From assembly GCA_021846225.1 (NCBI GenBank), contig JAJZCG010000020.1, positions 1 through 36,001 of the forward strand: a stretch of DNA of 36,001 nucleotides, read 5' to 3'. Of the stretch, positions 1 through 36,001 are shown in pieces. This DNA comes from Pseudomonadota bacterium (GTDB lineage Bacteria; Pseudomonadota; Alphaproteobacteria; Acetobacterales; Acetobacteraceae). The notes below the pieces were generated by a model. It was not told the DNA's origin and did no database searches. It saw nothing but the letters and a program-made list of their open reading frames with translations. Position 1 is the stretch's first letter, and each line of letters starts with the position of its first letter. The position numbers and the translations under genes were made by a program.

Positions 1-587
1 TCACGCAGCTTTTCTTCCCAGACTTCAAAGGAAGAAACGGCGATCGGGCCGGGGCCGTGCACGCGGTGGCCTTCGGTCTCATTGCTTGCGGTCACGGGGC
101 CGAGCGTGATGGGAACAACCTCGCCATCAAGCAGGCACACGATGCGCCGCAGCGGCCTGACCCAGGTAAACTCCCCGCCCTGGCCCCAGCGCATGGATTT
201 CGGCCAGGAAAATCTGGCCAGCGCTTCGGGCAGCACCGTCTGGATGAAGGCGCCTGCCGGCTGGCCTGCGGCGCGCTTGTGCAGGACCCAGAAATCACCC
301 TCCTGCACCAACTCCTCGCGGGCGGCGCCGTGTTTGCGCAAAAATCCGGCAAGCGCCTGTTCAGGGGCGCTGGCGCGCGGGCCACGCTCGGCGGTCACGC
401 TTTCCGGCACGCCGGGCGCAACCTGGGCCTTGAGCGCCACCCGGCGCGGGCCAAAATAGGTAACCGGCGCGCATAACTGCAGCGGCTTCAGCACCTGGCT
501 GCAAATCCCCTCCAACTGCACGGCGGCATCTTCCTGCATCCGCGCAGGTATTTCCTCGGAGAACAGCTCCAGAAAAAACTCAAGCAT
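1..587 (-). CDS. glyS: Glycyl-tRNA synthetase beta subunit, N-terminal part (runs off left edge)
   Basis: This is the beta chain of the bacterial alpha2beta2 glycyl-tRNA synthetase, which charges tRNA-Gly with glycine in the cytoplasm. The frame read from 587 leftwards starts [18 protein letters not shown], the typical GlyS opening. It continues with GPRRVALKA and a PKSMRWG segment, both family hallmarks. Only about 195 N-terminal residues are present; the full family is near 690 residues, so the rest lies outside the window. The ATG shares one base with the glyQ stop (TGATG), indicating translational coupling. No frameshift or stop is seen in the part available. Confidence 0.93.
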   Translation of the reverse strand, partial: MLEFFLELFSEEIPARMQEDAAVQLEGICSQVLKPLQLCAPVTYFGPRRVALKAQVAPGVPESVTAERGPRASAPEQALAGFLRKHGAAREELVQEGDFWVLHKRAAGQPAGAFIQTVLPEALARFSWPKSMRWGQGGEFTWVRPLRRIVCLLDGEVVPITLGPVTASNETEGHRVHGPGPIAVSSFEVWEEKLR

Positions 588-1465
588 CACGCGCTCTCCC
601 CGGCAACCCAGGCTTCGGCGCAGGCTTTCGCCAGCGCCCGCACCCGTCCGATATACGAAGCCCGCTCCGCCACCGAGATCACACCGCGCGCATCCAGCAG
701 ATTGAACAAATGGCTCGCCTTGATGCACTGGTCATACGCCGGCAGCGCCAAAGCATGGCCCACCAGCGCCGCGCACTCCGCCTCGGCATCGGCAAAATGC
801 CGGATCAGCATATCGGTATTGGCGAACTCGAAATTATGCGCCGAATACTCCTTCTCCGCGCGCAAAAACACATCGCCGTAACGCACCCCCGCGCCGTTGA
901 AGTCGAGGTCATAAACATTCTCGACCCCCTGCGCGTACATCGCGAGGCGTTCCAGCCCGTAGGTCATCTCAAAACTCGGCAAATCCACCGCAATCCCGCC
1001 GACCTGCTGAAAATATGTGAACTGCCCGACCTCCATGCCATCGCACCACACCTCCCAGCCAAGCCCCCAGGCGCCCAGCGTCGGGCTTTCCCAGTCATCC
1101 TCCACAAAGCGTATGTCGTGGCGGGCGCGGTCAATGCCGATGGCGTCATAGCTCGCCAGCAGCAGCTCCTGCGCGTCGGCGGGACTCGGCTTCACAATCA
1201 CCTGATACTGATAATAATGCTGCAAACGGTTCGGATTTTCCCCGTAGCGCCCGTCGGATGGCCGCCGCGAGGGCTGCACATAGGCCGCTCGCCAGGGCTT
1301 TGGCCCCAGGGCGCGCAGGGTGGTCGCGGGGTGGAAGGTTCCCGCCCCCATCTCCACGTCATAGGGTTGCAGAATCACGCAGCCCTGCCTGGCCCAGAAG
1401 CCATGCAGGGTGAGGATGATATCCTGAAAACTTTTTGCGGCCGTCGGGCTGGTGGGGCGTGTCAT
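587..1465 (-). CDS. glyQ: Glycyl-tRNA synthetase alpha subunit
   Basis: Catalytic alpha chain of the tetrameric glycyl-tRNA synthetase; it activates glycine with ATP and acts with the beta chain. The 292-residue length is typical. Family hallmarks seen are [14 protein letters not shown] near the N-terminus, [41 protein letters not shown] and [18 protein letters not shown]. It is the first gene of a glyQ-glyS pair and overlaps glyS by one base. The ATG at 1465 lacks a clear Shine-Dalgarno sequence. A nearby upstream ATG at 1472 is out of frame, so 1465 was kept. Confidence 0.97.
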
Positions 1466-1561
1466 GTACCATGTATGGGTTAGGCGTTATGCGGCGCAGC
1501 AATACGGCCCCAAACGCCGGAGGGCAACCTGGGTTATTACGTTTAAAAGAGGACGTGTCTT

Positions 1562-1948
1562 ATGAGCAAAGGCTTCAACTGGTCAGCCGGAGACTCGATC
1601 AGCCTCTGCGCGGCGGCAATTCTGGGCGGCGGGGCCTTTGCCTTCCGCCTGCTCGCCATCGCGCCGCGCGCCACAGTGGGCATGTGCGCCGCCGCCAACG
1701 CACCCGCCATCTGCGTCCCGCGCCATGCGGTGCTCATGCTGCAATACTACCAGGGCTTCGGCTGGGCCGCCCTGGCGCTCGGGCTGGCGGCGTTTTTCCT
1801 GGGCAGGCGGGCCCCGGCGGCGCTGGCGCTGGGCATCGGCATCGCCGCGGTGGTCAATTACAACGCCACCACCGGCATCATTGGAGCCGCCTTCGGGCTG
1901 GTTGCCTGGCTCGGCCTGGCCACCGGGCGCTACCAAGCCAAAGCTTAG
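1562..1948 (+). CDS. Small hypothetical membrane protein
   Basis: I do not recognise this 128-residue protein. It has about four hydrophobic segments (roughly residues 13-31, 57-80, 82-102 and 104-122) separated by short Arg/Gly-rich links, so it should be an inner-membrane protein. Two Cys (residues 42 and 50) flank the extramembrane stretch GMCAAANAPAIC and could form a disulfide if that loop is periplasmic. The start is supported by an AGAGGA ribosome site about ten bases upstream. It is divergent from glyQ, and its stop codon runs straight into the 69-bp tandem repeat array. Function unknown. Confidence 0.72.
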   Translation: MSKGFNWSAGDSISLCAAAILGGGAFAFRLLAIAPRATVGMCAAANAPAICVPRHAVLMLQYYQGFGWAALALGLAAFFLGRRAPAALALGIGIAAVVNYNATTGIIGAAFGLVAWLGLATGRYQAKA

Positions 1949-2292
1949 AGCCTGATCGTTTGAGGTTGACGCGCGCCAGCGTGGCAACCGAAAGCGTGAA
2001 TCAGCCTCTTATCAAAGAGTCTGATCGTTTGAGGCTGCCGCGCGCCAGCGTGGCAACCGAAAGCGTGAATCAGCCTCTTATCAAAGAGCCTGATCGTTTG
2101 AGGTTGACGCGCGCCAGCGTGGCAACCGAAAGCGTGAATCAGCCTCTTATCAAAGAGTCTGATCGTTTGAGGTTGACGCGCGCCAGCGTGGCAACCGAAA
2201 GCGTGAATCAGCCTCTTATCAAAGAGTCTGATCGTTTGAGGTTGACGCGCGCCAGCGTGGCAACCGAAAGCGTGAATCAGCCTCTTATCAAA
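1948..2292. repeat. Five tandem copies of a 69-bp repeat, plus a decayed sixth half-copy
   Basis: Units start at 1948, 2017, 2086, 2155 and 2224 and are nearly identical. Differences are a C/T at position 4 of the unit and, in the second unit, GGCTGCCG for GGTTGACG. From 2293 a diverged partial copy (GATCG then TTCGGGGTG) leads into the end of accA. Each junction forms a strong hairpin: ATCAGCCTCTT, loop ATCA, AAGAGYCTGAT (first one 2000-2025). Inside each unit GTTGACGC and GCGTGGCAAC can pair as a second stem. Because 69 is a multiple of three, one frame stays open through all copies, but nothing suggests it is translated. The array fills the gap between the membrane-protein gene and the accA stop. 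Confidence 0.95.
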
Positions 2293-2345
2293 GAATTAGA
2301 TCGCATTCGGGGTGCGCTCTTGCGTCAACCCAAACCTATCGCGAT

Positions 2346-3299
2346 TTAGAGCCCCAGCTTACCCATCGCTAAAAATTTATCGCGGCGGCGGCTCTTCAAC
2401 AACTCTGGCGTCAGCCCCTTCATCAGGTTCAGCTGCTGCGCAATGGCATCGCCCAGCGCCGCCAGCGCCGTCTCCGGGTCGCGATGCGCGCCGCCCAGCG
2501 GCTCCTGCACGATCTCGTCGATCAACCCCAGCTTCTTTAAATCCTGCGCGGTGACTCGCATGGCCTCGGCCGCCACCGGCGCCTGCGCGGCGTCACGCCA
2601 CAGAATAGAGGCACAGCCCTCCGGCGAAATCACCGAATAGATCGCATGTTCAAACATCAGCACCGCGTTTCCGGCCGCCAGCGCAATCGCACCGCCCGAG
2701 CCTCCCTCGCCGATAATTGCCGCCACCAGCGGCACCGGAGCGCTCAAACACCCCTCGATCCCGCGCGCAATCGCCTCCGCCTGCCCCCGCGCCTCGGCCT
2801 CGATGCCGGGGAAAGCGCCGGATGTATCAACAAAAGTGAGAATCGGCAGGTTGAACCGCCCGGCCAGCTCCATCAACCGGCGCGCCTTGCGGTAGCCTTC
2901 GGGTTTAGCCATGCCGAAATTATGCTTGATCCGGCTTTCCGTATCAGTGCCCTTTTCAGTGCCGATCACCATCACCGCCTGACCGCGGAAACGGCCCATG
3001 CCGCCGATAATCGCCGCATCATCCGCAAACGCCCGGTCGCCGGCCAACGGCGTGAACTCGCTAATCAGCGCCGCGATCACCGCCCCCGCCTTCGGGCGCT
3101 CCGCATGGCGGGCCACCTGGGTTTTCTGCCATGGTGTCAGCCGCGCATAAATTGATTTCAACTGGCTGTCCGCCTTGGCGGAAAGCCGCGCCACCTCATC
3201 GGCGATATTGATCTCGCCGGGCTGGGTCATTCGCCGCAATTCCTCGATCTTGCTCTCGAGTTCGGCAACAGGTTTTTCAAAGTCCAGGAATTGACGCAT
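2346..3299 (-). CDS. accA: Acetyl-CoA carboxylase carboxyltransferase subunit alpha
   Basis: AccA together with AccD transfers the carboxyl group from carboxybiotin to acetyl-CoA, giving malonyl-CoA for fatty-acid synthesis in the cytoplasm. The 317-residue length is normal. Signature segments are [15 protein letters not shown] at the N-terminus, [47 protein letters not shown] and [12 protein letters not shown], then [15 protein letters not shown]. It stands alone here; accD is not in the window. Its 3' end abuts the tandem repeat array, so the hairpins of that array are well placed to end or stabilise its transcript. No strong Shine-Dalgarno sequence precedes the ATG. Confidence 0.97.
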
Positions 3300-3367
3300 G
3301 GGATCCGGCGTTTAGCACATATATCCGGCGAGGGAAGCAGGGGACTGCCTCGCCACGCCGCCGCGCG

Positions 3368-3616
3368 CTACTGCCCGCTCTTATCCCAGGGCGCATTACC
3401 CAGATTCACCTGCTTTGGCGTGGTGTTAGTGGCGCTCAGCGCCCCCACCCCGGCGCCAATGCCCGCCCCCACCACCACGCCGATCGGCCCGCCGACCAGC
3501 CCGATGGCAGCCCCCGTCGCGGCCCCTCCGGCCGTGGTGCCTGTCAACCGGCCCGTGCCCGAACCGCAACCGGCCAGAACCAGCAGCAAACTCAAGGAAA
3601 TCATCTTTTTGCGCAT
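3368..3616 (-). CDS. Small glycine-zipper lipoprotein
   Basis: An 82-residue putative lipoprotein. From the chosen ATG it reads [17 protein letters not shown], a type II signal peptide whose lipobox puts the lipidated Cys at residue 17. A run of small residues with alternating Gly follows ([19 protein letters not shown] and [14 protein letters not shown]), the pattern of glycine-zipper outer-membrane lipoproteins. The start at 3616 is preferred over one 20 codons upstream because it has a GGAGG site seven bases before it and an intact signal peptide. It is divergent from mscL. Exact role unknown; envelope stress or integrity proteins often look like this. Confidence 0.85.
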
Positions 3617-3755
3617 GCCGCCCTCCAAACAATCCACCTCTTGTGTCAGATACCGGCCGCGCCGGGCAACAAGCAAAGCGAATCATCTGGCATCCCCGTC
3701 AGCCTTCTTTTATGGTGAAAGCGTACTGAATTCACTGAATACCCGGAGGAATTTC

Positions 3756-4214
3756 ATGTCAGACCTGCTAAAAACCAAACTACCTCTCAAAAAGCCCGGC
3801 TGGGTGGATGACTTCAAGGCCTTCGTCATGCGCGGCAACGTCGTCGATCTGGCGGTCGGCGTCGTCATCGGCGCGGCCTTCACCGGCATCGTCGGCAGCC
3901 TGGTCAAGGATATCATCACCCCGGTCATCGGCCTGGCCACCGGCGGCGTGGATTTCTCCAACCTTTTCATCATCCTCAAGGGCGCCCCCGCCGCCACTTT
4001 GGCCGAAGCCCAGAAAGCGGGCGACGTCACCATTAACTACGGCATCTTCCTCAACGCGGTGTTCAACTTCCTCATCGTCGCCTTCGCGATCTTCTGGATG
4101 GTGCGGCTGATCTCCAAACTCTACAAAACCCCTGCTCCCGCCCCCGCCGCGCCCGTCCCCACGCCGACCGAAAACCTGCTGGGTGAAATCCGCGACCTGC
4201 TAAAATCAAAATAA
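3756..4214 (+). CDS. mscL: Large-conductance mechanosensitive channel
   Basis: MscL opens under membrane tension and releases solutes during hypo-osmotic shock; it is a homopentamer in the inner membrane. The 152-residue protein has the family core [37 protein letters not shown] (first transmembrane helix), a periplasmic loop, a second helix [23 protein letters not shown], and a charged C-terminal helix after a Pro/Ala-rich linker. The start is fixed by GGAGGA six bases upstream of ATG 3756. A longer open frame upstream is an extension only. It is followed by a strong terminator at 4253. Confidence 0.97.
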
Positions 4215-4252
4215 TTTAATTTTCCCCCAGGGAAAAACAGCCTGAAACCACC

Positions 4253-4280
4253 AAACAGCGCCCCTCAAGGGCGCTGTTTT
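4253..4280 (+). terminator. Rho-independent terminator after mscL
   Basis: Perfect 11-bp inverted repeat AAACAGCGCCC / GGGCGCTGTTT with a five-base loop (CTCAA), ending in TTTT at 4277-4280. It lies 38 bases after the mscL stop. Confidence 0.88.
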
Positions 4281-4446
4281 CGACTCCACCCCCACAAAAT
4301 CCGCCGCGCCAGGCTCGGCTCCCGATTCCGGGGTTGCCACAAAAAACGGCGTATATCCGCCATTTCTTCAAACTCCGAATCCCCCCCGGCATCGCGCCAT
4401 GACTCCGCGCTTGCCGATTTTATTTATAAATTCTTAATTTTAACAC

Positions 4447-4466
4447 GTTTAACGCGTAGGTTAAAC
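4447..4466. promoter_or_regulatory. Inverted repeat GTTTAAC-N6-GTTAAAC upstream of the CtrA-like gene
   Basis: A perfect 7-bp inverted repeat in the AT-rich 4215-4525 gap, about 60-80 bases before the CtrA-like ATG. Both arms contain TTAA, the half-site of CtrA boxes, and two further TTAA motifs lie just upstream (4435-4444). Spacing between TTAA pairs here is five or eight bases, not the canonical seven. It is a likely operator; whether CtrA, the neighbouring regulator or another protein binds is inference. Apart from this, the possible promoter at 4474 and the mscL terminator, I see nothing in the 311-base gap. Confidence 0.45.
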
Positions 4467-4473
4467 AAATTTA

Positions 4474-4502
4474 TTGACCAATACTTCTTCTGGTTGTATC
4501 CC
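4474..4502 (+). promoter_or_regulatory. Possible sigma-70-type promoter of the CtrA-like gene
   Basis: TTGACC at 4474-4479 is a good -35 element; 17 bases on is the weak -10 TATCCC. It lies just downstream of the 4447-4466 palindrome and some 25 bases before the ribosome site GGAGG (4516-4520). The -10 match is poor, so the call is tentative. Confidence 0.3.
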
Positions 4503-4525
4503 TGCCTCAATGCCTGGAGGTTTAT

Positions 4526-5272
4526 ATGAAAATCCTATCTTTTGAGACTATCTCCAATAAAAAAGATCTTTTAACTGCATTCTTGCGTTCGCGTCTCGCC
4601 ATCGTCGATGAAACCAATGACCCCGAGGAAGCCCTCGATCTGGTCAAGTTCTACGATTACGATGCGGTTCTGCTCCGGCTATCGGAGGAGCGCCTGGGTG
4701 ATCTGGATATTGTGCGTAAACTCCGCCTTGCCCGGCTCCGCGCGCCGATTGTGGCAGTTGCCCGCACAATGAATGAGGCAGCCCGCCTGCGCGTGCTCCA
4801 GGCCGGAGCGGACGACCTGATCGTCGACGCCCTCTCACATGAAGAAATCTTCATGAAAGTGCAGAATCTCATTCGCCGCAGCCGTGGCTTCCAGGAAAAC
4901 GCGCTGCGCATCGGCTCTGTTGAAATCAACATGAACGCGAAAAAAATCTACGCGAAGGGCAAGCCCGTTACCCTGACCAAAAAGGAGTACCAGATCGCTG
5001 AAATTCTGGCATTGCGCAAAGGCGTCGTGCTGAGCAAGGAGGCCATTCTGGACCATCTCTACGGCGGGCTGGACGAACCGAATCCGAAAATCATCGATGT
5101 CTTCATTTGCAAAATCCGCAAAAAGCTCCAGGCCATGGGCGTTGAGGATTTCATTGAAACGAACTGGGGCCGCGGCTACATGGTGATCGACCACCGCCAG
5201 GATATCCAGGCTGATACCACCCTCCGCACCCTCTCCACCTCGGCGGACACGCACGCACGCGCAATCGCCTGA
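4526..5272 (+). CDS. CtrA-like OmpR-family regulator with a degenerate receiver domain
   Basis: A 248-residue protein of the CtrA cell-cycle regulator family. The C-terminal winged helix (about residues 125-232) is very close to CtrA: KKEYQIAEILALRKG, LDHLYGGLDEPNPKIIDVFI, CKIRKKL and ETNWGRGYMV. The receiver half (1-120) keeps CtrA landmarks such as FYDYDAVLL and QAGADD. However, the phosphate-accepting Asp51 is Arg (LLRLSEE), the N-terminal acidic pocket is SFET instead of IEDD, and the conserved Thr/Lys switch region (TKPF in CtrA) reads VDAL. It should therefore bind DNA without phospho-control. A short C-terminal tail rich in Thr/Ser/Ala follows. The start has GGAGG five bases upstream. 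It stands alone after a regulatory gap. It could compete with or assist CtrA at its boxes (inference). Confidence 0.85.
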   Translation: MKILSFETISNKKDLLTAFLRSRLAIVDETNDPEEALDLVKFYDYDAVLLRLSEERLGDLDIVRKLRLARLRAPIVAVARTMNEAARLRVLQAGADDLIVDALSHEEIFMKVQNLIRRSRGFQENALRIGSVEINMNAKKIYAKGKPVTLTKKEYQIAEILALRKGVVLSKEAILDHLYGGLDEPNPKIIDVFICKIRKKLQAMGVEDFIETNWGRGYMVIDHRQDIQADTTLRTLSTSADTHARAIA

Positions 5273-5371
5273 GCGTCAACCTCTCTCCCCTCCGTAATAC
5301 CAGCAAAAGCCGCTGCGCTTGGCCCTGCGAATGATCCTGTTTAAGGTGATTTCACCAACAGGGAGATAAAA

Positions 5372-6298
5372 ATGCTGCTGATCACCCGCAAAACGCCCCC
5401 AGCCGTGGCAACTCGCGCGGCACGCGAACACGAGGTGCGTCAGCTTGATCTCGAAGGAGTTTTCGACCCGGCGGTACTGCTGGAAAATCTCACCGGCGTG
5501 AATGCGATTTTATGCACGCCGGCGGATAAGTTTGACGCCGCGCTGATCGCGCAACTGCCTGCCAGCATAAAAGTGATCGCGACCTACAGTGTCGGGCAAG
5601 AACATATCGATCTCGCCGCCGCCGCCGCGCGAGGAATTGAAATTTGCAATACGCCCGATGTGCTCAACACCGCCACGGCGGAACTGGCACTGACCCTGAT
5701 GCTAATGGCGGCACGCCGCGCCGGCGAGGGTGAACGCCTGTTGCGCGCGGGAAAATGGCCGGGGATCTCGCCCACGTTTCATCTGGGGCACGGGGTTGCA
5801 GGCAAAGTGCTCGGCATTTTTGGCATGGGGCGCATCGGGCGGGAACTGGCGGGCATGGCCCGAGGTTTGGGAATGGCGATACATTACCGCAACCGCAACC
5901 GGCTGCCACCGGAGTTGGAGCTTGGGGCTCACTACCATGAGGATGACGCCAACTTTTTAGGCGCGATTGATTTCCTGTCGATCAATGCACCAGGTGGAGC
6001 GGACACCATGCACTGGCTGAATACCGGGCGGATCGGCATGCTCAAACCCGGCGCCGTGGTGGTGAACACCGGGCGCGGAAGCGCGGTGGATGATGACGCG
6101 CTGATCGCGGCGCTGCGCTCAGGCCATGTTCTGGCGGCGGGCCTGGATGTTTACAATAATGAGCCGAATCTTCATCCAGGGTATCTTGAACTGGAAAATG
6201 CCGTGCTGCTGCCGCATATCGGCAGCGCTACGGTGGAAGCGCGCGACGCCATGGGGTTTCTCGCGCTGGATGGCATAAAGCACGCTCTGCGCGGCTGA
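5372..6298 (+). CDS. D-2-hydroxyacid dehydrogenase (glyoxylate/hydroxypyruvate reductase type)
   Basis: NAD(P)-dependent reductase of the D-isomer-specific 2-hydroxyacid dehydrogenase family, 308 residues. It has the split substrate domain and a Rossmann domain with GIFGMGRIGRELA (149-160). Catalytic residues are visible as Arg235 (NTGRGSAVDD), Glu264 (NNEPN) and His282 (LLPHIGSA). The best guess for substrates is glyoxylate or hydroxypyruvate. This would fit the glycolate oxidase and glycerate kinase genes further along, though those are about 9 kb away and in other operons. Phosphoglycerate dehydrogenase is unlikely because there is no C-terminal regulatory domain. ATG 5372 follows a GGGAG site. 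Confidence 0.88.
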   Translation: MLLITRKTPPAVATRAAREHEVRQLDLEGVFDPAVLLENLTGVNAILCTPADKFDAALIAQLPASIKVIATYSVGQEHIDLAAAAARGIEICNTPDVLNTATAELALTLMLMAARRAGEGERLLRAGKWPGISPTFHLGHGVAGKVLGIFGMGRIGRELAGMARGLGMAIHYRNRNRLPPELELGAHYHEDDANFLGAIDFLSINAPGGADTMHWLNTGRIGMLKPGAVVVNTGRGSAVDDDALIAALRSGHVLAAGLDVYNNEPNLHPGYLELENAVLLPHIGSATVEARDAMGFLALDGIKHALRG

Positions 6299-6303
6299 GC
6301 CCC

Positions 6304-6336
6304 TTGCGGCGCGCTCCACGTGGAGCGCATCCGCAA
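6304..6336. terminator. Long hairpin between convergent genes
   Basis: TTGCGG (6304-6309) pairs with CCGCAA (6331-6336), enclosing an 18-base perfect palindrome GCGCTCCACGTGGAGCGC (6311-6328). That gives about a 15-bp stem six bases after the dehydrogenase stop. There is no U-tract on either side, so termination may be weak or the hairpin may act otherwise. The rest of the gap to the aphA stop (6337-6509) is AT-rich with no gene that I can see. Confidence 0.5.
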
Positions 6337-6509
6337 AAACAACGATAACACAATGTTAAATATGGTATATTTTTTGCTTGCACCCCAATTTGTGCAGGTT
6401 TGGTTCGAAAAAACAACAAAACTGATATGTTAGCGCCTGCCCAGCGCGATTCCCGCTCATCTGGGGCAGCCGCGAATGATCAGATGATCGTTCTAAACAC
6501 GCCCCTGCT

Positions 6510-7550
6510 CTACAGCCGGGGTGCCCCCTCAAAGCCGGTGAGGACGTTAACGGCGTTAATGCCGATCTCCGCCACGGCGTAGCCGCCTTCCATCAGAAAC
6601 ACTGTGGGTTTTCCCAGGCTCGCGATGCGAGCACCCATGCGGGTAAAATCATCATGCTCCAGCCGGAATTGCGAAATCGGGTCGCCTTTGTAGGTATCGA
6701 CGCCGAGCGAGACCACGAGCACATCGGCGCCAAAGACGTCGATCCGACGAAGCCCTGTCTCCAACGCTTGCGACCAGCCTTGCCAATTTGTCCCCGCCGG
6801 AAGCGGTAGATTCAGATTGAACCCCTCACCCGCCTGTGAGCCAATCTCATCGGCCCAACCAAGGCGGAAGGGATATTCATGGTCCGGGCTGGCATGAATG
6901 TTGACGACCAGCACGTCATTACGGCCATAGAAGATCTGCTGCGTGCCGTTGCCGTGGTGATAATCGACATCAAGAATTGCCACGCGGGACGCCCCGCCAT
7001 CCAAAAATTTTTGGGCCGCAATAGCGGCGTTATTGAGAAAGCAATAACCGCCGTAATGGTCTGAGCCGGCATGGTGGCCCGGCGGGCGGCAAAGACCAAA
7101 GACGGACCGGGCGCCGTTGGTGATGCGCGCGGTGGCGGTGAGCGCGACGTCCACCGAGGATTTGATCGCCTGCCAGCTGGTGGGGGTGATCGGAGTGCCG
7201 GCATCGAAACCGTAATAGGATAGGCGGCCATCAAGGCCGGTGGGGATACGGTCCTGCCGCATGCCGCGCGTGGCCCAGGTGAAGGGGATGGCACAACCTG
7301 GGCGGTTAAGCGCGCGCCACTCCGCCGCGGCGCTCTGCAACAAGGCGACCAGGCCGGCATCGTGCACGCGCAGGATACTGTCCAATTCATAGTGCGCCTG
7401 GGGGCTGACGGGGCCGAGACCGGTCTCTTTGACGCGCGCGAGCACCAGTTCGGCGCGCTCGGGCTTCTCGAAGGCGGGTACATAACCGTCGTGCAACAGC
7501 TCACCAGGGCTCTGGTGCAATCGATGGTTCGGGCTGAAGATCGTTTCCAT
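6510..7550 (-). CDS. aphA: Acetylpolyamine amidohydrolase (class II histone-deacetylase family)
   Basis: Zinc hydrolase that removes acetyl groups from acetylated polyamines such as acetylputrescine or acetylspermidine; the closest family I recognise is Mycoplana AphA. It has 346 residues, as in that family. Seen are the charge-relay tandem His in RPPGHHAG (His159-His160), zinc ligands in DVDYHHGNGTQ (Asp196, His198) and SLGVDTYKGDP (Asp285), and the catalytic Tyr in MEGGY (324). The N-terminus METIFSPNHRLH and GYVPAFEKPERAE also match. The start at 7550 has AGGA upstream; an open extension of 42 codons has no family similarity. A general deacetylase role cannot be excluded. Confidence 0.9.
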   Translation of the reverse strand: METIFSPNHRLHQSPGELLHDGYVPAFEKPERAELVLARVKETGLGPVSPQAHYELDSILRVHDAGLVALLQSAAAEWRALNRPGCAIPFTWATRGMRQDRIPTGLDGRLSYYGFDAGTPITPTSWQAIKSSVDVALTATARITNGARSVFGLCRPPGHHAGSDHYGGYCFLNNAAIAAQKFLDGGASRVAILDVDYHHGNGTQQIFYGRNDVLVVNIHASPDHEYPFRLGWADEIGSQAGEGFNLNLPLPAGTNWQGWSQALETGLRRIDVFGADVLVVSLGVDTYKGDPISQFRLEHDDFTRMGARIASLGKPTVFLMEGGYAVAEIGINAVNVLTGFEGAPRL

Positions 7551-7605
7551 TGGCTTTTCCTGAGAGAGGCGCAGACCGGCTGGTGTGCTGGGATAGGAGG
7601 CGTTT

Positions 7606-7806
7606 TTACGGCTTGGCGAGCTGCCAGCGGAGGTTCTGTTGGATAATCCGCAGGCGTTGGTCGAACACCGTGACACCGTGACGCGCGAAGTGCGGTTTAA
7701 TGCCCGGCTTCATAATGTATTCGCATGTGGACATCGGACGGCGGCCTTGGAAGATGTGCTGGTATCCGCGAGAAATGGCCATGACGATCGTATCAACTGT
7801 AAACAT
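7606..7806 (-). CDS. Small hypothetical protein (66 residues)
   Basis: An unrecognised small reading frame 55 bases upstream of aphA on the same strand. From codon 9 onward (MAISRGYQHIFQGRRP) the codons end mostly in C or G, as in real genes of this genome. The protein is basic and aromatic-rich with no signal peptide or membrane segment. Start options are ATG 7806 or the in-frame ATG 7782; neither has a good ribosome site. It may be a leader gene of the aphA unit or a remnant of a longer gene. The rest of the 7551-7958 gap is AT-rich promoter-like DNA. Confidence 0.42.
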   Translation of the reverse strand: MFTVDTIVMAISRGYQHIFQGRRPMSTCEYIMKPGIKPHFARHGVTVFDQRLRIIQQNLRWQLAKP

Positions 7807-7958
7807 ACGATCACTTTATCTTCACAATTGCGTTACCAACGCCAAATGCATTGGTTGTTTTTTAAGTTTTTGTCAATTATAGGTTGCCTTGGCTATTACC
7901 GTTTTCAATTAAAGAGAGAATGTCGCAGCACTGTTTTTGGTCAATGACAGGAGTGCAT

Positions 7959-9311
7959 ATGTCAGAATCAATCCAAAGCGATCGCCAGGGGGGTGTTTTA
8001 AGCGGCGAAACTGTTGTCACTGCTGATTTTGATAATCCTACGGCAGTTCTTGAGCGCGCGCTACTGTTACGGGAAATCGTGTCCGCGCAAACGGAGAAAC
8101 TTCCCGAGGGGCATATTTTTCTTGTTGTCATCAATATTGCCGATACCAATCACTATGACGACATCATCCGGACTTTCGGCTATAAATTTGCCGATGACCT
8201 TTTGAACATCCGGCTTGCCGATCTGCTGTTCATCCATAAAAATCAGTCTTTTTTCCATGTTGGCTTTTGGAGTATCGGCTTCATTTACAGGTCCAGAACT
8301 GCCGGCGAAGCGAACTCTGTCTGGCCCTTGCTGAACGACGCTTTGGCCAAACCACTGATTTGCAGGGGCATCCCAATTTCCATTACAGCCGGAATTGGCG
8401 TGTGTGACCTTATGAAGAGCCCGATCGCGGCAGAGGATCTGTTGCAGGCGACTTATCTGGCGGGACAGGCTGGGGCCGCCTCCCCCACCGGCTGGGCTGA
8501 ATGCAACTATGACCACGCCCATGACCATCGCCGCGCCTTTACTTTAATCTCCGATGTCAGCAATGCGATGATCACGCCGGGCGAATTCAAACTCGCCTAC
8601 CAAGCGCGTGCAACGCTTCGTACCGGTAAGGCCGATGCTGTGGAGGCGTTGCTGCGCTGGCATCACCCCGCGTTAGGGCGGATCACCCCCGACGAATTTA
8701 TTCCATTGGTCGAGGCAACCGGGTTAATCCGCGATCTGACATTTTGGGTACTGTCCTACGCAATCAGCCAGGCGGCAAAATGGCACGCGGACAATCATAA
8801 AGTGAAAATCTGCGTAAAAATTTCAACAAAAAATCTCGCTGAGGATGATTTCGTAAATCGAATTGCTGCCTTGCTAGAACTTCATAAATTCAATCCAGAA
8901 TTTCTGGAACTTGAATTTTCCGAGCGGCGCAGCTTTGCAAATCCATCGATCGCACGCAGCCGTCTGCTGGAATTGCGTGCAATGGGCGTGAATATTTCAA
9001 TTGACGATTTTGCGACCGGTAAAGATAGTTTCCGGACGCTGGCGAATATTCCAGCTAATTTTCTTAAAATAGACCGGCGGATCATAAAATTTTTACCAGA
9101 CAATCTCCGGTACCAGGCACTTGTGAGATCAATAATCCACATGGCCCATGAGATGGACATGCTCGTAGTGGCCGAAGGGGTCGAAACATTCGCGGTGCAG
9201 GAAATGCTTCAAGCCTGGAATTGCGATTTCGCCGAAGGGTATCTGATCAACTGGCCGATGCCGGCGGACGCCTTCATAAGCTGGTTCAATGAGACTTACC
9301 CCCGTGAGTAG
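7959..9311 (+). CDS. Degenerate GGDEF-EAL domain protein
   Basis: A 450-residue soluble protein of the cyclic-di-GMP turnover family. Residues ~50-175 look like a GGDEF domain, but the catalytic loop reads VGFWSIGF, so diguanylate cyclase activity is lost. Residues ~205-445 form an EAL domain with EALLRW (Glu229), LELEF (Glu319), IDDF (Asp349-Asp350), LKIDR (Lys370) and VVAEGVET (Glu406). Two catalytic-site positions differ: the metal-binding Asn of the usual VNLS is Lys287 (VKIS), and the usual Gln before GYL is Glu426. Phosphodiesterase activity is doubtful and a receptor or scaffold role is possible. No transmembrane or sensor domain is seen. The start at 7959 is chosen for CAGGAG just upstream. 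Confidence 0.87.
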   Translation: MSESIQSDRQGGVLSGETVVTADFDNPTAVLERALLLREIVSAQTEKLPEGHIFLVVINIADTNHYDDIIRTFGYKFADDLLNIRLADLLFIHKNQSFFHVGFWSIGFIYRSRTAGEANSVWPLLNDALAKPLICRGIPISITAGIGVCDLMKSPIAAEDLLQATYLAGQAGAASPTGWAECNYDHAHDHRRAFTLISDVSNAMITPGEFKLAYQARATLRTGKADAVEALLRWHHPALGRITPDEFIPLVEATGLIRDLTFWVLSYAISQAAKWHADNHKVKICVKISTKNLAEDDFVNRIAALLELHKFNPEFLELEFSERRSFANPSIARSRLLELRAMGVNISIDDFATGKDSFRTLANIPANFLKIDRRIIKFLPDNLRYQALVRSIIHMAHEMDMLVVAEGVETFAVQEMLQAWNCDFAEGYLINWPMPADAFISWFNETYPRE

Positions 9312-9409
9312 CCAGGCGAATGGGTGAAATTTTTACACCAAGATGAGGTTTGCGAGGCACTCGGGGCAACAGTTCTATTCCGCCACCGAACAGCTCGCTC
9401 CCAAACCAG

Positions 9410-9439
9410 GCAGAATAAACGATTATCCGTTTATTCTGC
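9410..9439. terminator. Perfect 12-bp inverted repeat between convergent genes
   Basis: GCAGAATAAACG (9410-9421), loop ATTATC, CGTTTATTCTGC (9428-9439). It is centred between the stops of the EAL protein (9311) and the oxygenase-fold gene (9473), which converge, so a shared bidirectional terminator is the likely role. The arms are AU-rich at the inner end, and no separate U-tract follows. Confidence 0.55.
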
Positions 9440-9472
9440 GGAAGGTTACCGGGCGTTACAAGCCAGAAAAAG

Positions 9473-10144
9473 TTACAGCAGGATCGGCCGGTCTGGAAAT
9501 GCGAGTTGCTCGCGGTCGCTCCAGCCTCTGACGTAATTCACCTCCATCAAACGGCGCACACCGTTGATCGGGCGCTTCTCGAATCCATGCCAGGTGTTGG
9601 GACCCGCCTTGAAAATGGTTGCCGTGTTGAAGCCCGCGGATGATCGCCCCACCCATTTCTTCTGATCGTCATATATATCCGTGCCCCAATCCTTGGCGTC
9701 CGGCCCGGTGCAGAGATATACGACCATTGAAAATATCTTCTCTGGAACATCGCGATGCGGCTCCAGCCACATTCCGTCGGTATCCTGCATGTATTCAACG
9801 CGCAGAAATGTGCCCCTTGCATCAATATCGCATGTTTCTTGAAATTGATGCGCGACATCGGGATGTTGCAATGCCTCAGTTAACTGCTTGCAAACAGGAA
9901 ATTTCTCACGCAGCTCCGGCGTAATGAACGTACGCTTCGCATTGTAGGAATTGCGTGTTCCATCCGTGCTGCCCAGCATTGGAGGCACGATGGGAAGAAC
10001 AAGGATCGCCGTACAAAGGGACTCCGGCAATACATGCGTAAGGCCCCAGCGCAGATAATGATCTTCTTTACGCTGTGCGGCACGCAGCGAACAGATAAAA
10101 TGATCGACGATGGTATCCAGGGTGGGAATACGAGGATAAGCCAT
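9473..10144 (-). CDS. 2-oxoglutarate/Fe(II) oxygenase-fold protein (last gene of ubi operon)
   Basis: A 223-residue protein with the jelly-roll Fe(II)/2-oxoglutarate motif. The iron ligands are His130 and Asp132 in LEPHRDVPEK and His186 in NTWHGFEK; Arg197/Arg198 (GVRRLMEV) is the likely 2-oxoglutarate anchor. The spacing fits the family. Strands around MVVYLC and ATIFKAG support the fold. It is the last gene of the tight operon starting at ubiT, five bases after its neighbour, which has the same fold but low overall identity. The substrate is unknown. Hydroxylation of a small molecule, a lipid quinone precursor or a protein side chain is possible; only the fold and metal site are seen. Confidence 0.75.
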   Translation of the reverse strand: MAYPRIPTLDTIVDHFICSLRAAQRKEDHYLRWGLTHVLPESLCTAILVLPIVPPMLGSTDGTRNSYNAKRTFITPELREKFPVCKQLTEALQHPDVAHQFQETCDIDARGTFLRVEYMQDTDGMWLEPHRDVPEKIFSMVVYLCTGPDAKDWGTDIYDDQKKWVGRSSAGFNTATIFKAGPNTWHGFEKRPINGVRRLMEVNYVRGWSDREQLAFPDRPILL

Positions 10145-10149
10145 AGAGA

Positions 10150-10836
10150 TCAGCCCTTATTGCCAAAAGAACGAGGCATCCAGTCAATTATCTGACGAAC
10201 GATGGGAATGGATTTAGCGAAGCTGCTCAGACCATGGCGGATATTTTCACGATGCACATACCATTCCGAATCGACATAACAAAGTTGTACGCTCATTCTA
10301 TTGCCTTTTTGCGGCAGGAATCCGTGCCAGGAATGATCGCAGACACGGAACATCAGCATTTTGCCAAATTCCGGAGCAAATTCGAACGCGTAGTCATCGC
10401 GGTCGTTGCTGCGCAGCACCCGCAGCCGGCCACGCTCATGCGGCCATTCTGCTGTAAAACCAAGCAAAACAGTAATGATTTTATGTTTCGAATCAGGATG
10501 TGCATATCCCTCATTGTAGTGCCCGGTGGTATTTCCCATCATCACGATGCTGGCAGGCTTGTTGCTTAAATCGATATCAAACTTCTGCTCAACCAGGCGC
10601 CGGAAACGAGGGCTAAGAAGATCCTGCATGCAGTTGGAGAATTTCTGTCCATATCGCAAATTCGCTAGTGCGTAACTGCCCCGATCCGGAATAACCGGCA
10701 CATCAGCGAGAACCTCCGCCTTATGATCGGCGCTGATGGCATTCTCAACAAACGTATAATCGTAAGGGTCGCGCCGGAGTTCGGCTGCTTTTATGGCGGC
10801 TTCGTCAAGCATAAGGAACGGTGCATCGTCTGACAT
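10150..10836 (-). CDS. 2-oxoglutarate/Fe(II) oxygenase-fold protein
   Basis: A 228-residue protein of the Fe(II)/2-oxoglutarate oxygenase superfamily. Ligands visible are His113 and Asp115 (YAHPDSKHK) and His171 (DHSWHGFLPQ), with Arg180 (GNRMSVQLCYV) as the probable 2-oxoglutarate contact. The strand ITVLLGFTAEWP and the element RGRLRVLRSNDRDD fit the double-stranded beta-helix. It lies 24 bases after the chorismatase-like gene and five bases before the second oxygenase-fold gene, so the two may act as a pair. Such enzymes need O2, which is odd in an operon headed by the oxygen-independent ubiquinone system and a FNR box. The substrate is unknown. Confidence 0.77.
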   Translation of the reverse strand: MSDDAPFLMLDEAAIKAAELRRDPYDYTFVENAISADHKAEVLADVPVIPDRGSYALANLRYGQKFSNCMQDLLSPRFRRLVEQKFDIDLSNKPASIVMMGNTTGHYNEGYAHPDSKHKIITVLLGFTAEWPHERGRLRVLRSNDRDDYAFEFAPEFGKMLMFRVCDHSWHGFLPQKGNRMSVQLCYVDSEWYVHRENIRHGLSSFAKSIPIVRQIIDWMPRSFGNKG

Positions 10837-10860
10837 TTTCGGGACCTTGTTTCTGGCCGA

Positions 10861-12009
10861 TTAAAAGGAAGGCAGCAGAGGATTATCGTTTTTTGTAATC
10901 GCGACACCCTCAATTTCGATGAGCCAGGCCGGACGGCAGACAGCCCCCTGAACAATAAAAATTGGCAGATCTGGAAAGCGTGCGCGTAGAACCCGGTTGA
11001 CGCCCTGGAAATCGGCGATATCACGCAGATAGACCAGCAGATACATCATATCATCAAGGGTTGCTGCGCCGGATTTAAGCAAGACATCGGTATTTTCCAG
11101 CGCACGGTCCAACTGGAGCAATACATCTCCAGGATGCACAACATCTCCTTGCTTATCAATGCTGGCGGTTCCTGAAATATAATGATGCCGTCTCTCTTTG
11201 TAAGAGACCGTTGTGCCGCGTTCAAAAGTTACATTGTAATCCTTGGTTGGGCATAGATAGTCGAAGTCGTTGAGATAGGATATCTGCCCTGGCACAAGGT
11301 CAAGATTTGAATAGGCATCCATGGAGACAAGATCAAACCGATGAGAACAGGCGCCTTGAATCCCGGTGCTGGCGATGTAGTGCGTATTGGCTGTTAAGCC
11401 GTGTTTGGAGAATATGTCTCGCCGGCTGTCGACCATGCCTTTATAAAAGACATCGACATCCTTCATATAAATCCATGTCCGTACGCAGTGATCCGCCAGG
11501 TTCGCTTTCTGCTCGGTGAGTACGGATGACAAATCGTCAAATATCGCCTTTGTCTGTTTCTCAGAAGAATTTGATGTCTCGTGATCGCAAGTACAAAGAC
11601 GTGTGCTCCAAAGATGACGTTGCCCCTCTTTTTCGACCAGCAGGTGCTTTGAGGAAAGCCGGCGCTTTGTGAACGGCTTCATGGCTTTAACATGATAAGC
11701 CAGCAGCGCGATTTTTGATCCCTGGAGCGGCGGTTGTTGTACGATTGAGATGGCGACCATATCGTCGAGAAGGTCGCTTTCTCTGATAAAGCTCGCCTGG
11801 TTCAATACGTCGCTCAGAAATATCCTGCGAAATACAGCGGTCTCTGGCGAAAGGGCAAGCTGCCTTTGCATGTCAAGATAATTTGCGTTGACGAAGGCCA
11901 CCTGCTCCTTGAAACTAAGGTCTTCAGGTGCTTGAATCGAAATGAAATGCTCTTCAGTGCCGGAATCTCCCGTGAAAGTCTTGCACGAAATTCCTTGATT
12001 AGAAGTCAT
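10861..12009 (-). CDS. Chorismatase/RidA-like protein in the ubiTUV operon
   Basis: A 382-residue protein built of RidA (YjgF)-like segments. The C-terminal part (about 270-372) has HYISGTASIDKQGDVVHPGDV and ends VCRPAWLIEIEGVA. A middle part contains VRTWIYMKDVDVFYKGMVDSRR and IASTGIQG. These blocks line up in order with the true chorismatase at 34841 (RFWNYLTGIT, ERYRRFNTGR, ASGVGG, FISGTASI, ICRADLLLEIEA), so this is a remote chorismatase-family member. The chorismatase signatures WNY and ERYR-FN-GR are not conserved. It may bind chorismate or another ring acid rather than hydrolyse it, or be an imine deaminase. The start at 12009 (MTSNQGISC) has AGGA upstream. It lies ten bases after ubiV. 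Confidence 0.7.
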   Translation of the reverse strand: MTSNQGISCKTFTGDSGTEEHFISIQAPEDLSFKEQVAFVNANYLDMQRQLALSPETAVFRRIFLSDVLNQASFIRESDLLDDMVAISIVQQPPLQGSKIALLAYHVKAMKPFTKRRLSSKHLLVEKEGQRHLWSTRLCTCDHETSNSSEKQTKAIFDDLSSVLTEQKANLADHCVRTWIYMKDVDVFYKGMVDSRRDIFSKHGLTANTHYIASTGIQGACSHRFDLVSMDAYSNLDLVPGQISYLNDFDYLCPTKDYNVTFERGTTVSYKERRHHYISGTASIDKQGDVVHPGDVLLQLDRALENTDVLLKSGAATLDDMMYLLVYLRDIADFQGVNRVLRARFPDLPIFIVQGAVCRPAWLIEIEGVAITKNDNPLLPSF

Positions 12010-12019
12010 AATCTCTATC

Positions 12020-12949
12020 CTATGCACGGTTTTCGACCCAGGCAAACCCTTCGGAGCCATGCCAGAAGCCATTTATAAAGGGTACGGTATCTGTCACAGC
12101 CTTCAGCGTTTCCAAAGCTTCCGCAGGATCACATTTCCGGTCCAAAACATTACGGTACACATGGGAAACCCGCGCCATATCCACATCCTGCGGAGAAAGA
12201 CGGAAATGGCTTACCCCCATGTTCTGAAGTTTTGCCAACTCCTGCAGAAGCACGACATAGCCGTGGGACATTGTCTGCGTGCCATTGACCGCCAGGATCG
12301 GTTGTTGATCGACGGTATTCGTCTGCAACCCATCCTGATCCAGACCGCAAACAAATTGACAGCTATCTTTGTTGAGCTCATGCGCGCGGGCATGATAACA
12401 GCGCATGGCGACGGAGAGTGGCTGGCGCCCAAAAACCATGACCTCGATTTCGGTGGCTGCGCCGCCACCTGCCAACCTGTCGACCGATTCCGCGGCCATC
12501 TCAACCGGCAGAACAATGCGTGTGGCGTTGTTCTTTACAAGGTAGTCGCGCGTGCTTTCATTGAACACATTGATAAAAGGGCCGATGACATGAGGCCTTC
12601 CGTGCAATGCCTGCAGGCTGGCAACGTCATTGGCTTCGACCATGAAACCCGCATCGGCGTAAGCTGAAACCGTGCTCATTTCGCGTTTTGATGTGACGAG
12701 TGCCAGGGTGGAGACGATCACTTCCTTGCCGGCTTTTTGAAGTCTCTCCGACACAACGGGAAGAAACTCCTTGAAAAATATCTCCCGTTTCGAACAGACA
12801 ACCTCGCCGAGATAGACACTGTCTATGGCGGCTTCATCAGCGATACGGAAATAGAAGTCGCGGCGTTTTTCCGCGGTCCAATGAAAAAAAAGTGGCCCGA
12901 GGGTAATTTTCCCCGCTGGGGAATTCTGCGTATTTTGATTTTCGGTCAT
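12020..12949 (-). CDS. ubiV: Oxygen-independent ubiquinone hydroxylation protein UbiV (U32 family)
   Basis: UbiV pairs with UbiU in a complex carrying [4Fe-4S] clusters that hydroxylates the ubiquinone ring without O2, using prephenate as oxygen source in studied species. The 309-residue protein begins KITLGPLFFHW, then VYLGEVVCSKR and VSTLALV, as in E. coli UbiV. All four cluster cysteines are found: one in GEVVCSKR, and three in MRCYHARAHELNKDSCQFVC with the expected 13 and 4 residue spacing. NGTQTMSHGYVVLL and FRLSPQ are also conserved. It is two bases after ubiU and ten before the chorismatase-like gene, in one operon. Confidence 0.92.
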   Translation of the reverse strand: MTENQNTQNSPAGKITLGPLFFHWTAEKRRDFYFRIADEAAIDSVYLGEVVCSKREIFFKEFLPVVSERLQKAGKEVIVSTLALVTSKREMSTVSAYADAGFMVEANDVASLQALHGRPHVIGPFINVFNESTRDYLVKNNATRIVLPVEMAAESVDRLAGGGAATEIEVMVFGRQPLSVAMRCYHARAHELNKDSCQFVCGLDQDGLQTNTVDQQPILAVNGTQTMSHGYVVLLQELAKLQNMGVSHFRLSPQDVDMARVSHVYRNVLDRKCDPAEALETLKAVTDTVPFINGFWHGSEGFAWVENRA

Positions 12950-12951
12950 GG

Positions 12952-13947
12952 CTAGCGCCAGCCTTTCTTGTAGGCGCCAGATGTCTCGCGGCCACCCTCT
13001 GCCATTGTTTTCAGATCACCAGAGCCGTGTGTTTGCGTACCCGCGGCCAGATCATCAAGCGCCTTGCGGAAAGTACCTACAACTTTTGAAACATAGGCAC
13101 GGCTGCGCTGGCGCCCTTCGATTTTCAGAGCCGTGACGCCGGCCGCCTTGAGTTGGGGAAGAATATCCACTGCATTCAGGCCAATCGGTTCCTCGAACAA
13201 ATAAGAGGTACGGCCATTTGCCTCATAGCGCCCTTTGCACGGCGTGGGGTAGGCGGCGGGTTCATCCTTTGAAAATTTATTCAGCGTGACGCTGCCGAGG
13301 CAGGATTTGATGCAGTGATTATCATCCTGATACACAACATGGCTTGCCGGCGCGCAGACGCCTTCATGGGTCGGTGAGAGACCTGTCATGTAGGAGGAAA
13401 GAAAACAACGCCCTTCCGACATGGGGCCGACGCTGCCAAAGGCAAACACCTCGGTCTCCATTTCTGTCTGCTGAATCAGAGATGCGACATCCTCGATCGA
13501 TAAGACTCGCGGCAGCACGACTCGCTTGATATCAAAATGCTCGCGATAGAAAAGGATCGACAAGGCGTTCGCGGCCGATGCCTGGACGGAGAGATGGCGC
13601 CGCAGCCCGGGATGGCTGCGTGTGGCGTAATCAAGCAGTCCAATGTCAGCCAGAATAATCGCGTCAGCGCCAGCTATGGCGGCGTTATCAACGGCCTGAT
13701 GCCATGATTTTTCCTGCCCGGCGCGTGGAAATGTATTGATGGTGACAAGAACCTTGCACCCGTGCTCATGCGCATAGGTGACGCCGGCTATCATCTCATC
13801 CATATCAAAGTTGAGGCCAGGATAATTGCGCGCATTCGTGCAATCACGGAATCCGCAATAGACGGTATCCGCACCGGCGGCGACAGCGGCATGCAAGGCG
13901 GCCGGGGTTCCCGCGGGGCAGACAAGTTCAAGATATGAAGATCTCAT
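12952..13947 (-). CDS. ubiU: Oxygen-independent ubiquinone hydroxylation protein UbiU (U32 family), one cluster Cys missing
   Basis: Partner of UbiV, from the peptidase U32 family but not a protease. The 331 residues carry the family blocks LELVCPAGTPAAL, TNARNYPGLNF, HLSVQASAAN, VVLPRVLSI, MSEGRCFLSSYMTG, PCKGRY, and KIEGRQRSRAYVSKV at the C-terminus. Three of the four [4Fe-4S] cysteines of E. coli UbiU have counterparts (Cys181, Cys198, Cys237). The first (E. coli Cys169, in GSLCIMSEGRC) is Gly174 here (GSVGPMSEGRC, codon GGC). Two extra Cys (212 and 216) in a nearby loop could substitute. The gene overlaps ubiT by four bases (ATGA). Confidence 0.9.
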   Translation of the reverse strand: MRSSYLELVCPAGTPAALHAAVAAGADTVYCGFRDCTNARNYPGLNFDMDEMIAGVTYAHEHGCKVLVTINTFPRAGQEKSWHQAVDNAAIAGADAIILADIGLLDYATRSHPGLRRHLSVQASAANALSILFYREHFDIKRVVLPRVLSIEDVASLIQQTEMETEVFAFGSVGPMSEGRCFLSSYMTGLSPTHEGVCAPASHVVYQDDNHCIKSCLGSVTLNKFSKDEPAAYPTPCKGRYEANGRTSYLFEEPIGLNAVDILPQLKAAGVTALKIEGRQRSRAYVSKVVGTFRKALDDLAAGTQTHGSGDLKTMAEGGRETSGAYKKGWR

Positions 13948-14615
13948 AGGGCGGATGCATCCATTCTTTTCCCGCGCACTTCGAATTTCGCGAGCCGGAA
14001 TTTAAGTGCCTTAATCTCTTCCTGGAGTCTGGCACATTCAAGCTTCGCGGCGGTCTCATCGGCATCACGCGAATACCGCCGCTCGTGCGCATTTTTCATG
14101 GATGTTTTGATGTGGTCCATGAATTTATTCACTCTGACAATCACCTTGCGCGCGGGATTTGAAACCGGCCCGCACATGGCGGAAATGTCGTCCAGAAGGC
14201 GGATTTCTTCGCGGTCAAGCGTATTACGCAAGGCGACGACAACGGCGGTATCGCCGGTGATGATGATTTCACGCGAGAAGAACATCATGTCGCTGTCAAT
14301 GCGGCCCTCGAGCAAATTGAGCAATGATTCCAATTTTCCTTTGACGGCAGCATCGCAGGAATATCCCGCGCGCGGCGCCGTTCGTAAGGATGTTGGGCCT
14401 TGGCCAAACTTCAAAACAAAGCGGTACGGCAGATCAGAGGGCTCTATGCAGACGGTGGCCGCATCCAGACGGGCGAGATTCTGAAACAAGCCTGGATGAA
14501 TCTTCTGCATCCTGCGTATCAAAAGATACGTCAGGCGATTTAACACGGATTCGGGTATCACACGCAATGCCACACGCGCCAGAGGAACGGGAAGTCGACT
14601 TTCATCCATACTCAT
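13944..14615 (-). CDS. ubiT: UbiT-like SCP2-domain protein with coiled-coil tail
   Basis: UbiT is the SCP2-type lipid-binding accessory factor of the oxygen-independent ubiquinone pathway, thought to hold prenylated intermediates. This copy has 223 residues against about 174 in E. coli. The N-terminal part (PLARVALRVIPESVLNRLTYLL) is amphipathic. The SCP2 core follows (about 45-150), with CIEPSDLPYRFVLKF, FSREIIITGDTAVVVALRNTLD and DEREI-like blocks. A C-terminal extension from about residue 175 (DADETAAKLECARLQEEIKALKFRLAKFEV) is heptad-like and predicted coiled coil. It is the first gene of the operon, overlaps ubiU by ATGA, and lies about 70 bases downstream of a FNR box. Identity rests on its place beside ubiUV as well as on sequence. 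Confidence 0.83.
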   Translation of the reverse strand: MSMDESRLPVPLARVALRVIPESVLNRLTYLLIRRMQKIHPGLFQNLARLDAATVCIEPSDLPYRFVLKFGQGPTSLRTAPRAGYSCDAAVKGKLESLLNLLEGRIDSDMMFFSREIIITGDTAVVVALRNTLDREEIRLLDDISAMCGPVSNPARKVIVRVNKFMDHIKTSMKNAHERRYSRDADETAAKLECARLQEEIKALKFRLAKFEVRGKRMDASAL

Positions 14616-14684
14616 GCAGTCCTGTTTGTGCCATCAACTGGCGATCAAGCGCGGGACACTGACCTGAAGATAGAAAGAATGTCT

Positions 14685-14698
14685 TTGATCTGAATCAA
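14685..14698. promoter_or_regulatory. FNR/ANR-type box upstream of ubiT
   Basis: TTGATCTGAATCAA matches the FNR consensus TTGAT-N4-ATCAA at all ten fixed positions. Its centre is 76 bases before the ubiT ATG, so activation of the ubiTUV operon in low oxygen is expected. I could not place a convincing -10 element at the classic -41.5 distance; TATCTT on the minus strand at 14672-14667 is a candidate but sits close to the box. Confidence 0.82.
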
Positions 14699-14799
14699 GG
14701 CAATCCGGCTTCCCATGAATTGCATGACAGATGCCAGCTGCCACACAGGATGGCTGGTGGCATCAGCCTCTCCTTTGGCGCGCGGCCCCTCCTGGGCAT

Positions 14800-14826
14800 T
14801 TCCAACGGCGTTCTACGCCGCTGGAA
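14800..14826 (-). terminator. Hairpin downstream of glcF
   Basis: TTCCAACGGCG (14800-14810), loop TTCTA, CGCCGCTGGAA (14816-14826): an 11-bp stem with one mismatched position. It lies 46 bases after the glcF stop on the minus strand and before the FNR site of the next operon. No U-tract follows, so it is a probable but unproven terminator. Confidence 0.5.
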
Positions 14827-14871
14827 CCTTCATCTTGCCAGCCCCGCCTTGTATCAACAAGAGGGAGTCTC

Positions 14872-16152
14872 TTACCCCAATGCGGCAGGTTTCGGCCCGC
14901 CGGTGGCCCAGTCGAGCAACTCCACCGTGTGCACCACGGGCAGTTGCGTGCCTGAGGCGATCTGCGTCAGGCAGCCGATATTGCCTGCTGCGATTAGATC
15001 CGGCGCCGTGCTTTTGATATTCATCACCTTGCGGTCACGCAACTTTCCGGCGATTTCAGGTTGCAGCAGATTATAAGTACCCGCCGAGCCGCAGCATAGA
15101 TGGCCTTCAGGCACGTCAAGCACCGTGAACCCCGCCTGTTTAAGCAACTGCTTCGGCTCGTTGGTTATTTTCTGGCCGTGCTGCAACGAGCAGGCGCTAT
15201 GGTAGGCAACCCGCTGGCTTGGTGTCAGCGCGGACGGGCGCAAGCCGATGCTGGCCATCAGCTCTGTAATGTCTTGCGCCAGGGCTGAGACCTGGGCGGC
15301 GGGCGCGGCCAGTTGCGGATCGTTACGGAACATAAAGCCGTAATCCTTCACCATCGTGCCGCAGCCTGAAGCGTTCATCACGATGGCGTCCAGGCCGCCG
15401 CTTGCAATTTCGCGCTGCCAGGCGAGAATATTGGCCCGGGCCGCATCATGCCCGCCCTGGCCGAGATGATGCGTGAGCGCGCCGCAACAGCCGCCACCGT
15501 TCGCCACCACCACTTCACAACCATGGCGTGTGAGCAGCCGGACCGTGGCCTCATTGATTTGCGGGGCCAGCACCTGTTGCGCGCAGCCAGCCAGTATGGC
15601 GACACGGCGCAGACGAGGCCCGGTTGCGGGGAATATCTGCGGGCGGCTGACCGGCGATGGCGCGGGCAGACGCGCCGGGGCCAGCGCCAGCATCGCCCGC
15701 AACCGCGTGGGCAAATACCGCGAGAACGGCTGGCCGAGCGCGGCGGCCCGCAGCGCCAGGCGGAACAAGGCCGGACTCGGCAGCACAGCCGCCAGCACAC
15801 GGCGGAGCGCACGATCAGCCCAGGGTCTGCGATAGGTCGCCTCGATATGGTGACGGGCATGGTCAACCAGATGCATATAATTCACGCCCGAGGGGCAGGT
15901 GGTCATGCATGAAAGGCAGGAGAGGCAACGGTCCACATGCTTCACCACCTCCGCGGTGGCGGGGCGGTCATTCTCCAGCATGTCCTTGATCAGATAAATC
16001 CGGCCACGGGGACTATCCAGCTCATCACCCAGCAGCGCGTATGTGGGACAGGTGGCGGTGCAGAAGCCGCAATGCACGCAACTACGCAGAATTTGCTCGG
16101 AGGCGGCGATGTCCGGGTTGGCCAGTTGCGCCGCGGTGAAATTGGTTTGCAT
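14872..16152 (-). CDS. glcF: Glycolate oxidase iron-sulfur subunit
   Basis: GlcF carries electrons from the flavin subunits GlcD/GlcE of glycolate oxidase to the quinone pool at the inner membrane. The 426 residues show two [4Fe-4S] motifs near the N-terminus, CVHCGFCTATCP and CLSCLSCMTTCP. Two cysteine-rich CCG-type domains follow (ANGGGCCGALTHH; HLCCGSAGTYNLL). Length and order match E. coli GlcF. It is the last gene of lctP-glcD-glcE-glcF, five bases after glcE. With the hydroxyacid permease, this unit lets the cell oxidise imported glycolate to glyoxylate. Confidence 0.95.
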   Translation of the reverse strand: MQTNFTAAQLANPDIAASEQILRSCVHCGFCTATCPTYALLGDELDSPRGRIYLIKDMLENDRPATAEVVKHVDRCLSCLSCMTTCPSGVNYMHLVDHARHHIEATYRRPWADRALRRVLAAVLPSPALFRLALRAAALGQPFSRYLPTRLRAMLALAPARLPAPSPVSRPQIFPATGPRLRRVAILAGCAQQVLAPQINEATVRLLTRHGCEVVVANGGGCCGALTHHLGQGGHDAARANILAWQREIASGGLDAIVMNASGCGTMVKDYGFMFRNDPQLAAPAAQVSALAQDITELMASIGLRPSALTPSQRVAYHSACSLQHGQKITNEPKQLLKQAGFTVLDVPEGHLCCGSAGTYNLLQPEIAGKLRDRKVMNIKSTAPDLIAAGNIGCLTQIASGTQLPVVHTVELLDWATGGPKPAALG

Positions 16153-16157
16153 GGCGG

Positions 16158-17375
16158 TTAGTGCCCTTCCTGAATGCGGCCAGGGTTGAGAATGCCGCGC
16201 GGGTCGAAGCTCTGCTTGACCCGCCGGGCGAGTGCTTCCAGGGGGGCTGGCAGCGGCGCGAAAACCGGCACCGCCGCGCGCACCGCCGCCGGGGCGGCAA
16301 CCAGCGTGGCGTGACCGCCCGCGCGCGCCATGGCACCCCGCACCACCGCCGCGCCGGCATCCGGGCCAGCCTGCTCAGCCTCCAGCGATAGCCAGATGAG
16401 CCCGCCGCCCCAATCATAATATGCCTCCGCCGAGGCAAAGGCGCCGTTGATGCCCCGCAGAACCTCGGGCGCGGCTGAAGGTGTGGGGCAGAGCCGCCAG
16501 ATGACGCGCCCCGGGCCTGGCAGCAGCGGACTCACCTCCCCCACCTCGCGCCAGAATTGGGCGCTCTGCGCGGCATCGAGCCGCTCCCCGCGGCCCAGCA
16601 AAGCCTCCGTCGCTTCAACCCTGAACGCGACCGAGGGGGCATGCCCCTCCAGGCGCAGCGCCGTGACCGCGCCGCCTTGCGCGACCGGCGCCACGCCAGA
16701 GCGCCGCGCCACCGCAGCCGGAAGATGGGCAACGCCGGAGATCTCGTAGGGTGTGTTCAACGCCTGAGAGAGCAAGGCAATGGCCACCTCACCGGCCAGG
16801 CCTGGCAGCAGGATTGTGGCTGCGGTCTGCGGTTTTGGCATCACCTTCAGGGTGATCTCGGTGAGGACCGATAATGTACCGAAAGCCCCGGCCTGTAGTT
16901 TTGACATGTCATAGCCGGTGACGTTCTTCACCACCTTGCCCCCGGCCTTCCAGGACTCGCCCTGGCCGTTGATGGCGGAGAAGCCCAGGAAATAGTCCCG
17001 TGCGGCGCCAGCGCGGACCCGGCGCGGGCCAGACTGGTTGCAGGCAACGACGCCCCCCAAGGTGGGCTCGCCGCCGCCGCCCAGCAGCCCCCGCCAGTCC
17101 GGCGGCTCGAAGGCGAGCATCTGCTGGTGTTCGCTCAATGCCGCCTCGACCTCGGACATCGGGGTGGCGGCATGCACGCTCAGCACCAGCTCGGCCGGTT
17201 CGTAGCTGATGATCCCGCGCAATGCCGAGATATCGAGAATATCATCGCTTGCCACGGGGCGGCCCAAAGCGCGCTTGCTGGCGCCCGCGATGATTTCAAG
17301 CGGCTGATTTTCAGCAGCGGCCTGGGCGATTATTTCAGCGGCCTCGGCGGCATTCTGTGGGGTTAAACTCGGCAT
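16158..17375 (-). CDS. glcE: Glycolate oxidase FAD-binding subunit GlcE
   Basis: A 405-residue FAD-binding subunit (PCMH/VAO fold) of glycolate oxidase. Seen are EIIAGASKRALG in the first FAD segment, GEPTLGGVVACNQSGPRRVRAGAARDYFLG (cofactor contacts), GKVVKNVTGYDMSKLQAGAFGTL, and a C-terminal RRVKQSFDPRGILNPGRI typical of this family. The start at 17375 (MPSLTPQNAAEA) is chosen because upstream codons overlap glcD and show no family similarity. It lies 13 bases after the glcD stop, in one operon with glcD and glcF. It has no catalytic residues of its own for glycolate and acts as part of the complex. Confidence 0.94.
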   Translation of the reverse strand: MPSLTPQNAAEAAEIIAQAAAENQPLEIIAGASKRALGRPVASDDILDISALRGIISYEPAELVLSVHAATPMSEVEAALSEHQQMLAFEPPDWRGLLGGGGEPTLGGVVACNQSGPRRVRAGAARDYFLGFSAINGQGESWKAGGKVVKNVTGYDMSKLQAGAFGTLSVLTEITLKVMPKPQTAATILLPGLAGEVAIALLSQALNTPYEISGVAHLPAAVARRSGVAPVAQGGAVTALRLEGHAPSVAFRVEATEALLGRGERLDAAQSAQFWREVGEVSPLLPGPGRVIWRLCPTPSAAPEVLRGINGAFASAEAYYDWGGGLIWLSLEAEQAGPDAGAAVVRGAMARAGGHATLVAAPAAVRAAVPVFAPLPAPLEALARRVKQSFDPRGILNPGRIQEGH

Positions 17376-17388
17376 TGTCGAATACTTC

Positions 17389-18879
17389 TCAAAAGCGGGG
17401 TAGTTCGGGGAAGCGCGTCTGGCCGCCATGCACATGCACGCGCCCCAGCTCGGCACAATTGCAAAGCTGTGGGAACACCTTGCCGGGGTTGAGCAGGCTG
17501 GCGGGGTCGAACGCGCATTTCAAGCGCTGCTGCTGCCCGAGATCGGTCTCGTTGAACATCGTGCCCATCAGATCGCGTTTTTCGATACCCACGCCATGCT
17601 CACCGGTCAGCACGCCGCCGACCTCGACGCAGAGCCGCAGGATATCGTTGCCAAATTCCTCGGCGCGCTCCAGCTCGCCGGGAATGTTGGCGTTGTAGAG
17701 AATCAAGGGATGCAGATTGCCATCGCCGGCATGGAACACATTGGCGACGCGCAGCCCATAGACCTGCTCCATCTGGGTCATGCGCGCCAGCACATAGCCG
17801 ATGCGCCGGCGGGGGATTGTGCCGTCCATGCAATAATAATCCGGCGAGAGCCGCCCTACCGCCGGGAAGGCCGCCTTGCGCCCGGCCCAGAACAGCAGCC
17901 GCTCGGCCTCCGACTGGCTGGCGCGGCATGAGGTGGCGCCGTGACGCTGCGCGATTTCCTCGACCAGCGCCACCAGGTGGTCAACTTCAACCGCCACGCC
18001 ATCGAGTTCAACAATCAGCAAGGCCGCGGCCTCAAGCGGATAGCCGGCATGGACAAACGCCTCGGCGGCTTCGACCGCCAGTCTGTCCATGATCTCCATG
18101 CCGCCGGGAATGATTCCGGCGGCGATGATCTCCGCCACGCAATCGGCCGAACCTTCGACCGTTGAGAAGCCGATCATCAACGCGCGCGCGCCTGGAGGGG
18201 TGGGCAGCACCCGCACGGTGACTTCGGTGACCACGCCGAGCAGCCCCTCGGAGCCGACCATCACGCCGAGGAGATCGAGTCCGCCGGAATCAAAATGCTT
18301 GCCGCCGAGGCGCAGGATTTCGCCGTCCATCGTCACCATTTCTATGCCGATGACATTATTCGTGGTCAGCCCATACTTAAGGCAATGCACGCCGCCGGAA
18401 TTCTCCGCCACATTGCCGCCGATGGTGCAGGCGATCTGGCTGGAGGGATCCGGCGCATAGTACAGGCCCAGCCCCTGCACGGCGTGGGTTATGCCCAGAT
18501 TGGTGACGCCGGGTTGCACCACCACGCAGCGGTTGGCAGTATCAATTTCCAGGATACGCTTGAATTTTCCCAGCCCCAGCAGAACGCCGTCCTCCAGCGG
18601 CAACGCGCCGCCGGAGAGCGATGTGCCGGCCCCGCGTGGAACCACCTTAACATTATGCTCGGTGCAATAGCGCAGCACGCCGACGATCTGCGCGGTGGTG
18701 CTGGGAAGCACCACCACCATCGGCAACTGGCGGTAGGCTGTGAGCCCATCGCATTCAAAGGCACGGCGTTCATGCTCGGTGTCGATCACCCCGTCGCCGG
18801 GCACGATCTGCCGCAGATCGGCGACGATCTGTGCGCGGCGCGCGAGCACGGCCTGATCGGGTGGGGGCATCAAAATCAT
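17389..18879 (-). CDS. glcD: Glycolate oxidase catalytic FAD subunit
   Basis: The main flavoprotein subunit that oxidises glycolate (and often D-lactate) to glyoxylate. It has 496 residues, as in E. coli GlcD. Motifs are PRGAGTSLSGGALP and GGNVAENSGGVHCLKYG in the FAD domain, then VEVDHLVALVEEI and ANVFHAGDGNLHPLILY, GVLTGEHGVGIEK and the C-terminal FDPASLLNPGKVFP. A strong AGGAGG lies five bases before ATG 18879, inside the end of the permease gene. The permease stop is one base before this start, so translation of the two is probably coupled. Confidence 0.96.
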   Translation of the reverse strand: MILMPPPDQAVLARRAQIVADLRQIVPGDGVIDTEHERRAFECDGLTAYRQLPMVVVLPSTTAQIVGVLRYCTEHNVKVVPRGAGTSLSGGALPLEDGVLLGLGKFKRILEIDTANRCVVVQPGVTNLGITHAVQGLGLYYAPDPSSQIACTIGGNVAENSGGVHCLKYGLTTNNVIGIEMVTMDGEILRLGGKHFDSGGLDLLGVMVGSEGLLGVVTEVTVRVLPTPPGARALMIGFSTVEGSADCVAEIIAAGIIPGGMEIMDRLAVEAAEAFVHAGYPLEAAALLIVELDGVAVEVDHLVALVEEIAQRHGATSCRASQSEAERLLFWAGRKAAFPAVGRLSPDYYCMDGTIPRRRIGYVLARMTQMEQVYGLRVANVFHAGDGNLHPLILYNANIPGELERAEEFGNDILRLCVEVGGVLTGEHGVGIEKRDLMGTMFNETDLGQQQRLKCAFDPASLLNPGKVFPQLCNCAELGRVHVHGGQTRFPELPRF

Positions 18880-18880
18880 G

Positions 18881-20500
18881 TCAACCTCCTATCGTGGGAA
18901 TAATCCACGGGATTACGAACTGTTCCACCACCACCAGGCCGCTGAGCATGAGCGTGAGGATAACCGAATGCACGAAGGTGCGCGCGAATACCTGGCCTTC
19001 CTGGCCCTTGAGGTTGGTGACGGAGACGCCGGTGGCGATGTTCTGCGGCGAGATCATCTTGCCCATGACACCGCCGGACGAGTTGGTGGCGGCAAACAGC
19101 ACCGGGTTGAGGTGAAGCTGCTGGGCGGCGACCACCTGCAGATTGCCAAACAGAGCGTTACCCGAGGTGTCGCTGCCCGAGAGCATCACGGCAATCCAGC
19201 CCAGGAAGGGCGAGAGCAGCACGAACAGCCTTCCGGTTGCCGCCACGCCGGCCCCCAGCGTGTAAGCCAGGCCTGAATAATTCATCAAATAGGCAAGACC
19301 AACGATCAGCATCACGGTGACAACCGCGATCCAGACCTGTTTGACCGTCTGCTTTATGCAGCCCAGGAACGCGCGGGGGCTCAGGCCGAACATCAAGGCG
19401 GTGATTACGGCTGAGAGCAAAATCGCCGTGCCGGTGCCAAGCGGCTGGAAAACCCAGACAGCCGCATAGGGTTTGCCATGATACAGGGTGATCGAAATCG
19501 CATTGTCCAGACCGGGCCAGTGAATCGCCTGCTGGCCGAACAATGCCACGCCGTAAAATGTCCAGGCGATGACGATGGCCGAGACCACCACCCAGGGAAT
19601 CCAGCCTTGCCAGGGAGCAATGTTCATTTCCGTGCGTTCGGCATCTTGCAGCTTGCTATCAGAAACCGCGAAAGCGGCATCCGGGAGAGGACGCCAGACC
19701 CGCAGGAACAGCAGCGTGACGACCAACGAGCCGAGCGAGGACAAAACATCGGTAAGCGGGTAGTCGATATAATTGGAGGTTACGAACTGCGCGGCCGCGA
19801 AACTGCCGCCGGCAACCAGCAGCAAGGGCCAGAGCGCCTTGAGCGAGCGCCATCCGCCGTATACCGCCATTACGTAAAACGGCAGGATCAGCGCCATCAG
19901 CGGCAGTTGGCGCCCGACCATGGCACCCAGCGTGCTCGCGGGCAGGCTGGTGACCGCGCCCAGCACGGTGACAGGAACGCCCAGCGCGCCGAACGCGACC
20001 GGGGCGGTGTTGAAGATGAGCACGAACACCAGCGCATCAAGAGCGGGAAAGCCAACCATGATCAGCAACGAGCTGGTAATGGCGACCGGCGTGCCGAAAC
20101 CGGCAATGCCTTCGAGCAGGGCCCCGAAGCAAAAGCCGATGACAACGAGCACAACCCGGCGGTCGTTCGGCAAATGTTCGATCACCCATTTGCGGAAAGC
20201 CTCGAAGCGCCCGGATTTGACCGCGACGTTATAGAGCAGCAGCGCGTTGACCACGATCCACATCACCGGCCAGGCGGCGAACACCGCGCCATTCGCTACG
20301 GCGTTGAGGGCGAGGTTGACGGGCATTTGCCAGGCCATGATCGCGACGGCGAGGCCGGTGAGCAGCCCGGCCAGCGCCGCCTGCCAGGCAGGGCGGCGAA
20401 AGACGCCCAGCAGCAGCAGCACGGCGACAACCGGGAGGACCGCGATGAGGAACGAGTCCCCAAGGCTGCCTTCAATGGGCGTGAGTAATTGTGCGAACAT
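18881..20500 (-). CDS. L-lactate/glycolate permease, LctP family
   Basis: A 539-residue inner-membrane transporter of the lactate permease (LctP/GlcA) family, which imports glycolate and lactate with protons. Many hydrophobic segments are seen across its length. Family hallmarks are FCFGALLEGIAGFGTPVAITSSLL, NTAPVAFGALGVPV, SPFLGWIAVMLSGSDTSGNALFGNLQ, and NSSGGVMGKMISPQNIATG near the C-terminus. Being first in the operon with glcDEF makes glycolate the more likely substrate (inference). The start has AGGAGG upstream. The 155-base gap before it contains a repeated CCAAAAA stretch but no clear promoter that I can defend. Confidence 0.93.
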   Translation of the reverse strand: MFAQLLTPIEGSLGDSFLIAVLPVVAVLLLLGVFRRPAWQAALAGLLTGLAVAIMAWQMPVNLALNAVANGAVFAAWPVMWIVVNALLLYNVAVKSGRFEAFRKWVIEHLPNDRRVVLVVIGFCFGALLEGIAGFGTPVAITSSLLIMVGFPALDALVFVLIFNTAPVAFGALGVPVTVLGAVTSLPASTLGAMVGRQLPLMALILPFYVMAVYGGWRSLKALWPLLLVAGGSFAAAQFVTSNYIDYPLTDVLSSLGSLVVTLLFLRVWRPLPDAAFAVSDSKLQDAERTEMNIAPWQGWIPWVVVSAIVIAWTFYGVALFGQQAIHWPGLDNAISITLYHGKPYAAVWVFQPLGTGTAILLSAVITALMFGLSPRAFLGCIKQTVKQVWIAVVTVMLIVGLAYLMNYSGLAYTLGAGVAATGRLFVLLSPFLGWIAVMLSGSDTSGNALFGNLQVVAAQQLHLNPVLFAATNSSGGVMGKMISPQNIATGVSVTNLKGQEGQVFARTFVHSVILTLMLSGLVVVEQFVIPWIIPTIGG

Positions 20501-20655
20501 AAAAGCCTCCTGATTTTTGGTTTTTGGTTTTGGACATTGTTTTATGGGCAGTCAGGCAACATGTCGCAGGCGCCAGACAACCGCAAGCTTGAGCGGATTG
20601 GTGGAGCCCGGCGTACCGAGGGGAAGCCAGGTGGTGAAGGCCTGAGTGCCGCCGG

Positions 20656-21990
20656 TCATGGTAGGTTCTTCCTCAAATCAGCCGGCACGGTAGCCGGGCG
20701 GGCGCTGCTGCTTTGCGCGCTGGTGGCGGTGATGAGGATGGCGCGAAAATCGTTGACATTGGTGAGTGTGGGGCCGGTGATCACCTGATCACCCAGTGCC
20801 GCGAAAAATCCGTGGCCGTCATTGTCATCCAGGCTGGCGCGCGGATTCATGCCAAGGGCGGCCGCGGCAGCCAGCGTATCCGGCGTGATGATCGCCCCGG
20901 CGACTTCCTCGGCTCCGTCCACGCCATCCGTATCGCCCGCAATGGCCCAAGTGCCGGGCTGCCCGCCAAGGGTAATGGCAAGGGAGAGCAGAAACTCCAC
21001 ATTGCGCCCGCCGCGCCCCTGGCCGCGTACGGTAACGGTGGTCTCGCCGCCCGAGAGCAGGACGCAAGGCGGCGGGACGGGCTGGCTGTGCAGCGCCACC
21101 TGCCGGGCGATCCCCGCCATTACCCGCCCCACCTCGGCCGCCTCACCCTCCAGGGCGTCACCCAATATCAACGGCGTGACTCCAGCGCTCCGCGCAATGG
21201 CGGCGGCGGCCTCCAGCGAGGCCTGCGGGGCGGCGATGATGTGCGTTTGCGTGTGGGCGAAGGCCGCAGTACCGGGCTTGGGCGTCTCGGCGGCGGGGTC
21301 ATCCAGCAGCACGCGCACCTGCGGCGGCAGCGCGATTTTGTAACGCGCCAAAATTTCCCTGGCCTCGGCCTGGGTCGTGGCGTCCGGCACGGTGGGGCCG
21401 GAGGCGATCACCGAAGGGTCGTCGCCCGGCACATCGGAGATCACCAGTGTAACCAGTTGAGCCGGCGCGGCGGCGGCGGCCAGGCGGCCGCCCTTGATGG
21501 CTGAGAGATGCTTGCGGACGCAATTCATCTCATGAATATTCGCCCCGCTGCGCAGCAACGCGCGGTTGATCTCCTGCTTGACGGCCAGGGTGACGCCGGG
21601 AGCGGGTAGTGAGAGCAGCGAAGACCCGCCGCCGGAAATGAGGCAGAGCACCAAATCCTCCGGCGCCAACCCCTGCACCATCGCCAGGATGCGCCGGGCG
21701 GCGTCCTGCCCGGCGGCATCGGGCACCGGATGGGCGGCCTCCACCACCTCAATGCGCGCGAGCGGGCCGACGCCGTGACCATAGCGGGTGACGGCCAGCC
21801 CGCTGATGGGATGACCCGCCGGCCAGTTCAACTCAACCGCGCGCGCCATGGCGGCGGCGGCCTTGCCCGCGCCGATGACGACCGTCCGCCCGCGCGGCGG
21901 GGGCGGCAAGTGCGGTGGCACCGCCAGATCCGGCGCCGCGGCATTGACGGCGGCATCGAACATACGCCGCAACAGGTCACGCTCAGTCAT
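20656..21990 (-). CDS. Glycerate 2-kinase (GckA/TtuD, MOFRL family)
   Basis: Phosphorylates D-glycerate to 2-phosphoglycerate, feeding glycolysis from glyoxylate and tartronate routes. It was formerly annotated as hydroxypyruvate reductase TtuD. The 444 residues contain GRTVVIGAGKAAAAMA, ISGGGSSLLSLPAPGV, MNCVRKHLSAIKGGRLA, VISDVPGDDPSVIASGPT, LLSGGETTVTVRGQGRGGRNVEF and GDTDGVDGAEEVAGA. These are the usual glycerate kinase and MOFRL-domain blocks. ATG 21990 (MTERDLL) follows a GGAG; a TTG 15 bases upstream is a poorer choice. It sits between otnC and the glc operon on the same strand, linking glyoxylate and tetronate use. Confidence 0.93.
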   Translation of the reverse strand: MTERDLLRRMFDAAVNAAAPDLAVPPHLPPPPRGRTVVIGAGKAAAAMARAVELNWPAGHPISGLAVTRYGHGVGPLARIEVVEAAHPVPDAAGQDAARRILAMVQGLAPEDLVLCLISGGGSSLLSLPAPGVTLAVKQEINRALLRSGANIHEMNCVRKHLSAIKGGRLAAAAAPAQLVTLVISDVPGDDPSVIASGPTVPDATTQAEAREILARYKIALPPQVRVLLDDPAAETPKPGTAAFAHTQTHIIAAPQASLEAAAAIARSAGVTPLILGDALEGEAAEVGRVMAGIARQVALHSQPVPPPCVLLSGGETTVTVRGQGRGGRNVEFLLSLAITLGGQPGTWAIAGDTDGVDGAEEVAGAIITPDTLAAAAALGMNPRASLDDNDGHGFFAALGDQVITGPTLTNVNDFRAILITATSAQSSSARPATVPADLRKNLP

Positions 21991-22128
21991 TACGCCATGC
22001 TCCAAATTCGCTGCGGATCAGCCGGGCCAAGATTTGGGCAATGTGGTCCGGCCCTGGCGGCGCAGCAAGCCACGGCGACCGGTTGGCCGGCTTCAGGGCA
22101 GGCGAGCTTGCGGGGCGCTCGAAGCGCG

Positions 22129-22782
22129 TCAAATCCGGCGCAGTTCCGGAGATAAATTGAAATGGTCCACCAGATCATTAACCTGAGCCGAATCCAGCAC
22201 ACGCGGCGCGGCGCCGCGCAACAGCAGATAGAGCTTCGCCGTCTCCTCCAGCTCCTCCGCCGCGAAGACCGCTGCCTCCAGCGTCTCGCCCGCGAGCACC
22301 GAGCCATGATTGGCCAGCAGCACGCAGGAATAACGGCCGCCGAGGCCGCGAATGGCGTCTCCCACCGCCGGGTCTCCCGGGCGATGATAGGGCACCAGGG
22401 CGGTGCAGCCGCAACGCATCACATAATAAGGGGTGAGCGGCGGCAGCGCGTTGGCGGGGTTGATTTCCGGCAGCATGGAGACCGCCACGGCATGGGTTGA
22501 ATGCAGGTGCACCACCGCGGCGGCCTTGCGGCTTTCATAAATCGCGGCGTGCAGCGGGATTTCCTTGGTTGGCGGATCACCTGAGAGCAGCTGGCCCGAA
22601 GCATCGAGCACGGAGAGCCGCGCCGGGTCGAGAAACCCCAGAGAGGCATTGGTGGGCGTAACCAGCCAGCCGCCGCCCTCCAGCCGCACGGAGATGTTGC
22701 CCGATGCACCCGGTGTCAGCCCACGTTCGAACAGCGAGGCGCCAAAGCGGCAGATCTGCTCGCGCAGGGCCGATTCATTCAT
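22129..22782 (-). CDS. otnC: 3-oxo-tetronate 4-phosphate decarboxylase (class II aldolase family)
   Basis: Class II aldolase/adducin-family decarboxylase of 217 residues. In the tetronate pathway (YgbL) it converts 3-oxo-tetronate 4-phosphate to DHAP and CO2. The zinc site is visible in VVHLHSTHAVAVS and LLANHGSVLAG; TPGASGNISVRL and TNASLGFLDP are the phosphate/N-terminal blocks, and PTKEIPLHAAIYESR carries the conserved Glu. The pathway assignment rests on its divergent placement from ltnD-otnI-otnK with shared operators; on its own, the family also includes fuculose-phosphate aldolases. A likely promoter TTGCCA-N17-TACCAA (minus strand, 22848-22820) overlaps the left operator. A 138-base gap separates it from the kinase gene. 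Confidence 0.87.
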   Translation of the reverse strand: MNESALREQICRFGASLFERGLTPGASGNISVRLEGGGWLVTPTNASLGFLDPARLSVLDASGQLLSGDPPTKEIPLHAAIYESRKAAAVVHLHSTHAVAVSMLPEINPANALPPLTPYYVMRCGCTALVPYHRPGDPAVGDAIRGLGGRYSCVLLANHGSVLAGETLEAAVFAAEELEETAKLYLLLRGAAPRVLDSAQVNDLVDHFNLSPELRRI

Positions 22783-22820
22783 GGTCCTTCACTTCCCTTT
22801 CGCCATTGTAAACATTGAAT

Positions 22821-22834
22821 TGGTAGCGCTCCCA
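22821..22834. promoter_or_regulatory. LacI-type operator, otnC side
   Basis: TGGTAGCGCTCCCA, centred on AGCGCT at 22825-22830, in the otnC-ltnD gap. It matches the central TAGCGCT of the other sites but is less symmetric on the right. It overlaps the proposed -10 of otnC, so repression is plausible. Confidence 0.6.
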
Positions 22835-22871
22835 TTAGCACTTGGCAAGCGCCGCAAAATGACCTAGAAAT

Positions 22872-22887
22872 ATGATAGCGCTACCAT
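22872..22887. promoter_or_regulatory. LacI-type operator, ltnD side
   Basis: ATGATAGCGCTACCAT, a near-perfect palindrome (14 of 16 positions symmetric). Its centre is 52 bp, about five helical turns, from the otnC-side operator, so looping between the two is possible. The same sequence recurs upstream of lacI and the ABC operon. Confidence 0.8.
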
Positions 22888-22997
22888 TTGCACGCAGCGC
22901 CAGCGGTGAATGCCGCGTTTTGGGAGATCATCACGTGCCAGAGTACCAAAAGAAACCGCTATGCCACGGCGCCAGCCTGGCTCGTTGGAAGATATAA

Positions 22998-23927
22998 ATG
23001 AGCACTCAAACCATCAACATACCAAATACCGCGACTGTTGCGGTCATCGGACTGGGTTCCATGGGCTTTGGCATGGCGCAATCGCTGAGCCGCGCGGGTT
23101 TTGCGGTGGCGGGGTTCGATGTCACACGTGGAGCCGTCGAGCGCTTGCAGGCAGAGGGCGGACGCGGTGCGGACAGCCCGGCGCAAGCCGCCGCGGGCGC
23201 TGAAATTGTCGTCTCGGTGGTGGTGAATGCCGCGCAGACCGAGGCAATTCTGTTCGGCGACGCAGGGGTTGCGGAAACATTGCCCAAAGGCGGTGTGTTT
23301 ATCTCCGCCGCCACCATGGCGCCCGAAATCGCGCGGCAGTTCGCGGCACGGCTGGAAGCAACCGGCCGGCATTACCTGGACGCACCGATTAGCGGCGGCG
23401 CCGTCCGCGCACGCGATGGGGCGTTGACCATCCTCGCCTCCGGTTCCCCTGAAGCATTTTCCAAGGCGCGGCCTGCACTCTCGGCAATGGCCGCGAAAGT
23501 TTATGAGTTGGGCGGCGAGGCCGGGCTGGGCGCTGCGTTCAAAATGATCAACCAGCTTCTGGCCGGGGTGCATATCGCCGCCGCCAGCGAGGCGATGGCC
23601 TTCGCCGCGCGGCAGGGGCTGGATCTTGCGAAGGTGTACGAGGTGATTACCGCATCCGCTGGAAATTCCTGGATGTTTGAAAACCGTATGCCGCATGTTC
23701 TGGCTGGCGATTATACCCCGCACAGTGCGGTGGATATTTTCGTAAAAGATCTTGGCATCATTCAGGACATGGCGAGAGACGTAAAATTTCCGGTTCCTGT
23801 CGCGGCCAGTGCGCTACAGATGTTCCTCGCCGCGTCAGGCATGGGCCTGGGGCGCGATGACGATGCCTCCGTGGCGCGTGTTTATGCCCGTATGGGTGGT
23901 GTCAAACTTCCGGGAAATGATAATTGA
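22998..23927 (+). CDS. ltnD: L-threonate dehydrogenase (hydroxyisobutyrate dehydrogenase family)
   Basis: NAD-dependent enzyme (YgbJ/LtnD type) that oxidises C2 of L-threonate to 2-oxo-tetronate, first step of the tetronate pathway. The 309 residues show AVIGLGSMGFGMAQSL (dinucleotide site), VVSVVVNAAQTEAILFG, the substrate motif LDAPISGGAVRARDGALTI, and catalytic Lys in AAFKMINQLLAG. It is the first gene of ltnD-otnI-otnK and has GGAAG before ATG 22998. Its stop shares one base with otnI (TGATG). The exact stereochemistry of the substrate cannot be read from sequence; D-threonate or erythronate relatives are possible. Confidence 0.88.
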   Translation: MSTQTINIPNTATVAVIGLGSMGFGMAQSLSRAGFAVAGFDVTRGAVERLQAEGGRGADSPAQAAAGAEIVVSVVVNAAQTEAILFGDAGVAETLPKGGVFISAATMAPEIARQFAARLEATGRHYLDAPISGGAVRARDGALTILASGSPEAFSKARPALSAMAAKVYELGGEAGLGAAFKMINQLLAGVHIAAASEAMAFAARQGLDLAKVYEVITASAGNSWMFENRMPHVLAGDYTPHSAVDIFVKDLGIIQDMARDVKFPVPVAASALQMFLAASGMGLGRDDDASVARVYARMGGVKLPGNDN

Positions 23928-24706
23928 TGCTGAAATTTGCCGCTAATCTCACGATGATGTTCACCGAATGGCCGTTTCTGGACCGCTTTGGCGCGGCGGC
24001 CGATACCGGGTTCCAGGCGGTGGAATATCTCTTCCCTTATGATCACCCGCCGGAAGCCATTGCCTCCCGCTTGCAGCGCAATGGGCTGACTCAGGCGCTG
24101 TTCAACATGCCGCCAGGCGATTGGGCGGCGGGGGAGCGCGGCATGGCCGCCCTGCCCGGCCGGTTCGAGGAGTTGAAGGCGAGTGTGCAAACAGCCCTCC
24201 TGTACGCCCAGGCAACCGGCGCGAAGCGGCTGCACCTTATGGCGGGCATTGCGAACCGGGATAATCCCGCGGCGGCTGCAAGCTACGAAACGGCGGTAAC
24301 CTACGCGGCGGAACAGCTGGCGGAACATGGCGTCGAGCTTTTGCTGGAGCCGATTAACGCCCGCAGCATGCCGGGATATTTCCTCAATGATTACCCCTAT
24401 GCCGAGGCGTTGATTAAGCGGCTTGGATTGAGGAATCTGCGGTTGCAATTCGATATTTTTCATCGCCAGATTATGCACGGCGATGTATCGGCCGCGCTGA
24501 CCCGGCTGATGCCGATGATCGGCCATGTGCAGGTGGCCAGTGTACCGCTGCGCAATGAGCCCAATACCGGTGAATTGAACGATGGCCATATTTTCGCGAT
24601 GCTTGAAAAATTGAATTATGGCGGCTTCATCGGGTGTGAGTATAATCCGCGCGCCGGAACGCTGGCCGGACTCGGGTGGCTGCACGATGCAGGAGCAAAG
24701 CAATGA
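23927..24706 (+). CDS. otnI: 2-oxo-tetronate isomerase (hydroxypyruvate isomerase-like)
   Basis: A 259-residue TIM-barrel protein of the hydroxypyruvate isomerase family (YgbM). In the tetronate pathway it interconverts 2-oxo- and 3-oxo-tetronate. It opens KFAANLTMMFTEWPFLDRF, typical of the family. Metal-site blocks are ELLLEPINARSMPGYFL (Glu), LQFDIFHRQIMHGD (Asp, His) and GCEYNPRAGT (Glu). The start is the ATG at 23927 overlapping the ltnD stop; the TTG just before it is not needed. It overlaps otnK by four bases. An ordinary hydroxypyruvate isomerase is the alternative, but the gene order favours OtnI. Confidence 0.9.
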   Translation: MLKFAANLTMMFTEWPFLDRFGAAADTGFQAVEYLFPYDHPPEAIASRLQRNGLTQALFNMPPGDWAAGERGMAALPGRFEELKASVQTALLYAQATGAKRLHLMAGIANRDNPAAAASYETAVTYAAEQLAEHGVELLLEPINARSMPGYFLNDYPYAEALIKRLGLRNLRLQFDIFHRQIMHGDVSAALTRLMPMIGHVQVASVPLRNEPNTGELNDGHIFAMLEKLNYGGFIGCEYNPRAGTLAGLGWLHDAGAKQ

Positions 24707-25971
24707 GTCTGCGCCTTGGCTGCATCGCTGATGATTACACTGGCGCCTCCGACCTTGCGAACACGCTGACACGCAACGGCCTGCGGACCGTGCAGACGAT
24801 TGGTATTCCTGAGGCAGGCTTGCCCCTGGAGGGCGTTGATGCTGTGGTCATCTCACTGAAAAGCCGGTCTATCGCGGCAGCAGATGCGGTTGCCAGCACC
24901 CGCGCCGCGGCGCGCTGGCTGCGGGGCCAGGGTGCGGCGCATGTGATGTTCAAAATATGTTCCACATTCGATTCAACGGATGCTGGCAATATAGGGCCGG
25001 TAACCTTGGCCTTGCAGGAGGACTGCGGCGCCGAAACTCTGTTGGTCACGCCTGCATTTCCTGAAACCGGCCGCACCGTTTACCAGGGCCATTTGTTCGT
25101 GAACGGCATCCCGTTGAACGAAAGCCCGTTGAAAGATCATCCGCTAAACCCAATGCGCGATTCCAACTTGGTGCGCGTGCTGCAGCGCCAGTGCGGTGAT
25201 GCGCAAATCGGGCTCATCGACGTGGAGGTTGTCGCGCGCGGGGCTGAAGCCATTTTGGCGCGCCAGCGTGAACTCGCCAAACAGCATCGCGGCATCGCGA
25301 TGATCGATGCCATCAGGGAGAGCGACCTGCTAGCGATCGGCGCTGCCGCCATCGGACAGAAACTTTCTGTTGGCGCATCCGGGCTGGGCCTGGGGCTTGC
25401 ACGCGCGCTTGCTGCGAACAGCACTGCGAAGCTGGAGGATGCAGGCGCGCCGGTTGGTGGCTTTGCGGCCTGCCTGGTGGGAAGTTGTTCAACAGCCACG
25501 CTGGAGCAGATTGAAGCCGCTGCACAGTTTCTGCCAGTTCTGCGCCTGCGGACTGAAAACATGCTGGATAATTCGGCAGAAATCTCAGAGGCGCTGGAAT
25601 GGGCCGCGGCACGGCTCGCCGCTGGCCCGGTATTGATCGCCAGCAGCGGCTCGCCAGACGAGGTGGCGCGGATGCAGGAACGCTACGGGCGCGAGCGCAC
25701 CGGCCATGCGATTGAACAAGCGATGGCTGCCATTGCCGCCGGTCTTGTGGCACGCGGCGTTAAGCGCCTGGTTGTTGGCGGTGGCGAGACCTCCGGCGCG
25801 GTGATAAACCGCTTGGGGATATCAGCCTTTCAGCTTGGCCCCGAAATTGCCTCCGGCGTGCCTGTGTTGCGCAGCCTGGGCGGGAAGGATGGGGACATGT
25901 TGCTGGCTCTGAAATCGGGTAATTTCGGCGGGCGGGATTTCTTCATGCGCGCACTGGCGATGATGCACTGA
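24703..25971 (+). CDS. otnK: 3-oxo-tetronate kinase (DUF1537 family)
   Basis: A 422-residue four-carbon acid sugar kinase (YgbK/OtnK), which phosphorylates 3-oxo-tetronate at C4 before OtnC decarboxylates it. The N-terminal domain begins LGCIADDYTGASDLAN, the family signature, with FKICSTFDSTDAGNIGP for substrate binding and PAFPETGRTVYQGHLFVNG after it. The C-terminal nucleotide-binding domain has VVGGGETSGAVINRLGI. The start at 24703 has AGGAG nine bases upstream and overlaps otnI by ATGA. A terminator follows six bases after its stop. ltnD, otnI and otnK are thus one operon of three. Confidence 0.94.
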   Translation: MSLRLGCIADDYTGASDLANTLTRNGLRTVQTIGIPEAGLPLEGVDAVVISLKSRSIAAADAVASTRAAARWLRGQGAAHVMFKICSTFDSTDAGNIGPVTLALQEDCGAETLLVTPAFPETGRTVYQGHLFVNGIPLNESPLKDHPLNPMRDSNLVRVLQRQCGDAQIGLIDVEVVARGAEAILARQRELAKQHRGIAMIDAIRESDLLAIGAAAIGQKLSVGASGLGLGLARALAANSTAKLEDAGAPVGGFAACLVGSCSTATLEQIEAAAQFLPVLRLRTENMLDNSAEISEALEWAAARLAAGPVLIASSGSPDEVARMQERYGRERTGHAIEQAMAAIAAGLVARGVKRLVVGGGETSGAVINRLGISAFQLGPEIASGVPVLRSLGGKDGDMLLALKSGNFGGRDFFMRALAMMH

Positions 25972-25977
25972 CGAAAA

Positions 25978-26002
25978 CACGGCCTGTTGTGAACAGGCCG
26001 TG
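25978..26002. terminator. Terminator between convergent operons
   Basis: CACGGCCTGTT, loop GTG, AACAGGCCGTG: a perfect 11-bp stem. On the minus strand it is followed by TTTT, so it best fits termination of the operon ending at 26035. On the plus strand it lies just after otnK and may stop both. Confidence 0.85.
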
Positions 26003-26034
26003 CCGCCAAAAAACACGAGGGATTTAAGTTTTTT

Positions 26035-26949
26035 TCAGCTTGGCTCTGGTTTAATGCCGTTGAGATTTGCAACAATATCCGAGAGCATCGGCACATAGTC
26101 CTCACCCCGCCCGGCACCTACGGCGAGCGCATAGGAATTGCGTACCGCGGCGGAAACAGGATTCGCGGCGCCGGCGTTGGTGGCGAAGGCAGAGAGGTAA
26201 GTAAGATCCTTCAGCGCATTATTGAGCGTGAATTTATGCGCATCACGATCACGTTCAATCACATATTTGAAAAATGTCTGATAGAATGGACAGTCCATTC
26301 GGCCGCCCCGGATCACCTGATCGAATATATCCGCGCGTAATCCAGCTTTGGCGCCCAGCATCAACGCTTCCGAATAGAGCGCGCCATAACCCAGAGAGAT
26401 GAAATTATTCAGCAATTTCATCGTGTGGCCAGTTCCGGTTGGGCCGGTATGGACCATGCGTTGCGAAAACGATTCGATAATCGGCTTCACGCGGGCGACA
26501 TCCTCATCCGCCCCGCCGATCATAACATCGAGCGTACCGGCCCAAGCATCTTTCGGCGTCCGGCTGAGCGGGGCGTCGATCAACGTGATGTCGCGGCCTG
26601 CGAGTTCCCCCGCCAGCGCGGTGGTGACGGATGGGTCGGAGGTTGAGCAATCAACGATCAACAGCTTTTTCCCTGCCGCCGCCAGGCCATTTTCGCCATT
26701 GATAAGCGAGATCACCTGGGGACTGCCCGTGACACAGAGAAAGACGATGTCGACTGCTTGCGCCAACGCCTTTGCGGAACTTGCTTCCGCGGCGCCACGC
26801 GCCAGCAGATCCTCAACCGGCACCCGGTTACGATTTCCAAGTACCGTAAGATGATAACCGGCTTCGAGAATATTCTTCGCCATGCCGTGGCCCATCAGCC
26901 CTACGCCGATGAAGCCGATCCGCTCGGAGGTATTCGGGTTATTTGACAT
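26035..26949 (-). CDS. Second hydroxyisobutyrate dehydrogenase-family enzyme
   Basis: A 304-residue NAD(P)-dependent dehydrogenase of the 3-hydroxyisobutyrate/tartronate-semialdehyde reductase family. It has RIGFIGVGLMGHGMAKNI (dinucleotide site) and catalytic Lys in HTMKLLNNFISLG. The substrate loop reads DAPLSRTPKDAWAGTLDVMIGG, where the family normally has DAPVSGG. This SGG-to-SRT change suggests a different substrate from LtnD at 22998. It is the last gene of the ABC transporter operon and overlaps the epimerase-like gene by 11 bases. The start at 26949 is chosen because the open frame upstream lies inside that gene. A role in oxidising or reducing the imported compound is inferred. Confidence 0.85.
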   Translation of the reverse strand: MSNNPNTSERIGFIGVGLMGHGMAKNILEAGYHLTVLGNRNRVPVEDLLARGAAEASSAKALAQAVDIVFLCVTGSPQVISLINGENGLAAAGKKLLIVDCSTSDPSVTTALAGELAGRDITLIDAPLSRTPKDAWAGTLDVMIGGADEDVARVKPIIESFSQRMVHTGPTGTGHTMKLLNNFISLGYGALYSEALMLGAKAGLRADIFDQVIRGGRMDCPFYQTFFKYVIERDRDAHKFTLNNALKDLTYLSAFATNAGAANPVSAAVRNSYALAVGAGRGEDYVPMLSDIVANLNGIKPEPS

Positions 26950-27826
26950 AGTCGCGCCAGAAATGAGCTTGTTTGAATCCGAGGACATCGCATGTTTTCC
27001 GGTTGGAGAGGAGTGTTTCAAATTCCCCGAGCGTGCCGCGCACCGGCGCGTTCGGATAGAAACGCCGAAGCAACTCAGCTGTTGGAAGGTCGGACGAGGT
27101 ATCGCCGCTGACGCCGTTGAATACCTGGAAGCCCAGACCGTCCTTCTCGATCCCAAGCCGGGTGATCTCACCTAGATCACGCGCGTCAATGTAGCTCCAC
27201 GCGATCCGCTTGCGGAAGCCCGGATCAGCAAAAAATTTGGGAAAGTTCGCATACTCATGAGGCTCGATTACATTGCCGATACGGATTGAATAAATATCGA
27301 TCCCAGAGCGCAGCGCAAAAGCCTTGGCGGTATTCTCGTTACAAAGTTTGGAGAGCGCGTAACTATCCATCGGATCAACCGGGTATTCCTCATCAAGCGG
27401 AAAATAAACCGGGTCGCGTGGTTCATTGGCGAAAACAAGTCCGTAAATCGTCTCGCTGGAGGCAATGATGACTTTTTTGATGCCAAGCTTCACCGCAGCT
27501 TCGATGACATTATAGGTGCTGAGTGTGTTGATGCGGAACACCTCGTTATCGGGCGTGATCATGATGCGCGGGATCGCGGCAAAATGCACGACCGCATCAA
27601 TTGGCTCAGGCCGCAGCGAGGCATCGAATTCATGCAGGCCGGTATAGCTCGACAGTGCATTGAATACCTGCCCCTGATCGGTGAGGTCCGTGATCAAGGT
27701 ACGGACTTGCGGATTATCAAGCGGCTTGGTGTCGATATTCAGAACGCGGTAACCGTGCTCGACGAGATACTGCACGGCGTGCTTTCCCGCCTTACCGCTG
27801 CCGCCTGTAAATACTATCCGTTTCAT
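26939..27826 (-). CDS. NAD-dependent epimerase/dehydratase-family oxidoreductase
   Basis: A 295-residue extended short-chain dehydrogenase. The nucleotide site is RIVFTGGSGKAGKHAV at the N-terminus. The active site shows IIASSETIYG and the YALSK Tyr/Lys pair, with HFAAIPR for the cofactor loop. The family includes sugar epimerases, aldose/uronate dehydrogenases and D-erythronate dehydrogenase (DenD). In this context, co-transcribed with a sugar importer and co-regulated with the tetronate pathway, oxidation of a sugar or sugar acid is more likely than UDP-sugar epimerisation. The sequence alone does not settle this. It starts 69 bases after the binding-protein gene. Confidence 0.82.
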   Translation of the reverse strand: MKRIVFTGGSGKAGKHAVQYLVEHGYRVLNIDTKPLDNPQVRTLITDLTDQGQVFNALSSYTGLHEFDASLRPEPIDAVVHFAAIPRIMITPDNEVFRINTLSTYNVIEAAVKLGIKKVIIASSETIYGLVFANEPRDPVYFPLDEEYPVDPMDSYALSKLCNENTAKAFALRSGIDIYSIRIGNVIEPHEYANFPKFFADPGFRKRIAWSYIDARDLGEITRLGIEKDGLGFQVFNGVSGDTSSDLPTAELLRRFYPNAPVRGTLGEFETLLSNRKTCDVLGFKQAHFWRDYVK

Positions 27827-27854
27827 TCACTGCTCTCCATGGTATGTAGGTTTT

Positions 27855-27882
27855 ATCCGCCGGTTTTCTTCAACCGGCGGAT
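27855..27882 (-). terminator. Stem-loop between binding-protein and epimerase genes
   Basis: ATCCGCCGGTT, loop TTCTTC, AACCGGCGGAT: a perfect 11-bp stem 14 bases after the binding-protein stop. On the transcribed minus strand no U-tract follows. It therefore more likely protects the upstream mRNA and lowers downstream expression than fully stops transcription. Such hairpins are common after binding-protein genes. Confidence 0.6.
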
Positions 27883-27895
27883 TGTCCCGATGGCT

Positions 27896-28891
27896 TTAAA
27901 AGTTGTATTTATCGATATTTTCAGCCGTAAAAACAAGTGGCTTGCTGAAGATGATCACCTTGTTATTGACAGTATAGGTGCCAAGCCCCGGCACGGTAAA
28001 GGTGTCATCGGATTTCAGTGCATGATTGGCGGCGAGACGCGCCACGTACATGACCAGCTTGCCTTCCCCCACCTCATCCCAAAGCGGGCTGGCCTTGATG
28101 ACGCCATCCTTGACGTATTGACGGATCGAGTTCGGATCACTCGCGCCGGTTGCGAAAACCTTCCCCTGAAGGCCAAGTTTTTCAATCGCCGCGGCAGCAC
28201 CCACTTCCGCCGCGCCATCGGGGGCGATAATCGCGGTTACCTGCGGATAGGCATGCAGAATATTCAAGCCTGCGGACAGCGACAGCGATGGGCTCGACTG
28301 GCCATATTGCGTCGTCACGATTTTCATATTTGGATAGGTTGCTGCCATATAGGTTTTTACCGCACCCAACCACGCATTTTGAATAGCCGCATCAGGCGTT
28401 GAGGACAAAATGGCGACTTGCGCGTTCGGGCCTGCATAGGCTTCAACCGAGTCTACCAACGCCTTGCCCATCGCCGGATAAGCAGTATTTTGAATGAAGA
28501 AATCACGCGCATCGGGCGAAACATCGGAATCATAGCTCACCACGGCGATACCTTGGGCCATCGCCCGCTTCAGCGACGGCGCAAGCTCCGTCGGATTGTT
28601 CGATGTCACCGTGATCGCATCAAACTTCCGCGCAACCAGGCTGTTGATGATGTCAACCTGACCTTGGGCCGATGCTGTCACCGGACCGGTGTAGAGAAAA
28701 TTGATGTTGAGCGATTTCGCGGCTTCAATCGCCCCTTGCTCGTTGGCCTTGAAGACCGAAAGCCCGATCAGCTTTGGTACCATCGCAACTTTGATGGTCT
28801 TGGACGTATCAATTGTCGTCTGTGCTTGAGCGGCCGTTGCCATGGCGCCCAGGCTGGCGGAAACCAATAACATTTTGATAAGTGACTTCAT
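27896..28891 (-). CDS. Sugar ABC transporter periplasmic binding protein (RbsB/RhaS/LsrB-like)
   Basis: A 331-residue periplasmic binding protein. It has a signal peptide MKSLIKMLLVSASLGAMATAAQA with cleavage near residue 23. The mature protein starts the type I sugar-binding fold with IKVAMVPKLIGLSVFKANEQGA, then SLVARKFDAITVTSNNP and YDSDVSPDARDFFIQN. These blocks are closest to the rhamnose/AI-2/ribose subfamily. The ligand is not known; a C4-C5 sugar, sugar acid or alditol is inferred from operon neighbours. The start at 28891 is favoured over one 13 codons upstream by an AGGGA site and the signal peptide. It is transcribed after both permease genes. Confidence 0.92.
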   Translation of the reverse strand: MKSLIKMLLVSASLGAMATAAQAQTTIDTSKTIKVAMVPKLIGLSVFKANEQGAIEAAKSLNINFLYTGPVTASAQGQVDIINSLVARKFDAITVTSNNPTELAPSLKRAMAQGIAVVSYDSDVSPDARDFFIQNTAYPAMGKALVDSVEAYAGPNAQVAILSSTPDAAIQNAWLGAVKTYMAATYPNMKIVTTQYGQSSPSLSLSAGLNILHAYPQVTAIIAPDGAAEVGAAAAIEKLGLQGKVFATGASDPNSIRQYVKDGVIKASPLWDEVGEGKLVMYVARLAANHALKSDDTFTVPGLGTYTVNNKVIIFSKPLVFTAENIDKYNF

Positions 28892-28948
28892 AATATCCCT
28901 ACATGAGTTTTTTGTTATCGTCGCAGGCACGTAATCCGGTGTTTTGTT

Positions 28949-29965
28949 CTAGGATTTGGAAGCCATACGCTCCGGCGGGCGCAAAGAGGATAAGCGCCGG
29001 ATTATAGAACCAAGATCAAAACCCCGGCTGGAGAAAAGATTTTTTATCGCGATGGATGAGAGCAAAATCGCGCCGATCAGCATTGTTGTCACCATGTCTG
29101 AAAATCCGGCGATCAGCATCCCCTGGCGAAGAACACCAAGGATCATCACCGCGAGAGTTACGCCGAGAATCCCACCTTCGCCGCCGAATATACTGATGCC
29201 ACCCAGCACGACCATGGTGATCGAAGTCAGCAGCAGGATGTCGCCCATATCGGCACGGACGGCATCGTAATACGAGGCGAGAACAATGCCCGCGAAAGCT
29301 GCCATCACGCCGCTGATGCAATAGGCACGGCGCTCAACAGAGGCAACAGAAACGCCAGCATAATGCGCCGCATCCCGGTTGTAGCCGATCATCACCAGCC
29401 GCCGTCCATATCCGGTGCGGGTAATCAGTCCTGAAAATCCGATGGCCATGACAATGAATATCACCAGCTGTACAGGTAGCCAGCCCGCTATTGCGCCGGT
29501 TCCAAGTTCGCCGAATGCGTGGCCGAAGCCGTAGGGTGGCGATGCGCCGGCAAGCGCGATGGCGATGCTGGAATAGATGAAATTCGTGGACAATGTCGCG
29601 ATCAGCGGTTCCACACGCAGGCGGGTGATAATCTGCCCGTTCAACCACCCAAGGCCGCCGCCGGCGCCAACCGCCAGCAACACCGCAAGCCATGTATTCA
29701 ACCCGTAGGATTTAATGAGAATGGCCATGATGACCGCCGCAAGCCCCGAGATGGAACCAACTGAAAGGTCAATGCCGCCGGTTAGAATCACCACCGAAAG
29801 CCCTAAAGCCACAAAGCCGAACGGCAGAAACTCTTCGGTGATGGCCAGGGTGCCGTGGAAACCATCATAGAAACCCGGTGTGAGAATGCAGAACCCTGTG
29901 AAAAGCGCCACCAAAATCGCGACCAGCGCACGGTCCCACGGCTGGCGGGGAAATAGATATTTCAT
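28949..29965 (-). CDS. Sugar ABC transporter permease (RbsC family)
   Basis: A 338-residue inner-membrane permease of the ribose-type importer family, with about eight to ten hydrophobic helices. Family marks are LGLSVVILTGGIDLSVGSISGLAAVI near the N-terminus, GWLNGQIITRLRVEPLIATLST in the middle, and TSITMVVLGGISIFGGEGGILGV near the ATPase contact region. It overlaps the preceding permease by four bases (ATGA) and precedes the binding-protein gene. Two different permeases imply a heterodimeric channel, as in rhamnose and AI-2 importers. Confidence 0.94.
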   Translation of the reverse strand: MKYLFPRQPWDRALVAILVALFTGFCILTPGFYDGFHGTLAITEEFLPFGFVALGLSVVILTGGIDLSVGSISGLAAVIMAILIKSYGLNTWLAVLLAVGAGGGLGWLNGQIITRLRVEPLIATLSTNFIYSSIAIALAGASPPYGFGHAFGELGTGAIAGWLPVQLVIFIVMAIGFSGLITRTGYGRRLVMIGYNRDAAHYAGVSVASVERRAYCISGVMAAFAGIVLASYYDAVRADMGDILLLTSITMVVLGGISIFGGEGGILGVTLAVMILGVLRQGMLIAGFSDMVTTMLIGAILLSSIAIKNLFSSRGFDLGSIIRRLSSLRPPERMASKS

Positions 29966-30963
29966 GCTTTTGAACTCCGCCTTGCGCCAAGGGTGACGGC
30001 GGCGAGGATCATCAACCCCTCACCCGCCGAATACCAGATCGCGGGAACTTGCAGAAACACCAGCGCGGTGATGACGACGCTCAGGAACACACTGCCGATG
30101 ACCGTGCCTGCAAGATTGCCCCGCCCGCCCGCGATCGCGGTGCCGCCGATCAGCGCGATCGCGATGGATTGCAGCTCCACATGGTCGCCCGTTCCCGTGG
30201 TGGCCGTGGCCGACCCGGTATAGGCCACGAACACGAGCCCGGAGAAAGCCGCCAGCGCGCCGGAGATGGTATACACAGCCAGCAGCGTGCGGCGTACCGA
30301 AATTCCGGCATTATAGGCTGCGGCGGCATTGTTGCCGATTGCCAGAATGTTGCGGCCAAATTTCATGTGGTTCAGGACGAACCAGGCCGCAGCGGCCACA
30401 GCGGCAAGCGCAAGCACGGGCGTTGGCACCGGCAGCCCGGGGATGAGATTACCGTTGCCAAACGCTGCGAAATTTGGCGAGACCTGGTCTACCTGCAACC
30501 CGTTGGAATAGATAAATGTCAGCCCGCCATACAGGCTGTAAGTCCCCAATGTTGCGATAATCGGCGGTATCTTCAACCAGGCAACCAAAAAACCGTTGAA
30601 ACTACCAAGCACGGCGCCCATTGCCAGGCAGAGCGGCAAAGCCTGCCAGAGCGGCATGCTGGAGGTGGTGGAGAGCAGCCCAAAAACCATCGCGCTCAAC
30701 CCCAGAACGGCGGAAACTGAAAGATCAATCCCGCGCGTTATGATAACGAAAGTCTGGCTGATGCCGGCCAGCCCGAGTACAACGGAGCTGAGGATCATGA
30801 ATTCGATATTGCTGAAGGACATGAAGCTTGGCCGCAGTACCCCGACCCCGAGCACCACCGCAAATATCGCAATCAGAAGCGTGACTTCACGAAGCTCCCT
30901 GCGGCGCGGCCGGGGTTTTGCGCGGTGGCCGGGCTGGGATGCGGCCGTGGCGGCGTTGCTCAT
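29962..30963 (-). CDS. Sugar ABC transporter permease (RbsC family)
   Basis: The partner permease, 333 residues, with multiple membrane helices. It carries ISQTFVIITRGIDLSVSAVLGLSAMV, GSFNGFLVAWLKIPPIIATLGTYSL, and SIAIALIGGTAIAGGRGNLAGTVIG. An Arg/Pro-rich N-terminal tail of about 28 residues (RAKPRPRRRELREVT) should lie in the cytoplasm. The start at 30963 has GGAGG nine bases upstream, inside the end of the ATPase gene. That ATPase stop lies one base before this start, so the two are translationally linked. Confidence 0.94.
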   Translation of the reverse strand: MSNAATAASQPGHRAKPRPRRRELREVTLLIAIFAVVLGVGVLRPSFMSFSNIEFMILSSVVLGLAGISQTFVIITRGIDLSVSAVLGLSAMVFGLLSTTSSMPLWQALPLCLAMGAVLGSFNGFLVAWLKIPPIIATLGTYSLYGGLTFIYSNGLQVDQVSPNFAAFGNGNLIPGLPVPTPVLALAAVAAAAWFVLNHMKFGRNILAIGNNAAAAYNAGISVRRTLLAVYTISGALAAFSGLVFVAYTGSATATTGTGDHVELQSIAIALIGGTAIAGGRGNLAGTVIGSVFLSVVITALVFLQVPAIWYSAGEGLMILAAVTLGARRSSKA

Positions 30964-30964
30964 T

Positions 30965-32479
30965 TCAATGTGCCTCCGCGCCAAGGAACGCGGCGCCGAC
31001 GCGTGCGGCGGTCACATCCGCACCCTTTAATTCGGCCGCGATTTTTCCACCGTAAATCGCAATCACCCTGTCGCATAATACGATCAACTCTTCCAATTCC
31101 GAGGAGATGACGACAATCGCCATCCCCTGCGCCGACAATTCCTCGATCAAGCGGTAAATCTCATCTTTCGCGCCGACGTCCACGCCGCGCGTCGGCTCAT
31201 CGAGAATTGCGACCTTCGGGTTCGTGCTCATCCATTTGCCGAACACGACCTTCTGCTGGTTGCCGCCCGAAAGCTGGCCGACCGGCTGATCAATCCCGCG
31301 CGCGCGCACCTGGTAGCGGCGCATGGTATCCGTGGCGATCGCAATTTCGCGTCCGCGGTTGAGGATGCCGCTCTTGCCCTGCAACCGGCCAATCTGCCCG
31401 GCGGTTGCGTTGTCACGGATCGACATGGGAAGAATCACGCCATGGCGCGCGCGGTCTTCTGGCACATACACCAGCCCGGCCTCGATAATATCACCAATTG
31501 ATGAGGTGGAGATGTCCTGGCCGGCCAAGGTTACGCTGCCGGCGGATTTTTCGCGCAAGCCGCACACCGCCTCGGCGATTTCCGTGCGGCCGGAGCCGAT
31601 CAATCCTGAAAAACCCAGGATCTCGCCGGGCCGTACATCAAAATCCACACCAGAGAACACCGGCGCGTGCGCCAGGCCGCGCACACTCAGCACCGGCTCA
31701 CCCTCAGCCTCCCGGCGAACCCGTCTGCGATCAAAAATCACCTCACGCCCCACCATGGCGCGGACCAGGCGGGCGCGGTCGAACCCGCCGCGGTCCACCT
31801 CATCGGTTACGGCACCATCGCGCAGAACGCTTACGCGGTCGCTGATCTCGCTCACCTCGTCCATGCGATGGCTGATGAAGCCAAGCGTGCAGCCCTGCGC
31901 GCGCAACCGGCGCATGATGGCGAATAAAATTCCCACCTCACGGCCGGTGAGCGGGGACGTCGGTTCATCGAACAAAATAATCCGGCAGCCGCGCAACAGC
32001 GCCTTGGCGCATTCCACAAGCTGCTGCTGGGCAATGCTCAGGTGCTTGGCATCATCACGCACATCCACATCCAGCCCGAGCGCCGAGAGGGAGTCCTGCG
32101 CCTGGCCGCGAATGGTTTTCCAGTCAATGCGGGAAGGGAACCAGCCGCGCGTGGGGAGCATCCCGAGGAACATGTTTTCCGCGACGCTCAACTCCTTCAG
32201 CAATGCCGGCTCCTGGGGAACCAGATAGATGCCGTGGCCATATGCAGCGCTAGGGTTGCGCAGGTCGAGCGCGGCGCCATCGAGGTTGATCTGCCCGGCA
32301 TCAGGCTGGTGAATTCCCGCGAGAATACGGAAAAGCGTGGATTTTCCAGCTCCGTTCTCGCCCATCAAGGTATGCACCTCGCCCGGCGCCAGAGAAAGAG
32401 AGACGTTGCGCAACACGCTGTTGGCTCCGAAGCGCTTATCAATCCCGGTTGCGGCCAACAGGCCGGGGGTGCGGCTCAT
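30965..32479 (-). CDS. Sugar ABC transporter double ATPase (RbsA family)
   Basis: A 504-residue protein with two fused nucleotide-binding domains that powers the importer. Domain 1 has Walker A GENGAGKST, the variant signature LSIAQQQLVE and Walker B IILFDEPTSPL. Domain 2 has a degenerate Walker A (GLIGSGRTE), usual for this family, then LSGGNQQK and VAILDEPTRGVDVGAKDE. The start is placed at ATG 32479 (MSRTPGLLAATG), which has AGGA just upstream and gives normal RbsA length. An open frame to a TTG at 32530 adds 17 residues without support. It is the first gene of the six-gene ABC operon. Confidence 0.93.
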   Translation of the reverse strand: MSRTPGLLAATGIDKRFGANSVLRNVSLSLAPGEVHTLMGENGAGKSTLFRILAGIHQPDAGQINLDGAALDLRNPSAAYGHGIYLVPQEPALLKELSVAENMFLGMLPTRGWFPSRIDWKTIRGQAQDSLSALGLDVDVRDDAKHLSIAQQQLVECAKALLRGCRIILFDEPTSPLTGREVGILFAIMRRLRAQGCTLGFISHRMDEVSEISDRVSVLRDGAVTDEVDRGGFDRARLVRAMVGREVIFDRRRVRREAEGEPVLSVRGLAHAPVFSGVDFDVRPGEILGFSGLIGSGRTEIAEAVCGLREKSAGSVTLAGQDISTSSIGDIIEAGLVYVPEDRARHGVILPMSIRDNATAGQIGRLQGKSGILNRGREIAIATDTMRRYQVRARGIDQPVGQLSGGNQQKVVFGKWMSTNPKVAILDEPTRGVDVGAKDEIYRLIEELSAQGMAIVVISSELEELIVLCDRVIAIYGGKIAAELKGADVTAARVGAAFLGAEAH

Positions 32480-32597
32480 CAAATCCTGCACGACGGCTTC
32501 CCGAGGCAAATTCTTTGAAATTTCCACCAATTATCGTTCCCTACGCGGACCTTGATTCTCGTATGTCAGGCCGCCGGTATGTTATACATGACCCCGA

Positions 32598-32613
32598 ATG
32601 ACAGCGCAACCAT
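32598..32613. promoter_or_regulatory. Weak LacI-type operator in lacI/ABC intergenic region
   Basis: ATGACAGCGCAACCAT differs from the 22872 operator at two positions. Its centre is 21 bp (two helical turns) from the stronger site at 32619, so cooperative binding on one face of the helix is plausible. Confidence 0.55.
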
Positions 32614-32618
32614 GAATT

Positions 32619-32634
32619 TTGATAGCGCTACCAT
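32619..32634. promoter_or_regulatory. LacI-type operator in lacI/ABC intergenic region
   Basis: TTGATAGCGCTACCAT matches the operator at 22872-22887 in 15 of 16 bases. It lies about 90 bases before lacI and about 140 before the ABC operon, so it may control both the regulator itself and the importer. Confidence 0.78.
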
Positions 32635-32720
32635 TTTTCTTTTTCTCTCCCCTGGACGAGACCAGCAAGAGCAAGTAAACATGCGCGGAACCGCCCAAGG
32701 CCATAGAAAGACAAGGCATT

Positions 32721-33770
32721 TTGGATAAAGCCCCGCCTGAAACCACGAACACCGATGGACGCCGCGCCAGCCATGGCTCGGTCACGCTGGCGGATGTCGC
32801 GGCGCTTGCCCGGGTGGCGCCCATCACCGTATCGCGCGCGTTGAACAACCCGGACAGCGTCTCGGAGACGCTGCGCAGCCGTATTCGTACGGCGGTTGAC
32901 CAGCTCGGCTATGTGCCCAACCGCATGGCCGGCGCCCTCGCCTCCGCCAAAACCAAGGTTATTCCGGTTATCGTTCCGTCTCTCTCGAATGTCGTCTTCA
33001 TCGAGGTGATTGAAGGCGTGCAGGAAACGCTGACGGCGCACGGCTACCAGTTGTTGCTGGGCACCACCGACTATAACCTGGAGCGGGAAGCCGAGTTGGT
33101 CTCGGCGCTGCTCGGCTGGGCGCCTCCCGGGGTGATGATCGCGGGCCTGCGGCATCTGCCGCGCACCAACACCATCCTCAAAAATGCCGGGCTGCCGGTG
33201 GTGGAGATGATGGAGTACGGGGCGCGCTGCATCGACATGAATGTCGGCCTCTCGCATTTTCGCGCCGGTATGGAGATGGCCGAGCATTTGCTCGCGCGCG
33301 GGTATCGGAAAATCGGCTTCGTGGGCACAAGGCTGCGCGATGACTACCGCGCACGGCAGCGCTACGATGGCATGCACCGGCGCCTGCTGGAAAGCAAAAC
33401 CGCGAGCGATATGCTGTTTGATTATCCGGGCGGCGGCAGCCAGCAACTGGGCTGGAACGCGCTTGGAGATGTCCTGAAAACCAACCCGGAGCTGGATGCG
33501 CTGTTTTTTGCCAATGACGAAATGGCGGTGGGCGCCATCTTGCGTGCCCAGCGGGACGGCATCGCAATTCCCGGACGCATCGCCATCGCGGGCTTCAATG
33601 GCCTGCCGGTCAGCTCATTGGTCACCCCGGCCCTCACCACGATCATCTCGCCACGCAAGCTCATGGGCCATACCGCGGCGGAAATGCTGCTGGCACGAAT
33701 TTCAGGCGGCAGCCCGGCGGCGCGGCGCGTCAACGTCGGGCTGGAACTCGCGGCGCGGGAGAGTACATAA
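32721..33770 (+). CDS. LacI-family transcriptional regulator of the sugar/tetronate regulon
   Basis: A 349-residue LacI/GalR-family repressor. The N-terminal helix-turn-helix is VTLADVAALARVAPITVSRALNNPDSVSETLR (about 21-52), followed by the hinge LGYVPNRMAGALAS. The effector domain resembles the gluconate repressor group: VIPVIVPSLSNVVFIEVIEGVQETL, GYRKIGFVGTRL, FFANDEMAVGAILRAQR and IAIAGFNGLP. The start is a TTG at 32721 because no ATG precedes the HTH in frame; an AAGG is nearby. It is divergent from the ABC operon. The gluconate-repressor-like palindromes at 22.8 kb and 32.6 kb are its likely targets. Confidence 0.9.
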   Translation: MDKAPPETTNTDGRRASHGSVTLADVAALARVAPITVSRALNNPDSVSETLRSRIRTAVDQLGYVPNRMAGALASAKTKVIPVIVPSLSNVVFIEVIEGVQETLTAHGYQLLLGTTDYNLEREAELVSALLGWAPPGVMIAGLRHLPRTNTILKNAGLPVVEMMEYGARCIDMNVGLSHFRAGMEMAEHLLARGYRKIGFVGTRLRDDYRARQRYDGMHRRLLESKTASDMLFDYPGGGSQQLGWNALGDVLKTNPELDALFFANDEMAVGAILRAQRDGIAIPGRIAIAGFNGLPVSSLVTPALTTIISPRKLMGHTAAEMLLARISGGSPAARRVNVGLELAAREST

Positions 33771-33779
33771 CCCCGCACG

Positions 33780-34631
33780 TCACGCGCGCAGGAAGGCGGC
33801 GAAATCTTCGCTGTAGGCGGCATGCCAGCGCGAGAGCGCGGGGCGGTTGTTGATAATGTCCTGCGCGGCCCAGAGAATCCGCTTGTTATCGGTCTCGCGC
33901 GTTACCTCGTTATCCGGGCAAAGAATATAGAAATCCCCGGCGTCCAGCCCGGCGAGCAGCATATCCACCACCTGATCGGCGCTCCAGGCGCCCGAGGGCT
34001 TTTCCGTGAGGTTACCGGCGGTCATCCCCGTGAAGGTTGAACCGGGAATGAGCAGATGAGCCGTGATGTTCGCGCCGGACTCGTTTCGCAGGCCATGGGC
34101 AAGCGCCTCCGTCAGCACCTTTACCCCGGCCTTGCTCACATTATAGGCCGTGTTGCCCGGCGGGCAGGTAATGCCCTGCTTGGAGCCGGTATTGATGATG
34201 GCGCAGGCGTTGCCTTGGGCGAGCATCCGGGGGGTAAAAACCTGCACGCCGTTGATAACGCCGAACAGGTTGACCTCCAGAACCTGGCGCCAGACATCGA
34301 GGCGATCCCACGGCCCGCCGAATGCGCCGGTGGCGGCGTTGTTCATCAGCACCGCAACCTCGCCGAACCGGGCGTAGACGGCCTCCGCCAGAGCCTCCAC
34401 CTGCGCAATGCTGCTAACGTCAGCTGGCGCGGCCATAACACCGGAGGCTCCCAGCGGGCTTGCCGCCGCCGCCGCCGCGCACGCTGCCTCCAGCGCGCCG
34501 GAGGGCAGATCCACCAGGCAGACCTTCAGCCCCAATGCGGCAAAGCGCAAAGCCGCGGCACGGCCAATGCCGCTTGCCGCGCCGGTAACAACGGCGGCGC
34601 GGCCGGGCTCAAATGCGGGGTGTGTGGTCAT
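33780..34631 (-). CDS. Short-chain dehydrogenase/reductase
   Basis: A 283-residue classical SDR. Seen are the cofactor site VVTGAASGIGRAAALRFA, MNNAATGAFGG, the catalytic Ser segment IINTGSKQGIT and Tyr/Lys in YNVSKAG (about residues 155-159). Asp in VCLVDLPSG suggests NAD preference. The C-terminal part (SADQVVDMLLAGLDAGDFYILCPDNEVTR) is often seen in alcohol/diol dehydrogenases of this family. The substrate is unknown. It converges on lacI with nine bases between stops and is divergent from the chorismatase gene. The start at 34631 has GGGAG upstream. Confidence 0.9.
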   Translation of the reverse strand: MTTHPAFEPGRAAVVTGAASGIGRAAALRFAALGLKVCLVDLPSGALEAACAAAAAASPLGASGVMAAPADVSSIAQVEALAEAVYARFGEVAVLMNNAATGAFGGPWDRLDVWRQVLEVNLFGVINGVQVFTPRMLAQGNACAIINTGSKQGITCPPGNTAYNVSKAGVKVLTEALAHGLRNESGANITAHLLIPGSTFTGMTAGNLTEKPSGAWSADQVVDMLLAGLDAGDFYILCPDNEVTRETDNKRILWAAQDIINNRPALSRWHAAYSEDFAAFLRA

Positions 34632-34650
34632 GCTGCTGCTCCCAAGTACT

Positions 34651-34672
34651 GTGTTGTGCTGTGTTGTGCTGT
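34651..34672. repeat. Short tandem repeat GTGTTGTGCT x2.2
   Basis: Two exact copies of a ten-base unit plus GT, 20-41 bases upstream of the SDR start and within the SDR/chorismatase divergent region (34632-34840). It could be a site of slippage affecting SDR expression. No other element in this gap is clear. Confidence 0.7.
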
Positions 34673-34840
34673 ACGGCAATGCCAGACGTGCTTGCCGCCC
34701 GGCGCTTAGCATATAGGGGCACCTGCGCCCCGCGCCAACTCCTGCCGCCCTTTTGCTCACAGCCGTTTTGTGCAAATGAAAACCAAAGAAAATTCAGCCT
34801 TGTCATTTCAGCGGGCTCGTCAGACGAAGCAGGTGTTCCA

Positions 34841-35806
34841 TTGAGAGTTCATTACGAGCATGATCTTGAACACCTTCTCTCACCCGCGCGCGCGCGCCAT
34901 ATTCTCGGCGTGGCCGGTTACGGCGCGGCGCGGCCCGCGGGGTTGCATCCCGCCTGCCCTTTTATCGCGGCTCCGCTTCAACCCGCCGTAGCCGGCGACA
35001 AAATATTCGAGGTCTGGACAGCCAGCACACCGGCAACCCATACTCAAATTGGCCCGGTTAGCGGGTCATGCAGCGCGGAGGCAGCCTTTGGCGCGCTCGT
35101 TCTGGATGAAGCCGGAACCGTCCACCTCGAACAAGCCGTTGAGCGCGCTTATCTCTGTATCTTTGATTTCCTGGACCAGACCGGGTTCAGGGAACCAATC
35201 CGATTCTGGAATTATCTCACCGGCATCACCGAAGATGAACAAGGGATGGAGCGCTACAGGCGCTTCAATACCGGCCGCCAAAATGCCTTCACTGCCAGGC
35301 TGCGCCAGCCTGTGCCGCCTGCCGCGAGCGGCGTGGGAGGACATCATGGATTATCCGTCATCTACTTTCTCGCGGCGCGCACGGCGGCTGAAGCCATCGA
35401 AAACCCGCGCCAAACCAGCGCCTATGCTTATCCGCCCCTCTACGGCCCCACCAGCCCGAGCTTTTCACGCGCTTGCAGGCACGGCCCCGCTGGAGCGCAA
35501 AGCCTGTTCATCTCGGGGACAGCCAGCATCGTGGGGCACGAAACACGCCACCGCGGCGATGTAGAGGCCCAGCTCGCGGAAACGATGGCGAATCTGCACG
35601 CATTGATCAAAGTGGCGCGCTGCGCCGGAGAGCCCGGCAACTGGACGGTAAAGACCTACCTGCGCGATCCCTCCTGCCGCGAGGCGGTCGATCGCGCCGT
35701 CACATCGCTCTTTGGCCCGCATAGCCAGCGCCTTCATCTGCAGGGCGATATTTGCCGGGCTGATCTTCTGCTGGAAATCGAAGCCTGTCATTTGCCTGAG
35801 CCGTGA
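34841..35806 (+). CDS. Chorismatase (XanB2/FkbO/Hyg5 family)
   Basis: Hydrolyses chorismate to pyruvate plus a ring acid; family members make 3- and/or 4-hydroxybenzoate (XanB2), 3-hydroxybenzoate (Hyg5) or a dihydroxycyclohexadiene acid (FkbO). The 321-residue protein shows RFWNYLTGITED, the MERYRRFNTGRQNAF block, PPAASGVGGHHG, PRQTSAYAYPPLYGPTSPSFSRA, SLFISGTASIVGHET and the C-terminal GDICRADLLLEIEACH with the conserved Cys-Arg and Glu. Product type is uncertain; Cys305 before Arg306 leans to the hydroxybenzoate-forming group. The likely start is TTG 34841 (MRVHYEHDLE), since upstream ATGs lie in non-homologous sequence. Making 4-hydroxybenzoate for ubiquinone is possible (inference). Confidence 0.88.
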   Translation: MRVHYEHDLEHLLSPARARHILGVAGYGAARPAGLHPACPFIAAPLQPAVAGDKIFEVWTASTPATHTQIGPVSGSCSAEAAFGALVLDEAGTVHLEQAVERAYLCIFDFLDQTGFREPIRFWNYLTGITEDEQGMERYRRFNTGRQNAFTARLRQPVPPAASGVGGHHGLSVIYFLAARTAAEAIENPRQTSAYAYPPLYGPTSPSFSRACRHGPAGAQSLFISGTASIVGHETRHRGDVEAQLAETMANLHALIKVARCAGEPGNWTVKTYLRDPSCREAVDRAVTSLFGPHSQRLHLQGDICRADLLLEIEACHLPEP

Positions 35807-35878
35807 ATCCGGGCAGCAAGCCGGAAAACGATTTCCCGCAGCGCCCAACTGGCCAAGGCTGTGGAGCTGTGGCTTAGG

Positions 35879-36001
35879 TCACCGACTCATAAACCGCATC
35901 CAGATACGTGCTGAGGCGAGCTTGACGAGAGCGAGGTAGTTGGCGTCATGCTTTTCGAAGCGTGTGGCGATGGCGCGAAAGTGTTTGAGTTTATTGAAGA
36001 A
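35879..36001 (-). mobile_element. IS5-family transposase, C-terminal end (runs off right edge)
   Basis: The minus-strand frame reads FFNKLKHFRAIATRFEKHDANY, then LALVKLASARIWMRFMSR and stop. This is the standard C-terminus of IS5-family (IS402/IS1031-like) DDE transposases, including the end of the YREK-like region (RFEKHDANYLA). Forty codons are in the window; the remainder and the inner inverted repeat are outside. The element's outer end should lie between the chorismatase stop (35806) and 35879. I cannot define its terminal repeat without the other end. Confidence 0.88.

Follow-up and report, generated by a model that had tools for sequence, protein, structure and literature searches.

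We conclude that chor, 2OGB and 2OGA, three genes that follow ubiT, ubiU and ubiV in a genome of the Acetobacteraceae (Alphaproteobacteria), form a real module that is accessory to O2-independent ubiquinone synthesis, acting by a mechanism that we infer. Apparently, this trio has not previously been described as part of the UbiTUV system.

A six-gene operon in the window

The window, meaning the whole stretch of DNA analysed (36,001 nt; positions 1 to 36,001 of contig JAJZCG010000020.1, forward strand, assembly GCA_021846225.1), contains the operon on its minus strand, where each of the six open frames is closed by a single terminal stop (Table 1). On recomputation the distances between them, from ubiT to 2OGA, were -4, 2, 10, 24 and 5 bases, an exact match to the earlier note. 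The length of chor (382 aa) assumes the start codon (ATG) that leaves 10 bases to ubiV; the list of open reading frames starts this frame upstream, at an ATG at 12,072, and the chor query sequences used in searches started at 12,036. A MAG of Acidocella (L054) contained all six genes in unchanged order, with proteins 95–100% identical, which argues against an assembly artefact. The single six-gene operon proposed in the earlier note held in the window, whereas most relatives start a separate operon with the trio: outside Omnitrophota and Elusimicrobia, 55 of the 66 operons holding trio genes begin with these genes as their own operon. Two features of the flanks go beyond the earlier note, the palindrome ahead of ubiT and the inverted repeat downstream of 2OGA; the latter was absent from the terminator-like list computed for the window.

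Table 1 Features of the operon and its flanks (window coordinates)
Feature	Position	Strand	Description	Evidence
ubiT	13944..14615	-	SCP2-domain accessory factor, O2-independent ubiquinone synthesis; 223 aa	NF047962, 70.5 bits (cut-off 46.9); PF02036
ubiU	12952..13947	-	U32-family [4Fe-4S] hydroxylase subunit; 331 aa	NF047963, 492.6 bits (cut-off 440)
ubiV	12020..12949	-	U32-family [4Fe-4S] hydroxylase subunit; 309 aa	NF047965, 354.6 bits (cut-off 275)
chor	10861..12009	-	Predicted chorismatase-fold protein, C-terminal Rid/YjgF domain; 382 aa	AlphaFold2 and Foldseek; conserved G289, C367, E374
2OGB	10150..10836	-	Predicted Fe(II)/2-oxoglutarate oxygenase; 228 aa	PF13640, 30.9 bits (cut-off 27); H113, D115, H171, R180
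2OGA	9473..10144	-	Predicted Fe(II)/2-oxoglutarate oxygenase; 223 aa	H130, D132, H186, R197/R198; PF13640, 21 bits (under cut-off 27)
FNR/FixK-type palindrome	14685..14698	-	TTGATTCAGATCAA; 69 bp upstream of ubiT start	Perfect (0 mismatches)
Inverted repeat	9410..9439	-	Possible transcript end, without T run; 33 bp after 2OGA	Perfect, 11 bp

ubiT, ubiU and ubiV

The naming of the first three genes in the earlier note was upheld, as UbiT, UbiU and UbiV all exceeded their NCBIfam equivalog cut-offs. For these proteins, O2-independent ubiquinone synthesis is established in E. coli, according to the cited parts of PMC6747719 and PMC10470549. The [4Fe-4S] motif given for UbiV in the former, CXnCX12CX3C, was found as C52, C184, C197 and C201 in 22 of 22 alignment rows. 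The motif given there for UbiU, CX6CX16CX38C, was incomplete in the window, with Gly at the position of the first Cys (E. coli C169) and the other three cysteines kept. This Gly recurs in 29 of 80 distinct UbiU compared and so seems to reflect natural variation, not decay. The locus resembles E. coli UbiTUV in its three families, in the FNR-type site upstream and in the cluster cysteines of UbiV; it differs in having ubiTUV colinear (ubiT is divergent in E. coli), three added genes and a UbiU without one of the four cluster cysteines.

Predicted fold and active site of chor

The earlier note had called chor chorismatase-like, and both the modelled fold and the active-site residues agree with this. 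The AlphaFold2 model (mean pLDDT 93) gave FkbO (4bps) and Hyg5 (5a3k, 5ag3) as its top seven Foldseek matches (E 1.8e-17 to 5.9e-16), followed by Rid proteins at E 5e-8 or worse, and over the whole chain it aligned with the two-domain fold of 4bps and 5a3k at TM 0.58–0.64 by query and 0.67–0.74 by target. When positions were mapped from Nat-hyg5 numbering (PMC7170507; constant offset 9), E374 corresponded to the catalytic Glu (Hyg5 E334), and G289 and C367 to the Hyg5-type residues at the two diagnostic positions, where FkbO has Ala; all three were conserved without exception, both in the 60 close rows and in the 8 distant ones. An FkbO-like diol as hydroxyl donor was set aside in view of these Hyg5-like residues. 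In contrast to this likeness, chor is only 16–18% identical to FkbO and Hyg5, its score against their chorismatase family TIGR04444 (42.3 bits) is well under the curated cut-off of 325, and the Pfam FkbO/Hyg5 N-domain failed to recognise its N-terminal half, with a match in 1 of 45 members (E 0.0087).

By description, not by sequence, chor can be set beside the XanB2/ArcB-type chorismatases, makers of 3-HBA and 4-HBA, with which it shares the C-terminal YjgF domain; unlike in that type, no pigment cluster was noticed by eye among the chor loci viewed. The cited part of PMC3949708 describes XanB2 of Xanthomonas as a chorismatase with a C-terminal YjgF domain that is tied to ubiquinone and supplies 4-hydroxybenzoate, and also states that alignment by itself cannot predict the chorismatase reaction type accurately.

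Two predicted Fe/2OG oxygenases

The two oxygenase-fold genes of the earlier note also stood: the metal ligands are intact in both, and 2OGA and 2OGB look like Fe/2OG oxygenases, with an HxD...H facial triad and a 2OG-binding Arg. The triad was present in 57 of 57 rows for each protein, accompanied by R180 in at least 97% of rows for 2OGB and by both R197 and R198 in all 57 for 2OGA. 2OGB scored above and 2OGA below the cut-off of PF13640. The best matches of 2OGB, by profile and by Foldseek with its model, were the Fe/2OG hydroxylases PasI and PolD (9ei6/9ei7, 9blq) at only 21–23% identity, with likeness of the model to protein prolyl hydroxylases as well, and the sole PDB sequence match of the 2OGA profile at E ≤ 1 was PasI (9ei6, E 0.00033). 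The substrate of PasI, to judge from the title of 9ei7, is a nucleoside-antibiotic intermediate, which sets it apart from the window proteins; PolD is presumably likewise a biosynthetic enzyme of small molecules.

The genome of the window contains a second 2OGA at 43% identity. The neighbourhoods of paralogues were considered as a clue to the role of the oxygenases and abandoned: the 14 stretches, one of which (L138) matched nothing in the query set, contained ETF-type, hemN-, asd- and hemH-like genes by eye, with no common theme.

The trio as a conserved unit

We compared the loci of the best 80 of 157 confirmed chor relatives (69 close, 11 distant), with near-identical loci (L079/L083/L090 and L084/L085/L086) each counted on its own. 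Both oxygenase genes lay within the fetched flanks in 57 of the 69 close loci, mostly side by side; on gene order, chor, 2OGB and 2OGA are a trio of their own, kept together across many lineages. ubiU or ubiV lay within the flanks of 22 of the 69. The linkage to ubiTUV posited in the earlier note thus extends to relatives, far above that of unrelated genes, rather than the three genes being unlinked from ubiTUV in every relative. Beyond the trio and ubiTUV, the most widespread family was found in 8 of the 81 sequences (these 80 loci and the window), and by eye it looked like antisense frames. Cultured carriers include Rhodopila globiformis DSM 161 (L080) and Acidiphilium iwatense (L097). A PHROGs search gave no match at E ≤ 0.1.

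The modules were combined as ubiTUV-chor-2OGB-2OGA, as 2OGA-2OGB divergent from ubiTUV-chor, as chor-2OGB-2OGA-ubiTUV, as ubiVUT divergent from 2OGB-chor, and in other orders. In the chor tree, the window protein groups with gammaproteobacterial L056 (100/97) and not with the supported groups of Acidiphilium and Rhodopila, a placement suggestive of transfer and of more than one joining to ubiTUV. Where the sequence reached 1.7 kb or more on both sides of chor (53 close loci), 8 loci were without one or both oxygenase genes (both in L060, L069, L100, L101, L107, L114 and L119; 2OGA alone in L076), and L100 and L119 carry ubiTUV-chor. The flanks of the 11 distant relatives (Bacteroidales, Lentisphaeria/Victivallales, Spirochaetia) contained no ubi gene or oxygenase at ≥45% identity; they were dropped as a clue to the product, with no pigment cluster seen by eye in the seven viewed.

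Co-occurrence with UbiV

Record titles, which for L117 read just 'Bacterium', served to assign the chor genomes to phyla. Of the 62 proteobacterial chor genomes among the best 80 of 157 relatives, 22 had ubiU or ubiV in the flanks and 32 of the other 40 had UbiV elsewhere, in 31 above the cut-off and in one as a fragment at a contig start (272.8 of 275 bits); L111 and L114 were left out of this search. No UbiV was found genome-wide in the remaining 8 of the 40. On these counts, the trio occurs mostly in Proteobacteria that also carry UbiV. Some UbiV-less chor genomes may be incomplete MAGs, such as G125, whose chor is near-identical to those of L084 and L086, both with ubiV. UbiA exceeded its cut-off in 15 of 16 proteobacterial chor genomes tested, and in the sixteenth (G142) it is split in two, the better piece scoring 225.6 of 275 bits.

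Sampling the order (100 genomes) gave five genomes with full-length chor, and exactly these five had UbiV, a close 2OGA (57–65% identical to the window protein) and a close 2OGB (73–74%); the window's genome is one of them. The chance of the chor and UbiV sets coinciding is 1.3e-8 if genomes are taken as independent, which they are not. Excluded from these sets were 15 of the 20 genomes matching chor at E ≤ 1e-5, which had the C-terminal Rid part only (26–35 bits), and genomes with distant oxygenase relatives only (34 of 39 for 2OGA, up to 41% identity; 66 of 71 for 2OGB, up to 36%). In two of the five, G065 and G090, ubiV and the trio are on separate contigs, whatever their true distance. In the class sample, chor occurred in 3 of 385 genomes, the window's among them, all three with UbiV, and UbiV in 43; the 40 of these 43 without chor indicate that ubiTUV does not depend on the trio.

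FNR-type sites upstream of trio operons

The consensus of FNR/FixK sites is TTGATN4ATCAA. The palindrome of the window is not significant alone, because two such sites with at most one mismatch were found in the window compared with 0.88 in shuffles; it recurs across relatives. In the loci of the best 80 of 157 relatives, a perfect box lay upstream of 8 of 11 joint ubi-trio operons (shuffles 0.00) and of 22 of 55 operons in which trio genes stand without ubi genes (shuffles 0.01), compared with 11 of 538 control ORFs, a crude choice that includes genes inside operons; six operon starts at locus ends were excluded, and the loci are not independent. Hand subtraction of five operons sharing a divergent ubiT intergenic region left 18 of 50. 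The other 33 of the 55 were without a perfect box, and none was found in the four Omnitrophota trio loci. From the co-occurrence with UbiV and the excess of perfect boxes in trio-only operons over controls, the trio is very probably part of a low-oxygen regulon together with UbiTUV; ubiUV of E. coli is activated by Fnr, as stated in the cited part of PMC10470549.

Proposed function and alternatives

Our favoured explanation, held tentatively and short of even confidence, is a single low-oxygen operon of two modules: ubiTUV, which would make ubiquinone without O2, and the trio of chor, 2OGB and 2OGA, which would feed or finish an aromatic or quinone product that serves alongside UbiTUV where oxic and anoxic conditions meet. 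Falling O2 would lead an FNR/FixK-type regulator to turn on both modules, the step of which we are most certain. With less certainty, chor would split chorismate without O2 into pyruvate and a hydroxybenzoate; since its diagnostic residues match Hyg5, 3-HBA or a mixture of 3- and 4-HBA is likelier than the diol of FkbO. Least certain, 2OGA and 2OGB would hydroxylate, at low but nonzero O2, either a derivative of this acid or a partner that belongs to the same quinone pathway, and in this way the trio would feed or finish the product. Fe/2OG oxygenases require O2 and are unexpected beside genes for a synthesis that runs without it; this counts against the explanation, as do the Omnitrophota, the eight proteobacterial chor genomes in which no UbiV was found, the eight close loci short of one or both oxygenase genes, the 33 trio-gene operons without a perfect box, the class genomes with UbiV and without chor, and the low family score of chor. 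A more specific version strikes us as rather improbable: the trio as a branch of low-oxygen quinone synthesis in which the ring compound made by chor becomes the ring precursor or donates hydroxyl to the U32 pair, and the oxygenases complete a modified quinone at trace O2, the quinone or precursor being new. Prephenate is a possible hydroxyl donor for related U32 enzymes. The oxygen source in UbiUV hydroxylation is stated as open in the cited part of PMC10470549, as is, in that of PMC12423496, the origin of 4-hydroxybenzoate in Hyphomicrobium denitrificans, which has UbiTUV but neither UbiC nor XanB2. For both questions, the trio offers concrete genes, a chorismatase-like enzyme and two oxygenases whose distribution across genomes follows that of UbiTUV, often with the same control site; they may also lead to a new quinone-related product at the boundary between oxic and anoxic conditions.

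It is possible, though we doubt it, that the product of the trio is unrelated to ubiquinone (for example, a metabolite derived from 3-HBA or a lipid hydroxylated by the oxygenases) or that the U32 pair was recruited, the linkage to ubiTUV reflecting a need common to both when O2 is low. The Hyg5-like G289 and C367, the absence of chor from most UbiV genomes of the class and the co-existence of UbiC and chor in 8 of 50 chor genomes are in line with this, and it is mildly favoured by the Omnitrophota, of which four of four carry the trio, lack UbiV and have no UbiA that reaches the family cut-off. An acyl-carrier/ketosynthase/dehydratase-like cluster was seen by eye in six loci (L062, L070, L079, L113, L117 and L120), resembling very-long-chain lipid A acyl genes in all of them, in L079 partly; the lipid substrate that it hints at was rejected, being confined to 6 of 69 loci, and is kept under this alternative. 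The equivalog scores of UbiT, UbiU and UbiV, the UbiA of proteobacterial chor genomes and the repeated joining to ubiTUV in differing orders speak against it. A plain replacement of UbiC by chor as the source of 4-hydroxybenzoate, with the oxygenases incidental, is unlikely. The chorismatase fold, the part played by XanB2 in Xanthomonas (PMC3949708, cited part) and the failure to find UbiC (PF04345) in any of the five order genomes with chor and UbiV, the window's included, fit such a role, but 92 of the 100 order genomes and 381 of the 385 class genomes are without UbiC, and chor is present in just 5 and 3, so the general source of 4-hydroxybenzoate must be something else; moreover, the oxygenase genes stay with chor in most close loci. 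This distribution led us to drop UbiC replacement as the main reading. The earlier note's proposal that the added proteins supply a ring precursor or modify a partner draws partial support from the linkage, the chorismatase fold and the oxygenase features; plain 4-hydroxybenzoate supply fits poorly with the 87 of 92 UbiC-less order genomes without full-length chor and with the chor genomes holding UbiC.

We give little credence to hitch-hiking, in which two independent sets of low-oxygen genes, the trio and ubiTUV, cluster merely through transferable anaerobic islands. The chor tree suggests transfer, and an anaerobic ribonucleotide reductase-like family was seen by eye in five loci (L056, L096, L097, L103 and L112); yet the trio and UbiV co-occur in G065 and G090 on different contigs, and no other family recurs widely at these loci. 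Very improbable is a role of the oxygenases as O2-dependent switches that hydroxylate UbiT, UbiU, UbiV or another protein on the return of O2, with chor as a ligand-binding partner. The resemblance of the 2OGB model to protein prolyl hydroxylases and the adjacency of the two oxygenase genes are compatible with it, but the best matches of 2OGB are small-molecule biosynthetic enzymes, and paralogous 2OGA/2OGB pairs are also found away from ubi genes.

Operon structure and predicted protein folds

The window is an entire contig of 36,001 bases from a 2.69-Mb genome that is 97.8% complete. The six minus-strand genes and their close spacing, claimed in the earlier note, were confirmed, and the nearest titled relative, Acidocella sp. 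MAG 20 (locus L054), contains the six genes in unchanged order with 95–100% identity. UbiT, UbiU and UbiV passed NCBI equivalog cut-offs; these cut-offs gave no equivalog-level assignment for the other three proteins, chor, 2OGB and 2OGA (hereafter the trio). Residue 174 of UbiU is Gly where E. coli UbiU has C169, the first of four [4Fe-4S] cysteines. Gly is the sole replacement residue at this position, in 29/80 distinct UbiU (14/22 chor-linked, 9/23 elsewhere in chor genomes and 6/35 in chor-less genomes).

Features in the window and at related loci
Feature	Position	Strand	Remarks
FNR/FixK-type site TTGATTCAGATCAA	69 bp before ubiT		window
Operon ubiT-ubiU-ubiV-chor-2OGB-2OGA	9473–14615	minus	gaps -4, 2, 10, 24, 5
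ubiU	12952–13947		window
Perfect 11-bp inverted repeat, 8-base loop	9410–9439		directly beyond 2OGA, the last gene of the operon
Diverged tandem 2OGB-2OGA pair	G000:C61:9739-10999		locus L137, the window's own genome (G000)
2OGA paralogue	9216–9920		locus L144
2OGA paralogue	8992–9648		locus L150

Whole-chain structure prediction of chor (mean pLDDT 93) gave chorismatase chains of 4bps, 5a3k and 5ag3 as the seven best matches to the model (E 1.8e-17 to 5.9e-16), with Rid proteins ranking behind (E 5e-8 or worse); a Rid/YjgF domain (PF01042, 58 bits) makes up the C-terminal part. HMMER alignments placed E374 at the catalytic Glu of Hyg5 (E334), and G289 and C367 are Hyg5-like at two positions separating Hyg5 from FkbO, which has Ala at both. 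All three residues are conserved in 60/60 close chor rows (window counted) and in all 8 distant rows aligned. The predicted fold and these residues bear out the chorismatase-like label; since the score of 42 bits is far under the FkbO/Hyg5 family cut-off of 325, we do not call chor a family member. One report marks the 3-HBA-forming chorismatase class by Gly, Gly and Cys (PMC7170507); only two of these marks are informative in our comparison with FkbO and Hyg5, because the first Gly also occurs in FkbO at the same position offset. Another states that chorismatase reactions are not accurately predictable from alignment (PMC3949708).

The two oxygenase-fold genes were likewise upheld: the HxD...H triad is intact in 57/57 rows for each protein, and a candidate 2OG-binding Arg is conserved in both (R180 of 2OGB, at least 97% of rows; R197/R198 of 2OGA, all rows). 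For 2OGB, further support came from PF13640 (30.9 bits against a cut-off of 27; 2OGA, at 21, scores under it) and from a predicted model (mean pLDDT 80) whose nearest structures are PasI and PolD, then Tpa1 and prolyl hydroxylases. Diverged 2OGB-2OGA pairs comparable to that in G000 occur in genomes G087, G057 and G062, and ubiTUV had no match in the fetched stretches around the pairs in these four genomes. Two 2OGA paralogues (table) adjoin genes resembling, by eye, ETF:ubiquinone oxidoreductase and EtfB.

Conservation of the trio and linkage to ubiTUV

A scan with the chor alignment, in which each species was represented by a single genome (a stated 84,980 species), yielded 157 confirmed relatives; locus counts rest on the best 80 of these. 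Sixty-nine of the 80 loci are close (46–96% identity); their titles indicate alpha-, beta- and gammaproteobacteria or unresolved Proteobacteria, one "Bacterium", four Omnitrophota and one Elusimicrobia. Both oxygenase genes, mostly side by side, lie in the flanks of chor at 57/69 close loci; of 53 such loci whose flanks each span 1.7 kb or more, 45 have both and 8 miss one or both. The 11 remaining loci (38–43% identity; L122, L124–L133), from Bacteroidales, Lentisphaeria, Victivallales and Spirochaetia (one spirochaete), have chor alone, and their flanks contain neither oxygenase nor ubi genes. By eye, the trio lies near acyl-carrier, ketosynthase, dehydratase and acyltransferase-like genes, a cluster resembling very-long-chain lipid A acyl genes, at L062, L070, L113, L117, L120 and partly L079, and near an anaerobic ribonucleotide reductase-like family at L056, L096, L097, L103 and L112, four of them with an activase-like partner.

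In an order sample of 100 genomes (a single family, 34 genera), UbiV, full-length chor, close 2OGA and close 2OGB each occurred in 5/100, the identical five genomes (G000, G019, G065, G073 and G090); in G065 and G090 the trio and ubiV are on separate contigs and therefore do not form one operon. None of the four was found in G087, another genome of the window's genus. A class sample (n = 385) contained chor in 3 genomes and UbiV in 43, including all three with chor. The proposed gene-order check revealed that linkage recurs in relatives: ubiU/ubiV lie inside the fetched flanks in 22/62 proteobacterial chor genomes from the best 80 of 157 (8/27 loci having at least 9.5 kb on each side), and 32 of the remaining 40 genomes have UbiV elsewhere. 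The order ubiTUV-chor-2OGB-2OGA is found in the window and L054, chor-2OGB-2OGA-ubiTUV at three loci, 2OGA-2OGB divergent from ubiTUV-chor at four, ubiTUV-chor without oxygenase genes at three (one cut at a contig end), ubiVUT divergent from 2OGB-chor at one, and 2OGB-2OGA-chor with ubiUV nearby on the other strand at three; looser arrangements also occur. In a tree built from chor sequences alone, the window's chor pairs with a gammaproteobacterial sequence (100/97) and falls in neither the Acidiphilium nor the Rhodopila group, both of which are supported; on the simplest reading of this tree, the trio and ubiTUV may have been joined repeatedly after horizontal transfer.

A perfect TTGATN4ATCAA box lies within 250 bp upstream of 8/11 joint ubi-trio operons, 22/55 trio-gene operons lacking ubi genes and 2/8 ubi-only operons (shuffle expectations 0.00, 0.01 and 0.00), compared with 11/538 other ORFs of at least 200 aa at the same loci; the comparison is qualified by non-independence among the rows and by operon-internal genes among the control ORFs. 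Removal of five trio operons sharing the ubiT intergenic region left 18/50. No perfect box was found at the four Omnitrophota loci or the Elusimicrobia locus. Fnr is reported to activate ubiUV in E. coli (PMC10470549).

Possible role of the trio

UbiC (PF04345) was absent from 92/100 order genomes, including the window's and the other four with chor and UbiV, and from 381/385 class genomes; its holders are 8/100 (one genus) and 4/385. Because UbiC is mostly absent, chor rare (only 5/100 order and 3/385 class genomes) and UbiC also carried by 8/50 chor genomes, chor was ruled out both as a general answer to missing UbiC and as a protein confined to UbiC-less genomes. Hyphomicrobium denitrificans is described as having ubiXDTUV and neither UbiC nor XanB2, its 4-hydroxybenzoate source being unexplained (PMC12423496).

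We tentatively favor, at somewhat below an even chance, a low-O2 accessory module in which chor would cleave chorismate and 2OGB and 2OGA might then act on its product or on a quinone-pathway partner at trace O2, a mechanism that we infer beyond the comparative evidence. Several observations argue against a ubiquinone role: all four Omnitrophota with the trio lack a UbiV over the cut-off, and their best UbiA scores are 61–114 bits (TIGR01474 cut-off, 275); UbiV was not seen in 8/40 proteobacterial chor genomes without ubiU/ubiV in the flanks; and 40/43 class genomes with UbiV have no chor. That the trio makes a product unrelated to ubiquinone, as the recurrence of acyl-carrier and ketosynthase-like genes (by eye) at six trio loci would favor, appears rather unlikely. 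Among the open-access matches listed, a set that excludes most papers of subscription journals and all bioRxiv preprints, no title or abstract opening described the trio with ubiTUV, a weak indication of novelty.

Prephenate has been suggested as a possible oxygen donor for a related U32 enzyme (PMC10470549). At the Omnitrophota loci L092 and L093, cytochrome bd oxidase-like genes (by eye) lie divergently, one gene from chor.
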